DNA of 64,000 nucleotides, from the NCBI RefSeq assembly GCF_008271695.1, contig NZ_VKKY01000003.1, forward strand, positions 1,460,490-1,524,489, written 5' to 3'. This stretch comes from Rufibacter hautae. Lineage in GTDB: Bacteria; Bacteroidota; Bacteroidia; Cytophagales; Hymenobacteraceae. Below are positions 1-64,000 of this stretch, in pieces; the first letter of the stretch is position 1; each line of letters opens with the position of its first letter. The notes under the pieces were generated by a model that saw nothing but the letters and a program-made list of their open reading frames with translations, did not search any database and was not told where the DNA came from. The position numbers and the translations under genes were made by a program.

Positions 1-2
1 AG

Positions 3-1928
3 AAGCGAGACATCGGGGTGAATCTGAAGCTGGGGCTGGCGGGCTTCTGTTTCGGGAATACCATGCTGTTGAGCTTCCCGGAGTACTTCGCGTTTGGCGA
101 GGAGGTGAAGCATCAGTTTGGGGCTTTCTTTGGGTGGGTCAGCATTGTGCTGTCGTTGCCGGTGTTGCTGTATAGTGCGCGGGGCTTCTTTGAATCGGCA
201 TGGCAGTCTTTGAAGCAGCGGCACATCAACCTGGATACGCCCATCAGTTTGGGATTGGCCTCGTTGTTTAGCGTGAGTTTGTACGACATCTTCCTGCAAA
301 GCGGGCCCGGCTACTTGGACTCTTTCACCGGCCTGGTATTTTTCATGCTGATTGGTAAATACGTGCAGAAAACAACCTATGACGCCCTGGCCTTCGACCG
401 CGACTACAAAGCCTATTTTCCTATTTCAGTAACAGTTTTAGAAAAAGGGGCCGAAAACGTAATGGCGGTAAAAGAACTAACCCCTGGCAAGCGCATCCGC
501 ATCCGGAACCAGGAGCTGGTGCCCGCCGATGCCATTCTGCTCCGCGGCTCGGCGTTTATTGACTACAGCTTTGTGTCTGGTGAATCGGCGCCGGTGCCCA
601 AAGTAGCCGGTGAGATCATTTACGCGGGTGGCCGCCAGGTGGGCGAAAGCATTGAGCTGGAGGTGATCAAAGACGTATCTCAGAGTTACCTCACGCAGCT
701 CTGGAACAACGATGTGTTCAAGAAAGAGAAAAGTTACTTTGGCGTAGGCACCTACGCCGATAAGGTGGGTGGTTACTTCATAACGGTGACCTTGTGCATT
801 GCTTTGGGCGCTTTGGTGTACTGGGTGCCGCGCGATACCGATATGGCCATCAAAGCCTTTACCTCGGTGCTGGTGATTGCCTGCCCGTGTGCCCTGTCTT
901 TGAGCGCGCCGTTCACTTTGTCCAATGCCCTTCGCATTTTTGGCAAACAGAAATTCTACCTCAAAAACGGCGATGTAGCCGAAACGCTAGCCAAAGCAGA
1001 TACCCTGGTCTTTGATAAAACCGGCACCTTAACCGAGAGTACCCAAACCGATATCGCCTATGCGGGAGATCCCCTGAGCGCCGAGGAAGAAAGCCTTTTA
1101 CGCTCGGTATTGCAGCATTCCACGCACCCTTTGAGCCAGGGCTTGTACCAGTTCCTGACGGCCCCGGTGCAACCCGTAACGCAGTACCAGGAGATTTCCG
1201 GCGAAGGCGTGCAAGGCGTGGTGGCCGGAGTGCTGGTAAAAGTAGGTTCTCGCAGTTTTGCGGGCGGCAAACAGTTACCCACCGAATCTGTTGGGTTGGC
1301 CACCCGGGTGTACGTGCAGCTAGGGGAGGAGCGGAGCGGCGTCTTCACGTTCTCCAATCACTACCGCGAGGGATTGCCGCAACTGGTACAGGAACTACAA
1401 CGCCAGGGCAAGAAGTTGGCTGTGCTGTCGGGCGACAACGATGCGGAGCGGGAAAACCTGCAGCGCATTTTCGGGACGGAGACTACCCTGCGGTTCCACC
1501 AATCGCCCGCCGATAAACTGGCCTACATTCAGCAACTGAAGCAGGAAGGCCACAAGGTGATCATGGTGGGCGATGGGCTGAACGATGCCGGAGCCTTGCA
1601 GATGAGTGACGCGGGTATCTCGGTGACCAACTCGGTGAACGGTTTCTCGCCCGGCTGCGATGCCATTCTGGATGCGGGTTCCTTTACCAACCTGGCTCTG
1701 TACCTGCGGTTCTCCCGCCGCAGCCTCAACGTCATTCTGGGCTCGTTCATGGTGTCTTTCTTTTACAACATCATCGGGCTTTCTATGGCAGTAAGCGGAC
1801 AGTTCACCCCCGTGGTATCGGCTATTCTCATGCCCATCAGCTCCCTGAGCGTAATTCTCTGCTCTGTGCTGGGCGTGAGGTGGGTGGCTCTTCGGATGGG
1901 TTTGTTACAGGCTAAAGGGGAGAAATAA
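3..1928 (+). CDS. ccoI: Copper-translocating P1B-type ATPase, CcoI/FixI-like (5' partial)
   Basis: Membrane pump that uses ATP to move copper and is needed in this family to metallate cbb3 oxidase. The frame is open from base 3, so the true start and the N-terminal metal-binding domain lie outside the window; the GTG at 18 is not the start. Numbering from that GTG: actuator-domain SGES at 187-190, the ion-binding CPC motif at C289-P290-C291, phosphorylation site DKTGT with D333, the HP motif (STHPLS) and the hinge GDGLNDAG. Membrane helices flank the actuator domain, surround CPC and form the C-terminus. Specificity for Cu is inferred from CPC and from the cco genes downstream. Two unrelated genes (a DUF5655 gene and an AlbA_2 islet) separate it from ccoS. 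Confidence 0.9.
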   Translation, partial: KRDIGVNLKLGLAGFCFGNTMLLSFPEYFAFGEEVKHQFGAFFGWVSIVLSLPVLLYSARGFFESAWQSLKQRHINLDTPISLGLASLFSVSLYDIFLQSGPGYLDSFTGLVFFMLIGKYVQKTTYDALAFDRDYKAYFPISVTVLEKGAENVMAVKELTPGKRIRIRNQELVPADAILLRGSAFIDYSFVSGESAPVPKVAGEIIYAGGRQVGESIELEVIKDVSQSYLTQLWNNDVFKKEKSYFGVGTYADKVGGYFITVTLCIALGALVYWVPRDTDMAIKAFTSVLVIACPCALSLSAPFTLSNALRIFGKQKFYLKNGDVAETLAKADTLVFDKTGTLTESTQTDIAYAGDPLSAEEESLLRSVLQHSTHPLSQGLYQFLTAPVQPVTQYQEISGEGVQGVVAGVLVKVGSRSFAGGKQLPTESVGLATRVYVQLGEERSGVFTFSNHYREGLPQLVQELQRQGKKLAVLSGDNDAERENLQRIFGTETTLRFHQSPADKLAYIQQLKQEGHKVIMVGDGLNDAGALQMSDAGISVTNSVNGFSPGCDAILDAGSFTNLALYLRFSRRSLNVILGSFMVSFFYNIIGLSMAVSGQFTPVVSAILMPISSLSVILCSVLGVRWVALRMGLLQAKGEK

Positions 1929-1946
1929 GCGATTTGTTTTGAAGCG

Positions 1947-1992
1947 TTTAGGGTCTGTTTTTGGGAAAACAGACCCTAAATGTTTTTTTTGT
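1947..1992 (+). terminator. Rho-independent terminator after ccoI
   Basis: Perfect inverted repeat with arms 1947-1962 and about 1965-1980 (core AGGGTCTGTTTT / AAAACAGACCCT) followed by a T-rich run. It lies between ccoI and the convergent DUF5655 gene. It is the cleanest member of a hairpin family that recurs in this window. Confidence 0.8.
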
Positions 1993-2011
1993 TTAAACAA
2001 GGTGGTGCGGC

Positions 2012-2434
2012 TTACTTTCCCTTCTCCGCATCCAACTCATACGCCAGCCGCATGTAGTGTAGCACTTCCTCATTGATGTCTTCAGGCTCATAAAGCCTTA
2101 ACCAATGGTTGGTTAGCTTTTCGCCAATATGGCCAATTTTATGGAAGCACAGCGTATCAGTATAAACCTTATTCAGCGGAATGTAAATGTCTATGAAGTT
2201 TCTACCCAGTTTGTAAATCATGCAGAAGCGGGTGTTCTTGGCCAATGAGAGCATAGACTTGGATGGGTGAATCCTGAAATCCCCAATGGTACGGTACTGT
2301 TCCAGAAAATGATGGTACAAGGATACGGTCTTCTCAGATCTGCCGCTCAGGAAATCAGCCTCGGTTTTCTCCAAGCAGGAGTGGGTCTGATTGTTTCTTA
2401 GGAAAGATTGGGTGCAGGTGGGGCAGGTCCACAT
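2012..2434 (-). CDS. DUF5655-domain protein with N-terminal zinc-ribbon-like motif
   Basis: A 140-aa soluble protein. The N-terminus has CPTC at residues 4-7 and a later NQTHSC, which together look like a small zinc-binding knuckle. The rest fits the DUF5655 family, whose members often start with such a W-x-C-P-x-C segment; the biochemical role is unknown. It is transcribed towards ccoI and shares the terminator between them. There is no signal peptide or membrane segment. The family assignment rests on recognition of the N-terminal pattern and the overall length. Confidence 0.65.
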   Translation of the reverse strand: MWTCPTCTQSFLRNNQTHSCLEKTEADFLSGRSEKTVSLYHHFLEQYRTIGDFRIHPSKSMLSLAKNTRFCMIYKLGRNFIDIYIPLNKVYTDTLCFHKIGHIGEKLTNHWLRLYEPEDINEEVLHYMRLAYELDAEKGK

Positions 2435-2633
2435 GGGCGGTTGGCGTTTTGGGCTTAATCTCAGGAAAATAGGTCGAAATCAACTATTCCCCAAAAAGGA
2501 TAACAGAACATCAGTGGAAAGCTGAATTGCATGAAGGGTTGAACACGGTGTTGAGGCTTAATCTTATAGAAGTGTTTTATGCTGGTTTGTGAAAAAATGG
2601 CTCAAAAACTAAGTGTTCAAAATATACTCACTA

Positions 2634-2651
2634 GCATGGAAGTAACTTTCG
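2634..2651. repeat. Left copy of 18-bp direct repeat flanking the AlbA_2 islet
   Basis: GCATGGAAGTAACTTTCG, matching 17 of 18 bases at 3737-3754. The two copies bracket the AT-rich AlbA_2 gene. The copy also contains TAACTTTCG, close to a Bacteroidota -7 element, so it may double as that gene's promoter. Confidence 0.6.
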
Positions 2652-2728
2652 CTATATAGAGTATACTTAATTAAAAAATATTTTAAATTGTCTTTCAATT
2701 AGATTGAATACAAATTAAATGAATCAGT

Positions 2729-3643
2729 ATGGATGATGTGTTTTACAATAAAGGAAGCTATTCTTGGAGTGATTTGGAAGAATTAATAAAGAACGAAGTA
2801 GAAGAAAATTTAAATTTAGATTATAAATCATCTAGGTCTTTAGATAAAACAGATCAAAAGAAGACCGAGATTGCCAAAGATATAAGTGCTTTTGCTAATT
2901 CCAATGGAGGAATTATTATATATGGTATCGAAGAAGAAAATCATAAACCAGTAAGTTTTTCTTTTGTAGACGGAAAAATAATTACGAAAGAATGGCTTGA
3001 AAATGTAATAGATGGAAATATTCACCAGAGGATTTCTGGTATAAAGATTTTTCCTATAAGGCAAGATGGAGATTTATCTAAAACAGTGTATCTAGTTAAG
3101 ATTCCAATTAGTACAGATGCACCCCACATGAGTGTAGATAATAAATACTATAGAAGATATAATTTTAAATCTGTTCCAATGGAAGAATACGAAGTTCGGC
3201 TATTATATAGGAGAGAATCTTTGTCTGAAATGGAATTTAGCATTATTAGGATAAAGCATGTAGGAATAGAAAATGAGAATCAAATAGCAATGATGAAGAG
3301 AGAATTCTCAATTCATGTTAAAAATATAGGTAAATCGCTTGAAAAGAATTGCAAAGTTGAAGTAGAGATGTTTGATGTTGATCATGCCAATATTGTTATA
3401 CATCTTGATAAAAACTCAAATACTTCTTACAGGATATCTGAAAATAGTAAAGCAATAGTTTCAGGTTATAATACTGCTCCAATCTTTCCTGATGAAGAAG
3501 TTGCATTGCTTAGGTACTCTATTTCGGTAAATCTAAATTATTTTGAATATTTTATGAATAATGCTGTTTTTAAGGTTAAAATATATGACTCATATTCTAC
3601 TAAAGAAGATTATTTTAAATTGAGAAACCTTAAGTTAAATTAG
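2729..3643 (+). CDS. AlbA_2 (Schlafen-type) domain protein, AT-rich islet gene
   Basis: A 304-aa protein. Residues about 20-130 match the AlbA_2 pattern: an early acidic stretch with LDYKSS, then KDISAFANSNGGIIIYGI, then the conserved R-Y-N segment near 145-150. AlbA_2 domains occur in putative transcription regulators and in nucleic-acid-acting defence proteins. The C-terminal half (about 165-304) is a beta-rich region I do not recognise. Codon use is strikingly AT-rich compared with the GC-rich cco genes on both sides, and imperfect direct repeats flank the gene, so recent horizontal acquisition is likely. No partner gene is present, so a regulatory or defence role cannot be chosen from the sequence. 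Confidence 0.75.
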   Translation: MDDVFYNKGSYSWSDLEELIKNEVEENLNLDYKSSRSLDKTDQKKTEIAKDISAFANSNGGIIIYGIEEENHKPVSFSFVDGKIITKEWLENVIDGNIHQRISGIKIFPIRQDGDLSKTVYLVKIPISTDAPHMSVDNKYYRRYNFKSVPMEEYEVRLLYRRESLSEMEFSIIRIKHVGIENENQIAMMKREFSIHVKNIGKSLEKNCKVEVEMFDVDHANIVIHLDKNSNTSYRISENSKAIVSGYNTAPIFPDEEVALLRYSISVNLNYFEYFMNNAVFKVKIYDSYSTKEDYFKLRNLKLN

Positions 3644-3727
3644 TGAAATTAACTATGTAGTTGAATAAATTTTTGTTTTAAATAATAATTTAGTTCTTGT
3701 ATTTACTCTTATTTGTATTTAAATATA

Positions 3728-3769
3728 TTTGAAAAGGCACGGAAGTAACTTTCGTGCCTTTTCAAATTT
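3728..3769. terminator. Hairpin terminator holding the right direct-repeat copy
   Basis: Perfect stem TTTGAAAAGGCACG / CGTGCCTTTTCAAA; the loop and adjoining stem contain GGAAGTAACTTTCG, the right copy (3737-3754) of the repeat found at 2634-2651. It ends the AlbA_2 islet and may have been the pre-existing insertion target. Confidence 0.65.
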
Positions 3770-3810
3770 AACCTATCCAACCACCCGTCTGACATCAATC
3801 ACCGCCTAAA

Positions 3811-3824
3811 CTGACGCACGTCAT
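3811..3824. promoter_or_regulatory. CRP/FNR-type operator upstream of ccoS
   Basis: CTGAC-GCAC-GTCAT, containing the perfect dyad TGACGCACGTCA. Its centre (3817.5) is 29.5 bp before a -7-like GACCTTTG at 3847-3854, placing it near -42 of the predicted transcript, the usual class II activator position. The likely ligand is the REC-CRP protein encoded at 18936-19997. Confidence 0.6.
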
Positions 3825-3945
3825 CTTTTCAGCGCAACCTTTACCTGACCTTTGTAACAACTGAAAGGGCTAGGTAAGCGCCGAAGCGGACAAACTCACT
3901 TCTCTACCGCTGCCGCCTGTTTCAGGAGAGAAAACCGGCAGTACC

Positions 3946-4152
3946 ATGAACATCATTTTCCTTTTAATCTGCATCAGTCTACTGGTGGCCATCCTGTTCC
4001 TGGGGGCTTTCCTGTGGGCGGTGCGGTCCGGTCAGTACGAGGACGACTACACGCCCTCTGTGCGCATTCTCTTTGACAATGAATTAACTAAAAAGCAGCC
4101 TATTACTTCTATTTCTACTAAATCTATGGAGGACACCGCACATGTTAGCTGA
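3946..4152 (+). CDS. ccoS: cbb3 oxidase assembly protein CcoS
   Basis: A 68-aa protein with a single N-terminal membrane helix (about residues 3-27) followed by a short tail containing the G-Q-Y-E-D-D segment typical of CcoS. CcoS is required for cofactor insertion into cbb3-type oxidase. It overlaps the start of ccoNO by 11 bases, so translation of the two is probably coupled. The CRP/FNR-type operator at 3811-3824 lies upstream. Confidence 0.9.
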   Translation: MNIIFLLICISLLVAILFLGAFLWAVRSGQYEDDYTPSVRILFDNELTKKQPITSISTKSMEDTAHVS

Positions 4153-6328
4153 GGTTCTAAAAGCTCCGGGCGAAGCGCTCAAAGAACGCGTCCGGACCGT
4201 TGAAACATTCTATTATGACAACAAGATTGTCCGCGATTTCGCCTATGCTACCCTGTTCTGGGGCGTAGCCGGAATGCTCATCGGGGTGATCATCGCGTTC
4301 CAGTTGGCGCGCCCCGAGCTTAACATGGGCACCGAGTACACCACCTTCGGGCGGGTACGGCCTTTGCACACCAATGCCGTGATCTTCGCGTTTGTGGGCA
4401 ACGGTATTTTCATGGGCGTGTACTACTCTCTGCAGCGTTTGTGCAAGGCCCGCATGTACTCAGACAAGCTCAGCAAGATTCACTTCTGGGCCTGGCAACT
4501 GATCATTGTCTCTGCGGTCATCACGCTTCCGTTGGGCTACACTACTTCTAAAGAGTACGCCGAGCTGGAGTGGCCTTTTGACATCGCCATTACGGTGGTG
4601 TGGGTGGTGTTCGGCTGGAACATGTTCGGGACCATCATCAAACGCCGCGAGCGCCACATGTATGTGGGTATCTGGTTCTACATCGCCACATTTTTGACCG
4701 TAGCCGTGCTGCACATTGTGAACTCTTATGAGATTCCGGTGACGTTTATGAAAAGCTACTCTGGTTACGCCGGGGTGCAGGATGCGCTGGTGCAGTGGTG
4801 GTATGGCCACAACGCAGTCGCGTTCTTCCTGACCACGCCGTACCTGGGCATGATGTACTACTTCCTGCCCAAGGCTGCGAACCGCCCCGTGTACTCTTAT
4901 CGCTTGTCTATCATTCACTTCTGGTCTTTGATCTTCATCTACATCTGGGCCGGACCTCACCACTTGCTGTACACTGCCTTGCCAGATTGGGCGCAGTCTT
5001 TGGGCGTTGTGTTCTCTGTGATGCTGCTGGCACCTAGCTGGGGCGGGATGATCAATGGTCTTTTAACCCTGCGCGGTGCTTGGGACAAAGTGCGCGAAGA
5101 GCCAGTGTTGAAATTCATGGTAGTCGCGATCACGGCTTACGGCATGGCCACCTTTGAAGGGCCACTCATGTCCCTGAAAAACGTGAACGCTATTGCCCAC
5201 TACACAGACTGGATAGTGGCCCACGTACACGTAGGCGCCCTGGGCTGGAACGGCTTCCTGACCTTCGGTATCCTGTACTGGTTGTTGCCGCGCATCTTCA
5301 GAACCAAACTGTACTCCAATAAACTGGCCAACTGGCACTTCTGGTTAGGCACGCTGGGCATCCTGTTCTACGCCGTACCTATGTACTGGGCCGGGTTCAC
5401 CCAAGGCTTAATGTGGAAACAGTTCAACAACGAAGGCTTGCTCCAGTACCCTAACTTCCTGGAGACCGTGCTGCAAATTGTACCTATGTACTACCTGCGC
5501 GGTATTGGCGGATTGCTGTACCTGAGCGGCGTGTTCCTGATGATCTACAACGTCATCAAAACCGTGAAAACCGGAAACCTTTTAGCCAACGAAGAAGCCC
5601 AGGCCGCTCCCCTGATGCCTGCCGTGGTGATCAAAGGCGAGACCCCGCACAGTGGTGGGCACTGGCACAGATTGATTGAGCGCCGTCCGGTACAAATGGC
5701 CGTGTTTGCTACCGTGGCCATCCTGATTGGTGGTTTGGTTGAGATGATTCCAACATTCCTGATAGAATCTAACGTGCCTACCATTGCCAGCGTGAAACCA
5801 TACACCTCCCTTGAGTTGCAGGGCCGCGATGTCTACATCAAAGAAGGCTGCGTGAACTGTCACTCTCAGATGGTGCGACCGTTCCGCTCTGAGACCGAGC
5901 GCTACGGCGAGTACTCAAAGGCAGGAGAGTTTGTGTATGACCGTCCGTTCCTGTGGGGCTCTAAACGTACCGGTCCTGATTTGCACCGGGTAGGAGGGAA
6001 GTACCCGCACAGCTGGCACTACCACCACATGCTGGACCCCACCTCCATGTCTCCGGGTTCTATCATGCCGGCGTACCCCTGGTTGCTGGAGAAAGACCTG
6101 GACACCTCAGACACCAAAGCGAAGATTGAGACTTTGGCCAGCTTAGGAACTCCGTATGCCCCCGGCTACGCCGAAAGAGCCAACGAAGACCTCCTGCGCC
6201 AGGCCCGCGAAATCACCGCCGAACTCAGGAAAGAGAACATTGAGGTGAAACCTGAGAAAGAGATTGTAGCCCTCATTGCCTACCTGCAACGCCTGGGCAC
6301 CGACATTAAAGTGAAAGAAGAAAAATAA
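4142..6328 (+). CDS. ccoN: cbb3-type cytochrome c oxidase subunit I/II fusion (CcoNO)
   Basis: Terminal oxidase core with high oxygen affinity that couples O2 reduction to proton pumping. This 728-aa protein fuses CcoN (residues about 20-480, multiple membrane helices) to CcoO (about 515-728). CcoN landmarks: H76 (low-spin heme ligand, in PLHTN), H223 and the H273-H274 pair (CuB ligands), and H361/H363 in HVHVG (heme ligands). The CcoO part has one membrane helix (about 518-540), then heme-c motif CVNCH at 570-574 and a later SPGSIMPAYPW with the probable axial Met. The fusion is typical of Bacteroidota. Its start overlaps ccoS, and ccoQ and ccoP follow. Confidence 0.97.
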   Translation: MLAEVLKAPGEALKERVRTVETFYYDNKIVRDFAYATLFWGVAGMLIGVIIAFQLARPELNMGTEYTTFGRVRPLHTNAVIFAFVGNGIFMGVYYSLQRLCKARMYSDKLSKIHFWAWQLIIVSAVITLPLGYTTSKEYAELEWPFDIAITVVWVVFGWNMFGTIIKRRERHMYVGIWFYIATFLTVAVLHIVNSYEIPVTFMKSYSGYAGVQDALVQWWYGHNAVAFFLTTPYLGMMYYFLPKAANRPVYSYRLSIIHFWSLIFIYIWAGPHHLLYTALPDWAQSLGVVFSVMLLAPSWGGMINGLLTLRGAWDKVREEPVLKFMVVAITAYGMATFEGPLMSLKNVNAIAHYTDWIVAHVHVGALGWNGFLTFGILYWLLPRIFRTKLYSNKLANWHFWLGTLGILFYAVPMYWAGFTQGLMWKQFNNEGLLQYPNFLETVLQIVPMYYLRGIGGLLYLSGVFLMIYNVIKTVKTGNLLANEEAQAAPLMPAVVIKGETPHSGGHWHRLIERRPVQMAVFATVAILIGGLVEMIPTFLIESNVPTIASVKPYTSLELQGRDVYIKEGCVNCHSQMVRPFRSETERYGEYSKAGEFVYDRPFLWGSKRTGPDLHRVGGKYPHSWHYHHMLDPTSMSPGSIMPAYPWLLEKDLDTSDTKAKIETLASLGTPYAPGYAERANEDLLRQAREITAELRKENIEVKPEKEIVALIAYLQRLGTDIKVKEEK

Positions 6329-6391
6329 GTCCTGCTTCTGGTCCTTTCCAGGTATAGGGAAGGGCCGGAGGAAGGCACAAAAGATACGACC

Positions 6392-6586
6392 ATGTATAAA
6401 AGCGTTTTACAATCCATAGACGGCATCGAGATCTATCCCATTATCTCTTTCGTCATTTTCTTCGCCTTCTTCCTGGGGTTGATTGCCTACGTGGTGGTTG
6501 TGAAGAAAGAGCACATCCAGAGCATGAAAGCCATGCCGCTGCAAAACGAAAACGGATTTGACCACCCACTAGACCTACGGTCATGA
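6392..6586 (+). CDS. ccoQ: cbb3 oxidase small subunit CcoQ
   Basis: A 64-aa protein with one membrane helix (about residues 15-39) and a short charged tail (KKEHIQ), the usual build of CcoQ, which stabilises the cbb3 complex. Its TGA overlaps the ATG of ccoP by four bases (ATGA), so the two are translationally coupled. Assigned by position and topology, since CcoQ sequences are poorly conserved. Confidence 0.85.
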   Translation: MYKSVLQSIDGIEIYPIISFVIFFAFFLGLIAYVVVVKKEHIQSMKAMPLQNENGFDHPLDLRS

Positions 6587-7791
6587 AACGATTGATACCC
6601 TACCTGGCATCCGCGCTGTTACTGGCCGGAATTGCCAACCCTGCCGCCGCGCAGGACGCCGTGAAAGGCAAAGCCGTTTTTGACGCCAACTGCGCTGCCT
6701 GCCACGCCGTGCAGGAGCAAGTGGTGGGCCCCGCCCTCAAAGACGTGCACAAACGCCGCGATGAGAAATGGATCGCTGACTTCGTGAAGAACTCCACCAA
6801 AGTCATCGCCACCGGCGATAAACAAGCCGTGGAAGTGTTTAAGAAGTTCGGGAAAGTGCAGATGACCAGCTTTGAAGGCACGCTCTCAGACGGCGACATC
6901 AAAGACGTGATTGCCTATGTCAAAGAAGAAAGCGACAAGCCCACCGAAGCCAAAACTCCGGAAGTAGGTCCCACTGACCCGGGCAAGGGAGAAGGCGCCG
7001 ACCCGCCCCAGACCAGTTTCCGATTTAAAGCTTTGCCGCCTACCACGCAGGTGTTGGTAGTACTCATTGGTGCCTTGGTACTTATGGTATTTGGAGCCTT
7101 GGTGGCTACGTTCATTCAGGCGCTGCCCTTGCTGAGCCACCTGTATGACAAGCCTGCCCTGCGGAACACACCAATGGCCCGCTTTGTAGCCTTGTTACGC
7201 GGAGACACCTCTACCATCACGGGCAAACACAAAGACATTCTCATGGAAGACCACACCTATGACGGTATCTTTGAGTTTGACAACGACCTGCCGCCTTGGT
7301 GGAAGTACATGTTCTACGCGACCATCGTGTTTGGCGTGGCTTACCTGCTGCACTACCACGTGTTCCAAAGCGGGAACCTCCAAATCGCCGAGTACCAGGC
7401 CGAGGTGCAACAAGCTTCTCTCCTGAACCCCGCCGGCAACAGCGAAGGCAACGTGAACGAAGTCACCAACTTCAAACCGCTCACCGAAGCTCCTAAACTG
7501 GAAGCCGGGAAAGCCGCCTTCATCCAGAACTGTGCCGCCTGTCACGGTCAGGAAGGCCAAGGGGTGGTTGGTCCTAACCTAACGGATGAGTTCTGGCTCC
7601 ACGGCGGAGACGTGAACGACATCTACAAAACCATCAAATACGGCGTAACCAGCAAAGGCATGGTGGCCTGGCAGAAAAAGCTCAGCGATGACCAAATCCT
7701 GGAAGTGTCCAGCTACATCCTCAGCATCCAGGGCAGCAAACCCGCCAACGCTAAAGCCCCGCAAGGTGAGAAATACGTGCCTAAGAAGTAA
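6583..7791 (+). CDS. ccoP: cbb3 oxidase diheme subunit CcoP with an extra N-terminal cytochrome c
   Basis: Electron-entry subunit of the oxidase, 402 aa. Order of parts: signal peptide (1-23, ending AAAQ), monoheme cytochrome c domain with CAACH at 37-41, Pro/Glu-rich linker (about 117-145), membrane helix (about 154-180), a FixP/CcoP N-terminal segment (YDGIFEFDNDLPPWW, about 226-240), second membrane helix (241-260), then a cytochrome c domain with CAACH at 317-321. Canonical CcoP carries both hemes after its membrane anchor; here one heme domain precedes it. The likely axial Met residues are in the VQMTSF and SKGMVAWQ segments. A terminator follows. Confidence 0.93.
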   Translation: MKRLIPYLASALLLAGIANPAAAQDAVKGKAVFDANCAACHAVQEQVVGPALKDVHKRRDEKWIADFVKNSTKVIATGDKQAVEVFKKFGKVQMTSFEGTLSDGDIKDVIAYVKEESDKPTEAKTPEVGPTDPGKGEGADPPQTSFRFKALPPTTQVLVVLIGALVLMVFGALVATFIQALPLLSHLYDKPALRNTPMARFVALLRGDTSTITGKHKDILMEDHTYDGIFEFDNDLPPWWKYMFYATIVFGVAYLLHYHVFQSGNLQIAEYQAEVQQASLLNPAGNSEGNVNEVTNFKPLTEAPKLEAGKAAFIQNCAACHGQEGQGVVGPNLTDEFWLHGGDVNDIYKTIKYGVTSKGMVAWQKKLSDDQILEVSSYILSIQGSKPANAKAPQGEKYVPKK

Positions 7792-7828
7792 AGTACATTA
7801 CACCCTTTATTAGCTTAGTTTCAGCGGA

Positions 7829-7855
7829 GCCTCTGCCATTTTGGTAGAGGCTTTT
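7829..7855 (+). terminator. Terminator of the ccoSNOQP operon
   Basis: Stem GCCTCTGCC / GGTAGAGGC (one G-T wobble) with a short loop, followed by TTTT. It lies 38 bp after the ccoP stop. Confidence 0.6.
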
Positions 7856-8334
7856 GCGGTTTAAAAAGGATTTGTTTTTTTGGGTTGTTGTGTGTGGGTG
7901 GTATGTTGATGCCAGACTGGTAGTGTGTTCGGACAGCCAAATTTTTGGATGTCTTTTGCTTTTGCTGGCGGAGGGCCGCTGCTTTCATGGGTATATGAGC
8001 TATGAAACAACCAAACATAAAAAACTGAGGTAACAACGGTCCTCCGCCAGCATAAATAGACTACGCGTATCCCAAAATCTGCTTGTCCTCCTTCTGAAAT
8101 ATATCCTGCCTTGGGCAAACCTCATTTCAAAGCTCTTTTCCTCAAAACACCTCCAAAAAACCATTAGTCAGGCAAAATATGACAAAGATCATTTTCGCCA
8201 ATGATGAACGAGGTGGTAAACGGCTGCCCATGCCGGTAATTTTACAATGTGCTTCAAAGGGTCAAAACCCATTATAAGAGCACTGTGAAAGTTAACCCCC
8301 TTCTCGCTGCCGGGCGCTCAACCGGTAAGAGACT
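7856..8334. other. Non-coding gap between ccoP and ccoG
   Basis: No convincing gene. It contains an inverted repeat (7963-7978 and 8037-8052, 15 of 16 matching; TGCTGGCGGAGGGCCG type) separated by 58 bp, and the CRP/FNR-type operator at 8179-8192 in front of ccoG. The inverted repeat could fold into a long stem-loop or be the relic of a small repeat element. Confidence 0.6.
8179..8192. promoter_or_regulatory. CRP/FNR-type operator upstream of ccoG
   Basis: ATGAC-AAAG-ATCAT, identical to the site before hemA (20358-20371). Unlike the other sites it has no TAnnTTTG at ~30 bp; the nearest -7-like element is TAATTTTA at 8237, 51.5 bp from the centre, which would be a class I-like position. Confidence 0.55.
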
Positions 8335-9735
8335 ATGAGCACACTTGTAACAGATCCAGAAACCTATAGAGACACCATCTCCACGGTAGACAAAGACGGG
8401 AAAAGGGTGTGGTTATACCCTAAAAAGCCGAGCGGAAAACTCTACCAGTACCGCAAGTACGTAAGCTATGTGCTTTTAACGCTCTTGTTTACGGGGCCGT
8501 TTATGAAAGTAAATGGATTGCCCTTGCTGCTGTTCAACATTCCGGCCCGCAAGTTTATCTTGTTCGGGATGATTTTCTGGCCGCAAGATTTCTTTATCCT
8601 GCTGGTGGGCTTTATGGCCTTTATCCTGTTCATCATCCTGTTTACGGTGGTGTACGGACGGGTGTGGTGTGGTTGGGTGTGCCCGCAGACCATCTTCATG
8701 GAGATGGTATTCCGCCGCATTGAGTACTGGATTGAAGGCGATGCACCCAAGCAGAAGGCGCTAGACAAAGCCCCCTGGACCACGGAGAAAATCTGGAAGA
8801 AAACGACCAAGCATACCTTGTTCGTGCTGGTGTCTTTCTTCATTGCGCACACCTTTCTGGCCTATATTATTGGCGTGGAGGAGCTGCAGAAAATTGTCAC
8901 TGATGGTCCGGCTGCCCACGCGGGTGGTTTGTTCTCGCTGGTGCTGTTCACCGGGGTGTTCTACTTCGTGTTTGCCAAGTTCCGGGAGCAGGTGTGCACC
9001 ATTGTATGCCCTTACGGAAGGCTACAAGGCGTGATGCTGGACAAGAAATCCCTGACCGTGGCCTATGACTACGAGCGCGGAGAGCCCAGGGGCAAACTCC
9101 GCAAAAACCAGGTCCGTACCGAGGGGGATTGCATTGACTGCCACCAATGCGTGCAGGTATGCCCCACGGGCATTGACATCCGGAACGGGGCTCAGCAGAT
9201 GGAATGCATTAACTGCACGGCCTGCATTGACATCTGTAACTCCATCATGGATCTGGTGAACAAGCCGCATGGGCTGATCCGGGTGGCCTCAGAAGAAAGC
9301 ATCTCAGAGAAGAAGCCCTGGGCGTTCACGGCCCGCATGAAAGCGTACACTGCGGTTCTGGTGTTGTTGATAGGCGCATTCGTCACCTTGCTTATTACCC
9401 GCAGCAACATTGACGCCACCATTCTCCGCACGCCGGGCATGCTCTACCAGCAAACCGATAAAGGTACCGTCACGAACCTCTACAACATCACGCTCATCAA
9501 CAAAACCGATGAGGAACTGCCCATCACGTTGAAATTGCTTTCCTCAGAAGGTTCCATCAAAGTGGTGCGCAACGAGTTGGTGCTACCCAAACAGGGCTTG
9601 GTGGAAGGCGTGTTTTTCGCCGAGATTCCTAAAAAAAGGCTGGAATCGGCTTCTTCTCAAATTGAGATCGGCGTCTTCAGCGGAGACAAACTCATTGCCA
9701 CCGAGAAAACCAAATTCCTAGGGCCGGGCCTCTAA
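8335..9735 (+). CDS. ccoG: Cytochrome c oxidase accessory protein CcoG (FixG/RdxA)
   Basis: A 466-aa membrane iron-sulfur protein; CcoG-type proteins reduce Cu(II) to Cu(I) for cbb3 assembly. Membrane helices at about 43-60, 84-106, 155-175, 190-210 and 340-362. Redox motifs: CGWVC at 112-116, CTIVCPYG near 222-229, and a two-[4Fe-4S] ferredoxin cassette (CIDCHQCVQVCP and CINCTACIDIC, about 264-302). The C-terminal 100 residues form the Ig-like FixG domain expected in the periplasm. It begins a ccoG-ccoH-TauE-usp run and has its own operator at 8179-8192. Confidence 0.95.
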   Translation: MSTLVTDPETYRDTISTVDKDGKRVWLYPKKPSGKLYQYRKYVSYVLLTLLFTGPFMKVNGLPLLLFNIPARKFILFGMIFWPQDFFILLVGFMAFILFIILFTVVYGRVWCGWVCPQTIFMEMVFRRIEYWIEGDAPKQKALDKAPWTTEKIWKKTTKHTLFVLVSFFIAHTFLAYIIGVEELQKIVTDGPAAHAGGLFSLVLFTGVFYFVFAKFREQVCTIVCPYGRLQGVMLDKKSLTVAYDYERGEPRGKLRKNQVRTEGDCIDCHQCVQVCPTGIDIRNGAQQMECINCTACIDICNSIMDLVNKPHGLIRVASEESISEKKPWAFTARMKAYTAVLVLLIGAFVTLLITRSNIDATILRTPGMLYQQTDKGTVTNLYNITLINKTDEELPITLKLLSSEGSIKVVRNELVLPKQGLVEGVFFAEIPKKRLESASSQIEIGVFSGDKLIATEKTKFLGPGL

Positions 9736-9744
9736 ACTACCACC

Positions 9745-9784
9745 ACTCAGGACTCAGAACTCAAGACTCAGAACTTTTCATTAT
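9745..9784. repeat. Short ACTCAG-rich intergenic repeat
   Basis: Iterated GACTCAGAACT-type words ending in TTTTCATTAT, placed directly before the ccoH start codon. Related copies are at about 38212-38247 (inverted) and 39318-39347. Confidence 0.55.
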
Positions 9785-10256
9785 GAACACAAAAGCACTT
9801 CCCCAAAAAGCCTCCTGGTGGCCTAAGCTGATCATAGCCGCCTTTGTCTTCTTTGCCCTATTCATCGGGAACATGGTACGGCAGGCGATGAAATCTGATG
9901 TGAACCTGGTAAGCCAGGATTACTACCAGAAAGAACTGGCTTTCCAGCAGCACATGGAACAGGTAAAAGCCACGCAGGCCCTGGATTCACAGGTTTTGCT
10001 CACCCACGTGCAGGCTGCGGAACAACTCAGTATTGTGTTTCCGGCAGGGGTGAAGACTGCACAGGTGGACGGTCAGATCCTCTTTTTCCGGCCATCAGAT
10101 GCCAAACAGGACATTACCTTGGCTCTGAACCTGAACGAAGACGGGCAGCAACACATCAGGACCGCAACCCTGGCCAAGGGGTTGTGGCGCGTACAACTGA
10201 ACTGGAAACAGGCGGGCAAAGCCTATTACCTGCAAAAAGATTTCACCATAGAATAA
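9783..10256 (+). CDS. ccoH: cbb3 oxidase assembly protein CcoH (FixH family)
   Basis: A 157-aa protein with one N-terminal membrane helix (about 12-34) and a periplasmic beta-rich domain. The segment MKSDVNLVSQDYYQKEL is the FixH hallmark. FixH/CcoH helps assemble cbb3 oxidase and works with the CcoI copper pump. It lies 47 bp after ccoG and one base before the next gene. The ACTCAG repeat runs right up to its ATG and leaves no clear Shine-Dalgarno sequence. Confidence 0.9.
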   Translation: MNTKALPQKASWWPKLIIAAFVFFALFIGNMVRQAMKSDVNLVSQDYYQKELAFQQHMEQVKATQALDSQVLLTHVQAAEQLSIVFPAGVKTAQVDGQILFFRPSDAKQDITLALNLNEDGQQHIRTATLAKGLWRVQLNWKQAGKAYYLQKDFTIE

Positions 10257-10257
10257 C

Positions 10258-10983
10258 ATGATCTGGACAGGGTTCATACTGGGCATTCTAGGGAGTTTCC
10301 ATTGCGTGGGCATGTGCGGAGCCATTGCCTTGTCTTTGCCGGTGGGTAAGGGCAGCGGCTGGTCCTTTGTAGCAGGGCGGTTCCTGTACAACCTTGGCCG
10401 GTTAGTCACCTATAGCCTTTTAGGGGCAGGGGCGGGGTTGTTGGGCAAAAGCCTGCAACTGGCTGGTCTGCAACAAACGCTTTCTATTGTATCCGGAGTG
10501 TTGATTCTGCTGCTGGTAGTGGTACCTGCCACCACTTCTGCCAAATTCAGGAAGGCGACCGGACTGGAGAGCATGCTTCAGCAGGTGAAGGTATCCATGG
10601 GCTTTTTCTTCCAGAAGAAAGGCGTTTGGGCCTTGGGTGCGGTGGGCCTGTTGAATGGCTTACTGCCCTGTGGATTTGTTTATTTTGCTCTTGCAGGAGC
10701 CGTGAGCATGCCTACTGTGGCAGATTCCATGCTGTATATGCTACTGTTTGGGGCAGGGACGTTCCCGCTGATGTTCTTGCTTTCCCTCTCAGGAAAATAC
10801 ATTCAGCTGGGGCTGCGCCGATTTTTTACCAAAGTGATTCCGTACGCCGCCACCTGCCTGGCTATTCTGTTTATCCTGCGCGGCCTGAACTTGGGTATTC
10901 CATACGTGAGTCCCGCTACACCTAATTCAAACCTGGCCGATTCGTCCATGGCTACCTGTCATCCTGCTACTGTAAATCCCTAA
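10258..10983 (+). CDS. TauE/SafE-like membrane protein of the cco assembly cluster
   Basis: A 241-aa integral membrane protein with about six helices. The N-terminus carries FHCVGMCG (about 13-20), the motif of the sulfite-exporter-like/DsbD_2-like family often found next to ccoI, ccoG, ccoH and ccoS. A second half-repeat has LLPCGFVYFALAGA (about 138-151), a known feature of these two-repeat proteins. Copper or thiol transport during oxidase assembly is inferred from context; the annotated sulfite-export function is probably misleading here. It starts one base after ccoH and is followed at 21 bp by usp. Confidence 0.85.
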   Translation: MIWTGFILGILGSFHCVGMCGAIALSLPVGKGSGWSFVAGRFLYNLGRLVTYSLLGAGAGLLGKSLQLAGLQQTLSIVSGVLILLLVVVPATTSAKFRKATGLESMLQQVKVSMGFFFQKKGVWALGAVGLLNGLLPCGFVYFALAGAVSMPTVADSMLYMLLFGAGTFPLMFLLSLSGKYIQLGLRRFFTKVIPYAATCLAILFILRGLNLGIPYVSPATPNSNLADSSMATCHPATVNP

Positions 10984-11004
10984 CTCAGATTTTCTCTTAT
11001 CAAA

Positions 11005-11880
11005 ATGAAAAAAATACTCGTCCTCACTGATTTTTCTCAGAACAGCATTAATGCCTATGGCTACGCCGTAAAGATGGCCTGCCAGCTCAAAGCCGAGATT
11101 CTTTTGCTCTTCAGTACTAACGGAACCCCCTTGTCGCTCACGAATCAGCTCCAGTATTCCCAGCAGTTGCACAGCTTTGCCAAGCGCTATGCCTGTGATT
11201 CGCGGCGGCAGCAAAACCCACACAATACGGAGTGCCTGATCAGCGGAGATACCTGGGTTAGTTTGCTTCCCACAATGGCCTCTGTGCACCATCCAGATTT
11301 AATTGTGGCCGGATCGGGTTTGTTGGCGGTAATAGAGAGGAAAGGTCAGCAACTGAACTTACAGGAAATAGCCGGCAGTCCTGTGCTCTGGATTCCGGAG
11401 AAAGCCTTGTACCAGCCATTAAAGCATTTGGTGTTTGTGACCGATTATTTGGATCAGGACCCCGAGGTAATTGACTTGGTAAAGAGGTATGCCCAGACCT
11501 TTGAAGCGGAGGTTTCTTCTGTGCACTTCTATTCTCCAGCAGAAAGAAAAAATCTGGCTGAGATCAAGAAGCAAGGGGCTGAATTGAATTGGGTACTGGG
11601 TAATCAAGGAGCCTGCCATATGCTGGAGGAGGAAGATATCATTGAAGGCCTGGAAGAATACACAGAAAAGTACGCGGTGGATTTGTTCCTGATCTCTACC
11701 CGCGATACCCATGTTACGCACCAGTATCTACACCAGGTGTACCGTAAAACGGATGCTTGCCAAAACAGTATTCCGCTGCTTAATCTGTACCAAGCCAAGA
11801 ATAACCCTTGCGCCAGAACTTGCACCCATTGCCAAGCTTATCATGCCCCATCAGAGGCTTCTTTAAGCCCTCAGCTATAG
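11005..11880 (+). CDS. Universal stress protein, UspA family
   Basis: A 291-aa cytosolic protein with two tandem Usp-like halves; the first begins KKILVLTDFS and the second near residue 135 (LKHLVFVTDY). The nucleotide-binding G-x2-G-x9-G motif expected at the end of a Usp domain is not recognisable (the corresponding stretch reads GSGLLAVIERKGQQ), so ATP binding may be lost. The C-terminus has a Cys/His-rich tail (CARTCTHCQAYH) that could bind metal. It sits last in the cco assembly run, suggesting expression under low oxygen. Confidence 0.85.
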   Translation: MKKILVLTDFSQNSINAYGYAVKMACQLKAEILLLFSTNGTPLSLTNQLQYSQQLHSFAKRYACDSRRQQNPHNTECLISGDTWVSLLPTMASVHHPDLIVAGSGLLAVIERKGQQLNLQEIAGSPVLWIPEKALYQPLKHLVFVTDYLDQDPEVIDLVKRYAQTFEAEVSSVHFYSPAERKNLAEIKKQGAELNWVLGNQGACHMLEEEDIIEGLEEYTEKYAVDLFLISTRDTHVTHQYLHQVYRKTDACQNSIPLLNLYQAKNNPCARTCTHCQAYHAPSEASLSPQL

Positions 11881-11985
11881 AAGCGCCAGCATTTTTAGGC
11901 TGTTTTCAGGAAAAGACTACCAAAACGGATTAGTACCTTAGACCTTTATGGAAACCCGAAAAGATGATGAATCTCATTTTTTCGG

Positions 11986-11999
11986 GTTGCCCTTGTCAT
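11986..11999 (+). promoter_or_regulatory. Half-conserved CRP/FNR-type operator before hemN
   Basis: GTTGC-CCTT-GTCAT: the right half-site is perfect and the left is degenerate. The centre (11992.5) is exactly 29.5 bp from a good -7 element, TATCTTTG at 12022-12029, the same spacing as before ccoS and hemA. Confidence 0.4.
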
Positions 12000-12057
12000 T
12001 CCCCTTGGCAGGCCACCTCCCTATCTTTGTCTTGTACTTTAAAGTTGAGAAGGCAAG

Positions 12058-13452
12058 ATGAACGTTTTAGAGAACCCCCTTCAGGAACAAGCCTTAGAAA
12101 AGCTTATCCAGAAATACAATGTCTCCGCGCCCAGGTATACCAGCTACCCCACGGTTCCGTTCTGGGACCAGCAGGCACCTACCACCGAGCAATGGTTCCA
12201 GGTAGTGGAAAAGGCCTTTACTGAGTCTAACGCCACCAAAGGCATCAGTTTGTACCTGCACCTCCCGTTTTGCGAGTCACTTTGTACCTACTGTGGCTGC
12301 AATACCCGAATCACCAAAAACCATGGGGTAGAGCTGGGCTACATAGAAACCCTGCTGGCGGAGTGGAAGCAGTATGTCAGCCGTTTTTCTGAAAAGCCGA
12401 TCATCCGGGAGCTACATTTGGGTGGGGGAACTCCTACCTTCTTTAGCCCTGAGAACTTGAGGATTTTGCTGGAAGGGATCTATGCCTCAGCGGAAATTCA
12501 CCCGGAACGGGAGTTCAGCTTTGAGGGGCATCCCAACAACACTACGACTGAGCATTTGCAGACGCTGTATGACCTGGGCTTCAGAAGGGTAAGCTATGGG
12601 ATTCAGGACTTTGACCCCTTGGTGCAGTTGACCATCAACCGCATTCAGCCCTTCGAGAAGGTGCAGCGGGCTACCGAGGAAGCCCGCAGCATCGGCTATG
12701 AATCGGTGAACTTTGACCTGATTTACGGGTTGCCGCACCAGACTCCGGCCAGCGTGGAGGACACCATTAACCAGGTGGCCCTGCTTAGACCAGACCGGAT
12801 CGCGTTTTATAGTTATGCCCACGTGCCCTGGGTGAAACCAAGCCAGAGAGGGTATTCAGAAAAAGACCTGCCTGCTGGACCCTCCAAAAGAGCTTTGTAT
12901 GAACTAGGGCTGCAGATGTTCAGAGACCTGGGCTACCATGATATTGGCATGGACCATTTCGCTTTACCACAGGATGCCTTATTCTTGGCGCAGCAGAACG
13001 GCACCTTACATCGTAACTTCATGGGCTACACCACCTGCCATACCGATCTGCTCATTGGATTAGGTGTCTCGTCTATCAGCGATGCCAAGTACGGCTACCT
13101 GCAGAACCTGAAGAAAGTAGAAGAATACAAAGCGGGCATTGCCAGCGGCAACCTGGCTATTCTGAAAGGTCATTTACTTACCCAAGAAGACTTAATCCGG
13201 AAGGAAGCTATTTTAGATCTTGCCTGTAAAGGAAAGCTGCAACTTACTTCAGAAAACCTGTTCATGTTGGATGACCCTACCATAGCAAACCTGTGGCAGA
13301 TGGAGAAAGAAGGATTGCTTTCTATGAAGGAAAGCGTGATACGCATTTCTGCATTGGGTCAGGCTTTTCTTCGGAACATCTGTATGTTATTTGACCAGAA
13401 GGTGAAACAAACGGAGCAGGAGTTTTCCTCTACTTTCAGTAAGGCCATCTAA
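12058..13452 (+). CDS. hemN: Oxygen-independent coproporphyrinogen III oxidase
   Basis: Radical-SAM enzyme that decarboxylates coproporphyrinogen III to protoporphyrinogen IX without O2, supplying heme under low oxygen. It is 464 aa, close to the usual HemN length. The cluster motif is C72-x3-C76-x2-C79 followed by C81 (CESLCTYCGC); GGGTPTF follows near 122. The N-terminal SAPRYTSYPT segment is characteristic of true HemN rather than HemW. A TATCTTTG promoter element lies 29 bp upstream of the ATG and a strong bidirectional terminator follows. Its neighbours suggest co-regulation with cbb3 oxidase. Confidence 0.96.
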   Translation: MNVLENPLQEQALEKLIQKYNVSAPRYTSYPTVPFWDQQAPTTEQWFQVVEKAFTESNATKGISLYLHLPFCESLCTYCGCNTRITKNHGVELGYIETLLAEWKQYVSRFSEKPIIRELHLGGGTPTFFSPENLRILLEGIYASAEIHPEREFSFEGHPNNTTTEHLQTLYDLGFRRVSYGIQDFDPLVQLTINRIQPFEKVQRATEEARSIGYESVNFDLIYGLPHQTPASVEDTINQVALLRPDRIAFYSYAHVPWVKPSQRGYSEKDLPAGPSKRALYELGLQMFRDLGYHDIGMDHFALPQDALFLAQQNGTLHRNFMGYTTCHTDLLIGLGVSSISDAKYGYLQNLKKVEEYKAGIASGNLAILKGHLLTQEDLIRKEAILDLACKGKLQLTSENLFMLDDPTIANLWQMEKEGLLSMKESVIRISALGQAFLRNICMLFDQKVKQTEQEFSSTFSKAI

Positions 13453-13474
13453 AGTAAGCCAAAGTACGATCGTT

Positions 13475-13539
13475 AAAACCCCCTCTGCGATTTGGGCACG
13501 TTTTCCTTAAAACTTGCCCAAATCGCAGAGGGGGTTTTT
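13475..13539. terminator. Strong bidirectional terminator between hemN and the dehydrogenase gene
   Basis: Perfect 24-bp stem (13475-13498 with 13515-13538; AAAACCCCCTCTGCG type) around a 16-nt loop, with A-run and T-run flanks on both sides. It serves two convergent genes. Confidence 0.9.
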
Positions 13540-13568
13540 GTTTATAAATAGTTCAGACTGATTTGAAG

Positions 13569-14558
13569 CTATCCAGCAAACAACAGGTTTTCACATGCTG
13601 ATCCGGTTTCAAAACACGTAAGATTGTGGAGGGTAGTATCGGCGATATTGGTCAGTGCGGTTTGGGTTAAAAATGCCTGATGGCCGGTTATCAGAACGTT
13701 AGGCAATGCTTTCAGTTGGGCAAATAATTCGTCTGTTAAGGGCTGGTCTGATAAATCCTGAAAGAAAAGATGCCTTTCATTTTCGTAGACGTCCAGGCCG
13801 GCGGCGCTTACTTGTCCGTTTTGCAGCGCTTGGATAAGGTCAGCGGTATTGACTAAGCCACCCCGGCTGGTATTCAGAAGGAGTACTCCTTCTTTGGTTT
13901 TAGCCAGGGTTTCCGCATTGATCATATAATGGGTAGCAGCGTTAAGCGGAGCGTGCAGGGAGATGATGTCTGATTCACGCAGCAGGGTGTCAAAGGAGAC
14001 AGATTCTATTGGAAAGCCTTGCGGCGCAGGCTCAACGACATCATACAATAAAATCCGGCAGCCAAACCCGTGCATGATCCTGGCGAACACGGCCCCAATT
14101 TTTCCTAACCCAATAATGCCAACGGTTTTTCCGTTCAGGTCAAATCCTATGAGATTGTCTAGGCAGAAATTATTCTGTTCAATTCTTTGGTGGGCCAGGA
14201 TCAGGTGGCGGTTAAGAGCCAGAAGGAGAGCTGCCGTATGTTCTGCAATGGCGTAGGGCGAGTAAGCAGGCACCCGGGCAACCAGCATGCCCAGTTCTTT
14301 TGCTTTCTGTAAATCTACATAGTCAAACCCCGCCGACCGCAGTGCAACATATCTCACTCCCAGGTTGTGCAGGTACTCTAATACTTCGGCGGACGCATTA
14401 TCAGAAGTAAAAAGCGCAATGGCTTGGCTTCCGACTGCTTTCTGTGCTGTCTCTAAGGTTAAGGTCTTGTTTACAAATTTTAGCTGGTGTTTCTGTTTGT
14501 TTGCCTTGGCCAGAAAATTTTGCTCAAACGGATGAGCACTATAAACCGTGATGCGCAT
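13569..14558 (-). CDS. ldhA: D-2-hydroxyacid dehydrogenase, D-lactate dehydrogenase-like
   Basis: NAD-dependent enzyme that interconverts pyruvate and D-lactate, a fermentative NADH sink. Length 329 aa fits D-LDH. Visible features: Rossmann motif GIIGLGKIG (147-155), catalytic R232 (NTSRGG), E259 (LDVYEN) and H293 (TGHQAFLT), and the substrate-loop RSAGFDYVDL near 74-83. It may act on other 2-keto acids. It lies 46 bp from the usp gene upstream on the same strand, so the two may form an operon for low-oxygen survival. Confidence 0.9.
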   Translation of the reverse strand: MRITVYSAHPFEQNFLAKANKQKHQLKFVNKTLTLETAQKAVGSQAIALFTSDNASAEVLEYLHNLGVRYVALRSAGFDYVDLQKAKELGMLVARVPAYSPYAIAEHTAALLLALNRHLILAHQRIEQNNFCLDNLIGFDLNGKTVGIIGLGKIGAVFARIMHGFGCRILLYDVVEPAPQGFPIESVSFDTLLRESDIISLHAPLNAATHYMINAETLAKTKEGVLLLNTSRGGLVNTADLIQALQNGQVSAAGLDVYENERHLFFQDLSDQPLTDELFAQLKALPNVLITGHQAFLTQTALTNIADTTLHNLTCFETGSACENLLFAG

Positions 14559-14604
14559 GCTTCAGTAGTAAATAAAGTGAGCAGTTGAAATTGAGGTGCA
14601 ATTT

Positions 14605-15483
14605 TCAGGAATAGGATTCCTGGGTTAATTGCTCATGTAACTGTATCTTTTTTGGATAGCTTATGGTTTCCTGAAAGGCCAGCAAGGGAACTTGCGTTTG
14701 GAACAGCAGCCTTTTGGAAACGCTTCTATGCAGCAATTCTTCCAAAAAAACCTTCTCATGTGTAGCAATGGCCAATACCTCCGTTTGATTCTCCTGCACA
14801 AAATCAAAGATCCCTTTTACCACGTCATCTTCCTTGCGTTGAATAAGACTGTAGTTTTCTACTGGAAAAGTTTTGATGATAGATTGAAGCAAAGAAAAAT
14901 CTGGAACAAGATTCAATTGCCGCTCAGACAAACAATTGATGATAGACACCTGTGCGTTGAAAGGAGTTGCCCATTGGAAGAGTTGCCGTAAAACTGAGGT
15001 CACCTCACTATCTAAGTCGTACGCGAAAGCAATTTGATGGATTCCCTTGAACGTTGCATTTTGCGGAACTAATAATACCGGGCATTTAGCCTGATTCATA
15101 AAAGCCAGTGCGTTGGTGCCAAAGATCTTATCCAGAATCCCGCCCTGGCCGTGGGTACCCATGACCACAAAATCAACGGCATTTTGCGTAGCCAAGCTAT
15201 TGACTTCGGCCACAAAGTTGCCTAGGGTACAAACGGTCTGTAATTTTACTGGTACGGATATGCGCTTTTTTTCTGCTATGGTTTTGAGTTCATGTTCAGC
15301 ATCTGCCAACAGCTGTGACGTAACAGAATCCAGAAAAGTATGATATTGAGAGAAGGTGGAGGCAACATCTACTACATGAACCAACAAGATTCTGGATTGG
15401 GTAACAGTGGCTACTGCCAAGGCGTATTCCAGGGCATTGCACGCAACGGCAGAAAAATCAGTGGGGACTAAAATCGTTTTCAT
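14605..15483 (-). CDS. Tandem universal stress protein
   Basis: A 292-aa two-domain Usp. I place the start at 15483, giving MKTILVPTDFS, where Usp domains normally begin; a 15-residue extension upstream to 15528 is possible but looks unstructured. The first domain retains the nucleotide-binding signature GTHGQGGILDKIFG and ends KCPVLLVP, so ATP binding is likely there. The second domain is more degenerate. It is divergent from the heme-PAS kinase operon, with the operator at 15577-15590 between them. Oxygen-limited induction is inferred from the context. Confidence 0.87.
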   Translation of the reverse strand: MKTILVPTDFSAVACNALEYALAVATVTQSRILLVHVVDVASTFSQYHTFLDSVTSQLLADAEHELKTIAEKKRISVPVKLQTVCTLGNFVAEVNSLATQNAVDFVVMGTHGQGGILDKIFGTNALAFMNQAKCPVLLVPQNATFKGIHQIAFAYDLDSEVTSVLRQLFQWATPFNAQVSIINCLSERQLNLVPDFSLLQSIIKTFPVENYSLIQRKEDDVVKGIFDFVQENQTEVLAIATHEKVFLEELLHRSVSKRLLFQTQVPLLAFQETISYPKKIQLHEQLTQESYS

Positions 15484-15576
15484 GGGCTTTCTTGGCTTAT
15501 GGATGTTCTCAATTGATACATAAGGCAAGTTATCCCAGACCGCCTCGGTAAGAAATGACCTTGTACAGCCACCAAG

Positions 15577-15590
15577 ATGACATTGGTCAT
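15577..15590. promoter_or_regulatory. Perfect CRP/FNR-type palindrome in the usp/sensor-kinase divergent region
   Basis: ATGAC-ATTG-GTCAT, with both half-sites perfect. The centre is 30.5 bp before TAACTTTG (15614-15621), a full-consensus -7 element for the sensor-kinase operon. This implies autoregulation by the REC-CRP protein encoded at the end of that operon. Confidence 0.65.
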
Positions 15591-15662
15591 CATTTTCATA
15601 TCGGCAGAAAGGCTAACTTTGGGTTTGGGAAAGAGTAACGGAGGAGCGAAAACCAGACGTGC

Positions 15663-17228
15663 ATGACTGAAGACCTTGATGGGTTTGCCACCTCATGGCA
15701 ACAAAGCATAGATGATAAAAATAGGCTGAAAGCCATTATAGATACAGCCATTGATGGAATCATCACCATTGATGAGCGGGGAGTTGTGGAGAGCGTGAAC
15801 CCGGCGGCGGCCCGTATTTTTGGGTACCTTCCCGAGGAAGTCATTGGCCAGAACATTAAGTTGCTCATGCCGGAGCCAGACCGCAGCCAGCATGACCAGT
15901 ACATTGATAATTACCACCGCACCGGCATAGGCCAGATCATTGGCAAAGGCCGCGAGGTGTTGGGCAGGCGCAAAGACGGCTCGGTTTTTCCATTTCTGCT
16001 GAGTATCAGTGAGGTAAATCTGCAAAGTAAAAAGATTTTTACGGGTATTATCCATGACATCACCAACCTGAAGAAAGCCGAAGCGGCCCTGCGGGAAAGT
16101 GAGAATAAAATCAACTCCATTATTCAGGCGGCGGTAGACGGCATCATCACCATTGATACCCGCGGCGTCATTGAAATGGTGAACCCCTCGGCGGCGAAGC
16201 TTTTCGGGTATGAGGCAGGGGAGTTGTTGGGCCGAAGTATCAACGTACTGATGCCGGAGCCTGACCATAGCCAGCATGACAGGTACATGCACAACTACCA
16301 TGAAACCGGCCACAGAAAAATTATCGGTATTGGCCGGGAGGTCACCGGGCTGCGGAAAGACGGATCTACTTTTCCTTTCTACCTCAGCATAAGTGAGGTA
16401 GAACTTGCCGACCGTAAAGTGTACACCGGCTTTATTCATGACATTACCCAACAGAAACTGAACGAGGAAAAGCTGAGGCGCTATGCCGCCGAACTGGAGC
16501 GCAGTAACCTGGAGTTGCAGGACTTTGCCTACGTTTCTTCCCATGACCTGCAGGAACCGTTGCGTAAGATTCAGGCCTTCGGGGACCGACTCAAGACCAA
16601 AGAGTACGCTAACCTGAGTGACCAAGGAAAAGACTACGTAGACCGTATGCTCAACGCGGCTTCGCGTATGCAGAACCTTATCAATGATCTGCTTTCGTTC
16701 TCCAGGGTAACCAGCAAAGCCAATCCGTTTGTGAAAGTGAGCCTAGACGCCATTCTAAGCGGGGTGTTGTCAGATTTAGAGGTGACCATTGAGCAGACGG
16801 GCACGCAGATCATCCGGTCGCCGCTACCATCAATAGAGGCGGAGCCCACCCAGATGCGGCAGCTTTTTCAGAACCTCATCAGCAACGCCATCAAGTTCAG
16901 GAAAGAGGGCGAAAAGCCGGTGATTTCTATCTCCGCCAAGATTGTGCAGCACAAGGCGCACTTAACCGCTACCCCCGGTGATGAAGTAGTACAGATTTCC
17001 ATTCAGGACAACGGGATTGGCTTTCAGGAGAAATACCTGGACCGTATCTTCAATATTTTTCAGCGTCTGGAGGGGCAAAAATACGAAGGCTCTGGTATTG
17101 GCCTGGCCATCTGTCGCAAGATTGCCGTGCGGCACGGCGGCGATATCACGGCCCAGAGTCAGCCCGGGGTAGGCACCACCTTCCTCATCACATTGGCGTT
17201 GAAACAACCTCAAGACCAAGAACTATGA
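15663..17228 (+). CDS. Soluble histidine kinase with two FixL-type heme-PAS domains
   Basis: Probable oxygen-sensing kinase, 521 aa, no membrane segment. Two PAS domains (about 22-137 and 150-262) each carry the FixL heme-pocket signature: MPEPDxSQHD with candidate proximal His (H77, H205) and IIGxGRE with the distal Arg (R97, R225, equivalent to R220 of Bradyrhizobium FixL); the R206 position is Asn in both. A short coiled coil leads to an H-box with H294 (SSHDLQEPL) and an ATPase domain (IQDNGIGFQ, GSGIGLAICRK). An in-frame stop near 15638 makes this ATG the earliest, with GGAGG 13 bp before it. The stop overlaps the next gene by ATGA. Heme binding is inferred from these residues. Confidence 0.9.
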   Translation: MTEDLDGFATSWQQSIDDKNRLKAIIDTAIDGIITIDERGVVESVNPAAARIFGYLPEEVIGQNIKLLMPEPDRSQHDQYIDNYHRTGIGQIIGKGREVLGRRKDGSVFPFLLSISEVNLQSKKIFTGIIHDITNLKKAEAALRESENKINSIIQAAVDGIITIDTRGVIEMVNPSAAKLFGYEAGELLGRSINVLMPEPDHSQHDRYMHNYHETGHRKIIGIGREVTGLRKDGSTFPFYLSISEVELADRKVYTGFIHDITQQKLNEEKLRRYAAELERSNLELQDFAYVSSHDLQEPLRKIQAFGDRLKTKEYANLSDQGKDYVDRMLNAASRMQNLINDLLSFSRVTSKANPFVKVSLDAILSGVLSDLEVTIEQTGTQIIRSPLPSIEAEPTQMRQLFQNLISNAIKFRKEGEKPVISISAKIVQHKAHLTATPGDEVVQISIQDNGIGFQEKYLDRIFNIFQRLEGQKYEGSGIGLAICRKIAVRHGGDITAQSQPGVGTTFLITLALKQPQDQEL

Positions 17229-17680
17229 CCCAAAGTAAAAGCATAGCTATTCTCATTGCCGACGACGATGCCGAAGACCGCATGCTCCTAAGGGAGGCCA
17301 TGGAGGAAAATCACTTACCAAACGAACTCTTCTTTGTAGAAAATGGCGAAGAGTTGATGGATTTCCTGTGCCACCGAGGCAACTATGCAGACAAGGAAGG
17401 CTACCCTTTACCCGGCCTCATTCTCCTGGACCTGAACATGCCCAAGAAAGATGGGCGCGAGGCGCTAAAGGAAATCAAAGAAGACGTGAACCTAAAGCAT
17501 ATACCGGTGGTGGTGCTCACTACCTCCAAGGCCGAGGAAGACATCTTAAAGACCTATGATTTAGGGGTAAGTTCCTTTATCACCAAACCAGTGACGTTTG
17601 CCTCCCTGGTAGAAATGATCAAAACCCTAGCCGATTATTGGTTTGATTTAGTAGAACTGCCTAAAAACCCGAAGCTCTAA
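17225..17680 (+). CDS. Single-domain response regulator, Rcp1-like
   Basis: A 151-aa receiver-only protein. Acidic pocket DDD near 13-15, phosphoacceptor D69 (LLDLNMP), switch Thr in VVLTTSK and conserved Lys in ITKP. The LNMPKKDGREAL wording is that of Rcp1-type regulators, which shuttle phosphate from PAS or phytochrome kinases. Its ATG overlaps the kinase stop (ATGA), making it the direct partner of the heme-PAS kinase. With no output domain, it presumably relays phosphate to the downstream kinase or to the REC-CRP protein. Confidence 0.92.
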   Translation: MTQSKSIAILIADDDAEDRMLLREAMEENHLPNELFFVENGEELMDFLCHRGNYADKEGYPLPGLILLDLNMPKKDGREALKEIKEDVNLKHIPVVVLTTSKAEEDILKTYDLGVSSFITKPVTFASLVEMIKTLADYWFDLVELPKNPKL

Positions 17681-17688
17681 TCTAACCC

Positions 17689-18939
17689 ATGCACATGGCA
17701 GAGACAGATACTGAACCTATTAAGGTGTTGCTGGTAGACGATGACGAGGATGATTTTATTATCACCAGTGATATCATTCATGATATTCCGGCCCGGGTGT
17801 ATTCCTTGGAATGGGAGCCTTCTTTTGAGGGTGCTTTAAAGAAAATAGCCCTAAAACAACATGACGTCTATTTAGTAGATTACCGGTTGGGCGCGCATGA
17901 TGGGCTGGAACTGATTACCCAGGCCCTGCAAAACGGTGCCGTCGCTCCCTTTATTCTATTGACTGGGCAATCTGACCGCGAAACGGACGAGAAAGCCATG
18001 CGTTTGGGCGCTTCGGATTTCCTGATCAAAGGGCGGCTTACTTCCTTTGATTTGGAGCGTTCCATCCGCTACAGCATGGAGCATGCCAAAAGCCTGGCGG
18101 AAATCCAGACGCTCAACGCCGAGTTGGAAGAACGGGTAGCGGTCCGGACTCAGGAGTTGGCTCAGACAATCAATCAGCTGAAGGAAACAAACAAAAGCCT
18201 GTTTGAGGCCCAGCAGGAAATAAAGAAAGCCCTGCAAAAGGAGAAAGACTTGAATGAGCTGAAGTCCAGGTTTGTGACCATTGCCTCGCATGAGTTCAGA
18301 ACCCCGTTAAGTACCGTCTTGTCATCGGCGTCTTTGATTGGGAAATACAAACTCACCGAGGACGATGACAAACGGCAGAAACATGTGAGCCGCATCAAAT
18401 CGGCGGTGAGTAACCTTACGGGTATCTTAAATGACTTCCTGTCTTTGAGCCGGATTGAGGAAGGCAAGATTTATAATGTTCCCACCGATTTTGACCTCAG
18501 AGCCTTCATGGAGGAGATCCTAGATGAGATGCAGGGGTACATCAAAATGGGGCAGGTCATCCGGTACCACCACCAGGGAACACCGGCCACCGTTACCTTA
18601 GACAAGCAACTTGTCAAAAACATCGTGCTTAATCTGCTCTCCAATGCCAGCAAGTATTCCGCCGAGGGGAAAGAAATCCTCCTGACAACGGTGGTAGAAG
18701 CGGAGGATGTGAAAATTCAGGTCCAGGACCAAGGAATCGGGATACCGGAAGCAGACCAGAACCACTTGTTCACGCCCTTTTTCAGAGCCCAAAATGCGAC
18801 CAATTACGAGGGAACAGGCTTAGGGCTCAACATTGTGAAGCGGTACGTAGACATCATGAACGGAACGCTCAGCTACTCCAGCCAGCAAAATGTAGGCACC
18901 ACTTTTACGGTTCAATTCTTTAAAAAACCCTGCGTATGA
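17689..18939 (+). CDS. Hybrid REC-histidine kinase
   Basis: A 416-aa soluble protein: N-terminal receiver (about 10-130) with D64 in YLVDYRLG, a coiled-coil linker (about 135-190), an H-box with H201 (ASHEFRTPL) and an ATPase domain ending near 412 (DQGIGIPE, GTGLGLNIV). A receiver in front of a kinase core is typical of intermediate relay proteins. The start could also be the second ATG at 17695. The stop overlaps the REC-CRP gene by ATGA, so the two are probably partners. It sits 8 bp after the Rcp1-like gene. Confidence 0.92.
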   Translation: MHMAETDTEPIKVLLVDDDEDDFIITSDIIHDIPARVYSLEWEPSFEGALKKIALKQHDVYLVDYRLGAHDGLELITQALQNGAVAPFILLTGQSDRETDEKAMRLGASDFLIKGRLTSFDLERSIRYSMEHAKSLAEIQTLNAELEERVAVRTQELAQTINQLKETNKSLFEAQQEIKKALQKEKDLNELKSRFVTIASHEFRTPLSTVLSSASLIGKYKLTEDDDKRQKHVSRIKSAVSNLTGILNDFLSLSRIEEGKIYNVPTDFDLRAFMEEILDEMQGYIKMGQVIRYHHQGTPATVTLDKQLVKNIVLNLLSNASKYSAEGKEILLTTVVEAEDVKIQVQDQGIGIPEADQNHLFTPFFRAQNATNYEGTGLGLNIVKRYVDIMNGTLSYSSQQNVGTTFTVQFFKKPCV

Positions 18940-19997
18940 AAAAGATTTTGCTCATAGAAGACAACCACGAGATACGGGAAAACATAGCCGAAATATTGTC
19001 ATTAGCCAATTACGAAGTGCTGGAGGCGGAACATGGCAAATCCGGCGTAGAGGTTGCAAAAAATGAAAAGCCAGACTTGATCATCTGTGACATCATGATG
19101 CCCCAGTTAGATGGCTATGGCGTTTTGCATATGTTGAGCAAGAACCCGGCTACCTCGGGCATTCCTTTCATTTTCCTGACAGCTAAATCAGAGAAAGAAG
19201 ACTTCAGAAAGGGCATGAACCTGGGCGCTGATGATTACCTCATCAAGCCCTTTGACGACCTAGAACTGCTGGATGCGGTGGAGATGCGCCTGAAAAAAAA
19301 CGAGATCCTGCGGGCCGATTTTCAAAAGAACGCCCAAGGGCTGAACGACTTCCTGCAAGAGGCCAAAGGGATGCAGGAACTCAACAATCTCATCTCCAAT
19401 GAGCGTAAGATATCGGTATTCAAGAAAAAGCAGCAGCTCTTTGCCGAAGGCCAATACCCGCATTCATTGTTCTTCCTGAATAAAGGCAAAATTAAAACAT
19501 ACAAAACCAACGAGGAAGGCCGCGAATACATCACGAATTTGTATAAAGAAGGCGAATTCATTGGCTACCAGGACCTAGTGGAAGACCAAACCTACCGTGA
19601 ATCGGCGGAGGCATTGGAAGACTCCGAGGTATGTATCATCAACAAAGACGATTTCAACTCGCTGCTTTACCAGAACCGCGACGTCGCCAACAAATTCATC
19701 AAAATCCTCTCCGGCAACCTGGCAGACAGAGAAGAACGGCTCCTGAAGCTGGCTTACAACTCCGTGCGCAAGCGGGTAGCCGAGGCCTTGTTGCTAGTGG
19801 AGAAACAGTACCAGCAAAACGAAGGCAAAAACACCCAGGTGAATATTTCCCGTGAGGACCTCGCCAACATTGTGGGGGCTTCAAAAGAGACAGTGATCAG
19901 AACCCTTTCCGACTTTAAAGACGAAAAGCTCATCAGCATCAAAGGCGGTAAAATCACCATCCTCAACCTGGAAAAGCTTATCAAGATGCGCAATTGA
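18936..19997 (+). CDS. Response regulator-CRP/FNR fusion transcription factor
   Basis: A 353-aa protein joining a receiver (1-122; D52 in LIICDIMMP, K104 in IKPF) to a cyclic-nucleotide-type beta-barrel (about 155-260) and a CRP-type HTH (about 300-335). The recognition helix reads ASKETVIRTLSDF: E318 and R322 match the E and R that contact the TGA core in CRP and FNR. There is no FNR-type Cys cluster, so oxygen is probably sensed through phosphorylation, not an iron-sulfur centre. It merges FixJ-like and FixK-like roles. It is the obvious candidate to bind the ATGAC-N4-RTCAT sites before ccoS, ccoG, its own operon, hemA and perhaps hemN. Confidence 0.9.
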   Translation: MKKILLIEDNHEIRENIAEILSLANYEVLEAEHGKSGVEVAKNEKPDLIICDIMMPQLDGYGVLHMLSKNPATSGIPFIFLTAKSEKEDFRKGMNLGADDYLIKPFDDLELLDAVEMRLKKNEILRADFQKNAQGLNDFLQEAKGMQELNNLISNERKISVFKKKQQLFAEGQYPHSLFFLNKGKIKTYKTNEEGREYITNLYKEGEFIGYQDLVEDQTYRESAEALEDSEVCIINKDDFNSLLYQNRDVANKFIKILSGNLADREERLLKLAYNSVRKRVAEALLLVEKQYQQNEGKNTQVNISREDLANIVGASKETVIRTLSDFKDEKLISIKGGKITILNLEKLIKMRN

Positions 19998-20419
19998 GGT
20001 GGCCCTGTATAGCCCTAAATAAATTAAGTAAGCTTGCCAAACCCTACATATTCCGTCCCTCTTTGAAGGGGGTAGGGGGGATGACAAGGCCGAGTCAAAA
20101 ACCGTTTTCCCATGCTACAGGGAAAGGGCAACCACAAGGGATTGCTCCTACATTTCGGGAATGCCATGATCTGCACGAGTAATTATCTTAAGCCTTAAAA
20201 CCGAGACGGAAGACGAGCACAGATTTTGGCATGTTAATAAACTTCCCGGTTTTATGAAAAGTATGTTTCAGGCCTAGTTTTCCAAATACGGCACCAAAAC
20301 TGAAACCTAAAGTTCTTTAAGTAAAAAGCAGGTCCTTGAGAAAAGTCCTGTGAAAGAATGACAAAGATCATATTCTGTCACCAGCTGTATCCCGAAATTT
20401 GTAGGGTAATCTGGAACCC
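19998..20419. other. Non-coding gap before hemA
   Basis: No supported gene. The only structure I can see is the CRP/FNR-type operator at 20358-20371 and the -7-like GAAATTTG at 20394-20401. Confidence 0.6.
20358..20371. promoter_or_regulatory. CRP/FNR-type operator upstream of hemA
   Basis: ATGAC-AAAG-ATCAT, the same sequence as the ccoG site. The centre is 29.5 bp before GAAATTTG (20394-20401), a -7-like element, matching the geometry at ccoS. Confidence 0.6.
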
Positions 20420-21694
20420 ATGCAGCCACAATTCAAAGCCCTTTCTTTATCTTATAAGAATGCACCCATCGCCATCCGCGAGATGGTTTCTCTGAACGAG
20501 ATTGGGTGTAAGAACTTATTGGACAAGGTAAAAGAATTCACTTCTGCGCAGGAAGTGTTGGTACTCTCTACCTGTAACCGTACCGAGGTGTACTACAGCG
20601 CTGAAAAAGACTTGTCCAAAGCAATCATCAAACTCATTGCCATAGAAAAAGGCTTTTTAGCTACCAGTACTGTTGCACCTTATTTCCTGACTATTTTGAA
20701 CCATCAAGAAGCGGTGCGGCATTTGTTTAACGTAGCCATTGGGTTGGAGTCGCAGGTGGTGGGTGATTTCCAGATTCTGAACCAGGTAAAGAGAGCCTAC
20801 GCCTGGGCCGCCGAGGATCAGGCCGTAGGGCCATTTCTGCATAGATTACTGCACACCATTTTTGCCACGAACAAACGGGTCAGCAATGAAACCGCTTTCA
20901 GAGACGGGGCTGCCTCAGTGGCCTACGCCACCGTTGAACTGGTGGAGGAAGTGACAAAAGGGATTGAGAACCCAAGGATATTGATGATTGGGGTAGGGGA
21001 GATGGGCAGTACCGTTTGCCTGAACTTTCAGAAAACCAGCCTCAAAAACGTAGTGGTGGTGAACCGTACGCACCAAAAAGCAGCGGATTTGGCCAGAAGA
21101 GCCAATGCGCAGGCTGTTTATTGGGAAGACATCCACCAAGAGTTACAGCTGGCAGACGTGGTGATTTCCTCTGTCCCCGGCGACTGCTTCTCCTTGGGCA
21201 AAGAAAGTTTCCAGTTCCAGGCTCTTCAAAGCCCTAAGTTCTTCCTGGATCTTTCAATGCCGCGCAGTATTCAAGATGATTTGGCCACACTACCAGGCGT
21301 TAGGGTGTACAATGTAGATACCATCAAGAACCGCGCAACTGAAGCCGTTGCCAAAAGACTGGCTTCGGTGCCAGCCGTCCAAAATATCATTTCTGAGGCT
21401 ATAGCTGAGTTCAATGCTTGGGAAAGGGAAATGGAGCTTTCCCCGGTTATTCAGCAATTCAAAAACAAACTGGAAGAAATTAGGAAGCAAGAAGTGGCTC
21501 GTGCGCTGAAGAAAGTAAGTGGCCAGGAAAAGGAACTGCTGGAAAGCGTCACTAAAAACTTCCTAAACAAGATCATGAAATTGCCGGTGATAGAACTGAA
21601 AGCAGCGTGCCAACGGGGGGAGTCTGACGCTTTGTTAGACGGACTTGCGATGCTGTTTAAGCTGGAAGATCAAACCGAGTTTGTAGAAGCTTAA
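20420..21694 (+). CDS. hemA: Glutamyl-tRNA reductase
   Basis: First committed step of C5 tetrapyrrole synthesis: NADPH-dependent reduction of glutamyl-tRNA to glutamate-1-semialdehyde. It is 424 aa, the usual length. Nucleophile C52 in STCNRTEVYY, the catalytic-domain segment GLESQVVGDFQILNQVK, the NADPH-binding MIGVGEMG near 195, and a helical dimerisation C-terminus. Other heme genes do not follow, so it is probably monocistronic. The operator upstream suggests that heme synthesis is raised together with the heme-rich cbb3 oxidase. Confidence 0.96.
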   Translation: MQPQFKALSLSYKNAPIAIREMVSLNEIGCKNLLDKVKEFTSAQEVLVLSTCNRTEVYYSAEKDLSKAIIKLIAIEKGFLATSTVAPYFLTILNHQEAVRHLFNVAIGLESQVVGDFQILNQVKRAYAWAAEDQAVGPFLHRLLHTIFATNKRVSNETAFRDGAASVAYATVELVEEVTKGIENPRILMIGVGEMGSTVCLNFQKTSLKNVVVVNRTHQKAADLARRANAQAVYWEDIHQELQLADVVISSVPGDCFSLGKESFQFQALQSPKFFLDLSMPRSIQDDLATLPGVRVYNVDTIKNRATEAVAKRLASVPAVQNIISEAIAEFNAWEREMELSPVIQQFKNKLEEIRKQEVARALKKVSGQEKELLESVTKNFLNKIMKLPVIELKAACQRGESDALLDGLAMLFKLEDQTEFVEA

Positions 21695-21961
21695 TCCAGA
21701 ATCAGAAAAAAATGGTAAACCTGCTTTCCGGTTCCGAGAACATGTTTACTTAAGCTATTGGATTATTTTGAATCCCCTGGCATTGACCACTGCTCTCTAT
21801 CTTTAATACTGGAATGGCTGAAATGAGGAGCTTGAGGTTAAGAACAACAGCATTTCAAATCCAAATTTAAGGGGCATCTTACCTCACAAAGGCATTCCAT
21901 ACTTTAGATTTTAAAATTATCGAGTTTGAGGATTTGTACGTAAATATGTATGCATTTAAAA

Positions 21962-22006
21962 ATTAAAAGCCAGTAAGTCCTTGTCTTACTGGCTTTTAAT
22001 TTTTTA
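21962..22006. terminator. Terminator downstream of hemA
   Basis: Perfect 16-bp stem (21962-21977 with 21985-22000; AAAAGCCAGTAAG type), 7-nt loop, then TTTTTT. Confidence 0.8.
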
Positions 22007-22778
22007 CTCTGTAGTCCGTAGGGTAGTTGAACTACTGGACAGCTGATTATTCTTAGTTTTTGAACTAGGCTGAGCATAATGATTGGTGCAAAAATGCCAG
22101 TCAAAGGTAAGGCCATTCAATCCTTTCTTACCCTTATTTTAGACCTTGCACCAGTAATGGGGTAGTTTATGGGTCTGTGTCAGGCACATTTTAAACTAAG
22201 GAAAATACCTAGCAACACAAAACAGACCTCCACGGCCTTAGACAAAACCCTCCACTCGGATAAACTACCGCCACAAGGCTACCAAGCCCCTCATAGGCTT
22301 TTCTGCAATGTTAACCGGTTTCAGGCTGAACAAATGGTTTTGTTCAAACTTTTTCGAGCCAGACTTTAGGTTACAAGAAATCCGGTGTTTTTTGAACGGA
22401 TTTAAATTGAATTTTTCCTTCTTTTGTTTGTTATTTTTCATGTGGCAAAGAGTTTTGAAAAAAAACATTTAGCAAATGGAAAAAAAATGAGCCTCAAGCC
22501 TTGTTTTTACCATAAGCTTATTAAGTCATAAAAATTGAATTATTCTAATGTGTAGGGGTGGAGGTGAACTTAGAGATAAGCAAGCTTAATTATTGATTAT
22601 ATATTTCGACATAAATCATTAATTCTGTTTTATATTTTTTAACAATAAAATAAGAGTCAATATGAGGGTGTTAAATCTAATATATACATAGGCTCGATGA
22701 TGTTATTAATGTCGACGGAAACTGTCCCTGGTGTCAAATGTTGTCATAAAATATTTTTTTAACCTTAGCATGTGATTA

Positions 22779-22827
22779 AAATAATATATCACATTATAAT
22801 TTATAATTATGATGTGATATATTATTT
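22779..22827. repeat. 49-bp AT-rich palindrome
   Basis: Arms 22779-22794 and 22812-22827 are perfectly complementary over 16 bp (AAATAATATATCACAT type). After one mismatch the symmetry continues as ATAATT-TAT-AATTAT, giving a nearly continuous 23-bp arm. It lacks a T-run and lies about 230 bp upstream of the HTH gene. It could be an operator, a cruciform or a recombination or replication site. Confidence 0.6.
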
Positions 22828-23055
22828 ATAACTCGAATAAATCATTTTAGGCTATCGGATAAATTGACTTTGTGAATTGTAATTCTCCCATTGATTACCC
22901 AGTATAGTGTTTTCTAAATATGCTGTAAGAAGGCTGTGATTGCCTGTATAAGGGGTGTAATGGGTGTATTGGTGTTAAAAAAAAGTCGTTCCTTTGTGGT
23001 CATAATTGAACGTTTTACAAACCATTAAACATGAAGAAAGATTATTTAAACCCGC

Positions 23056-23463
23056 GTGAGTAGAAAGGGTGAAAGAGTGACAACAGGGGACGGTACACAG
23101 GTGCTTAGAGCCTGGAGACCGAGCTCGGAAGCAGGCGGAAAATCCGTTCTGTTATCAGAATCAATTGCTGTTGAATTAGGGAATTCAATCGGCTTTTTGA
23201 TGGATCTACTAAAACCTTTTTTTGAGGAGATGGTCAAAGAAGCCGTCTCCAGCCACTTCCCTGCCAAAGAAACGAAGGAGCCGGAGGACTTTCTGCTCAC
23301 CGTAAAAGAGGCGGCAACGCTGCTGTACGTGACGGAGACCACGATTCATGCATGGAAGAAGAATGGGATTATTCCCTTTCATCGGAAAGGCCGCCGGGTG
23401 TACTTCAAGCGGAGCGAGCTGCTCGCCTCCCTCAAGTCCGTCAACCTGAACTGGCAGAATTAA
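23056..23463 (+). CDS. Excisionase/MerR-like HTH DNA-binding protein
   Basis: Up to 135 aa. The C-terminal part (about 79-127) is a classic HTH_17 domain: LLTVKEAATLLYVTETTIHAW, then the wing IIPFHRKGRRVYFKRSEL. Such proteins are excisionases or small regulators in integrative elements. The start is uncertain: GTG at 23056 has no good ribosome site and the first ~45 residues look unstructured; ATG at 23200 would give about 87 aa. It precedes the polymerase-like gene by 80 bp and is presumably its regulator or the element's Xis. Confidence 0.7.
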   Translation: MSRKGERVTTGDGTQVLRAWRPSSEAGGKSVLLSESIAVELGNSIGFLMDLLKPFFEEMVKEAVSSHFPAKETKEPEDFLLTVKEAATLLYVTETTIHAWKKNGIIPFHRKGRRVYFKRSELLASLKSVNLNWQN

Positions 23464-23543
23464 CAAACTATTTCCAACCAAAGGTAGCAGGCCCGCAAGG
23501 CGGGTCCTGCCACCGCTTTGCCAAACGACAAACAAAACGAACC

Positions 23544-25355
23544 ATGACAAAACGAATCCATGGGGCGGCCCAAGCCGCACAAGAGGGGGAAAATCCGCCC
23601 AAACCGGAGCCGCCGCTCTACTTCAAACTGCCCTGCAGCCTGGATCTGGAGACATTGCTCCCGGGGCGCCGAGGGAGAAAGCTCCGCCTGTATGCCTACC
23701 TCTGCCATATCATCTACGAGAGGAGGATATGGGGACGGAAAGAGGAGGGGGATGACCCCTTCGTTCAGTTGGACAGCAGGTTGCTGCAGAGAATGTTGAC
23801 TACGAAGGAGTGCAGATCGGTCATAGGGGACCTGGTCCGTGCAGGGGTGATAGAGGTTGACGGTAAATTCCGAATAGGAAAAGAGGGTGAGCCGGGGAAG
23901 TGCCTGGGCTACCGGTTCACCCCGCGGTACGCAAACCAAGGGCCGAAGCAGGTGGCCATCCACAACAAGCCCCTTAAGAAGAAGGCAATGAGGGGAATAG
24001 AAGAGTTTAAGCCTTCTGTTGGGGAGGTGTTGGGTTTCCTCTACCGGCAGCTCGGAAGGATTAGGGTTGACCTGCCGAAGGGCTACGGTTTTGTGCTGTG
24101 GCCCGCTAGGAGGGAGACATACCTCAGAATGCTGGTCTGGATCAAGGCCAATCCCAAGGTCTGTTTCACCTACCCGAGGATTCGCCCCGCTTCCCGCCAA
24201 GCGGAATGGGGCCAGCGCGCAGCAAGGGGCCGTGCAGATTTGCACGGGGGTGTTGCAGATCTGCATGGGGGGGTGTTGCAGATCTGCACGGGGTGTGCAG
24301 GATTGCATGGGGGTGTTGCAGCCGTGCAACAAGCAGGGAAGGTGGTTGCACAGCTGCAACCAGGTAGGGGAAAAGGTGCCTTTGTTCAACGTATGGCTGC
24401 ATCCTTGCGACACGTGGTTGCACCGGTGCACAACCAGCTGTCCATTTCGCGCGCAGGCACAAAGGGCACCGCCCTCCATTCAGGCGCCTTATTTTCGGTC
24501 CTTTCCGCCAAGCACCAACTCCTTTCCTGCCTTCCCCCCAAGGCTCCCTCTTCTTTTTCCTTTCTCTCTCCCCCTTATTCCTATCCCTATCTCCTCCCTC
24601 CTCCCTCCTCCCTATGTTATCACTTTTTAGACTTCAACACTTCCGCACGGCTGCTCCGCCTGGACAGGATGCACCAAGCCAGCATAGGGGAGGTCCCGTG
24701 GGACTTCAAGGTGGACGGGAAGACGGGGCGCCTGTTCACCAACCTCACCAACCTGAACAAGGAGCTCAGGCCGTTCCTGCGGCTGGACACTGGGCAGAGG
24801 ATCGTGGGCATCGACATCGGCGAGTGCCAGCCCTTCCTGCTGGGGATGCTCCTCCTGGAGCAGGCCCGGTCCCTGTGGCCGGAGGGGCTGCCCGGGGACG
24901 TAAGCCATTTCCTCGATCTGACGGAAAGCAGGAGTTTCTACCGCTTCCTCATGGACCGCTGCGGGATCGCGGAGGGGGAACGGGACGCTTTCAAGAAGAC
25001 CATCTTCGGGGGGATCTTCTACTGCTCCGACTGGAAGGCCGAGCACCCCGATAACCTGGCAGGCAGGACTTTCATAGAGCACTTCCCAAGCGTGTATACT
25101 GCCATCAAGGGGATGAAAGGGAGGGATAGGAGCACCCTGCCGATTCAGTTGATGAGGAAGGAGAGCGAGATCGTCATACACGGGGTGTGCCGGCAGGTGG
25201 CCGAGATGGGGGACGAGGGCTTCTTCCTCGCCACGATCCACGACTGCATCCTCACTACGGAAGACAAAGCGGATATAGTGGAGGGACTGCTTGGGGGGAT
25301 ATTCATGAAGAGATACGGCAGGGTGCCATTCCTCAATAGGGAGGAGATCAACTAG
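23544..25355 (+). CDS. Element replication protein: winged-helix-like N-terminus and family-A DNA polymerase-like C-terminus
   Basis: A 603-aa protein I do not know by name. Residues about 20-125 look like a winged helix (RLLQRMLTTKECRSVIGDLV then a beta wing). Residues about 230-355 are low-complexity and encoded by the dyad array and pyrimidine tract. Residues about 394-600 align by eye to the palm/fingers of family-A DNA polymerases: TGRLFTN (395-), motif A IVGIDIGECQPFL with D424, O-helix R480-x3-K484-x3-F488, a Q-helix-like EIVIHG, and motif C TIHDC with H566-D567. There is no exonuclease domain. An upstream in-frame extension would overlap the HTH gene and is rejected. A role as replication initiator and polymerase is inferred. 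Confidence 0.6.
   Translation: MTKRIHGAAQAAQEGENPPKPEPPLYFKLPCSLDLETLLPGRRGRKLRLYAYLCHIIYERRIWGRKEEGDDPFVQLDSRLLQRMLTTKECRSVIGDLVRAGVIEVDGKFRIGKEGEPGKCLGYRFTPRYANQGPKQVAIHNKPLKKKAMRGIEEFKPSVGEVLGFLYRQLGRIRVDLPKGYGFVLWPARRETYLRMLVWIKANPKVCFTYPRIRPASRQAEWGQRAARGRADLHGGVADLHGGVLQICTGCAGLHGGVAAVQQAGKVVAQLQPGRGKGAFVQRMAASLRHVVAPVHNQLSISRAGTKGTALHSGALFSVLSAKHQLLSCLPPKAPSSFSFLSPPYSYPYLLPPPSSLCYHFLDFNTSARLLRLDRMHQASIGEVPWDFKVDGKTGRLFTNLTNLNKELRPFLRLDTGQRIVGIDIGECQPFLLGMLLLEQARSLWPEGLPGDVSHFLDLTESRSFYRFLMDRCGIAEGERDAFKKTIFGGIFYCSDWKAEHPDNLAGRTFIEHFPSVYTAIKGMKGRDRSTLPIQLMRKESEIVIHGVCRQVAEMGDEGFFLATIHDCILTTEDKADIVEGLLGGIFMKRYGRVPFLNREEIN
24231..24430. repeat. Iteron-like array of TGCA-N4-TGCA dyads
   Basis: Eight dyads with first TGCA at 24233, 24254, 24277, 24296, 24317, 24347, 24398 and 24419 (the seventh is imperfect, TGCA-N4-TGCG). 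Most steps are 19-23 bp, about two helical turns. Some arms are longer, for example GGTTGCA-CAGC-TGCAACC at 24344-24361. The array lies inside the polymerase-like gene and encodes a DLHGGV-type repeat in that frame. It resembles replication iterons. Confidence 0.7.
24544..24613. repeat. 70-nt polypyrimidine tract with minus-strand G4 motif
   Basis: Only three purines (all A) in 70 nt of the plus strand. CCC runs at 24585, 24596, 24603 and 24610 give four GGG runs on the minus strand, a quadruplex-compatible spacing. It follows the dyad array and lies within the same open frame. Confidence 0.65.
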
Positions 25356-25663
25356 GAAATGGAAGCAATAAACAATGAGAGCATTGGTCCCATGCCGACA
25401 AATCGCTGCAACGTAGCCTATGGTGCCGGAACCCCAGTGAGAGGTCCCCCATCAGGCAATCGCACGGGGAAGAAGGTGCCTTTCCCCTCCAAGGGATCCA
25501 TTATGGGTGCTGAGAAAATGAGCTTTCGGCCAAGGTATCCATCAGGGTGCTTCGGAAAGGCCTTGTGAAGTATGGGGGAGAATTTTGTAATAGCCAGTGC
25601 TCACCCCGAGGCTGGAAGCAAGGCACAGAGAAATCAATTAAGTAAATTTTTATTAAAATCAAG
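25356..25663. other. Gap after the polymerase-like gene
   Basis: An open frame of 69 codons begins 4 bp after the stop (25359), but it has no recognisable domain and a non-protein-like composition, so I do not call it. No clear terminator. Confidence 0.4.
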
Positions 25664-26371
25664 ATGAAAAAGAACCAACATAAAAAGAACCAACATAAAT
25701 CGAGCAAAGAAAAACAGAGCGTAAATGAAGACAAGGAGTTTCAACGTTTTTTCGAGGAAAAGCTCAAAATGTATGAGGAGGATTTAACTCTTCCGGAGTT
25801 TGAGTTTGTGGTGAGCTCTGGACGGAGAATGGCTTATATGGTGCTTCAAATGGTAAGGGATGACAATGAGGCATTGGTGTCGGCTGGCAATGGTAAGGCC
25901 TTGCACCCTGACGGTTACCATCTCAATGAGAAATGTGCCGAAGTGATGATCCGCTTGTTGAATGTGTTATATGATGTGGGGGCAAAAGGGCGCCTTGTCA
26001 GAGAGCAATCAATAGGCACGCAGGTACCGATGAGCACACAGAGCGAATTGATCACCTCAGACCAGACTGAAAAGTGGGCTGAGCGCCATAATCCCTCAGC
26101 CATGCTCAAACGGTATGAGAGATTCGAGAAAATGGAAGATTTCCCGTTCCTGATGGAGATGGGGCAACAGGGAATAAACAGTTCGCTGGAAATGGCTGAA
26201 CGCGACCTCATAGAAATAATGGACAAAGGCGGTGATCTGCAGTCTGACCCAGTGTACCAGATCACAGTGAAATGGGTCGAGTCGATGCGCCGGGTGAAGG
26301 AGATCCTGAAAGGGGCAAGGGAAAGGGGCGCCTCCGGGTTTGTCTTTCAGAGCGACAGTGCCACTGCCTAG
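25664..26371 (+). CDS. Uncharacterised accessory-element protein
   Basis: A 235-aa soluble protein with no family I recognise. The N-terminus is lysine- and glutamine-rich with a direct KKNQHKKNQHK repeat (residues 2-12), which could be a nucleic-acid-binding tail. The middle (about 28-120) is predicted helical with conserved-looking GRRMAYMVLQMVRDD. The C-terminal third is also helical and ends in a short Gly/Ser tail. No catalytic motif is visible. Codon use is intermediate between the GC-rich polymerase-like gene and the AT-rich flank. As cargo or a helper of the polymerase-like gene it may act in plasmid-like maintenance, but nothing in the sequence shows this. Confidence 0.6.
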   Translation: MKKNQHKKNQHKSSKEKQSVNEDKEFQRFFEEKLKMYEEDLTLPEFEFVVSSGRRMAYMVLQMVRDDNEALVSAGNGKALHPDGYHLNEKCAEVMIRLLNVLYDVGAKGRLVREQSIGTQVPMSTQSELITSDQTEKWAERHNPSAMLKRYERFEKMEDFPFLMEMGQQGINSSLEMAERDLIEIMDKGGDLQSDPVYQITVKWVESMRRVKEILKGARERGASGFVFQSDSATA

Positions 26372-27393
26372 GAAGTCCATCCAGTCCAATTACCTAAAAA
26401 CTGTTAAAAGCTACATCATAAGCTCGCGCCAACGGGACAGTGTTTCCCTTCAATAGAAGGCGCATGTTGCGCCGAATGCATCTATGCCCTTACGCCGGCG
26501 CATAGAACAGGAATCGAATCTACTTTAAATTTAATGCAACGATATCTAGAATCCTCTGGGAGGTGCCAGGCAGGTACTCTTGGATTGGGTAGGGCGCCGC
26601 CATGCCCTGTCAGTGCGTTTGAAACAGCTGGGCATGTGCAAGGAGGTAGGGCCCAATCTGGGCATTGTCTATTAACAAATCTGGACAATGTAAGGAAAGC
26701 AGTGGTAGGTGTTGAATTGCCTGATCCTTCGGCAAAATATAAATGTAATTATCTAGACCTGCTATCGCCATCCTTACTTCTGAGGGACAAATTACCCCTT
26801 GCATGTGGACAGGGAATGCTAATCTATATTCGGGATGTTCCAGATAGGAAGGAATGAGGTTGTGTAGGAACAGCCATTATTTTCGCTGCAGCATCTATCA
26901 ACGATAGTTGTCAATGATAATCCAGAAGATTAAAGCCCTGAAAAATAACCTGAAGTCTACTTTCATTTACAAACAAGAAAGGAAAGTTCAGGAGAGTGAT
27001 AAAAGTTTAAACCCTACCCAAAAAGCAACCCCAAGGCTACAGGAAGAAAAAGGCGGAAACGAAAACTATTTGTTCATGATGGATTTGCTTTTGGGCTGGC
27101 CAGGAGCAAGGGTGAGAAAAACCGTGAATACTTCCTTTCTTTGGGTAAAAAAAGAAAAAAGCGAATATGGTATTTAGTACTCAAATGCTGAATGCATCAA
27201 GAGAAAACTTTCACTCGAGGGAACTACAAAGTAGATAAATGTTTAGCACAACGCCGCTCTTTAACCGCTATTATTCAAAAAGTAAGTAAAAGAGAAGCAA
27301 ATGAAAGTAGATAAGCAAAAATGGCTAAGGTGTCCGAATAATTTCCGAAGCAAAATAAAAAGCCCCTTAATTTTAAATTAAGGGGCTTTTCTG
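26372..27393. other. Non-coding, palindrome-rich right flank of the accessory element
   Basis: About 1 kb. Visible dyads: GGCGCATGTTGCGCC (26459-26473), CTATGC / GCATAG (26482-26505), and nested arms ATTGGG/CCCAAT around CATGCCC (26601-26607) / GGGCATG (26630-26636). CAGGAATCGAATCT at 26508-26521 echoes the T-arm of tRNA-Arg (13 of 14). A small frame at 26908-27177 contains LLLGWPGARV, like the end of DUF1294 proteins, but its remainder does not fit, so it may be a relic. No integrase. Confidence 0.45.
27358..27390 (-). terminator. Terminator of tRNA-Arg
   Basis: Perfect 13-bp stem (27358-27370 with 27378-27390; AAAAGCCCCTTAA type) with T-rich sequence following on the minus strand, directly after the tRNA. 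Confidence 0.85.
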
Positions 27394-27465
27394 TGGCCAC
27401 GCCAGGAATCGAACCTGGATCGAGAGCTTCGGAAACTCCAATACTATCCGTTGTACTACGTGGCC
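27394..27465 (-). tRNA. tRNA-Arg (anticodon CCG)
   Basis: A 72-nt cloverleaf on the minus strand: acceptor GGCCACG / CGTGGCC, anticodon loop TTCCGAA with CCG at positions 34-36, T-arm CCAGG-TTCGATT-CCTGG, discriminator A. CCA is not encoded. The 3' end faces the accessory element, the usual arrangement for integration at tRNA genes. Confidence 0.93.
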
Positions 27466-27645
27466 CGGAATTGCGATGGCAAATGTAGGAAATGACCACC
27501 AAGAAAGAAAGGCCCTTCCGGCGTTTTTTGCCGGATTCAGGAAAAAGGGTTAAAAAAACGGCAGCGTGGCAGAGATGGTCTCTAACATTTTAAGCTTATA
27601 ACAGTTTACACAAGAAGACCATTTCAATTACCAAAGCTTAAACCT

Positions 27646-28065
27646 ATGAAAAGATTGTATACGGCGGAGGTTACCGCCACCGGTGGCCGCAATGGCCAGG
27701 TAAAGTCAACGGATGGAATCATTGACATGCCCGTGCGCGTGCCTGAAGGATTAGGCGGCAAAGGCGGCGCTACAAACCCAGAGCAGCTTTTTGCAGCGGG
27801 CTACTCGGCCTGTTTCCAGAGCGCCCTGCAGTTGGTTGCCGGCAAGCAGCACATCAGGTTAGATGAGAAATCTACCGTTACCGCCCACGTAGGGTTAGAC
27901 CAGTTTGAAGACGGACGCTATGGTTTGGCGGTGCAGCTAGACGTGAAAGTAGATGGCGTGGACAAAGCCAAAGCTGAGGAGCTGGTGAGCCAGGCGCATG
28001 AAGTATGCCCGTACTCAGTAGGCACCAAAGGCAACATTGAGGTAAAACTGAACGTGCTGAACTAA
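27646..28065 (+). CDS. ohr: Organic hydroperoxide resistance protein, Ohr/OsmC family
   Basis: Thiol-dependent peroxidase that reduces organic hydroperoxides. It is 139 aa, the normal length. The two catalytic cysteines are C56 (GYSACFQ) and C121 (HEVCPYS); R31 near VRVPEGLGGKGG is the expected active-site Arg. The SVGTKGNIEV ending is typical of Ohr, not OsmC. Monocistronic, with a terminator 40 bp downstream. No adjacent OhrR gene. Confidence 0.93.
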   Translation: MKRLYTAEVTATGGRNGQVKSTDGIIDMPVRVPEGLGGKGGATNPEQLFAAGYSACFQSALQLVAGKQHIRLDEKSTVTAHVGLDQFEDGRYGLAVQLDVKVDGVDKAKAEELVSQAHEVCPYSVGTKGNIEVKLNVLN

Positions 28066-28104
28066 GCCCCTTTGTTTTAGGCTTATTCTACCCAAATCAC
28101 ATAA

Positions 28105-28145
28105 GAAACGGGAGCTACCATCTTGGTTGCTCCCGTTTCGTTTTA
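28105..28145. terminator. Terminator after ohr
   Basis: Stem GAAACGGGAGC / GCTCCCGTTTC (28105-28139, extended past one mismatch) followed by GTTTT. Confidence 0.75.
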
Positions 28146-28267
28146 AAAAAGGTTGATGGGTTGTACAGAGGCTGTCCATGTGATTTGCCGTTGCAGTTTA
28201 CCTCTCGGCAAGGTGCTTTGGCACGTTTCACAGCTATCCTTCAGAATCAATCATCTCCATCTGTTAC

Positions 28268-29110
28268 TTACTTCACCTTCGGGTAGAAGTCAGAGATGGA
28301 GTGGGTGTAGGTCATGTCGGTGAGGGGTTTGATGCGCTGGAAAACGGTGAGGTTCTTGGCGCCCTGGGGCACCAGCATGAGGCTGCCCGGTACACGGTCA
28401 TCGGTGAAGCGGTTGTCCAGGCGGGTGTCAAAGTAGAATAGGTAAGGGGCTACCCAGGGGAAATACTCAGCGGCAGTAGTGCCGGAGAAGGAAACCACTT
28501 GAAGGTCTGGGGCGCCGGCCGCAAATGCCTGCTGCAATTCCACCGCGTTCAGGGGCGTTCCTTTCAGGGTTGGAATCACATCAAACTGCCCATCTACCAT
28601 GATCCACTTTTTCTGGTCGCGTAGGTACGCCTCAGCCACCACATGACCAGCCCCGAATTCCACCGTATCAGCGTTCTCCATTTTCAAGGCCAGGGAGCGG
28701 GCCGGGATTCCCAAAGAGTTAAGGGCGCCGTTCAGGACCATGCCGTACTCCACGCACCGGAATTTCTTGCCTGTGGCGGCTTCCTCCAGAATAGATAGGG
28801 GATCGTTTTTGAGCGGGGTATTGGAGCCATTGTGGTCCCATTGCCGCCGCACCCAATTGCAGACAACTTTTACGCGCTCAAAATCATTCTTCTTGCCCGC
28901 AACCACCTTCTCCAACTCGTATCTGGTGCGCATTTGGGTGAGATAGGCGTCTTGCGGGGCACTTCTTACAAAGGTTGGTTTCACTTGGGGTGAGGTAGCA
29001 AACTGCAGCATTTTGGCCTCTGGGGTTTGGGCCTGAGCCACGAAGGAACCTGTGAATGAGAGGGAAACCACCAACGCCAATAGCGTGGGAGATTTAAAGG
29101 GTTTTTTCAT
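28268..29110 (-). CDS. Secreted transglutaminase-like superfamily protein
   Basis: A 280-aa protein with a signal peptide (about 1-28, ending AQAQ). The transglutaminase-like fold shows the Cys-His-Asp triad: C119 (KKFRCVEYG), H156 (GAGHVVAEAYL) and D173 (MVDGQFD). Such proteins act as cysteine peptidases or cross-linking enzymes outside the cytoplasm; the substrate is unknown. It stands alone, separated from the upstream VWA operon by a terminator at 29182-29215. Confidence 0.85.
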   Translation of the reverse strand: MKKPFKSPTLLALVVSLSFTGSFVAQAQTPEAKMLQFATSPQVKPTFVRSAPQDAYLTQMRTRYELEKVVAGKKNDFERVKVVCNWVRRQWDHNGSNTPLKNDPLSILEEAATGKKFRCVEYGMVLNGALNSLGIPARSLALKMENADTVEFGAGHVVAEAYLRDQKKWIMVDGQFDVIPTLKGTPLNAVELQQAFAAGAPDLQVVSFSGTTAAEYFPWVAPYLFYFDTRLDNRFTDDRVPGSLMLVPQGAKNLTVFQRIKPLTDMTYTHSISDFYPKVK

Positions 29111-29181
29111 AGTAGCGGTTTAGTAAAATAAGGTTTAGGAGAAGAGCTACAAAGAAGGTCATTGGTTGCACCAAGCCACAA

Positions 29182-29215
29182 AAAAAGGCCTTTCTGTTTT
29201 CAGAAAGGCCTTTTT
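29182..29215. terminator. Terminator of the SWIM-MoxR-VWA operon
   Basis: Perfect 15-bp stem AAAAAGGCCTTTCTG / CAGAAAGGCCTTTTT with a TTTT loop. Confidence 0.85.
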
Positions 29216-29320
29216 CTCATATTTAAATCGTTGATTATATGCCATTTCTGGCAAAACAATTATTAAATGTAACTCGCCTTATTTGGGAGGTAAGCACAAA
29301 AACTATTGAAAAGGTAAGAT

Positions 29321-30466
29321 TTAAGTCACTTTGATGGACTGCGTGGCTGCCCACTGGCCAATATCCTGTTTGCTCAGCGCGTGGGCCATTAGGTCTGGGA
29401 ACAGGTCTGGGGTGCAGGCAAATACCGGTATACCAATGGAAGCAAAGAACTCAGCGTTGCGATGATCATAAGAGGGAGCGCCGTCATCGTTGAGGGCTAG
29501 CAGGGTGATGACCTGCACGCCGGCTTCTACCAGCCGGGCGGCGGTTTTCTTCATCTCTGCCTGGTTTCCACCCTCATATAAATCTGTGATGAGTACCAGA
29601 ACGGTATCGGTAGGCCGCGTGATGATCCGCTGACAATAGGTGAGCGCCGCGTGGATGTCGGTGCCGCCGCCTAACTGCACGCCAAACAACAGTTCCACCG
29701 GGTCCTGCAATTCATCGGTGAGATCAGCCACGGCAGTGTCAAACACCACCATCTTGGTTTGTACCGCCGGGATAGATGCCATCACGGCACCGAAGATACC
29801 AGAATACACCACCGAAGATCCCATGGAGCCGCTTTGGTCAATGCAGAGCACCACATCTTTTAGAGCCCGCCGTTTGCGACCGTACCCAATGCGTACTTCC
29901 GGGATGATGGTCTGGTACTGGGGCTGGTAATGCTTCAGGTTTTTCTGGATAGTGGCAGGCCAGTCAATCTCATTATGACGCGGACGCCGGCTCCTAATAG
30001 ACCTACTAAGGCTTCCCGTGATTGCCTGTTGCGTAGGAGCCGCCAGTTTCTTCAGAAGGTCGTCCACTACTTTTCTGACCACTTGGCGCGCCGTGTCTTT
30101 GGTTTTAGCCGGAATTACGCGGCTAAGGCTCATGAGGTTGGCCACCAGGTGCACATCTGGTACCACGGTCTCCAGCATCTCGGGCTCCAGCAGCATGGAG
30201 GTCAGGTTAAGCCGTTTCAAGGCGTCCTGCTGTAATACCTGCACCACCGTATTCGGAAAATATTCCCGAATGTCACCGAGCCAGCGGGCTACGTTGGGCG
30301 AAGAAGCACCCAAGCCGCCTTTTCTGGGTCCGTTCTGGTACAAGGCTTCCAGCGTTTTGTCAATACCGGTTTCTAACTGGCTCAACGGCATAGGCAATTC
30401 TTCTTTGGTTTCGCTGCCTAAAACCAATCGCCAGCGTTTCAGCTTTTCTGCGTCAGTGTGTTCCAT
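29321..30466 (-). CDS. VWA-domain protein of the MoxR cassette
   Basis: A 381-aa cytosolic protein. The C-terminal von Willebrand A domain (about 200-365) has an intact metal-ion-dependent adhesion site: D210-x-S212-x-S214 (IDQSGSMG), the later Thr in GGGTDIHA and the Asp in LVLITDLYEGG. The N-terminal 200 residues are helical. VWA proteins paired with MoxR-type ATPases form chaperone-like assemblies. Its ATG overlaps the DUF5682 stop by one base (TAATG), so the two are coupled. It is the last gene of the five-gene cassette. Confidence 0.9.
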   Translation of the reverse strand: MEHTDAEKLKRWRLVLGSETKEELPMPLSQLETGIDKTLEALYQNGPRKGGLGASSPNVARWLGDIREYFPNTVVQVLQQDALKRLNLTSMLLEPEMLETVVPDVHLVANLMSLSRVIPAKTKDTARQVVRKVVDDLLKKLAAPTQQAITGSLSRSIRSRRPRHNEIDWPATIQKNLKHYQPQYQTIIPEVRIGYGRKRRALKDVVLCIDQSGSMGSSVVYSGIFGAVMASIPAVQTKMVVFDTAVADLTDELQDPVELLFGVQLGGGTDIHAALTYCQRIITRPTDTVLVLITDLYEGGNQAEMKKTAARLVEAGVQVITLLALNDDGAPSYDHRNAEFFASIGIPVFACTPDLFPDLMAHALSKQDIGQWAATQSIKVT

Positions 30467-32670
30467 TATGCATGCGTAAGGCCCATAAGGCTGTAAAATA
30501 CCGGCAATACTTTGCGGGCACGTTCTTGGTCTATTTCAAGATCCTGAGAAGAAACCATAGTTACGCTGCCTCCAGTTTTGGCTTTACTGGCCAGTTTGCG
30601 TTTTTCTGCCCCGGAATAATCAGCGAAGGTTCTCCTGAGAATGGGGACCAGCTCCTGAAATATCTCGGGGGAAAGGTCTGTTAGCCAATCGTCAATAATG
30701 CTCCAGATTCTGTCGTCCAGCAGCAGGGTAGTGGCGCTGTTTTTCAGGAAGCCTTCAATCCAGGAAGAAGCGTAAGTAGGAGCGTTGCCGCGTGACAAAG
30801 CGTTGCTGAAAGCCGTTGCCGTAATATCAGCGTCAAACACGCCGGCGCTGTGCAACAACTTGCAACAGGTACCGCTAATCAGTGCATTCACCTGGTGCGT
30901 GGTCAAGACCTGTTCCAAAGCTTCGTACCATTCGGCGTGATAGGCTTCTTCTTCCAGCAGCAATACCGCCTGGTCTAGCCGGAGTATCCAGCCGGCAAGC
31001 GCTGTTCCGGTGTCTTCATTGATGTTGGAACAGGCAGCCGGGAGCCCGGCGCAGATTCGGGCCATGAGGGAATCCATGATCAACTGTACCGTAGCCGCGT
31101 CTGTGTTGCGCACGTTGCCGTAGCGCTTTACCTGTACCAGGGGCAGGAAGGCCTGCATGAGTTCCTGTACGTCTGAAGTATTAGCAGCCAGTACATCTAA
31201 CTGTTTCATCAAGGCGGCTACTCCCACAGTCAGTTCCGCCGGGATAGCGTGCTCCAGAAGCTCCGTTACCTGGGGTAATTGACTGGCCTGCGCTGACAAA
31301 TGAGTCAGGTAAGCGTTCGCGGCTTCTTCTACGGTATTTCCCCAAGCGGCTTTCTCCAGCAACTGAATATGAAGTTCTGGTTTCCAGCGTAGTTCCCATT
31401 CCTCTTTGAACGTGCCCTTGCCTGATACATCGCGATTCTCGCCCCACGGAATCTCCAGCACCAGCAAGCGATGTAACAAGATGCTTCTGAGCAAGCCAGT
31501 TTCATCCCGCAAATCAAGGGCTTGTACTTTGGGCAATTCCTGAGGCTTCAGCCGAAGTCTTTTCTGCCAGGTTTCCAGATCTCGTTGCAAGGGCACTTGG
31601 GGTGACTCCGCAGGAATGTTCCCGATGTGGTGCCCTACAATGAGTTCTTTCCAGATGAGCTGCAATTGGATGTCATCGCCCATGCACATGACGGTGCGCA
31701 CCGCTTCGTTGAATTCCAGCAGCCCCGCTTTGTGCTGTTCCCGAAGGCTTGCTAGGGAATGGGCTAGCCGCAGGGTCTCAATCACGTGGGCGGATGAAAT
31801 CTCTATCTGGTTTTCCCGAAATACCCGGGCCACATGGATCAGCCACAACGTTCCGTCATCCTCAGGGTGATGCCACAGGTGCTCGTACCAACCCGGGGAG
31901 TTGATGCCTGCCCCATAACCACTCTCAAAGGAAAGGCGGCTGTAGGTCCAAGGAATCCAGGTGGTTTCTACTTTGGTTTTGGGTAGTTTGCGCAGCAACT
32001 CGTCATCTGCTTTCTGCGAAGGCATTTGCTGCAACGCGGGTACGTGCCAAGCCCCGCACACCACGGCAATCTGGGCGTACATTTCCTTCTGAGCCGTCCT
32101 GATGCCTCTTCGCATAAAGGCTTCCCGCAGCGGTTCCAGCTGGTTCTTAAAATCAGGATGAGTTTCGCGTAGCACCTGCATGGCCTCAGCAATGGCCTCA
32201 AAGGTAGAAACGGAGTTCTGGCTTAGCTCCACCTGATGCTCCCACCACAGTTCGGCGTCCTCGTACCCGGCTATGTTCGCCAGGTACTGCAGCGGGTTAT
32301 GGTGGATTTCTTGCTGAATGTCTGCTGTATCCTTTTCCTCTGCTTCCTGCTGAAGGGCAAATTTGTGCGTTAGCGGCAAGTCAATAAACCGAATGGGCAA
32401 TCTGTGTTCCAAGCCGTACATAATAGCCTGCCATTCCGGGGAAAACTCCGCGAAAGGATAAAAAACGGCGTGCTGCGGAGAATCGGGGCGGTACACTAGC
32501 ATGGCTACGGGCGGGGCCATCTCCGCGTGCGTTGCCCACCTGACCAATTCTTCTCCTTCCGGAGGACCTTCAATCAGGATAATGTCGGGGCGAAGTTGTT
32601 CCAGCGCATGCCGCACGTGCCGCGCCGAACCTGGACCATGATGCCGGATCCCTAAAACATGAACCGCCAT
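30466..32670 (-). CDS. DUF5682-family protein
   Basis: A 734-aa protein of the DUF5682 family, whose function is unknown. The N-terminus reads VHVLGIRHHGPGSARHV, then PDIILIEGPPEG (about 28-39). H10/H11 and E34 recall the first motifs of TraB/ChaN-type (EreA-like) proteins, which also start with a G-x-x-H and a PD-hydrophobic-E strand; this is inference. The remainder is long and helical, with no other motif seen. It lies 137 bp from the MoxR gene and overlaps the VWA gene by one base. Confidence 0.8.
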   Translation of the reverse strand: MAVHVLGIRHHGPGSARHVRHALEQLRPDIILIEGPPEGEELVRWATHAEMAPPVAMLVYRPDSPQHAVFYPFAEFSPEWQAIMYGLEHRLPIRFIDLPLTHKFALQQEAEEKDTADIQQEIHHNPLQYLANIAGYEDAELWWEHQVELSQNSVSTFEAIAEAMQVLRETHPDFKNQLEPLREAFMRRGIRTAQKEMYAQIAVVCGAWHVPALQQMPSQKADDELLRKLPKTKVETTWIPWTYSRLSFESGYGAGINSPGWYEHLWHHPEDDGTLWLIHVARVFRENQIEISSAHVIETLRLAHSLASLREQHKAGLLEFNEAVRTVMCMGDDIQLQLIWKELIVGHHIGNIPAESPQVPLQRDLETWQKRLRLKPQELPKVQALDLRDETGLLRSILLHRLLVLEIPWGENRDVSGKGTFKEEWELRWKPELHIQLLEKAAWGNTVEEAANAYLTHLSAQASQLPQVTELLEHAIPAELTVGVAALMKQLDVLAANTSDVQELMQAFLPLVQVKRYGNVRNTDAATVQLIMDSLMARICAGLPAACSNINEDTGTALAGWILRLDQAVLLLEEEAYHAEWYEALEQVLTTHQVNALISGTCCKLLHSAGVFDADITATAFSNALSRGNAPTYASSWIEGFLKNSATTLLLDDRIWSIIDDWLTDLSPEIFQELVPILRRTFADYSGAEKRKLASKAKTGGSVTMVSSQDLEIDQERARKVLPVFYSLMGLTHA

Positions 32671-32807
32671 AAAGAGAGCGTGTGAAGTGTAATTGTTAAG
32701 AAGTTGAAATAAAACTGCTACGGCGCCAAGGTACCTTAAATGCCGAAGCTGGTTTTAGGCCAGTTTTAAAAAAACAGGTCAGAAGCTGGTTGGCAGAGAA
32801 GCCCGGC

Positions 32808-33887
32808 TTACATTATGTCTCGGCAGGAACGGTAAAGGTCTTTCCAGCCTTCGCGCTGTTTCACCACGGCTTCCAGGTACTCCTGCCACACAATCTTATC
32901 CTGCACCGGATCTTTTACTACTGCGCCTAAAACCCCGGAAGCCAAATCGTGGGCTTTCAGGCTGCCATCGCCAAAGTGGTGGGAAAGGGAAAGACCGCTG
33001 TTCATCACCGAGATGGCCTCGGCGGTGCTGAGGGTTCCGGAAGGGGATTTCAGTTTGGTTTTTCCATCCACAGACACCCCGCTCCTGAGTTCCCTGAAAA
33101 TGGTGACAATGCGGCGGATTTCCTCGGTGATAGGTTTCTCCACGGGCAACGCCATGTGCTGACTGAAGGATTTCACGCGTTGCTGCACAATTTCCACTTC
33201 TTCTTCCATGGAGTCTGGCACGGGCAGAATCACGGTATTGAACCGGCGTTTCAAAGCACTGGAAAGCTCGTTCACCCCTTTGTCACGGTTGTTGGCGGTG
33301 GCAATTACGTTAAAACCGGTAATGGCCTGCACCTCTGTGTTCAGTTCAGGAACAGGCAATGATTTCTCTGAGAGGATGGTGATCAAAGAATCCTGCACGT
33401 CTGAGCCAATGCGGGTTAACTCCTCTACCCGGGCAATCTTCCCGGTTTTCATGGCGCGCATCATAGGAGTTTCCACCAAGGCTTCGGGCGTTGGACCGGT
33501 AGAAAGAAGGCGCGCGTAGTTCCAGCCGTACCTAATGGCTTCCTCTCCGGTGCCGGCCGTGCCTTGCACCAGCAAGGTAGAGTTCCCCGAGATGGCAGCA
33601 GCCAGATGTTCCGAAACCCACGACTTGGCGGTGCCGGGCAATCCGTACAAAAGCAAAGCCCGGTCTGTAGTGAGGGTGGCTACGGCAATCTCCATCAGCC
33701 TGCGTTTCCCGATGTATTTGGGAGTTACTTGGAAACCATTGGGAAGAGTATCGCCCATCAGGTAAGCGACCACGGCCTGTGGCGAAAGTTGCCAATTGGC
33801 TGGTACCTGCTGGCGGTCTTGTTTTTTAAGTTCTTCCAGTTCTTCCGCGAACTGATGTTCCGCGTGTTGGCGTATGACGTTTTGCAT
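32808..33887 (-). CDS. MoxR-like AAA+ ATPase
   Basis: A 359-aa ATPase. I start it at 33887 (MQNVIRQHAE), 5 bp after the DUF5691 stop; the longer frame to 34046 would run antiparallel-free but through the end of DUF5691 coding sequence and looks non-coding. Walker A GLPGTAKS at 82-89, Walker B-type RVEELTRIGSDVQDSL, sensor VIATANNRDKG and the Arg-rich ALKRRFNT follow in order. MoxR proteins act as metal-insertion or assembly chaperones with VWA partners. It is the energy source of this cassette. Confidence 0.92.
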   Translation of the reverse strand: MQNVIRQHAEHQFAEELEELKKQDRQQVPANWQLSPQAVVAYLMGDTLPNGFQVTPKYIGKRRLMEIAVATLTTDRALLLYGLPGTAKSWVSEHLAAAISGNSTLLVQGTAGTGEEAIRYGWNYARLLSTGPTPEALVETPMMRAMKTGKIARVEELTRIGSDVQDSLITILSEKSLPVPELNTEVQAITGFNVIATANNRDKGVNELSSALKRRFNTVILPVPDSMEEEVEIVQQRVKSFSQHMALPVEKPITEEIRRIVTIFRELRSGVSVDGKTKLKSPSGTLSTAEAISVMNSGLSLSHHFGDGSLKAHDLASGVLGAVVKDPVQDKIVWQEYLEAVVKQREGWKDLYRSCRDIM

Positions 33888-33892
33888 ATAGT

Positions 33893-35359
33893 TTAAAGCA
33901 AGGCGTTTATTTGTTCTTTGGTGTGCAGCATGCGGGTCATCTCTGTACAGACGTTCCGGAAAAAACGCATCTGGTACTCTTCTGATTCTTGGTTGATGTA
34001 CTCCTGTAGCACAGGTAACATGTCTGGGTTCATCTGCAAGGCCCACCGGTGATACACCTGCTGCGTGATGGTGTAAGGGTTCTTGACAAAGTGTCGGAGC
34101 AGTTGTTGGTTTATTTCTGGTGGAATGATGGTGTACTCCTCTGCCAGTAAGGTCTGCAGGTAAAAGCCAGATTGTCCTTCGGCTAGTTTGGATGCATAAG
34201 AAAAGCGTTCGGGCAAAGAGAGGATTGTAAGCAAGTCTATGCCTCTTACTTCTTTACCGGTTAATAAGGCATGCGCCAATTCTGTGTTTTGAAACCGCAA
34301 AGCATTTTGAGCCAAAGCCGGAAGGAACAGGTGCTTGCCGGCGTGGTTGCCCCAAAGTTGAACGACCTCTGGAAGAGTAAGCCCGTAGGTTTGCTGCCAG
34401 AAGATTGGCGGAACAAATTCCAAGGCCTGAGCAACCCAATAATCAGCATCGTCCACGTTTTTTTGGCTGCTGGTTTTCTCAAACCCGGCGGCAAACAGCT
34501 CATCAGGTGGGGTGACATCTGCATTAATAGCGAAGACTTTCTTCTTCGCTAACAGCATTACTCGTTCCTCTTTCAGTTGCACCGCTTCTTTCAGATAGGC
34601 TTGTACTAACTGGTTTACCCTGGAGCCAGGCAATTGAAGCAGAAGCTTGTATACTTCCTGTCGTACTTTCTGGCTTTTATCAGAGAGCTGGGTTTCCAGG
34701 AACGGTTCATCCGCCAAAGACAGGTTGGGTAGGAGCAAGGCCAGCAGTTCGGCCCGGGCATTGGCGCCTTCTTCGTGTAGGTTGGCTTGCAGGAGCGCCA
34801 AGGCTTCCGCCGGAGCATCGGCCCGAAGCTTACGGAAGAAAGCTTTCCGCTGCTCCCAAGTGCCGGTTTCCCAAAGGTTTTCTTCCTCCGGAGTGTGTAG
34901 GATTTGCCAGGCTGGGTTCATCTGGGCCAACCATTGCCCGCGGTTTCCGCTCATCTGCAGAAGCACTTCTCTCCGGGCTTTTTTCTCCACCGCCATAGAC
35001 AGGATTTCCGGCAACAACTCGGGACGTACTATACGCTGTGCCCGTTGGCATCTGAAAAGGAAGTAGTCCAGCAGAAGTTCTTCTTTGTGAAGAATGAATT
35101 GCCGCAAGAGCGCATTTGCCTCCGGGGAGAGCATTTCTACCGTTTCTGCGGGTGGGGCGTCATGTTGAAGAGTTAGTTCAGGAAGCTGTTTTCCGGCTTC
35201 TTCGGCCAAAAAGTACCCAAAAGAGAGTTTCAGGAAAGCATCTTCTTTGTCTTCGGCGGTAGCGGCAATGGCCTGTGCCATTTCCTGCGCCAAAGGGGGC
35301 AGGGCAGCGGGAACGTATTGGTTTGTTCCCAGCATGGCTGATTTTAAAAGGTCTTGCAT
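33893..35359 (-). CDS. DUF5691-family protein
   Basis: A 488-aa, almost entirely helical protein that fits DUF5691, consistent with a HEAT/ARM-like scaffold. The N-terminal LLKSAMLGTNQY is its clearest conserved segment. No catalytic motif is visible. It lies between the SWIM gene (2 bp upstream) and the MoxR ATPase (5 bp downstream), so all three are cotranslated. In this cassette it probably acts as an adaptor, which is inference from context. Confidence 0.8.
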   Translation of the reverse strand: MQDLLKSAMLGTNQYVPAALPPLAQEMAQAIAATAEDKEDAFLKLSFGYFLAEEAGKQLPELTLQHDAPPAETVEMLSPEANALLRQFILHKEELLLDYFLFRCQRAQRIVRPELLPEILSMAVEKKARREVLLQMSGNRGQWLAQMNPAWQILHTPEEENLWETGTWEQRKAFFRKLRADAPAEALALLQANLHEEGANARAELLALLLPNLSLADEPFLETQLSDKSQKVRQEVYKLLLQLPGSRVNQLVQAYLKEAVQLKEERVMLLAKKKVFAINADVTPPDELFAAGFEKTSSQKNVDDADYWVAQALEFVPPIFWQQTYGLTLPEVVQLWGNHAGKHLFLPALAQNALRFQNTELAHALLTGKEVRGIDLLTILSLPERFSYASKLAEGQSGFYLQTLLAEEYTIIPPEINQQLLRHFVKNPYTITQQVYHRWALQMNPDMLPVLQEYINQESEEYQMRFFRNVCTEMTRMLHTKEQINALL

Positions 35360-35361
35360 GA

Positions 35362-36681
35362 TCAGGCCAGGGCGTAAAATTGTTGGGAAATCCAGTAGGC
35401 ATGTAGGGTGACTCCTTGCGGCTCATACACCAGGAAAGCGGTAAACGGAGCGGAGCCGGTGGTGGCCAAAGTACGCCAGCCGTCTACCTCCGGATTGAGC
35501 AGTCGCAAACTAAGGTTCTCTTTGTCTACCAAATACCAGACGCCTTTCTGATGCACTACCCGAACTTGCTCCACTAAAAAGGGGATTTGTTCCATAAACG
35601 GTTGGACGGACAGTGCCTCGGCTACCTTCTGCAGGACTACTTTGAAATTGGGTTCTGCTATTGGAACTTCAGACACCCCCATACCATGCTGGTTTTTGAG
35701 AAGCGCCCGCAGCGAAAAAACTGCCGAGTAAAAGACCACTTCAGCGGAAATGGCAGAACCTACTACTATTGAAAACTGAGGCATTTGCCCCAAAGGATAG
35801 AAGTTCAGCAGCAATGCAAAACGTTGACTTTTCAAACCAAACAGCCAGATGCGCTCCGTGGTAAGCCGGTCTTCTTCTTCCAGTTCGCGGCTTAATACCA
35901 GCCAAGTGTCTTGCAAACCCTCCTGCTGAAGCACCTGTTCCTTACCCGTATTCCAGCCAATCAAAGTTCTGATTTCTGTTTGAAGCAAGGGAGAGACGTT
36001 TTCGCTGTTTTTGAAAGCCTCGGTGAGCAGGTACAGAGAAGATAACTTCCGGAGAAAGGGTTTCTGCCAGCCTTCCTGGTGAAAGGGAAGTTGAGATAAT
36101 CTGTTCAAGGAGTTTGCGATAGCAGGTGCCTGGGCATCCACCATCCGGGCCGTAATGGGACGATGGAAGGACTGGGAAACGGAGGGTACTTGATGGATTC
36201 CATTCCGCACTAAGTCCTTGAGCCACATGCGGAGCTCTTCCAGGCCGGCGGCTACTTTCTTTTCCCTTTCTTCTGACCGCCTCTCCTGGGCTTTAGTATC
36301 AAGCTTTTTAGGAGCTGCCATCGTTTCTTTCTCTTCCTTGGCCTCTGCTTTTCCGGCTCGTTTGGTAAGCCATTCCTGCACATCTGTTGCCACGTCTTGC
36401 GTTGCTTCGAACACCGATGGCGTGCGGGCATGCAGGTACAAAAGTCCTAAGCCGTGTTTGCAGGGGAATTTTCGGCTGGGGCAGGAGCACTTGAAGGCCA
36501 TGTTCTGCAAGTCTACAACTGTACGATACGGGTTCTTGCCGCTGCCCTGGCAATCGCCCCACATGGCTTTTTCATGAATGGCTTTGGTAACCCACTTGCT
36601 GTTGGTAGCCAACTGTTGCCCCGCCTTCACGGAAGCCGCGTCTGGGGCCAACTGGGTAATCTGGTCTTCAGTGAGGGGCAT
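35362..36681 (-). CDS. SWIM zinc-finger protein, first gene of the MoxR-VWA cassette
   Basis: A 439-aa protein. The SWIM finger is CxCx6CxH, formed by C65, C67, C74 and H76 (FKCSCPSRKFPCKHGLGL); SWIM domains bind DNA or proteins. A basic, Glu/Lys-rich linker (about 110-145) follows, then a large domain without known motifs. It opens the operon SWIM-DUF5691-MoxR-DUF5682-VWA with 2-5 bp spacings at the start. The upstream gap carries no clear promoter match. Confidence 0.87.
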   Translation of the reverse strand: MPLTEDQITQLAPDAASVKAGQQLATNSKWVTKAIHEKAMWGDCQGSGKNPYRTVVDLQNMAFKCSCPSRKFPCKHGLGLLYLHARTPSVFEATQDVATDVQEWLTKRAGKAEAKEEKETMAAPKKLDTKAQERRSEEREKKVAAGLEELRMWLKDLVRNGIHQVPSVSQSFHRPITARMVDAQAPAIANSLNRLSQLPFHQEGWQKPFLRKLSSLYLLTEAFKNSENVSPLLQTEIRTLIGWNTGKEQVLQQEGLQDTWLVLSRELEEEDRLTTERIWLFGLKSQRFALLLNFYPLGQMPQFSIVVGSAISAEVVFYSAVFSLRALLKNQHGMGVSEVPIAEPNFKVVLQKVAEALSVQPFMEQIPFLVEQVRVVHQKGVWYLVDKENLSLRLLNPEVDGWRTLATTGSAPFTAFLVYEPQGVTLHAYWISQQFYALA

Positions 36682-36881
36682 GAAAATCTTCTTGGAAGTC
36701 GCTGCTTACGAAAGTTTAATTTTAATGGAACGCGTGAGTAAAATAGTAAAATTTCTCTTCCATTTCTAGTGCAGGTTCTATACTTCGTGCCGGTAGTTGG
36801 AGGATTAGCCTACTTACCCAGCCGGGTTGTAGGCCAACGCATTGTGTTTCAGACCTGTTTTCCTTTAAATAGCCCTAAAAC

Positions 36882-36915
36882 AAGAAAGCCTTCCTGTTTC
36901 CAGAAAGGCTTTCTT
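36882..36915 (-). terminator. Terminator of sucC
   Basis: Stem AAGAAAGCCTTCCTG / CAGAAAGGCTTTCTT with one mismatch and a TTTC loop, 21 bp past the sucC stop. Confidence 0.75.
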
Positions 36916-36936
36916 GTTTATGATTAAAAGGCTAAC

Positions 36937-38133
36937 TTACACAGTAGCTAACACGTCTTTTACTTTCTGAGCAGCTTCTTTCAAGGCTACGGCAGAGTAC
37001 ACTTTCAGGCCAGACTCGTCAATGATACGAGCGCCTTCCTCGGCGTTGGTTCCTTGCAGACGCACAATAATGGGAACGTTGATGGTTCCGATGTTTTTGT
37101 AGGCTTCTACTACACCATTCGCCACGCGGTCGCAACGTACGATACCACCGAAGATGTTGATAAGGATGGCTTTTACGTTAGGGTCTTGCAAGATCAAACG
37201 GAAACCAGCTTCTACGGTTTGCGCGTTGGCTCCGCCTCCTACATCCAGGAAGTTAGCCGGCTCACCGCCAGAAAGTTTGATGATGTCCATCGTTGCCATG
37301 GCCAGACCAGCACCGTTCACCATGCAGCCAACGTTACCGTCCAGCTTCACATAGTTCAGGTTGCTCTTGCTTGCTTCTACTTCCAATGGATCTTCCTCGG
37401 CTAAGTCGCGCAGGTCAGCCAGGTCTTTGTGACGGAACAAAGCGTTATCGTCCAGGTCTACTTTACCGTCAACGGCCAGGATCTTGTTGTCTGAGGTCTT
37501 CAACACCGGGTTGATCTCAAACATAGAAGCGTCTGTGTCCAGATAGGCGTTGTACAGGCTGGTCAAGAACTTGGTGAATTCTTTGAACGCCTCGCCTTGC
37601 AAACCGAAGGCAAACGCAATTTTGTTGGCCTGGAATGGACGAAGACCAACTGCTGGGTCAATCCACTCTTTGAAGATTTTCTCTGGCGTGTGCTCTGCCA
37701 CTTCTTCAATGTCCATGCCGCCTTCAGTAGACGCCATGATCACGTTTTGGCCTTTGGCTCTATCTAATAAGATAGAAACATAATATTCTTTCGGCTCAGA
37801 GTCGCCGGGATAATAAACATCCTGCGCTACCAGCACCTTATTTACTTTTTTGCCTTCAGGGCCCGTTTGGTGCGTTACCAACTGCATGCCAATGATCTGA
37901 CCCGCCAGTTCTTTCACCTGCTCCAGGTTTTTAGCCAATTTCACCCCGCCGCCTTTACCACGACCGCCCGCATGAATCTGGGCTTTGATAACGTGCCAGC
38001 CAGTGCCGGTTTCTTCGGTTAAACGCTTGGCAGCCGCTACCGCCTCTTCAGGGGTCTCCGCCACGATGCCTTCCTGAATTCTAACGCCGTAGCGTTTCAG
38101 AATGTCTTTCGCCTGGTACTCGTGTATATTCAT
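36937..38133 (-). CDS. sucC: Succinyl-CoA synthetase beta subunit
   Basis: TCA-cycle enzyme subunit that makes ATP or GTP from succinyl-CoA. It is 398 aa, as expected, with an ATP-grasp domain: [12 protein letters not shown] start, [19 protein letters not shown] near 50-70, and the CoA-ligase segment [11 protein letters not shown] near 320. No sucD gene is adjacent in this window, so the alpha subunit must be encoded elsewhere, as is common in Bacteroidota. A well-formed promoter lies at 38161-38191. Confidence 0.96.
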
Positions 38134-38160
38134 GAGGTTAGGTTGATGTTTTTAGGTGCA

Positions 38161-38191
38161 CGAAAGTAAGGTATACGGGCAACTTTTCAAA
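38161..38191 (-). promoter_or_regulatory. Promoter of sucC
   Basis: On the minus strand: TTTG, 19-bp spacer, TACTTTCG (one mismatch to TAnnTTTG). It lies 28 bp upstream of the sucC ATG. Confidence 0.6.
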
Positions 38192-38211
38192 GCAAAGGCC
38201 GCAGAGCGGGA

Positions 38212-38247
38212 AGTTCTGAGTTCTGAGTCTTTAGTCCTGAGTCATAT
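38212..38247. repeat. ACTCAG-type intergenic repeat (inverted copy)
   Basis: GTTCTGAGTTCTGAGTCTTT followed by GTCCTGAGTCAT, the reverse complement of the GACTCAGAACT words seen at 9745-9784 and 39318-39347. Confidence 0.5.
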
Positions 38248-38295
38248 CTATTGCTCACGGCCAGTTGTTTTAAGCCTGTTTTACAAAGAATAGGT

Positions 38296-38457
38296 GTAAC
38301 GGCGTTCCACCGTAACGCCGTGGGGCTATAAGGCAATTCAGGTTCACCTCCCATATTCTCCCTTTGCAACAGCGACTTTTATAAGGGAACAGTTTATAGG
38401 TGAGTGACCGAGGTATATCGGAACTCCCGCCACGGCGTTACGGTGTAACGCCGCTAC
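38296..38457. repeat. Inverted pair of 28-bp palindromic repeats
   Basis: Copies at 38296-38323 and 38430-38457 match in 26 of 28 positions in opposite orientation. The right copy contains a perfect hairpin CGGCGTTAC-GGT-GTAACGCCG. About 106 bp without a gene separates them. The layout resembles a REP/BIME-type unit. Confidence 0.65.
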
Positions 38458-38542
38458 AGTTAACTTTAAATTGGCTGCTCCGTTTCATGCAAACAAGCGA
38501 ACGGTTTGCAAATGCCGTCCCTTCCTTATTGTTTTGTAGTTC

Positions 38543-39232
38543 ATGAGTATAGAGAAGCCAGTTTTGTTAGAGGCCCGCGGGCTGTTTAAATCATACGGGA
38601 AGCTGCCGGTATTAAAGGGGATCGACCTTACCATCGGCGAGGCCGAAGTCGTGTCTATTGTGGGCGCCTCGGGGGCGGGGAAAAGTACCCTGCTGCATCT
38701 TTTGGGCACCTTGGATGCGCCAGATGCCGGCGACGTTTACCTGCACGGACAGAAAATCTCGGGGATGAGCAACAAAGAAGTGGCGCGTTTCCGGAACCGG
38801 AACATCGGTTTCATCTTCCAGTTCCATAACCTGCTGCCTGAGTTCTCGGCGATGGAAAACGTCTGCCTGCCTGGTTTCCTGGCCGACCGTCCGGAGAAAG
38901 AGGTGGAGACCCGCGCCAAAGAACTCCTGGAGATGCTGGGCCTGGGCCACCGCCTGGACCACAAACCTTCTGAGATGAGCGGTGGAGAGCAGCAGCGAAC
39001 CGCGGTTGCCAGGGCCCTGATCAACTCGCCCAAACTTATCTTCGCCGATGAACCCAGCGGGAACCTTGATTCCAAAAATGCGGAGGAACTGCACCAGATC
39101 TTCTTCAAACTGCGCCAGGACCTGGGCCAAACCTTCGTGCTGGTGACCCACAACCCCATCCTAGCCGACATGGCCGACCGGAAACTCACCATGAAAGACG
39201 GTTTCCTCCTCCAACCCGAAGAAGCACTTTAA
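38543..39232 (+). CDS. lolD: ABC transporter ATP-binding protein LolD-like
   Basis: A 229-aa ATPase. Walker A GASGAGKST (41-49), signature MSGGEQQR, Walker B LIFADEPSGNLD and H-loop LVTHN are all intact. The wording (LLGTLDAPDAG, QFHNLLPEF, DEPSGNLDS) is that of LolD, the ATPase that drives lipoprotein release from the inner membrane; MacB/FtsE-type relatives are the alternative. No lolC/lolE permease gene is adjacent. It ends in its own terminator. Confidence 0.88.
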   Translation: MSIEKPVLLEARGLFKSYGKLPVLKGIDLTIGEAEVVSIVGASGAGKSTLLHLLGTLDAPDAGDVYLHGQKISGMSNKEVARFRNRNIGFIFQFHNLLPEFSAMENVCLPGFLADRPEKEVETRAKELLEMLGLGHRLDHKPSEMSGGEQQRTAVARALINSPKLIFADEPSGNLDSKNAEELHQIFFKLRQDLGQTFVLVTHNPILADMADRKLTMKDGFLLQPEEAL

Positions 39233-39254
39233 TAAAAACATTCCATATCCTATT

Positions 39255-39306
39255 AAAGCCGTTTGGAACCTGTTTTTAAGAAACAGGCCCCAAACGGCTT
39301 TTTTCA
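39255..39306. terminator. Terminator after lolD
   Basis: Stem AAAGCCGTTTGG...CCTGTTT / AAACAGG...CCAAACGGCTTT with a small internal mismatch, followed by TTTTTT. It belongs to the recurring hairpin family. Confidence 0.8.
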
Positions 39307-39317
39307 TTTTCTAAAAC

Positions 39318-39347
39318 TTAAGACTCAGGACTCAGAACTTTCATTAT
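39318..39347. repeat. ACTCAG-type intergenic repeat (third copy)
   Basis: Two GACTCAG words followed by AACTTTCATTAT, ending at the stop codon of the MFS gene. Same family as 9745-9784. Confidence 0.5.
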
Positions 39348-40573
39348 CAGCTCACCTGTCTCAACTTCATCACCACTCCCATAGAAACCAAGGTGAAGAC
39401 GGTGGCGATGATGCCCACCGTGCCGAAGTGCAGCAGTTCCTGGGATCCCGGTTCGTTGGAGATCACCAGTCCTGCCAGGAATGCCGCCAAGCCGGAGGCC
39501 AATTGCTGCACCGATGAGTTTACACTCATGAAAGAGCCGCGCAGCCGGGGTTCAATACTGGAGGTGATCAAAGACATGGCAGGCACAAACCGCGCCCCGA
39601 AGAAAATAAAGAAGAACGTGGTCACCACAAAGGCTTGCCAATGCGGCACTTGGGGCAAATGCGTGACCACCAGAATAGGTATAATAGAAAGTACGGCAGC
39701 AATCATGAAGACTTTCTTCTTCCCGTATTTATCAGACAAACGGCCCGCCAGTTGCGAGGTCACCACCGTTGCCAATCCCCCGAAAAGGTAGATGTAGCTC
39801 AACTCCACCTCCTCAAAGCCCACATTGGCTACCATGTACGGGCTCAGGAACGGCACCACCGTAAAACCAGCCAAAGACAGCGTCACCATCAGGCCGAAAG
39901 CCCAGAGGCAATTAGCCCGGCTGAAAATGGTGATCAGGACCTTCGCCGGATGCTCCGGAACATGGTGGAGCAGGTGTTGCCGCATAGGTGGGAGCATGCG
40001 CCAGGTAAGGAACAGCACTATTAAACTCAGGCCTGTGAGCAGGTAGAACGGCGCGTGCCAACTGGCATGGCTGGCCAGGTAAAGCCCCAAGGGAATACCG
40101 CCAATGGAAGCCACCGAGAAGGCCGCCATCACCTTGCCCGTGGCCGCCCCCCGACGTTCCTCGGGAACAGAATCCCCGATGATGGCCAGCACCAAAGCGC
40201 CCAACACGCCGCCAAAAGCCCCTGCCAGGATTCGGGCGATCAGCAGGAACGTGAAGGTAGGTGCCAAGGCGCAGGCAAAGGTGCCTAAGGTAAAGCCCAG
40301 GTACAAACCCAGCAAGGCGTTCTTCCGGTCAAACCGGTCTATAAAGAAAGCACTCAATAGCCCTGAGATGGCAGCGCTGAACGTATACGCCGAAACCAGG
40401 AACCCAAACTCCCGCGGATTGATCTGGAAAACGCGCATAAGCTGCGGCCCCAGCGGCATCATGATCACAAAGTCCATGATGTGCGTAAACTGGATGGCCG
40501 CCAGAATGAACAAGAGCCATTTCTCGCTCAGGGCAGGGTCGGTGGTTTGGGAAGTGACAGGAGATGATGCCAT
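39347..40573 (-). CDS. MFS transporter
   Basis: A 408-aa major facilitator with about 12 membrane helices. The first half has FIDRFDRKNALL between helices 2 and 3 (the MFS A-loop) and the second has the matching RLSDKYGKKK. The first helix segment FTHIMDFVIMMPLGPQ recalls the AraJ/YdhP-type DHA1 family of small-molecule exporters. The substrate cannot be read from sequence. Single gene, transcribed towards lolD. Confidence 0.88.
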   Translation of the reverse strand: MASSPVTSQTTDPALSEKWLLFILAAIQFTHIMDFVIMMPLGPQLMRVFQINPREFGFLVSAYTFSAAISGLLSAFFIDRFDRKNALLGLYLGFTLGTFACALAPTFTFLLIARILAGAFGGVLGALVLAIIGDSVPEERRGAATGKVMAAFSVASIGGIPLGLYLASHASWHAPFYLLTGLSLIVLFLTWRMLPPMRQHLLHHVPEHPAKVLITIFSRANCLWAFGLMVTLSLAGFTVVPFLSPYMVANVGFEEVELSYIYLFGGLATVVTSQLAGRLSDKYGKKKVFMIAAVLSIIPILVVTHLPQVPHWQAFVVTTFFFIFFGARFVPAMSLITSSIEPRLRGSFMSVNSSVQQLASGLAAFLAGLVISNEPGSQELLHFGTVGIIATVFTLVSMGVVMKLRQVS

Positions 40574-40696
40574 AGGTTGCTTGGGCGATTGCCCGGGTTT
40601 GAAAAAGACTTTACGCCTTGAAACTACGGATGTTTACCCAAATTCAACTTTAGCGCAAATCGTTTAACCAGTATAAGGTACAGCAGAAAGATACGT

Positions 40697-41005
40697 ATGG
40701 CAAAACGCATCAGGAAAAAGGAAGAGAGCGCCGATCCGGTTTGCGCCCTCTGCGAACGGGAGGTAGGCTTTACCATCCTGCACCATCTCATTCCGCGGGA
40801 GGAGGGTGGCCGCCACGGTCCCACGGCGCCTTTGTGCCAGCCTTGCCACAGTACCGTCCACCTCACCTATAATAATAAGGAATTGGCTGTGCTCTATAAC
40901 TCCATCCCGGCGCTGCGTGCCTCAGAGGGGCTGCAGAAATACCTTAGATGGGTGCGCACCAAACGCCTGGATAAAATCACCAACCGCCGCGGGAAAAGGA
41001 AATAA
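40697..41005 (+). CDS. Small HNH-type zinc-finger protein
   Basis: A 102-aa protein with CxxC (C16ALC19), then ILHHLIPREEGG and CQPCH. This is the Cys-His framework of an HNH nuclease fold (two CxxC knuckles, HH and a final H). Many such small chromosomal proteins have no known activity, and the catalytic Asn position (STVHLTYNNKE) is plausible but not certain. Basic N- and C-termini (KRIRKK, RRGKRK) favour nucleic-acid binding. It is followed by a perfect terminator. Confidence 0.78.
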   Translation: MAKRIRKKEESADPVCALCEREVGFTILHHLIPREEGGRHGPTAPLCQPCHSTVHLTYNNKELAVLYNSIPALRASEGLQKYLRWVRTKRLDKITNRRGKRK

Positions 41006-41017
41006 ATCATAGGTTTG

Positions 41018-41055
41018 CGTTTAGGGGCCGTTTTAGCCAAACCGGCCCCTAAACG
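41018..41055. terminator. Terminator after the HNH gene
   Basis: Perfect 13-bp stem CGTTTAGGGGCCG / CGGCCCCTAAACG with a 12-nt loop. Same family as 1947-1992. Confidence 0.75.
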
Positions 41056-41114
41056 TACAGCAACAATCATCCGGTAAAATCATCTTTCCCGCAAAGGCCC
41101 AGCCAGCACTGCTC

Positions 41115-42188
41115 ATGAACGCTTACTCGTACCTTCCTTTTCCTCAGGTGAAGTCCCAGCCCGCGGTGGTGGTGGACAGTTTCCATCCCAACGGGTTGGT
41201 TTTGTCGCATTGGCGCGAGGCCCCCACGCCACCGGAACTGCGGGAAGACACCAGCGCCGGAATGGTGCTCCAGGCCCTCAAGCAAAACTACCCGGCCCTG
41301 CAGCAGTACCGTTACGTAACCGCCAACCATTTCGACATTGATGCCCTGGTGGGGATATGGGCGCTGATGCATCCGGAACTAGCCCTGGCCCACGAGGAAA
41401 CCTTGCGGCAGATGGCCCTTATCGGTGATTTCAGGGAGTTGGATTTAGCGGCTCCTTTTGCCGAAGATGCCCTGAAACTGGTTTGCTGGATAAATGCCGA
41501 GGAAAAGGCCCGCTTCTACCCGCCCTTCGGGGCGGAGGATCTGGAGGAAAACGAGGTGGTAGCATCTATCCCTAAATTTCACTATTTTCTGGAGACCTTT
41601 AGAGATGTATTGCTTAATCCTGCACTATTTCAACAGGTTTGGGAGCCGGAGTTCAACAGGATAATGGACGATTACGCCAAGGTGTATAGCTCAGCGTCTA
41701 GAATAATCCAAAACCAAGCCTTGGGATTGGTGGTGGTGCAGACCTTGGCGCCACTTCATTACTATGCTTTGTTCAGTCCCACTGCCGGGTATGACATTGT
41801 AATCTCCTGCTACCCAGAGAACCGCTATGAGGTAGAATGTAAGTATACCACCTGGGTGGATCTGGAGAGCCGACCCACGCTGCCCCGGCCCGGTTTGCGT
41901 CCTCTGGCTAGAGCCTTGAACGAGGTAGAGACGTCTGGTCTAACCTGGGTGTCCGACGGGGTAACCGATACCGGTCCTCTTCTTCGGCTACAAGGCCAAA
42001 AGCTCAGCAAAGCCCAGCGGTACGGCCATCCGTATGAGCGCGAATTCTATTCCTCTACCATTGAACAGGATGCATTTCTGCAGACTGTAACTAATTATTT
42101 GGATAGTGCATTTTTAAATACAATAACCAAAAAACGGTGGACTTGGGCCGAGGTGAAGGAGTGGAACGCAAGAAATAATAAAATTTGA
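41115..42188 (+). CDS. Uncharacterised protein with HFDIDAL motif
   Basis: A 357-aa soluble protein, possibly DUF6687 (low certainty). It has FHPNGLVLSHWREAPTP (about 23-39) and NHFDIDALVGIWAL (about 71-84). The latter resembles the H-x-D-x-D-A/G motif of DHH-type phosphoesterases, but the other DHH motifs are not evident. The C-terminal half includes a W-rich end (KRWTWAEVKEW). It is monocistronic by spacing. I do not assign a function. Confidence 0.6.
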   Translation: MNAYSYLPFPQVKSQPAVVVDSFHPNGLVLSHWREAPTPPELREDTSAGMVLQALKQNYPALQQYRYVTANHFDIDALVGIWALMHPELALAHEETLRQMALIGDFRELDLAAPFAEDALKLVCWINAEEKARFYPPFGAEDLEENEVVASIPKFHYFLETFRDVLLNPALFQQVWEPEFNRIMDDYAKVYSSASRIIQNQALGLVVVQTLAPLHYYALFSPTAGYDIVISCYPENRYEVECKYTTWVDLESRPTLPRPGLRPLARALNEVETSGLTWVSDGVTDTGPLLRLQGQKLSKAQRYGHPYEREFYSSTIEQDAFLQTVTNYLDSAFLNTITKKRWTWAEVKEWNARNNKI

Positions 42189-42302
42189 TGTTTTATTTTG
42201 TGAAAAGCGAAACACTTTTTAACTTTATAAAAAGAAAATTATCTAATATTTCATTTGCCTCTCTCCGGTATCCCCCGTCCAGGTAGTGGTGCATCTGCAG
42301 GA

Positions 42303-42716
42303 ATGTTTGACGCTGCTATGGTAAAAATTGCCCACACTCCGTTCTACCAAATCAAAGTAGACCAGGAAAAGAATAGAATTATATTAAATATTAAGGGGTG
42401 CTGGAACACCCCAGAGGAAGTGCCTTTCTATACCATTCACCTCAAAGAAGCGCTTGCTTTGGTGAAACCCGGCTTCTCTATCCTGACAGACCTAAGGAAG
42501 TTGGATGAGTACTCGCCGGTGGTGCGCCTCATGCATATTGAAGCCCAAAAACTGACGGTGGCCGCCGGTATTTACCAGTTGGCCGAGGTGCACGACCTAA
42601 AGAAACCCGTGAACCTACTGTCGGTTGGCATGGCTGAGGAAAGCAAAATCCCGCTCAATATCTTTGACTCCATGCAGGACGCGCAAGCCTGGCTGGAGGA
42701 GTTGAAACCCAGGTAG
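42303..42716 (+). CDS. SpoIIAA/STAS-like small protein
   Basis: About 137 aa from ATG 42303; ATG at 42318 is an equally plausible start, and a TTG at 42255 is less likely. The fold pattern, beta-rich start (NRIILNIKGCW), SILTDLRKL and alternating helices, recalls SpoIIAA-like/STAS proteins that bind regulators or lipids. There is no Ser-phosphorylation motif I can point to. It lies 102 bp upstream of a usp gene and could be a stress-signalling partner. Confidence 0.6.
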   Translation: MFDAAMVKIAHTPFYQIKVDQEKNRIILNIKGCWNTPEEVPFYTIHLKEALALVKPGFSILTDLRKLDEYSPVVRLMHIEAQKLTVAAGIYQLAEVHDLKKPVNLLSVGMAEESKIPLNIFDSMQDAQAWLEELKPR

Positions 42717-42818
42717 GCAATCTCTTAGGGTCAGGAAAGTATAACCAAAACCCTATATTCACGTTTTGTAAGGGAAGAAGCGTGGGCAAAACCGCGCCTG
42801 ATCTAGACTTACAGCACT

Positions 42819-43673
42819 ATGAAAAAGATTCTTTGCCCGGTAGACTTTTCCAAGACTTCTAACAAGGCCGCTGAGTACGCCGCCCAGATCGCGCAACGTA
42901 CGGGTGCTTCGCTTACCCTCTTGCATGTGATTCACTTGCCCATGATGGATACCACAGAGTCGGCTTTGATGGCCAGCCAGGTATTAGATGAGCAGCGCCG
43001 CGTTGCCGCAGATAAGCTCCATGCCATGTCTCTGCACCTCCAGAACTTATCTGGCCAGGTGGGTGGCCCTGGTTACATGTCTGACTCCAAAGTAACAGAA
43101 GCCTTTCTGGCCGATGCCGTGGAGCGGATGGTGCAGGAAGAAGGCTACGACTTTGTGGTTTTGGGCACTACGGGCGGCGGCAACACCCTGGAGGAAATCC
43201 TGATCGGAAGCAACACCGAGAGTGTGATCTCCCAGGTGAAATGCCCCGTGCTGGCCATCCCGGCCAATGCCACTTACCCAGACATCCACCGCATTGTGTA
43301 CGCCTCAGATTACCAGCCAGAGGATTTCCGAGCCTTGCGGCAAGTGCTGGACTTGGCCGCCGTTTTCCAGGCCGAGGTGGAGGTGGTGCACATCACTTCC
43401 AAAGGTGGAGCAAACGGGGACCGCAACGCCCAGGAATTCATCCAAAAGCTACGCGATGAGTTTGGCGGGCTGAACCTTCAGTTCACCGAAGTGGAGCATG
43501 AAAAGGAGGATGTGGGACTGAAAGATTACCTGAGCAAAACCCATAGCAATATGCTGGCGATCCTGAAAAAACGCCGGTCGTTCTTCAAGAACCTGTTTGG
43601 CATGAGCCTGGCAGAAAAACTAACGTACCAGGCAAAGCTGCCCCTGCTGGTGCTGCACGCAGACGCCGAATAA
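42819..43673 (+). CDS. Tandem universal stress protein
   Basis: A 284-aa two-domain Usp beginning MKKILCPVDFS. The first domain ends with GTTGGGNTLEEILIGSNTE, a good G-x2-G-x9-G(S) nucleotide-binding motif, then KCPVLAIP; the second domain (from about residue 150) lacks it. Role: a general stress-survival protein, probably ATP-binding. It is followed by a DMT exporter at 6 bp, so the two may be cotranscribed. Confidence 0.88.
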   Translation: MKKILCPVDFSKTSNKAAEYAAQIAQRTGASLTLLHVIHLPMMDTTESALMASQVLDEQRRVAADKLHAMSLHLQNLSGQVGGPGYMSDSKVTEAFLADAVERMVQEEGYDFVVLGTTGGGNTLEEILIGSNTESVISQVKCPVLAIPANATYPDIHRIVYASDYQPEDFRALRQVLDLAAVFQAEVEVVHITSKGGANGDRNAQEFIQKLRDEFGGLNLQFTEVEHEKEDVGLKDYLSKTHSNMLAILKKRRSFFKNLFGMSLAEKLTYQAKLPLLVLHADAE

Positions 43674-43679
43674 TATAGT

Positions 43680-44591
43680 ATGCAATCAACTTCTTCTTCC
43701 GGGGCCCCGGCACCTGGATGGCTTAAAATCGCGGCTTTTGCCGCGATTTACATTATCTGGGGTTCCACTTACCTGGCCATTGTTTTCGCCATAGAGACCC
43801 TGCCGCCTTTCCTGATGGCGGGTCTCCGGTTCATGTTTGCCGGGGCTATCCTTTTCACTTGGGCACGTCTGCGCGGGGCCGCTGCGCCATCTGGTCAGCA
43901 TTGGCGTAATACCGCCATTATTGGGGGCTTGCTGCTATTGATAGGAAACGGGGCCGTGGTCTGGGCAGAGCAACGGGTGGCCTCTGGCATTGCTGCATTG
44001 CTGGTTACCACGGAGCCGCTCTGGATTGTGGTTTTGCAGTGGCTGGGCAAAGGCAAAAAGGCGCCTTCTGCCGGCGTGATAGTAGGCTTGGTGCTGGGTG
44101 CCATTGGCATGGTGGTACTGGTGAGTCCCTGGAAACTGGAGGGCGGTTTGGATTTGCTGGGCAGCACGGCCATCTTTTTGTCGGCGGGAGCCTGGGCCTG
44201 GGGTTCGCTGTTCTCCTCCCGGGCATCGCTGCCAACCTCGCCCGTCTTAACCACCGGCATGCAGATGCTATGCGGTGGCGCCCTGCTGGCTTTGGCGGGA
44301 ACTACCTTCGGGGAGTGGCAAACCGCCGATTGGTCCTCGGTAAGTCAGCGTTCCTGGCTTGCTCTGGGCTATCTGGTGGTTTTCGGGTCTTTGATCGCTT
44401 TCTCCGCCTACAGCTGGCTCACCAGGGTGGCGCCGCCTTCGCAGGTGTCTACGTACGCGTATGTGAACCCAGTGATTGCGGTGATTCTGGGCTGGGCCTT
44501 TGCGCATGAGCAGGTCACCATACAAACCCTCATTGCTACGGTGTTGCTGGTGGCCGCCGTGGTCATCATTACGCTTAAAGCCAAACATTAG
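43680..44591 (+). CDS. DMT-superfamily exporter (EamA, YedA-like)
   Basis: A 303-aa membrane protein with ten predicted helices in two EamA repeats. The N-terminal IIWGSTYLAI and AGLRFMFAG segments and the TTEPLWIVVLQ segment are typical of YedA/RhaT-type metabolite exporters. Substrate unknown. It starts 6 bp after the usp stop. A terminator-like hairpin lies downstream but appears to belong to a minus-strand relic. Confidence 0.88.
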   Translation: MQSTSSSGAPAPGWLKIAAFAAIYIIWGSTYLAIVFAIETLPPFLMAGLRFMFAGAILFTWARLRGAAAPSGQHWRNTAIIGGLLLLIGNGAVVWAEQRVASGIAALLVTTEPLWIVVLQWLGKGKKAPSAGVIVGLVLGAIGMVVLVSPWKLEGGLDLLGSTAIFLSAGAWAWGSLFSSRASLPTSPVLTTGMQMLCGGALLALAGTTFGEWQTADWSSVSQRSWLALGYLVVFGSLIAFSAYSWLTRVAPPSQVSTYAYVNPVIAVILGWAFAHEQVTIQTLIATVLLVAAVVIITLKAKH

Positions 44592-44670
44592 CAGGAGGGA
44601 AGGGGCTTATCATATGATATTTCCCTTATCGACTGTCAGCGATTTAGAGCCGATTTTTCCAAAACAAGAC

Positions 44671-44723
44671 AAAAAGACCCGACTCCTACCTAGGTTCATA
44701 GGAGGTAAGTCGGGCCTTTTTGT
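44671..44723 (-). terminator. Terminator, best read on the minus strand
   Basis: Stem AAAAAGACCCGACT / AGTCGGGCCTTTTT with one mismatched pair, 23-nt loop with further pairing, and T-rich sequence after it on the minus strand. It follows the relic at 44739-44819. Confidence 0.6.
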
Positions 44724-44738
44724 ATTTGAGTTTGCCTG

Positions 44739-44819
44739 TTACCTGGGTAATCTCACGCTGAGGGTGCCGCCTACAAACATGTCAAGAGTATGGGGAGAAA
44801 CGCTTGTTCCTATAAGGGT
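44739..44819 (-). pseudogene. C-terminal relic of an outer-membrane-type protein
   Basis: A 26-codon minus-strand stub after an in-frame stop. It ends in HTLDMFVGGTLSVRLPR, an alternating hydrophobic strand like the last strand of an outer-membrane barrel, and is followed at the right distance by an intact terminator. The bulk of the gene would have been deleted. Could be chance. Confidence 0.3.
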
Positions 44820-44930
44820 ACCCTAGTGCAAATTCTGGGAAAACACCCAAGAAACCGTATTTATTCAGTTGGTTTGAAGCAACTCCCTTGGCCTAGATAA
44901 GTAAATAGCAGAAACCATCCCTCATCCGCC

Positions 44931-45782
44931 ATGCCCATCAAACGTGACCGCCTCTACTCCGATGTCCAATTCCTGACCACCCTTCATCCTTCCCGCAGCA
45001 TTGGGCACCCAGAGTCTTTGAAGAAAGCGGCCGCTTACATTGAGACTGAGTTCTGCAAACTAAGCAGTCGCGTCAGCAAGCAGAACCTGCACCTGGGCTT
45101 CCATAACTACATTCTGTCTTACGGACCTGAGGATGGCCCACGCGTGGTGGTAGGGGCGCACTATGATGTGTGTGGAGAAACCCCTGGCGCCGATGACAAT
45201 GCCAGTGCCGTGGCCGGATTGCTGGAACTAGCCCGCGCCATCCACGAGGAGAAACCCGAGGTAAAGCACCGCATTGACTTTGTCGCTTTCAACTTTGAGG
45301 AGCCGCCCTACTTTGCCACCGAGAAAATGGGCAGCGCCGTGCACGCCAACTCCATGAAACGCGATAAGGTAGACGTAAAGCTGATGATCTGCCTGGAGAT
45401 GATCGGGTACTTCACAGACAAACCCAATTCTCAGGAATTCCAGCATGAGTCTCTCCGAAAACTTTATCCCAGTACCGGGAATTTCATAGTGGTGGTAGGC
45501 CGAGCTGGTCAGGAGAAAACGGTGCAGCGCGTGCAGCAGTTCATGAAGGAGCATTCGCGCATTGACGTGCAGTCCATCGCTGCCCCGCCGGAGTTGCCAG
45601 GCGTGGGCCTCTCTGATCACCGCAACTACTGGGCCCAGGGGTATCAGGCGGTCATGATCAACGATACCTCTTTCCTGAGAAACCCGCACTACCACCAGAC
45701 CACCGATACCATTGACACCCTGGACTTCGCCCGGATGACCGAGGTAGTGCGTGGCGTTTACGCGGCTATGTTGAATTTCTAA
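44931..45782 (+). CDS. M28-family metallopeptidase
   Basis: A 283-aa zinc aminopeptidase-like enzyme. The metal and catalytic residues are visible: H77 (GAHYDV), D88 (GADDNAS), E123-E124 (FNFEEPP) and a C-terminal His in NPHYHQTTDT; the second-shell Glu/Asp is in LEMIGY. There is no signal peptide, so a cytosolic location is likely, unlike many secreted M28 enzymes. Substrate unknown. Single gene. Confidence 0.88.
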   Translation: MPIKRDRLYSDVQFLTTLHPSRSIGHPESLKKAAAYIETEFCKLSSRVSKQNLHLGFHNYILSYGPEDGPRVVVGAHYDVCGETPGADDNASAVAGLLELARAIHEEKPEVKHRIDFVAFNFEEPPYFATEKMGSAVHANSMKRDKVDVKLMICLEMIGYFTDKPNSQEFQHESLRKLYPSTGNFIVVVGRAGQEKTVQRVQQFMKEHSRIDVQSIAAPPELPGVGLSDHRNYWAQGYQAVMINDTSFLRNPHYHQTTDTIDTLDFARMTEVVRGVYAAMLNF

Positions 45783-46002
45783 GGGAAATGTTCTGGTTTA
45801 TACCTCGCTGATTTGCAGTTGAATGCGTTTTCTGTATTAGAAAAATGAAAGTAGCATGGTGCGTATAAACCACCATCTCTTTATAAATGTGAGTTCTGTA
45901 AACACCCTTTCTTCTATAAAAAAGAGGTTTCTGTTGCTTGTGCCTGAAAATCAACGGTTGAACTCAGTTGATTTGTCCTGAAGAGAAAAAAGCTTAAATT
46001 TA

Positions 46003-46028
46003 TTTTGCAATATTTTATTATATTTTTG
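46003..46028 (+). promoter_or_regulatory. Possible promoter of the beta-propeller gene
   Basis: TTTTG at 46003-46007 and TATTTTTG at 46021-46028, in a very AT-rich stretch. The spacing (13 bp) is shorter than at the better promoters here, so confidence is low. Confidence 0.3.
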
Positions 46029-46065
46029 TACTTCGCAGAATATAAAATATTGTTATTCTGTAGTT

Positions 46066-47028
46066 ATGAAAAGGAGTATCCCCCTATTGTTAATAGGCTG
46101 TTTTTGTTTCACCGCTCATCTTTCCTTTAGCCAAACCAAACTGAAACCCCTTGCGCTTATGAAGCACGAGGATAATCTCATGTTCCAGAATGCGGTTTTC
46201 TCCCCAGACGGAAACCAGTTTGTGTCTGTGGGGAACCAGGGAATGCTGTATCTCTGGGATGTAGCCCAATCTTACCCGGTGAGTTTCAAGAAAGTGCATG
46301 AAGGCGTGGCGCTTTCCTGCGCTTATTCCAAAGACGGCAAATACATTGTCACCGGCGGAGAGGAAAAGTCGATCAAGGTGATCCTGGCCCGGGACCTGAG
46401 CGTGGTGAAGAGCATCACCGGATTGCCCGCTAAGGTGCGCGAGTTGGCCATCTCTGGTAACCGGTTGGTGGCTTTGCTGCAGAACAATGAGATCCAGGTC
46501 TATAACCTTGATACCTGGCAGCGGGTAGGCAAGCCCCGTTACGCCGCCAAAGACTCAAAGATCGTGTTCAGCAACAGCGGAGACCGGTTCTATGTCTGGT
46601 TTTCCACCCGCATCAACGTTTTCTCAGCCAAAGACGGGGAAGTAGTAAAGGTTTTCAACACGAACTTCGCCACGCCTACAGACATGGCCATCAGCCCGGA
46701 TGACCAGTTCCTGGCCGTAGGTTTCGGGCAGGCCGATGACATTATCCGGATTTATGACACCGATGATTTCAAGCAGACCAAAGCCGTGAAAAAGAACGGA
46801 TCCGGGGATTTCGCCAACGGCATGTCTTTCTTCAACAACAGCAACAAGCTGCTGTACACCTCCAACGCCGGCAGTTCCACCGCGAAAATCTTTGACCTGG
46901 AGAACGGGAAAGACACCCCGGTGCTGAAAGGAACGCCCTCTAACCGCATTTCCATCTCCAAAGACGATTCCAAGGTGATCCTGGGTCCTAAAGCGTCAAA
47001 TTCCATCCAGTTGATGTCTGTCATTTAA
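46066..47028 (+). CDS. Secreted WD40-type beta-propeller protein
   Basis: A 320-aa protein with a signal peptide (about 1-22, ending LSFSQ). Repeating blade motifs are visible: NAVFSPDGNQFVSVGNQGMLYLWD, CAYSKDGKYIVTGGEEKSIKV, and AISPDDQFLAVGFG, shortened here. Propellers scaffold protein complexes; the partner is unknown. AT-rich sequence upstream and a strong terminator downstream bound it as a single gene. Confidence 0.85.
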   Translation: MKRSIPLLLIGCFCFTAHLSFSQTKLKPLALMKHEDNLMFQNAVFSPDGNQFVSVGNQGMLYLWDVAQSYPVSFKKVHEGVALSCAYSKDGKYIVTGGEEKSIKVILARDLSVVKSITGLPAKVRELAISGNRLVALLQNNEIQVYNLDTWQRVGKPRYAAKDSKIVFSNSGDRFYVWFSTRINVFSAKDGEVVKVFNTNFATPTDMAISPDDQFLAVGFGQADDIIRIYDTDDFKQTKAVKKNGSGDFANGMSFFNNSNKLLYTSNAGSSTAKIFDLENGKDTPVLKGTPSNRISISKDDSKVILGPKASNSIQLMSVI

Positions 47029-47062
47029 CGCTGTTTAGAGTTTGTTTTCCAAAAAGAAGCCC

Positions 47063-47106
47063 TAAAACAGAGAAGCCGGCCCCACAAGGCCGGCTTCTCT
47101 GTTTTA
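47063..47106. terminator. Strong bidirectional terminator
   Basis: Perfect 19-bp stem (47063-47081 with 47088-47106; ACAGAGAAGCCGGCC type) with a CCACAA loop, between convergent genes. Confidence 0.9.
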
Positions 47107-47131
47107 AAAGAATGGTGAGATTGTCCCAAGC

Positions 47132-48190
47132 TTAGGCGCTGGTGTTTTCCAGGCTGGCCATGTCAATCACGAAACGGTATTTCACATCACCGGCCAGCAT
47201 GCGGTCATAGGCCGTGTTGATCTGGTTGATGTTGATGACCTCAATGTCTGACAAGATGTTGTGCTCAGCGCAGTAGTCCAGCATCTCCTGGGTCTCGGCA
47301 ATGCCGCCAATCAAAGAACCGGCAATTCTGCGGCGCCCGAAGATAAGGGTAGCGGCATGCAACTCAGGGGCCTCCGGCGGAACACCCAGCAGTATCATGG
47401 TGCCATCGCGGCGCAGCAGGCTGGTGTACATATCCAGGCTCACTTTCGCAGAAACGGTGTTGATGATGAAATCGAAATATCCGGTTACTCCCTTCAGGGC
47501 ATCGGCGTCTTTGGTTACCACAAACTTGTGGGCACCCAGTGATTGGGCATCGGCTTCTTTAGAAGGGGAAGTACTCAGAACGGTCACCTCGGCGCCCATA
47601 GACGCGGCTAGTTTCACAGCCATGTGGCCCAATCCGCCCAAGCCTACCACGCCCACACGGTGGCCCTGGCCTACATTCCAGTGCCGCAGAGGCGAGAACG
47701 TGGTGATGCCGGCGCATAAGAGCGGCGCTACCCGAGCCAGGTCCTGGTCTTCCCTTATTTTCAGCACGAAGTTCTCAGACACCACAATGAGGTTAGAGTA
47801 TCCGCCGTAAGTAGGAGTGTCCAGACCGGGCTCTGGGCTGTTGTAAGTGCCTACAAAACCGTTCTCACAGTACTGCTCCAGGCCATCGGCGCAGCTGGGG
47901 CAAGATTGGCAGGAACCTACCATACAACCCACCCCGGCCATTTCACCTACCGCGAATTTCTGCACGTGGTCGCCTACTTTCACAATGCGGCCCACAATCT
48001 CGTGGCCGGGCACCACCGGGTACAGGGCGCCTCCCCATTCGCCTTTGGCGGTGTGCAGGTCTGAGTGGCACACGCCACAGAACAGGATCTCAATCTGGAC
48101 ATCGTGTGGACCAACCTCGCGGCGCTCAAAGTTAAAAGGGGCCAGCGGCGAGTTAGGGTCAAAAGCGGCGTAACCTTTGGTTTCTATCAT
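47132..48190 (-). CDS. Zinc-dependent NAD(P) alcohol dehydrogenase
   Basis: A 352-aa medium-chain dehydrogenase of the cinnamyl-alcohol/YahK-like group, which reduces aldehydes with NADPH. Start placed at 48190 (MIETKGYAAF); a 35-residue upstream extension is non-coding in character. Catalytic zinc ligands C41 (GVCHSDLH), H63 and E64; structural zinc C94, C97, C100 and C108; Rossmann motif VGLGGLGHMA. A TATCTTTG -7-like element lies on the minus strand at 48230-48237. Substrate unknown. Confidence 0.92.
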   Translation of the reverse strand: MIETKGYAAFDPNSPLAPFNFERREVGPHDVQIEILFCGVCHSDLHTAKGEWGGALYPVVPGHEIVGRIVKVGDHVQKFAVGEMAGVGCMVGSCQSCPSCADGLEQYCENGFVGTYNSPEPGLDTPTYGGYSNLIVVSENFVLKIREDQDLARVAPLLCAGITTFSPLRHWNVGQGHRVGVVGLGGLGHMAVKLAASMGAEVTVLSTSPSKEADAQSLGAHKFVVTKDADALKGVTGYFDFIINTVSAKVSLDMYTSLLRRDGTMILLGVPPEAPELHAATLIFGRRRIAGSLIGGIAETQEMLDYCAEHNILSDIEVININQINTAYDRMLAGDVKYRFVIDMASLENTSA

Positions 48191-48387
48191 AGTTTTGTTT
48201 TTTGTATTACGGATGAATGAGGTAACCTTCAAAGATACGGGAAGATGGCCGCAGGGATTTGCTCCTTTTCTGGTTCCGCTTTCTGGGGAAACCAAAAGCC
48301 TGGTTTTCAGGTGCTGTTATCCAGGAAACCAACTTGCCGGCTAACCTATGTCTTTTCCGTTTTAGGCGTGTTTTCGGGGAAAGAAGC

Positions 48388-49323
48388 CTAAAACGGCAGG
48401 TTGCCCACGTCAATGTTGCCACCGGATAGAATCACGCCTACTTTCTGGCTGGCGTACTCTTCCTTATTGCGCAACAAAGCCGCCAATGCTACCGCGCTGG
48501 ACGGTTCCACTACAATCTTGAGGCGCTCCCAGATGAGCCGCAGGGCCGCAATAATCTCCTTTTCCTCTACCCTGATGATCTTCGCCACGTGCTGCCGAAT
48601 GATGGGGAAGTTGATGTCACCCAGTTGGGTACGCAGGCCATCGGCCAGGGTGTTGGTGGTGTCATTAGATTCAATCTGTCCGCTCAGGAGGGATCGGTAC
48701 GCGTCATCTGCCTCAAAGGGCTCGCCACCAATTACTTTGGTGTCTTTCCCGAAGAAATGGGCCGCCAGCGCGGTGCCGCCAATAAGCCCGCCGCCACCCA
48801 CCGGTGAGAAAATGTAGCGCAGACCGGGTTGGTCTTCCAGCAATTCCAGGGCTGCCGTGCCTTGGCCCAGAATCACGTCTTTGTCATTAGACGGGTGAAT
48901 GAAGAAAGCCCCGGTCTCCTTTTCTACCTGCGCGGCCACTTTTTCGCGCGCGATGGGGTTAGAGGCGCATTCCACTATTTCAGCGCCGTAACCGCATACA
49001 GCATCTTTCTTCACCTGCGGGGCATTTTCTGGCATGACAATGTAGGCTTTCACGCCAATGCTTTGGGCCGCCAGCGCCAGCGCCTGCGCGAAGTTGCCGG
49101 AGGAATGGGTGACCACGCCCCGGGTTTTCTGGTCCTCGGTAACCTGCAGCACGGCATTCATGGCGCCCCGGATCTTGAAAGCTCCCGTCCGCTGGAAATT
49201 CTCACACTTGAAAAAAACCTGCGCACCAGTGATTTCATTAAGTAACCGGGACGTGAGAACGGGGGTACGGTGGATGAAGGGCGTAATTCTTGCCTGCGTG
49301 GCAAGCAGATCTTCTTTCTGCAT
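48388..49323 (-). CDS. PLP-dependent threonine/serine dehydratase or serine racemase
   Basis: A 311-aa fold-type II PLP enzyme. The Schiff-base lysine is K50 (GAFKIRGA); the substrate loop SSGNFAQALA and the phosphate loop GGGGLIGG are both present, and the C-terminal LSGGNID carries the pyridine-contacting position. There is no regulatory ACT domain, so it is the catabolic/racemase type, not biosynthetic IlvA. Whether dehydratase or racemase activity dominates cannot be read here. A hairpin of the recurring family lies just past the stop. Confidence 0.88.
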   Translation of the reverse strand: MQKEDLLATQARITPFIHRTPVLTSRLLNEITGAQVFFKCENFQRTGAFKIRGAMNAVLQVTEDQKTRGVVTHSSGNFAQALALAAQSIGVKAYIVMPENAPQVKKDAVCGYGAEIVECASNPIAREKVAAQVEKETGAFFIHPSNDKDVILGQGTAALELLEDQPGLRYIFSPVGGGGLIGGTALAAHFFGKDTKVIGGEPFEADDAYRSLLSGQIESNDTTNTLADGLRTQLGDINFPIIRQHVAKIIRVEEKEIIAALRLIWERLKIVVEPSSAVALAALLRNKEEYASQKVGVILSGGNIDVGNLPF

Positions 49324-49449
49324 ATTGGTTAGATGATGGGGTATAGCTTGGCAAATAGTTCTACTTGCAAAGGAAACAAATGCCAGGAAAATGGAAAGTG
49401 TTTGCAGAGGATTATCACTATGGAAAAGAGAGTCTTTGCCCGGAAAAAC

Positions 49450-49481
49450 AAAACGGCCACCTACAGAGAGGTGGCCGTTTT
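49450..49481 (-). terminator. Terminator of the catalase gene
   Basis: Perfect 13-bp stem AAAACGGCCACCT / AGGTGGCCGTTTT with an ACAGAG loop, 22 bp past the catalase stop. Confidence 0.85.
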
Positions 49482-49503
49482 TACGCCGTTTTCTAAAAAA
49501 CCA

Positions 49504-51111
49504 TTAATAAGGATCAGCAGGATGTGACACCTGCTTGGCTTGGTCAATGCCTTCCTGCGGAGAGATAGCCCCGATTGGGCCTTTGTCATCTTGGGACTTG
49601 GTGGTTTTCGCCAGGCCTTCGGCTACTCGCCGGCCGTAATCCTCGTCGGCAAGCGTGAAGTGCTCAATCATCTTGTCCTGGATGCGCTTATCGGCGGTAG
49701 CCAAGGTGTTCACCAGGTTAGTAATCAAGTCGTCGCGCTCCCAGTCCTGGAAGTTGCGGTAGGTGTCACCGGCTTGCTTGAAGTCATTGGTGCGGTCAAT
49801 TTTCTGGCGCACCAGGTTGGCTTCATAGCGTGGCTCGTAATCTTTGCCGGCTTTGGGAGCCTCTTTCACGTTGTTGAGGGTAGAGGGCTCGTAGTTGATG
49901 TGCGGGTTCTGGCCATCGCCGAAATCTGAATGGAAAGACATCTGGCCGCCGCGCTGGTTGGTCACCACCTTGGCTTTTGGCGCATTGATGGGCAACTGCA
50001 GGTAGTTGGCTCCTACGCGGTACCGCTGGGTATCTGAGTAGGAGAAGGTACGGCCCTGCAGCATTTTGTCATCTGAGAACTCCAGCCCGTCTACCAGCAC
50101 CCCGGTCCCGAAAGCAGATTGCTCTACCTCGTTGAAGTAGTCCACGGGGTTGCGGTTCAGGGTCATCTTGCCTACCGGCAGGAACGGAAACTGCTCAATG
50201 GGCCACAGTTTGGTGTCATCCAACGGATCAAAGTCCAGTTCTGGGTGGTCATCGTCGCTCATGATCTGCACGCACAGCTCCCACTCTGGGAAGTTTCCTT
50301 CTTTGATGGCATCAAAAAGATCCTGGGTGGCGTGGTTGAAGTTTTTGCCCTGAATCTCCTGGGCCTCGGCTTGGGTTAAGTTGCGGATGCCTTGCAGCGG
50401 TTCCCAATGGTATTTCACCAGCACTGCCTGACCGTCTGCGTTTACCCATTTGTAGGTGTTCACGCCGGAGCCCTGCATTTGGCGGTAGTTGGCCGGAATT
50501 CCCCACGGAGAAAACAGGAACGTGGCCATGTGGGTAGACTCTGGGGTATTCGCGATAAAGTCAAAGATGCGCTCGCCGCTCTGGATGTTGGTGACCGGAT
50601 CTGGCTTCTGGGAGTGGATCAGGTCTGGGAATTTCATGGCATCCCGGATGAAGAAGATCTTCAGGTTGTTGCCCACCAAATCCCAGTTTCCGTCTTCGGT
50701 GTAGAATTTAACCGCAAAACCGCGCGGGTCACGCAGGGTCTCCGGTGAGTGGCCACCATGGCCTACGGTGGAGAAACGTACAAAAACATCGGTTTTCTTT
50801 CCTTTCTCCTGGAACAGTTTGGCGCGGGTATATTTGGCAATAGGCTCACCGCCTACGTTACCGTATGCTTCAAATACACCGTGGGCCCCAGCTCCTCTGG
50901 CGTGCACCACGCGCTCAGGAATCCGTTCCCGGTCAAAATGGCTTATCTTTTCAATGAAGTGATAGTTCTCCAGGGTGGCGGGGCCACGGTTGCCTATCGT
51001 TCGGATGTTCTGGTTGTCTGTCACCGGATGGCCTTGCCGGGTGGTGAGGTTTTGGCTCTCCTGGCCGTTGCCTCCGGCTTGACCGTTTGACTTTTCCTGA
51101 TCTTTTTCCAT
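49504..51111 (-). CDS. katA: Monofunctional heme catalase
   Basis: Dismutates hydrogen peroxide. Length 535 aa, small-subunit type. Catalytic His H70 ([12 protein letters not shown]), distal Asn in [12 protein letters not shown], and heme-ligating Tyr in [10 protein letters not shown] short polar N-terminal tail (Glu/Gln/Asn/Gly-rich, about 1-40) precedes the core. No signal peptide. It is a single gene with its own terminator; I see no OxyR- or PerR-type site I would defend. Confidence 0.97.
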
Positions 51112-51544
51112 AGAATGACTGGGGTTTTAGGATGATACTAAATCTAACGAACTCCTTTGATGTGGGTTCTAAATTTTAAAGCCTATATAAACCAACGCCC
51201 CTTTAAAGGACTTAAGTACTTATAACCTTGATTTATACGCCTTGTTAACCAAAGGTGTCAGTTTGAGGCTTATGTATCAAATTGATAATAGCTATCTTTT
51301 TATAGCAAGCCTCTATAATGTGCAGCAAGTAGCTTGAGGCTAGGAACAAAAGGGTAGGAGCGCGGACATCACTAGGAGCTGAATTTTTTGGCACGTCGAT
51401 GCCAGTGGTGGGTGCCTCACCTTCAATTTACCTCACCCTTCTGGAAAATAGGTTAGAATGAAGACAGCATTTACAGGCTGTTTTCAGAAAACAGCGCCTA
51501 AAACAGAAAAGTCTGTTTCAAGCTCTCAAGAGAAGACTGATTTA
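51112..51544. other. Gap between katA and sbcD
   Basis: No gene. It contains a hairpin GCTGTTTT-CAG-AAAACAGC at 51477-51495, part of the recurring family and a plausible sbcD terminator. AT-rich sequence just upstream of katA presumably holds its promoter, but no clean TAnnTTTG was found. Confidence 0.5.
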
Positions 51545-52804
51545 TTACAGCACTTTCAGCTCAGAAACCGAGAGGTCCAGGGATTCTTCCTGCATCTGGG
51601 GCATGAGTTCCAGCAATTCATCAAAAGTGGAGAGCAGGCTTTGGTAGCTGTCGGCTTCCAGGGCTTCTTCGCACTTCTTCAGGAAGACCTCTTTGGGTTT
51701 CAGGTCGGCCAAGTCCTGCTCGGGTTGTACCTGCTGATCCAGGGTTTGGGTGCCAATGGTGCGGAGCGGCCGGTGGATGAGCAACTGAATCTGGGAATGT
51801 TTCGCGAAGACTTCCTGGAGTTTGCCGGTGTGGTCATGCAGGTTGTGCTCGTACTGAAGCTGCACCTCGGCCCAGGCCAGGTACGGACGGTCTGCGTTGT
51901 CATACGCGATCACTTTGGGCAGAACCTCGTCAATGGTGCCTTTGAACCGCACCAGCTTGCGCCAGCACGGGATGTCCACCTCGTGGATGTCGGTGAGTTG
52001 GCCGCCTTCAAAATCAAGGATTACCACTTGCTTGCGGTCGGTGATCTCAGAGAAACTAAGCGGAATGGGAGAACCGCTGTAGCGGATGTGCGGCATTTTG
52101 TTCACGATCTGCGGGCGGTGCAAATGGCCCAGGGCCACGTAGTCAAACTCCGCGGGGAACTGGTCTCCGCAGATTTGGCCCAGGTTGCCCACGTGAATTT
52201 CCTTCTCGCTGTCTGAGGCGCTTCCGCCGGCCGCAAACAAATGGCCCGTTGCCAAAACCGGAAGGCCCTGCTGTTTGAACTCCTGGATAAGCGGTACCAA
52301 TTGGTTGTAATGGTCGCAAATGCCTTGCTTGAGGCGGGCCTCACGTTCTTCACCAGTCTCGCCGGGCACCGAGAGGCGCACGTCTTTGTCTCTGAGAAAC
52401 GGCACGGCGCATACCACGGCTTTGGGCTGGTTGTCCTCATCGGTGAGCACAATCACCTGGTCCTGTGCTTGGACGGGGGCGCCACCAACCACGTGCACAT
52501 TGAAATGCCGTAGCAGCTCGGCCGGGGCATTGAGCGTGGAAACCGAGTCATGGTTGCCGCCAATAATCACCAACTCGCGGCAGCAGGTGCCTTTTACCTC
52601 GCGCAGGAAATCATAGTACAGTTTTAGGGCAGTGTTAGATGGGAAACCCGTGTCAAAGACATCGCCGGCAATGAGCAGCAGGTCAATCTTTTGCTCGCAG
52701 ATGGTCTGGCAAAGCCAGTTTAGAAAAGCGCGGTGTTCCTCGGTACGTTCCTGGTTAGCCAGGCGCTGGCCCAGGTGCCAGTCTGCCGTATGTAGTACTC
52801 TCAT
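51545..52804 (-). CDS. sbcD: Nuclease SbcCD subunit D
   Basis: Mre11-type metallophosphoesterase that, with the SbcC ATPase, cleaves hairpins and processes DNA ends. Start at 52804 (MRVLHTADWHLG) gives 419 aa, normal for SbcD. Metal-binding motifs: DWH (8-10), GDVFD, GGNHDS, TGHLF and LGHLHRPQ. sbcC normally follows directly, but katA follows here, so the partner gene is not adjacent. Cytosolic. Confidence 0.93.
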   Translation of the reverse strand: MRVLHTADWHLGQRLANQERTEEHRAFLNWLCQTICEQKIDLLLIAGDVFDTGFPSNTALKLYYDFLREVKGTCCRELVIIGGNHDSVSTLNAPAELLRHFNVHVVGGAPVQAQDQVIVLTDEDNQPKAVVCAVPFLRDKDVRLSVPGETGEEREARLKQGICDHYNQLVPLIQEFKQQGLPVLATGHLFAAGGSASDSEKEIHVGNLGQICGDQFPAEFDYVALGHLHRPQIVNKMPHIRYSGSPIPLSFSEITDRKQVVILDFEGGQLTDIHEVDIPCWRKLVRFKGTIDEVLPKVIAYDNADRPYLAWAEVQLQYEHNLHDHTGKLQEVFAKHSQIQLLIHRPLRTIGTQTLDQQVQPEQDLADLKPKEVFLKKCEEALEADSYQSLLSTFDELLELMPQMQEESLDLSVSELKVL

Positions 52805-52966
52805 CTTGCCGTCTCTGCTCATCCTTTGGTGCATCTATCAGACGAAGATACAAAAAGCCACCTGTATCCCTAGAGCCAGAGGCCTGGGATAACTACTTTG
52901 GTTAGAAATTTTTGCGTATTAAATATCAGGTTTTATGAATATATTGGAGGGTAAAACCTTCTCTCC

Positions 52967-53596
52967 ATGGGTCCTAACAAATTGCTGGTATTGCTCCTTT
53001 GCGGAATCCTGCTCTTGCTTTCAGGCCAGAAAAGTTGGGGGCAGGAGATGCCTTCCAGAAGAAATTTCGTACAAGTAGGGTATGGAGCGCTCTCGTTGCA
53101 GGAAATGGCTACCAGAATAGGGAACTCGTTCACCCTTTTCTACCCCGTGCAGCATAGGGTACACCAGGTGATAGGACCGGTGCAGGTAAGTTACCACAGA
53201 GCTTTGAGCGAAAGAGTAAGCCTAGGTGCGGTTGCCTCTTACACCTCCATTCATTCTGTCACTGAGGAGCTAAGCCAAGACCAGGGTGGGCAAACCCAAA
53301 CAACCAAGGTAGGGGAGGATCGCCCCAGCTACTACACCATCATGCCAACCGTTCAGTACCATTGGGTCAGGTCTGATGTGGTGAAATTGTACTCCGGCAT
53401 TTCCTTAGGGCTCCTGGTGGCCCAGCGGGATAGAAGACCCGAGCAGAGTGACGAAGACCAACGCCGTTTCATTTCCATTCCGTTTGGTCAATTGACGGTA
53501 TGTGGCGTGCGGGTTGGTAGAAAGGTAGGCGGCTACCTGGAAGGGGGCCTGGGGGCGCATGGCTTGCTCACAGGCGGTGTTTTCTTTTGCTATTGA
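52967..53596 (+). CDS. Predicted outer-membrane beta-barrel protein
   Basis: A 209-aa protein with a signal peptide (about 1-25, ending SWGQE). Alternating hydrophobic strands with aromatic girdles (NFVQVGYGALSL, PVQVSYHRALSERVSLGAVASYTS, YYTIMPTVQYHW) indicate a small outer-membrane barrel. The last residues, GGVFFCY, end in Tyr after a hydrophobic strand, as barrel C-termini do. I do not recognise a specific family. Single gene. Confidence 0.65.
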   Translation: MGPNKLLVLLLCGILLLLSGQKSWGQEMPSRRNFVQVGYGALSLQEMATRIGNSFTLFYPVQHRVHQVIGPVQVSYHRALSERVSLGAVASYTSIHSVTEELSQDQGGQTQTTKVGEDRPSYYTIMPTVQYHWVRSDVVKLYSGISLGLLVAQRDRRPEQSDEDQRRFISIPFGQLTVCGVRVGRKVGGYLEGGLGAHGLLTGGVFFCY

Positions 53597-53854
53597 TCAT
53601 CAGGCTTAGGCCTTTTAAAACTGCACTTTTGAAGTAAGGCATTTGGGCGGCAGGGGAAGTGCTGCGTTTCTGAGCTATTTTTAAGAAAAAGGGGTTGAAA
53701 ACAGCTCTGTCTTTTCAGGAGGAAGAAATAGCCTAAAACCAGCGTATAAAAACCGGCCTCGCATGGCTTCTGCCGAAAAGTACTTATATTAGCCCCTTCA
53801 AGCCTTTTACAAAGCGAACAACAAACAAACTATTCCCTAACTTTTACGCATTTT

Positions 53855-55405
53855 ATGGCAAACCAACTTTTCGCTAGGAAGTCAATTGACAAGCTTAGCG
53901 CTGACGCCTTTAGTGAAGGGGCGCACAACCTGAAAAGAACCCTTGGTCCGGGTAACCTTATCGCCTTAGGGGTGGGGGCTATCATTGGGACGGGTATCTT
54001 CGTGTTAACGGGTAGTGCGGCTGCACAGTACACTGGTCCAGCCATTGTGCTGGCATTTATCCTGGCTGGTTTGGGCTGTGCTTTTGCCGGTCTTTGCTAC
54101 GCTGAATTTGCTTCCATGATTCCGATTGCCGGTTCTGCCTACACGTACGGCTACGCCACCCTGGGTGAGTTCGTGGCCTGGATCATTGGTTGGGACTTAA
54201 TTCTTGAGTACCTTTTTGGGGCGGCCACCGTGGCCGTGGGCTGGTCTGGTTATGTGGTTTCCTTTCTTCGGGACTTCGGGATCAACATTCCGCCGCAGTG
54301 GAGCAATGCCGTAGGCGTTGAAATGGTTCAAGATCCAGAAACAGGTGCTTGGACCCGCATCACGGAGCAGTTAATAACTAATTTTGCTGAGAAAGGTATT
54401 GATATTTCTACCCTGCCTCATGCAACCGGTATGTTCAACCTGGTGGCGACAATCGCTATTGCTTTGGTGACCGTGCTGCTGGTGATTGGTATGAGCGAGT
54501 CTGCCAAATTCAACAACATTGCCGTTTTAATTAAAGTGGGCGTGGTGATTTTGTTTATCATGGCCGGGGCTAACTACCTGTTCGGTCATAGAGCAGAGGC
54601 AGCCACCAACTGGACTCCTTTCATCCCAGAAAACAAAGGGGGCTTTGGTGAGTACGGCTGGAGCGGAATTATCCGGGCAGCCGGGGTAATCTTCTTCGCC
54701 TATATCGGGTTTGATGCCGTATCCACCACGGCGCAGGAAGCTAAAAACCCGCAGAAAGACATGCCTATTGGTATCTTGGGTTCTTTGGTGATCTGTACCA
54801 TTCTTTACATTCTGGTGTCTGGTATCTTGACGGCCATGGTGCACTACAGCCAATTGAACGTAGCGGAGCCTATTGCCATCGGGATTGAGAAAACAGGTTA
54901 TACGTTCCTGCGTGACCTGATCAAGATTGGTGCTATTGCCGGTCTTTCTTCTGTGATGTTGGTGATGCTGATGTCTCAGCCGCGTATCTTCTACACCATG
55001 TCTAAAGACGGTTTGTTACCTCCAATCTTTGGTAAACTGCATCCTAAATTTAAAACCCCTCACGTAAGTACCATCCTAACGGGTGCTATCTGCGCCGTAG
55101 TTGCGGGTGCTTTCTCCGTGGATGAACTGGGTCACTTAGTGTCTATCGGTACGTTGCTGGCCTTCGTGATTGTTTGTGCCGGGGTTTGGTACCTGCGCGT
55201 GAAAGAGCCTAACCGTCCGCGTCCGTTCAAAACGCCTTTGGTGCCGTTGGTGCCTATCTTGGGTATCCTGGTTTGCCTTGGTATGATGGCCGGTCTCCCT
55301 GCCGAGACCTGGTACCGTCTGCTGGGCTGGATGGCCATTGGTATCATTATCTACTTCGTTTATGGAAAGAAACACAGCGTCATCCGGAAGGAAAACAACC
55401 TGTAA
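53855..55405 (+). CDS. APC-superfamily amino-acid permease (CAT-like)
   Basis: A 516-aa transporter with about 12-14 membrane helices. The first helix has the substrate-binding GAIIGTGIFVLTG unwound motif; the RTLGPGNLIALGVG lead-in and IGWDLILEYLFGAATVA segment match cationic amino-acid transporters (YfnA/CAT group). It probably imports amino acids by proton coupling; the substrate is not certain. Strong terminator downstream. Confidence 0.92.
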   Translation: MANQLFARKSIDKLSADAFSEGAHNLKRTLGPGNLIALGVGAIIGTGIFVLTGSAAAQYTGPAIVLAFILAGLGCAFAGLCYAEFASMIPIAGSAYTYGYATLGEFVAWIIGWDLILEYLFGAATVAVGWSGYVVSFLRDFGINIPPQWSNAVGVEMVQDPETGAWTRITEQLITNFAEKGIDISTLPHATGMFNLVATIAIALVTVLLVIGMSESAKFNNIAVLIKVGVVILFIMAGANYLFGHRAEAATNWTPFIPENKGGFGEYGWSGIIRAAGVIFFAYIGFDAVSTTAQEAKNPQKDMPIGILGSLVICTILYILVSGILTAMVHYSQLNVAEPIAIGIEKTGYTFLRDLIKIGAIAGLSSVMLVMLMSQPRIFYTMSKDGLLPPIFGKLHPKFKTPHVSTILTGAICAVVAGAFSVDELGHLVSIGTLLAFVIVCAGVWYLRVKEPNRPRPFKTPLVPLVPILGILVCLGMMAGLPAETWYRLLGWMAIGIIIYFVYGKKHSVIRKENNL

Positions 55406-55428
55406 TCAACCTCTTTCTTCATAGAACC

Positions 55429-55466
55429 AAAAGCCCGGTCAATGCTCTTGACCGGGCTTTTTCTTT
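55429..55466. terminator. Terminator after the permease gene
   Basis: Perfect 14-bp stem AAAAGCCCGGTCAA / TTGACCGGGCTTTT with a TGCTC loop and T-rich tail. Confidence 0.9.
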
Positions 55467-55616
55467 GCCAAAATTTTAGCGTTCTGGGGGTGTTTTTTGA
55501 AAAATAGCATCAAAAGAACCGAACTGTTTCCTGTGCTTTTTTTAGGATTTTATTTTTCATACTTTCCCTTTTCCAAACAAACACAATCGCACAAACAAAC
55601 CTTTATTTAAGCTCCC

Positions 55617-58600
55617 ATGAAAAAAGTATTTCTCTCCGTGTTAGCGGTAGCGGCTTTGTCGCTGCAGAGCCGGGCACAGGAGACTTTCCCGCGCAATGGG
55701 GTGTATGATGAGCGCTCCGGACTGCGGGCCTTCACCAATGCCACCATCTTCGTGGATTACCAAACCAAGTTGGAGAACGCCACCCTGGTCATCAAAGACG
55801 GTAAAGTAGTGGCCGTGGGCACCAAAGTAGCCGTGCCTCAGGGCGCCATGGTCACCGACCTGAAAGGCAAAACCGTGTACCCCGGCTTCGTGGACCCATA
55901 CACCAGTTACGGGGTGCCTACACCGCCAACTCGTTCCTTCAGCTTCAACAGCCCACCACAGGCCGAGTCCAAGAAAGAGGGAGCCTTCAACTGGAACCAG
56001 GCCATCCGGCCCGAGACCAACGCGGTAGAACTTTTCAAGGTAGATACCAAAGCCGCCGAGGAACTGCGCAAGCTGGGCTTTGGAGCGGTGCTCACCATTC
56101 ACCAGGACGGAATCTCCCGCGGCGGAGCCTCTTTGGTGACTTTGGCCAATAAAAAAGAGAACCAGGTGATTTTGCTGGACAAAGCCGCCGGTGCCTTGTC
56201 CCTGGACAAAGGTTCCTCTACGCAAGAATACCCCAGCTCCATCATGGGCTCCATTGCCCTGCTGCGCCAGACGTACCTGGACGCGCAGTGGAATGCCAAA
56301 AACCAAGACAAAGAGCAGAACATCTCGCTTAAAGCCTTTAATGAACTGAACCGCCTGCCACAGATCATGGAGGTGAGCAACAAACTGAACGCGGTCCGCG
56401 CTGATAAAGTGGGAGATGAGTTCGGCTACCAGTATATCTTCAAAGGCCAGGGCGATGAGTACCAAATGTTGCCCCAGATCAAAGCCACCAATGCTGCCTA
56501 TATCCTCAACGTGAACTTTCCCGATGCCTACAACGTGGAAGACCCGTATGATGCTCGTCGCGTGGGCATTGAGGAAATGAAACATTGGGAAATGGCGCCG
56601 GCCAACCCGGCTATGTTAGTGAAAGAAGGCGTAGCCATCGCATTCACCACCGCTGACCTGAAAGATAAAAGCAAGTTTCTGCCTAACCTCCGCAAAGCTA
56701 CTTCTTACGGTTTGCCCGAGCAGGAAGCTTTGAAAGCCCTTACCTTCACGCCCGCCAAACTGCTCAAAGCAGAGAAGTACGTGGGTAGCCTACGTGAAGG
56801 CATGGAAGCAAACTTTGTGGTAGCTTCCGGCAACCTGTTTGACCCAACCACGATGCTCCTGGAAAACTGGGTACAGGGCCAGGGCTACAAAGTCAGTGAA
56901 ACGCCCGCCGATTTCCGGGGTGTGTACACGTTGAAAGTAGGCTCTCAACCAGAGCGCCGGATGCTCATCAGCGGTACGCCTGAAAAACCAGAGCTGAAAG
57001 TAGTCGCCCAGGATACCCTCAAAGGCAATCTATCCCTCAGTGGTGAATTGCTGACCATGACCTTTGCGCCTGCTAAGAACGGAAAAGAAAGTATCCGGCT
57101 CACCGGTTGGTACACCGGCAAAGGTTTTCAGGGCGAGGCCCAGTTGCCAGATGCCCAAATGGTGAAATGGACCGCCCTTCTCTCCGAGGCCGATACCCAG
57201 CAAGCCAAACGCGACACCGCCCGTTCCCGCTCTAACGAAGCCTTGAACCTGGGTAAATTGACCTTCCCATTTGCCGCCTTCGGCAGAACCGAGTTACCGA
57301 AAGCAGAAACTGTCCTCATCAAGAATGCCACGGTTTGGACGAATGAGAAAGAAGGTAAAATCCAGAACGCTGATGTATTGCTGAAAAACGGCAAGATCGC
57401 GCAGGTAGGGAAGAATCTGTCCGCTAACGGTGCCAAGGTGATTGACGGAACCGGCAAACACGTGACCCCGGGCATCATTGACGAGCACTCGCACATTGCC
57501 TTAGATGGCGTGAACGAGGGCACGCAAGCCGTTACCTCTGAGGTCCGCATGGCCGATGTAGTGAACCATGAGCAAGTGAACATCTATCGCCAGTTGGCTG
57601 GTGGCGTAACTACTTCGCAGTTGCTGCACGGCTCGGCTAACCCCATCGGAGGGCAGTCGGCTATCATCAAACTGCGTTGGGGTCAGGCCCCCGAGAAGCT
57701 GATGTTTGAAGGCGCAGATCCGTTCATCAAATTCGCTTTGGGCGAGAACGTGAAGCAGTCTAACCGCTCGCCGCAGTACAACGTGCGTTTCCCGCAGACC
57801 CGCATGGGCGTGGAGCAGGTAATGGTAGACGCTTTCCAGCGCGCCAAAGAATACCAGAAAGCCCTCGCCGATTACAACAAGCTCTCTAAATCGCAGAAAG
57901 CCAAAACCCCGGCCCCACGCCGTGACTTGGAACTGGACGCCCTTTCCGAGATCCTGAAAGACGAGCGCTTCATCACCTGTCACTCCTACGTGCAATCTGA
58001 GATCAACATGCTCATGAAAGTGGCCGACCAGATGGGCTTCAAGGTGAACACTTTCACCCACATTCTGGAAGGCTATAAAGTAGCCGACAAGATGAAGGCC
58101 CGCAACATTGGCGCCTCTACTTTCTCAGACTGGTGGGCCTACAAAATGGAGGTGAAAGACGCTATTCCGTACAACGCCGCCATCATGCACAACGTGGGCG
58201 TGACCACCGCCATCAACTCAGACGACGCCGAGATGGCCCGCCGCCTGAACCAGGAAGCTGCCAAAACCATGAAGTACGGCGGGGTTTCTGAGGAAGACGC
58301 CTTGAAAATGGTGACCCTGAACCCAGCCAAACTGTTGCACCTGGATGACAAAGTAGGTAGCCTGAAAGCCGGCAAAGATGCCGACGTGGTGATCTGGAAC
58401 GAGCATCCGCTTTCTATCTACGCCCGTCCGGAGAAAACCTTCGTGGATGGTATCGCTTACTTTGACGTGGAGCAAGACAAGCAACTGCAGCTAGAGCAGG
58501 AGAAAGAGCGCTTGCGTCTTATCAACAAGATGCTGGCCGCCAAAGCCCGCGGTGAGCGCACGCAAGCTGCGGCGCCATCCCGCAGGGGCGCAGACCAAGT

Positions 58601-58670
58601 GCTGCATTGCGAAGACTTGGGCACCGGCTCTGAAGAAACATATCAGGAATCTGAGTATCATCAAAAATAA
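55617..58670 (+). CDS. Secreted double-domain amidohydrolase
   Basis: A 1017-aa protein with a signal peptide (about 1-20, ending SRAQ) and two amidohydrolase-like halves. The N-terminal half (about 30-440) has lost the metal-binding HxH: the position after YPGFVDP reads YTS. The C-terminal half (about 565-970) is intact: HSH in IIDEHSHIAL, later His in ITCHSY and FTHILEG, and Asp in NSDDAE. It probably hydrolyses a peptide-like or cyclic amide outside the cytoplasm; substrate unknown. It is translationally close to the next gene, which has a good AAGGAG site. Confidence 0.88.
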   Translation: MKKVFLSVLAVAALSLQSRAQETFPRNGVYDERSGLRAFTNATIFVDYQTKLENATLVIKDGKVVAVGTKVAVPQGAMVTDLKGKTVYPGFVDPYTSYGVPTPPTRSFSFNSPPQAESKKEGAFNWNQAIRPETNAVELFKVDTKAAEELRKLGFGAVLTIHQDGISRGGASLVTLANKKENQVILLDKAAGALSLDKGSSTQEYPSSIMGSIALLRQTYLDAQWNAKNQDKEQNISLKAFNELNRLPQIMEVSNKLNAVRADKVGDEFGYQYIFKGQGDEYQMLPQIKATNAAYILNVNFPDAYNVEDPYDARRVGIEEMKHWEMAPANPAMLVKEGVAIAFTTADLKDKSKFLPNLRKATSYGLPEQEALKALTFTPAKLLKAEKYVGSLREGMEANFVVASGNLFDPTTMLLENWVQGQGYKVSETPADFRGVYTLKVGSQPERRMLISGTPEKPELKVVAQDTLKGNLSLSGELLTMTFAPAKNGKESIRLTGWYTGKGFQGEAQLPDAQMVKWTALLSEADTQQAKRDTARSRSNEALNLGKLTFPFAAFGRTELPKAETVLIKNATVWTNEKEGKIQNADVLLKNGKIAQVGKNLSANGAKVIDGTGKHVTPGIIDEHSHIALDGVNEGTQAVTSEVRMADVVNHEQVNIYRQLAGGVTTSQLLHGSANPIGGQSAIIKLRWGQAPEKLMFEGADPFIKFALGENVKQSNRSPQYNVRFPQTRMGVEQVMVDAFQRAKEYQKALADYNKLSKSQKAKTPAPRRDLELDALSEILKDERFITCHSYVQSEINMLMKVADQMGFKVNTFTHILEGYKVADKMKARNIGASTFSDWWAYKMEVKDAIPYNAAIMHNVGVTTAINSDDAEMARRLNQEAAKTMKYGGVSEEDALKMVTLNPAKLLHLDDKVGSLKAGKDADVVIWNEHPLSIYARPEKTFVDGIAYFDVEQDKQLQLEQEKERLRLINKMLAAKARGERTQAAAPSRRGADQVLHCEDLGTGSEETYQESEYHQK

Positions 58671-58682
58671 GGAGACCACACT

Positions 58683-60044
58683 ATGCAAACGTTAAAGAAT
58701 ACTGTGGTAAACCTTACCTCTAAGAACATGCAACATCGTCTTTTGCTTGCGGCGGCTTTGCTCGTGAGCACCTCCGCGGCCTGGGCCCAGGTTCCTGTGC
58801 CGGCCGCCAAGCAGTCGAAAGCCACTGTGCTTACCGGCGCCACTCTCCACATAGGGAATGGCCAGGTGGTAGAAGGAGCTGCGGTCGCTTTCAACGAAGG
58901 TAAAATCACTTATGTTGGTCCTGCAACCGGGTTCAACGCAGGTGGTACTGCCTATGAAACCGTAAATGTCAGCGGCAAGCACATTTACCCGGGTATGATT
59001 CTACCCAATAGTCAGATAGGCTTGAATGAAGTGGAATCAGTTAGGGCTACTTTAGACCAGCAGGAAGTGGGTTTGTTCAACCCCAATGTGCGCTCGGTCG
59101 TGGCGTATAACACCGATTCTGATATCACGCCTACGCTTCGGTCAAACGGCGTTTTGATGGCGCAGATTACGCCGGTGGGCGGCATGATCTCGGGCTCATC
59201 CTCGGTGGTGCAGTTGGATGCCTGGAATTGGGAAGACGCCCTGGTGAAAGCCGATGCCGGCATACACCTGCGCTGGCCAGCCATGGTGCAGCAGTCACCT
59301 GACAATTCTCCGCAGGTTGCCCAACGCCGCCAGGCCCGGCAGCAAGGACTGCAGGAACTGGAAGCTTTGCTGGCCGAAGCCAAGGTGTACAAAGACCAGA
59401 AAAATGATCGCCAGAATCTGAAACTTGCCTCACTGGGTGGCCTGTTTGACGGTTCCAAAAAGCTCTTCATCCACGCTGATTATGGGAAAGAGATTGTGGA
59501 GTCTGTGCGGTTTGCGCAAAAAGCAGGCGTAAAACAGCTGGTGATTGTGGGCGGCGGCGATGCTCTTGTAGTAGCCGATTTCCTGAAAGAGAACAGTATT
59601 CCGGTGATTTACTCGGGCGTCCATGCGTTGCCAGCCCGGGCCGGCGATGATGTGTACCTGCCTTACAAAATGCCTGGTATGTTGCAACAAGCCGGTGTGT
59701 TGTTCTGCCTGGACTATGATGCCAGCCTTCACGGTTCCAGAAACCTGCCTTTTATTGCCGGTACGGCGGTGGCCTTCGGGTTGTCCAAAGAACAGGCAAT
59801 TTCTTCTGTTACCCTGAATGCAGCCAAAATCCTGGGCGTAGACAAGCAGGTTGGTTCTGTAGAGGTGGGCAAAGACGCCAGCCTGGTGGTTTCTGAAGGT
59901 GATATCTTGGACATGCGCACAAACAAGATCAGTCATGCCTTTATCCAAGGCCGTCAGTTGAACTTAACAGACAAGCAGAAGTACCTGTATGACAAATTCA
60001 ATGGGAAGTACCAGGGAGATAGCAAAGCCGAAGTAGGAAAATAG
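58683..60044 (+). CDS. Secreted amidohydrolase-like protein lacking the metal-binding HxH
   Basis: A 453-aa protein with a signal peptide (about 16-36, ending AWAQ). Its composite beta-sandwich start (VLTGATLHIGNGQVVEGA) and C-terminal GSVEVGKDASLVV are standard for amidohydrolases, but the HxH position (YPGMILPNSQIGL) is replaced and other metal ligands are not seen. It is thus probably a non-catalytic partner of the preceding double-domain enzyme. AAGGAG lies 8 bp before this ATG, 12 bp past the neighbour's stop; an internal ATG at 58728 is the alternative start. Confidence 0.85.
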   Translation: MQTLKNTVVNLTSKNMQHRLLLAAALLVSTSAAWAQVPVPAAKQSKATVLTGATLHIGNGQVVEGAAVAFNEGKITYVGPATGFNAGGTAYETVNVSGKHIYPGMILPNSQIGLNEVESVRATLDQQEVGLFNPNVRSVVAYNTDSDITPTLRSNGVLMAQITPVGGMISGSSSVVQLDAWNWEDALVKADAGIHLRWPAMVQQSPDNSPQVAQRRQARQQGLQELEALLAEAKVYKDQKNDRQNLKLASLGGLFDGSKKLFIHADYGKEIVESVRFAQKAGVKQLVIVGGGDALVVADFLKENSIPVIYSGVHALPARAGDDVYLPYKMPGMLQQAGVLFCLDYDASLHGSRNLPFIAGTAVAFGLSKEQAISSVTLNAAKILGVDKQVGSVEVGKDASLVVSEGDILDMRTNKISHAFIQGRQLNLTDKQKYLYDKFNGKYQGDSKAEVGK

Positions 60045-60068
60045 TGCTTTGTATTTATAATGTACAAG

Positions 60069-60099
60069 AAGAGCCACTTTTATAGTGGCTCTTTTGTTT
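60069..60099 (+). terminator. Terminator of the amidohydrolase operon
   Basis: Stem AAGAGCCACT / AGTGGCTCTT with a 5-nt loop, then TTTGTTTTT. Confidence 0.8.
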
Positions 60100-60265
60100 T
60101 TAGCCATTTTTTCTAAAAATAACCCTAAATCAACTGGTATTAGGGTGTCCAAACCTAAGTATTCATGCTTTAAGATAAATGTACCTTTTATCCGGTAACC
60201 AAATTATACTTAATAGCATTATTCAAGGTGTAAATATCTATCTTACTTATAGTTGGCGTGGTTAA

Positions 60266-60295
60266 TTGAAATTATCTAAATGTAGCGTACTTTTG
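60266..60295 (+). promoter_or_regulatory. Promoter of the six-PAS kinase gene
   Basis: TTG at 60266-60268, exactly 19-bp spacer, TACTTTTG at 60288-60295. This is a full match to the Bacteroidota TTG/TAnnTTTG pattern. Confidence 0.65.
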
Positions 60296-60389
60296 CCTGA
60301 ACCGTGCTTTTCTTACTATGAGAAAACTGCCGGTGTGAGTTAAATCCACTTTGCTAAAGCTGGATTTTTGACTTAAGGATGCCTACAAG

Positions 60390-63371
60390 ATGAATGATAA
60401 TTACAAAATGAACCGGGGAACGGAAATGCCAGAACCCACCGCTTCTACATTAGACTTTGAGTTGATGTATGCTCTAGCCGAGCATAGTCATGAACCTATG
60501 TTGCTGGTGCAGCCAGATGGGACTTTGCTGTTTGTCAACTCTGCTATTTGCCAGCTAGTGGGCCAATCAAAGGAGTTTCTCTTAAGAGAAGGACGGAAAG
60601 GATTCATGGATTCTAGTGATGCCCGTTGGGAAGTCGCGCTTAAAGCCAGAAGGGAGCATGGGTATTTCAAAGGAGAGGTGAATCTGGTGCATAAGTCTGG
60701 CATGAAGATTCCTGTGGAGTTGGGCTCCAGAACATTCTGCGCGTCAGACGGTGTTCAGTTTGTGAGTGTGCATGTACGCGACCTCAGAGCTGAAAAGGAT
60801 TCACAAGAGTACATAGAAAAACAGCAGCAGGAACTTAAAAACACGGTTCGTGAACTCCAGTTGGTGCTGGACTCAACAGCAGATCTTATCTGTACTTTTT
60901 CCTTGGATGGATATTTGCTTCATGTCAATCAGGCCTGCCAAACCATTCTAGGATATTCTGCCTCTGAAATGATTGGGCAGCACTGTACGGAATACATTCA
61001 TCCGGAAGATGTTGCCAAGACAGCGGATGACGCGAAAGAGGTGGTTAAGCATTCTTCTACTCTAAATTTCAAGAACCGGTACATTCACAAAGATGGGTCA
61101 GTCGTTTACTTTTCCTGGTCCTCCTCCTTATTAAAGGAAGAAGGTAAGGTGTATTGCATCGGCCGCGACATCACCAAGGAGGTTCTGAATGATACAAAAG
61201 CCCGGGAAAACGATTATCGGCTGCAGTCCTTGCTCCAGGAAGGGCATGACATGGTTTGTATCCTTGATCAGGAAGGAACCTACACCTTTGTGAGTGGCAG
61301 CGTGCGGCACGTGCTTGGCTTTGAGCCCGAGGAACTGCTGGGGTACAAAGCCTTTGATTTCATACACCCAGACGATATCACCGAAATCCTTTCAGATTTT
61401 GAACAAGTGATGGCTGGGGTAGACCTTAAAACAAAGCCTTTCCGTTTCAAGGCCAAATCTGGGGAATGGCGCTGGATTGAGACCAAAGGTGTCAACTGCT
61501 TCCATCATCCGGCCATAAATGGCATGATCATCAATTCCAGGGATATCACCGATCGGTTGGAAGCCCAAGGGCAATTGGAGCGCAGCGAGAAACTGTACAA
61601 AGCCCTCTTCGAGAACAACCCAGATAGCGTTTACTCCCTTGACAAGGAGGGCAATTTTACATCGGTGAATGCTACCACGGTGGCCTGTAGCGGGTATTCA
61701 GAAGAGCAACTGCTGCAAATGAATTTCGTGCAGATGCTCCATCCAGACTGGGTGCAGGAAACAGTAGCCGATTATGAGAAAACATTGGCTGGGGAGTCAA
61801 GCACTTCAGAGACGGTAATTTTAACCGCCCAGGGTGAAAAGCTGAATCTGGCCATCACCAAAGTGCCGGTGGTAGTAGGAGGTGAGCTGATTTGTGTTCA
61901 TGGGATTGCCAAGGATGTTACGGAGACCAAGCAGCAGCAACGACTTCTGAAAAATACTGCCAGACGACTCAACAGCATTCTGGAAAGTATCAAAGACGCT
62001 TTCTTTACTTTGGATAAGAACTGGTGCTTTACGTATGTGAACCATAAGTTTGAAAGTTCTCTAGGGGTAAAAAGCGATGAGTTGCATGGTTTGGACATCA
62101 GGCAGGTGTATTCACCTGAGAAGTTTCCTAAATTTTACTCCAAGTTCAAACGTGCAATTGACCTGCAGCACCCAGTGCACTTTGAGATATTCTATGATGA
62201 CCTCAACAAGTGGCTAGACGTGAGCGCCTATCCCTCAGAAGAGGGATTATCTGTATTTATTAAAGGTATAAGCGCCCGCAAGAAAGTAGAGGCAGAGTTG
62301 AAGAAGCTCTCATTGGTGGCCAGCAAAACTGTGAACTCGGTCTACATCACGGATGAGGAAGCCCGTATTGAATGGGTGAACGACGGATTTACCCGGGTGA
62401 CGGGTTATACCCTGGAAGAAGTCATCGGCCGCAAACCAGGTGACCTTCTAGCTGGGCCAGAAACAAACCCAGAGCGAGTTTCCATGATCAGGCAAAAACT
62501 GGTGTATGACAAACCATTTGTCCAGGAAGTGCAGAACCGCAGCAAGTCAGGGGAGATCTATTGGTCCAAGTTAGATGTTACTCCTATAATAGATGAGGTA
62601 ACCGGAGGTAGAAAGAAATTCATCGTTATTGAAACCGATATCACCACACAGAAGAAAGCAGACGAGGAGCGCGCTAAACTGACAGAGGAACTTCTCAGGC
62701 GAAATCGCCACCTGGAGCAGTTTACCTATATAGTGTCCCATAACCTGCGTTCTCCTGTAGCCAATATATTAGGGCTAACTTCTCTTCTGGGTACTTCTGA
62801 CAACAAGGAATTACAGGAAGGTATCACAGGTAAGCTAAAGCAGACTGCCCAGAACCTTGATTATATAATAAGAGACTTGAATGAAATGTTAAGTCTCCAA
62901 GCTGGGGTACTGGAGGAACGGGAACGAATTCTGCTACCCGAGGTCGTAGAGCAGGCGATCCAGTTTTTACCGGCAGATAGTTATGAAAAAGTAACAGTGG
63001 ACCTCAACGGCATTCAAGAGATTGGATCTATCAGAAGTTACGTGAGCAGCATTATAAGTAACCTCTTAACTAATGCCGTAAAGTATAAATCACCAGACCG
63101 GCCTTTAGTCCTCGGCATCAAGGCAGAACTACAAGAGCAGGACGAAATGCTATGCCTATCTGTAAGCGACAATGGTTTAGGCATTAATTTGGAAAAGGAG
63201 GGCAAAAACCTGTTCGGGTTATACAAGCGTTTCCATTTTCATGTGTCAGGCAGAGGATTAGGGCTCTACTTAGTTAAAACTCAAGCGGAGGCATTAGGCG
63301 GGTATGTTACAGTAGAAAGTAAACTGAATGAAGGATCAACCTTCAAGGTATGGCTCAAGAACTACAAGTAA
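60390..63371 (+). CDS. Soluble multi-PAS histidine kinase
   Basis: A 993-aa protein without membrane helices. About six PAS domains in series (near 15-140, 155-270, 283-400, 405-515, 525-635 and 640-760), then an H-box with His near 783 (YIVSHNLRSPVANI) and an ATPase domain (about 880-990; SDNGLGINL, GRGLGLYLVKTQ). The NLRSP form of the H-box is common in Bacteroidota PAS kinases. None of the PAS domains shows the FixL heme signature seen at 15663-17228. No response-regulator gene is adjacent, so the partner is elsewhere. A second ATG at 60408 is possible. Confidence 0.92.
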   Translation: MNDNYKMNRGTEMPEPTASTLDFELMYALAEHSHEPMLLVQPDGTLLFVNSAICQLVGQSKEFLLREGRKGFMDSSDARWEVALKARREHGYFKGEVNLVHKSGMKIPVELGSRTFCASDGVQFVSVHVRDLRAEKDSQEYIEKQQQELKNTVRELQLVLDSTADLICTFSLDGYLLHVNQACQTILGYSASEMIGQHCTEYIHPEDVAKTADDAKEVVKHSSTLNFKNRYIHKDGSVVYFSWSSSLLKEEGKVYCIGRDITKEVLNDTKARENDYRLQSLLQEGHDMVCILDQEGTYTFVSGSVRHVLGFEPEELLGYKAFDFIHPDDITEILSDFEQVMAGVDLKTKPFRFKAKSGEWRWIETKGVNCFHHPAINGMIINSRDITDRLEAQGQLERSEKLYKALFENNPDSVYSLDKEGNFTSVNATTVACSGYSEEQLLQMNFVQMLHPDWVQETVADYEKTLAGESSTSETVILTAQGEKLNLAITKVPVVVGGELICVHGIAKDVTETKQQQRLLKNTARRLNSILESIKDAFFTLDKNWCFTYVNHKFESSLGVKSDELHGLDIRQVYSPEKFPKFYSKFKRAIDLQHPVHFEIFYDDLNKWLDVSAYPSEEGLSVFIKGISARKKVEAELKKLSLVASKTVNSVYITDEEARIEWVNDGFTRVTGYTLEEVIGRKPGDLLAGPETNPERVSMIRQKLVYDKPFVQEVQNRSKSGEIYWSKLDVTPIIDEVTGGRKKFIVIETDITTQKKADEERAKLTEELLRRNRHLEQFTYIVSHNLRSPVANILGLTSLLGTSDNKELQEGITGKLKQTAQNLDYIIRDLNEMLSLQAGVLEERERILLPEVVEQAIQFLPADSYEKVTVDLNGIQEIGSIRSYVSSIISNLLTNAVKYKSPDRPLVLGIKAELQEQDEMLCLSVSDNGLGINLEKEGKNLFGLYKRFHFHVSGRGLGLYLVKTQAEALGGYVTVESKLNEGSTFKVWLKNYK

Positions 63372-63549
63372 GCTTGATGCATGTTAAGGTTTGTTGACAT
63401 CTCTATATAGAATATGGATCAAGCAGAAAAGGCGAGGTGGCGATCACCTTGCTTTCTCTGCTTTGTGGGAGTTGAGATCGGAGGAGAAGAATAAAAACAA
63501 ATTAGCCAATGACGGTCGCGGCCACTTCTTAGAAAATCATCTCCTGCCA

Positions 63550-63800
63550 GGGAACTTCCGGCCACCCAACCTTGGTTTCACCTGAGGCACCGGACGGGAG
63601 CCGCTTGCCGAAGGCAAAAGAGGGAAAAACCTTCCCACCCCGGGAACTTCGGGGCACCCAGATGCGGTTACGCAGGAGGCTCCAGGCAGGAGCTGCCAAC
63701 CGAAGGCGAAGCAAAGAAAAAATTCTTGCTCTTGGAACTCCTTAGCAACCAACATGGTTACATCTCAGGCTGCGTCCCCATGCGGGTAAAAGCAGCCTTC
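63550..63800. repeat. Three degenerate ~92-bp tandem repeats
   Basis: Units begin with (G/T)GGAACTYC at 63550, 63642 and about 63733 (steps 92 and 91). Each continues with an A/C-rich ACCCA..GGTT.AC element and a GGAGCYGC..CCGAAGGC segment; the third is shortened. They precede the tandem promoters. Confidence 0.55.
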
Positions 63801-63814
63801 TCTTTAAGGAAGCG

Positions 63815-63845
63815 TTTGGAAACCGGAAAAGGTTTCTTACCTTTG
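63815..63845 (+). promoter_or_regulatory. Tandem promoter P1 (probable rrn)
   Basis: TTTG at 63815-63818, exactly 19 bp, TACCTTTG at 63838-63845: full Bacteroidota consensus. Confidence 0.75.
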
Positions 63846-63924
63846 CAGCCCGCTCGGCAGGAGGGGGTCAACGACGGGGCAACCTGGTAGAGACGAAAGG
63901 AAGAGAAAAAAGTTTTCCGCGGCT

Positions 63925-63955
63925 ATTGCGGAAAGGAAAAACCTTCTTACCTTTG
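63925..63955 (+). promoter_or_regulatory. Tandem promoter P2 (probable rrn)
   Basis: ATTG at 63925-63928, exactly 19 bp, TACCTTTG at 63948-63955. P1 and P2 share the CTTACCTTTGCA core and lie 110 bp apart. Confidence 0.75.
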
Positions 63956-64000
63956 CACTCCCTTCCGAAAGGGGGTTCAGCTGGCCGGCCGGGCCAGTCA

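Follow-up and report, generated by a model that had tools for sequence, protein, structure and literature searches.

The locus raises the question of what a family-A-type polymerase joined to an apparent DNA-binding domain might do for a small mobile element. The window, by which we mean the whole 64,000-nt stretch of Rufibacter hautae DNA that was analysed, contains one ORF that an earlier note, made by inspection of the letters, had read as such a fusion and possibly as a self-contained initiator-polymerase. Our current reading, to which we give a probability of about 0.6, is that the gene encodes a predicted replication initiator joined to a family-A polymerase resembling the TV-Pols, or transposon-virus polymerases (Iyer, Abhiman and Aravind 2008, PMC2579912), and that an origin lies within the gene itself. 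The features discussed below are collected in Table 1.

Table 1. Features of the proposed initiator-polymerase gene and its surroundings, in window positions
Feature	Position	Strand	Basis
HTH_17/excisionase-family DNA-binding protein, 135 aa, directly upstream of the polymerase gene	23056..23463	+	Pfam HTH_17 1.9e-12, NCBIfam excise 3.2e-10
Predicted initiator-polymerase ORF, 603 aa	23544..25355	+	Motifs, AF2 model, fold search
Winged-helix-like N-terminal domain, residues 20-158	23601..24017	+	Modelled alone, pLDDT 88.5; weak best matches
Two thumb helices, residues 158-203	24015..24152	+	Helices 161-170 and 177-202 in model
Disordered linker, residues about 204-359, origin-like coding DNA	24153..24620	+	pLDDT <50 for 207-359
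Seven TGCA-N4-TGCA dyads, proposed initiator-binding iterons	24233..24430	+	Dyad counts against simulations
Polypyrimidine tract (89% C/T), where unwinding is proposed	24521..24620	+	Most pyrimidine-rich 100 nt of window
Palm and fingers, residues 370-603	24651..25352	+	pLDDT 89-98 for residues 371-600
R396, invariant Arg preceding motif A	24729..24731	+	30/30 (A1), 48/48 (A4)
Motif A, D424 to P430	24813..24833	+	D424, Q429, P430 each 30/30 (A1)
O-helix R480-x3-K484-x3-F488-x3-F492	24981..25019	+	A1 and A4 alignments
Motif C, H566-D567	25239..25244	+	30/30 (A1); D567 47/48, H566 36/48 (A4)
tRNA-Arg(ccg), likely integration edge	27393..27465	-	tRNA detection, synteny break

Polymerase fold and N-terminal domain

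That the protein has a family-A polymerase fold is as good as certain. The earlier note had suggested a comparison with PolA and T7-type polymerases; the AF2 model and the fold search gave the thumb, palm and fingers of the family-A DNA polymerase superfamily, the best 50 PDB rows in each fold search were all DNA polymerases, and in most fold-search rows the alignment to family-A polymerases began at residue 150-160, where the thumb starts. The palm Asp pair and the O-helix R-x3-K-x3-F of the superfamily are also present, and the residues that had been picked out by eye (D424, R480/K484/F488 and H566-D567) hold up in alignment A1, where D424, K484 and D567 are kept in 30 of 30 rows and R480 and F488 in at least 90%. 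Motif-A conservation is quoted from A1, whose loci were collected without motif A, because one of the two patterns used to collect the A4 loci contained it. Motifs, model and fold search together confirm the polymerase-like domain as an observation and support its interpretation, and they bear out the absence of an exonuclease domain, the protein having a minimal polymerase domain without nucleases. A family-A match by sequence profile did not emerge: a Pfam scan of the 603-aa protein returned 0 families at E ≤ 1, PF00476 matched a single place in the host genome, which is the host's own PolA, and hhalign gave 1.5%.

The winged helix proposed for the N terminus is tentative. The model of the isolated domain is winged-helix-like and contains a beta wing, but its best structural matches (4pql, 4pt7, 5kbj and 4pta) are all weak, Foldseek returned no match to it at E ≤ 1e-3, and its resemblance to initiators is weak. 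The domain is likely to be the DNA-binding head of the polymerase.

A candidate origin within the gene

The DNA encoding the linker holds seven of the eight TGCA-N4-TGCA dyads of the window, starting at 24233, 24254, 24277, 24296, 24317, 24347 and 24419, with spacings of 21, 23, 19, 21, 30 and 72. Shuffled 64-kb sequences contained 1.8 such dyads on average and 5 at most (100 shuffles), and of 20,000 runs in which the linker DNA was simulated none gave more than two. Among all 4-N4-4 patterns in the window the array ranks top, 30 simulated windows reaching 3 at most. The peptides encoded at the seven dyads differ from one another, and therefore it is the DNA, not the protein, that repeats. The polypyrimidine tract starts about 90 nt past the array. 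Judged from the sequence, the array is quite probably an initiator-binding origin, and the array taken together with the fold tips the balance towards binding by the protein itself. The linker between thumb and palm may owe its disorder to the use of its coding DNA as the origin.

A second copy in the same genome

A second copy of the element, at C1:1116594-1118591 (locus L078), resembles the window DNA in three blocks, 23025-23921 (79%), 24558-25359 (81%) and 27314-27465 (77%), with no DNA match between 23921 and 24558. Copy 2 is interrupted by stops: one ORF of 189 aa covers winged helix and thumb, another of 259 aa palm and fingers, so that it may represent a naturally split polymerase. Between the half-ORFs, at the place in the gene where the window copy has its dyads, lie seven direct CAAAAATG iterons (spacings 33, 21, 32, 33, 33 and 70), which are all of those on that strand of its 17 kb; the pyrimidine maximum of the same 17 kb spans the start of the palm/fingers ORF. 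The HTH_17 protein shares 79% amino acid identity with its copy 2 counterpart. Between the copies, the HTH gene has a dS of 0.29, against 1.42 in the winged-helix half and 0.58 in the palm half, and the corresponding dN/dS values are 0.40, 0.29 (winged helix plus thumb) and 0.27 (palm/fingers); from these values we read both halves as being under selection. As the winged-helix half is the most diverged and the iterons are different, binding domain and sites appear to have changed together.

The surrounding element and its gene neighbours

Synteny with three of three relatives fetched, taken from six having the transglutaminase-like gene, covers a putative transglutaminase-like gene, a putative OsmC-like gene and tRNA-Arg(ccg), and ends at 27358, 27383 and 27393, at or no more than 35 nt from the tRNA 3' end. 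This tRNA gene is likely to be the integration edge of the element; copy 2 adjoins tRNA-Arg(cct). The window copy showed no integrase ORF. Comparison of the tRNA region with 19501-27300 for attachment repeats gave only three 11-nt direct matches, one of them (26508) to the tRNA itself, which we take as chance, and the tRNA was the only RNA family member found in 22400-27600. A 235-aa ORF (25664-26371) separates the polymerase gene from the tRNA; it is present in one of 16 genus genomes (the host only) and likely to be element cargo. A defence gene was also considered and rejected, P0001, the L016 protein and three other ORFs having no PADLOC match.

The family, whose members are called hypothetical by NCBI, has matches in 52 of 150 genomes from the family to which the host belongs (host included), in 14 of 296 across the phylum, in seven IMG/VR contigs and in five records of uncultured phages (595-735 kb), of which two are alike in length and match. 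It also occurs in one Hymenobacter plasmid; since this plasmid (NZ_CP060788) has another replication protein, the polymerase gene was rejected as its sole one. A profile search of the protein database with A1, in which 7990 candidates were scored, gave 3 proteins, and single-protein searches gave 6 and 39, queries included.

For the neighbour, upstream-repeat and array-scan counts nine duplicate loci were removed, leaving 58 loci for the neighbour counts. A same-strand integrase lies upstream of the polymerase gene in 13/58 and an HTH_17 gene at 11/58, plus the window; a resolvase cluster is present in 12 loci, duplicates counted. Among 147 neighbour proteins from 18 loci (12 of the proteins from the window and copy 2), 11 match Phage_integrase, 8 HTH_17 and 7 HNH_3, and the 25 most frequent of 81 Pfam families include no helicase or primase; two match the PHROG Holliday junction resolvase. 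A terminase-like cluster includes L095, L096 and L041, Terminase_6C falling just below the cut-off in the L095 member. Shortly 3' of the polymerase gene, small proteins of 109-166 aa (L041:10516-11016, L036:9523-9879, L096:9974-10315) form one cluster of seven loci, duplicates included; they are RusA-like by eye, and two that were scanned had no Pfam match above cut-off. HNH/NUMOD/AP2 homing-type endonuclease genes adjoin the polymerase gene in L043 (7390-7890), L096 (8962-9501) and L095.

Comparison with known replication systems

TV-Pols are described as proteins of 400-600 aa with a two-helix thumb, a beta-hairpin Arg, two palm Asp residues, a fingers RxxxK and no nuclease, which adjoin integrase or resolvase genes in mobile elements and have members in Bacteroidetes (PMC2579912). 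The window protein shares their size, thumb, hairpin Arg, palm Asp pair, RxxxK, lack of nuclease and mobile setting; the minimal domain is borne out by motifs, AF2 model and fold search, and a position beside integrase, resolvase or transposase genes is found in the family, with none seen at the window copy. A subset of TV-Pols has an uncharacterised N-terminal domain that also occurs as a separate gene (PMC2579912), but it is predicted to be all-helical, in contrast to the beta wing modelled here. One large branch is linked or fused to a D5-like helicase, a type not among the 25 most frequent neighbour families here, and the same paper describes neither origin nor iterons, unlike the dyad array of the window gene (PMC2579912). 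The Microcystis phage LMM01 protein, a single reference assigned to the TV-Pols by position and weak motifs only, gave no significant match (E 2-4).

CCPol-MP of staphylococcal SCCmec has been shown to be a polymerase and, with MP, a DNA primase (PMC7581432), and MP, with a predicted OB fold (PMC10061031), binds ssDNA. Like the window protein, CCPol is a family-A polymerase that lacks an exonuclease and belongs to a mobile element, with an iteron origin alongside (a candidate one in the window), yet it keeps the steric-gate Glu (PMC7581432), whereas the window family has Q429 in 30/30 (A1). CCPol-MP is moreover not its own initiator, its iterons being bound by the helicase Cch2 at a site by the cch2 gene and not inside the polymerase gene (PMC7581432). 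This precedent favours a reading in which the window protein is an ordinary TV-Pol, the primase-polymerase of an integrative element, with its origin recognized by another protein (the HTH_17 protein, for example, or else a Rep_3 initiator or helper phage) and its N-terminal domain holding the ssDNA template or a partner. The weak match of that domain to initiators, and the separate Rep_3-type gene that L095 and L096 each carry, point the same way. Against this, Rep3_N matches among the 147 neighbour proteins are limited to those two loci, and it is the winged-helix half and the iterons, not the HTH gene and the palm half, that are most divergent between the copies; we consider this reading unlikely, though it deserves to be kept in mind.

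Our preferred reading, an initiator-polymerase with an in-gene origin, finds a parallel of layout in the RepA_N plasmids, in which the origin can hide inside the initiator gene (PMC5703833). RepA_N of pSK41 has an N-terminal winged helix, its Rep boxes lie midway along rep and its linker is encoded by origin DNA, and pPR9 shows N-domain and origin exchanged together (PMC5703833). The window gene would share the winged helix placed first (here a predicted one), sites in mid-gene (here a candidate iteron array) and an origin-coded linker, and it likewise has a C-terminal functional domain; the C terminus of RepA_N, however, is a five-helix DnaG-binding domain (PMC5703833) and not a thumb-palm-fingers polymerase. 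No RepA_N family was matched by Pfam in the window protein (0 families), and the PDB profile search with the N-domain lists none. Read from its sequence, the window gene is laid out like RepA_N but ends in a TV-Pol-like polymerase.

The phage polymerases divPolA1 and divPolA2, compared by description, are also divergent family-A enzymes without active exonuclease, but divPolA1 retains a dead exonuclease domain, unlike the window protein, and divPolA2 is set apart, again by description, by a globular N-domain without known similarity (PMC11348598). The bacterial PolA groups (Pol I orthologues, a minor PolA1-like group, actinobacterial PolA2 and exonuclease-active PolA3) share the polymerase fold, but the available part of that account describes no winged-helix fusion for PolA1, PolA2 or PolA3 (PMC12926913). 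A literature search covering few subscription papers found no description of a family-A polymerase whose own gene contains an origin.

Repeats in related loci

The longest linkers among the A4 rows are those of the window protein (171 aa), L063 from Taibaiella soli (159 aa) and L057 from a Bacteroidetes MAG (155 aa), and the linker DNA of each has an excess of repeats (observed level reached in 0/200, 3/200 and 0/200 simulations, respectively). The test covered 22 of 48 A4 rows, those for which DNA was available and the linker DNA measured at least 150 nt, P0002 (86 aa) and P0003 (73 aa) being without a DNA row; the other 19 tested rows (linkers of 56-121 aa) had no such excess, the nearest being L034 (12/200). 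Four iterons spaced 41, 84 and 84 are found in the L063 linker and five spaced 41, 31, 42 and 42 in that of L057, both patterns having been written after the repeats were seen; neither linker has a pyrimidine tract. Other members, among them L079, the nearest relative with DNA, seem to have repeats upstream of the gene. The 500 bp preceding 57 family genes are richer in repeats than those of 377 control genes (Mann-Whitney P 2e-4), at least 40 nt of repeats being present in 20/57 and 67/377, respectively; the 57 are those of the 58 loci with enough upstream DNA, the palm half of copy 2 included. An unbiased scan placed the strongest array of a locus in the gene or the 700 bp upstream in 9 of 34 cases against 5.4 expected, which is not significant (P 0.08).

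These data bear on whether the gene is a decaying remnant, a dying polymerase gene with a linker of foreign repeat DNA that is open by chance and with copy 2, split by stops, as the next stage. The openness of the linker reading frame is indeed not significant, and neither integrase nor attachment repeat was seen at the window copy. However, dN/dS is low in both halves (0.27-0.29), the catalytic residues are intact, both copies have seven iterons and a pyrimidine tract at the same place but in different sequences, and in-gene iterons occur also in the distant L057 and L063, so that we hold decay to be improbable.

Active-site residues and choice of nucleotide

Residue 429, an invariant Gln in A1 and A4, sits where PolA has its steric-gate Glu, and it might loosen the choice between dNTP and rNTP. 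The F762-like Phe of the O-helix is retained in 43/48 rows of A4. The Gln, a motif C of HDS form (S in 38/48, A4), the kinship with T7-type RNA polymerases (PMC2579912) and the UniRef name of one family member, DNA-directed RNA polymerase, would suit a single-subunit RNA polymerase or RNA primase making RNA, not DNA, at promoter-like repeats, but the F762-like Phe and the DNA polymerases that fill the best 50 PDB rows of each fold search make this very improbable.

Proposed mechanism

From the computed fold and the computed dyad array we infer binding, opening and priming by an initiator-polymerase as follows. The element would first be excised; the winged-helix domain would then bind the seven dyads within its own gene, and the adjacent polypyrimidine tract would open. 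By analogy with CCPol-MP, the tethered thumb-palm-fingers polymerase, which lacks proofreading, might start or extend the first strand at the origin, while helicase and remaining replication functions would be supplied by the host or a helper. That the protein primes by itself, an idea resting on the same analogy, is rather doubtful. Somewhat less so, but still tentative, is the notion of a one-protein replicon, in which one polypeptide would recognize the origin in its own coding sequence, open it and start synthesis with its own polymerase domain, the origin lying at the exact junction of thumb and palm codons and dividing the polymerase of one copy into two ORFs, and binding domain and iterons being exchanged as a cassette. 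In SCCmec a family-A polymerase can act as a primase (PMC7581432); the initiator-polymerase would, if real, unite an in-gene origin and a polymerase-primase in one protein, possibly as a new minimal priming system, and a large Bacteroidota family now called hypothetical would gain a testable role.

Leader hairpins

A strong GC hairpin, found by eye, lies at 23483-23514, just 5' of the start codon of the window polymerase gene. In L045, L080, L036, L050, L040, L096, L090 and others, a leader hairpin precedes the polymerase gene by at most 260 nt and is often followed by GTTCCA(A/C)CC. Its loop can pair with downstream sequence, which in L045, L036, L096 and L090 is just before the start codon, and the sequence suggests a possible translation-controlling pseudoknot. 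Of 13 loci chosen by eye, three gave no hairpin and seven outscored at least 194 of 200 simulations.
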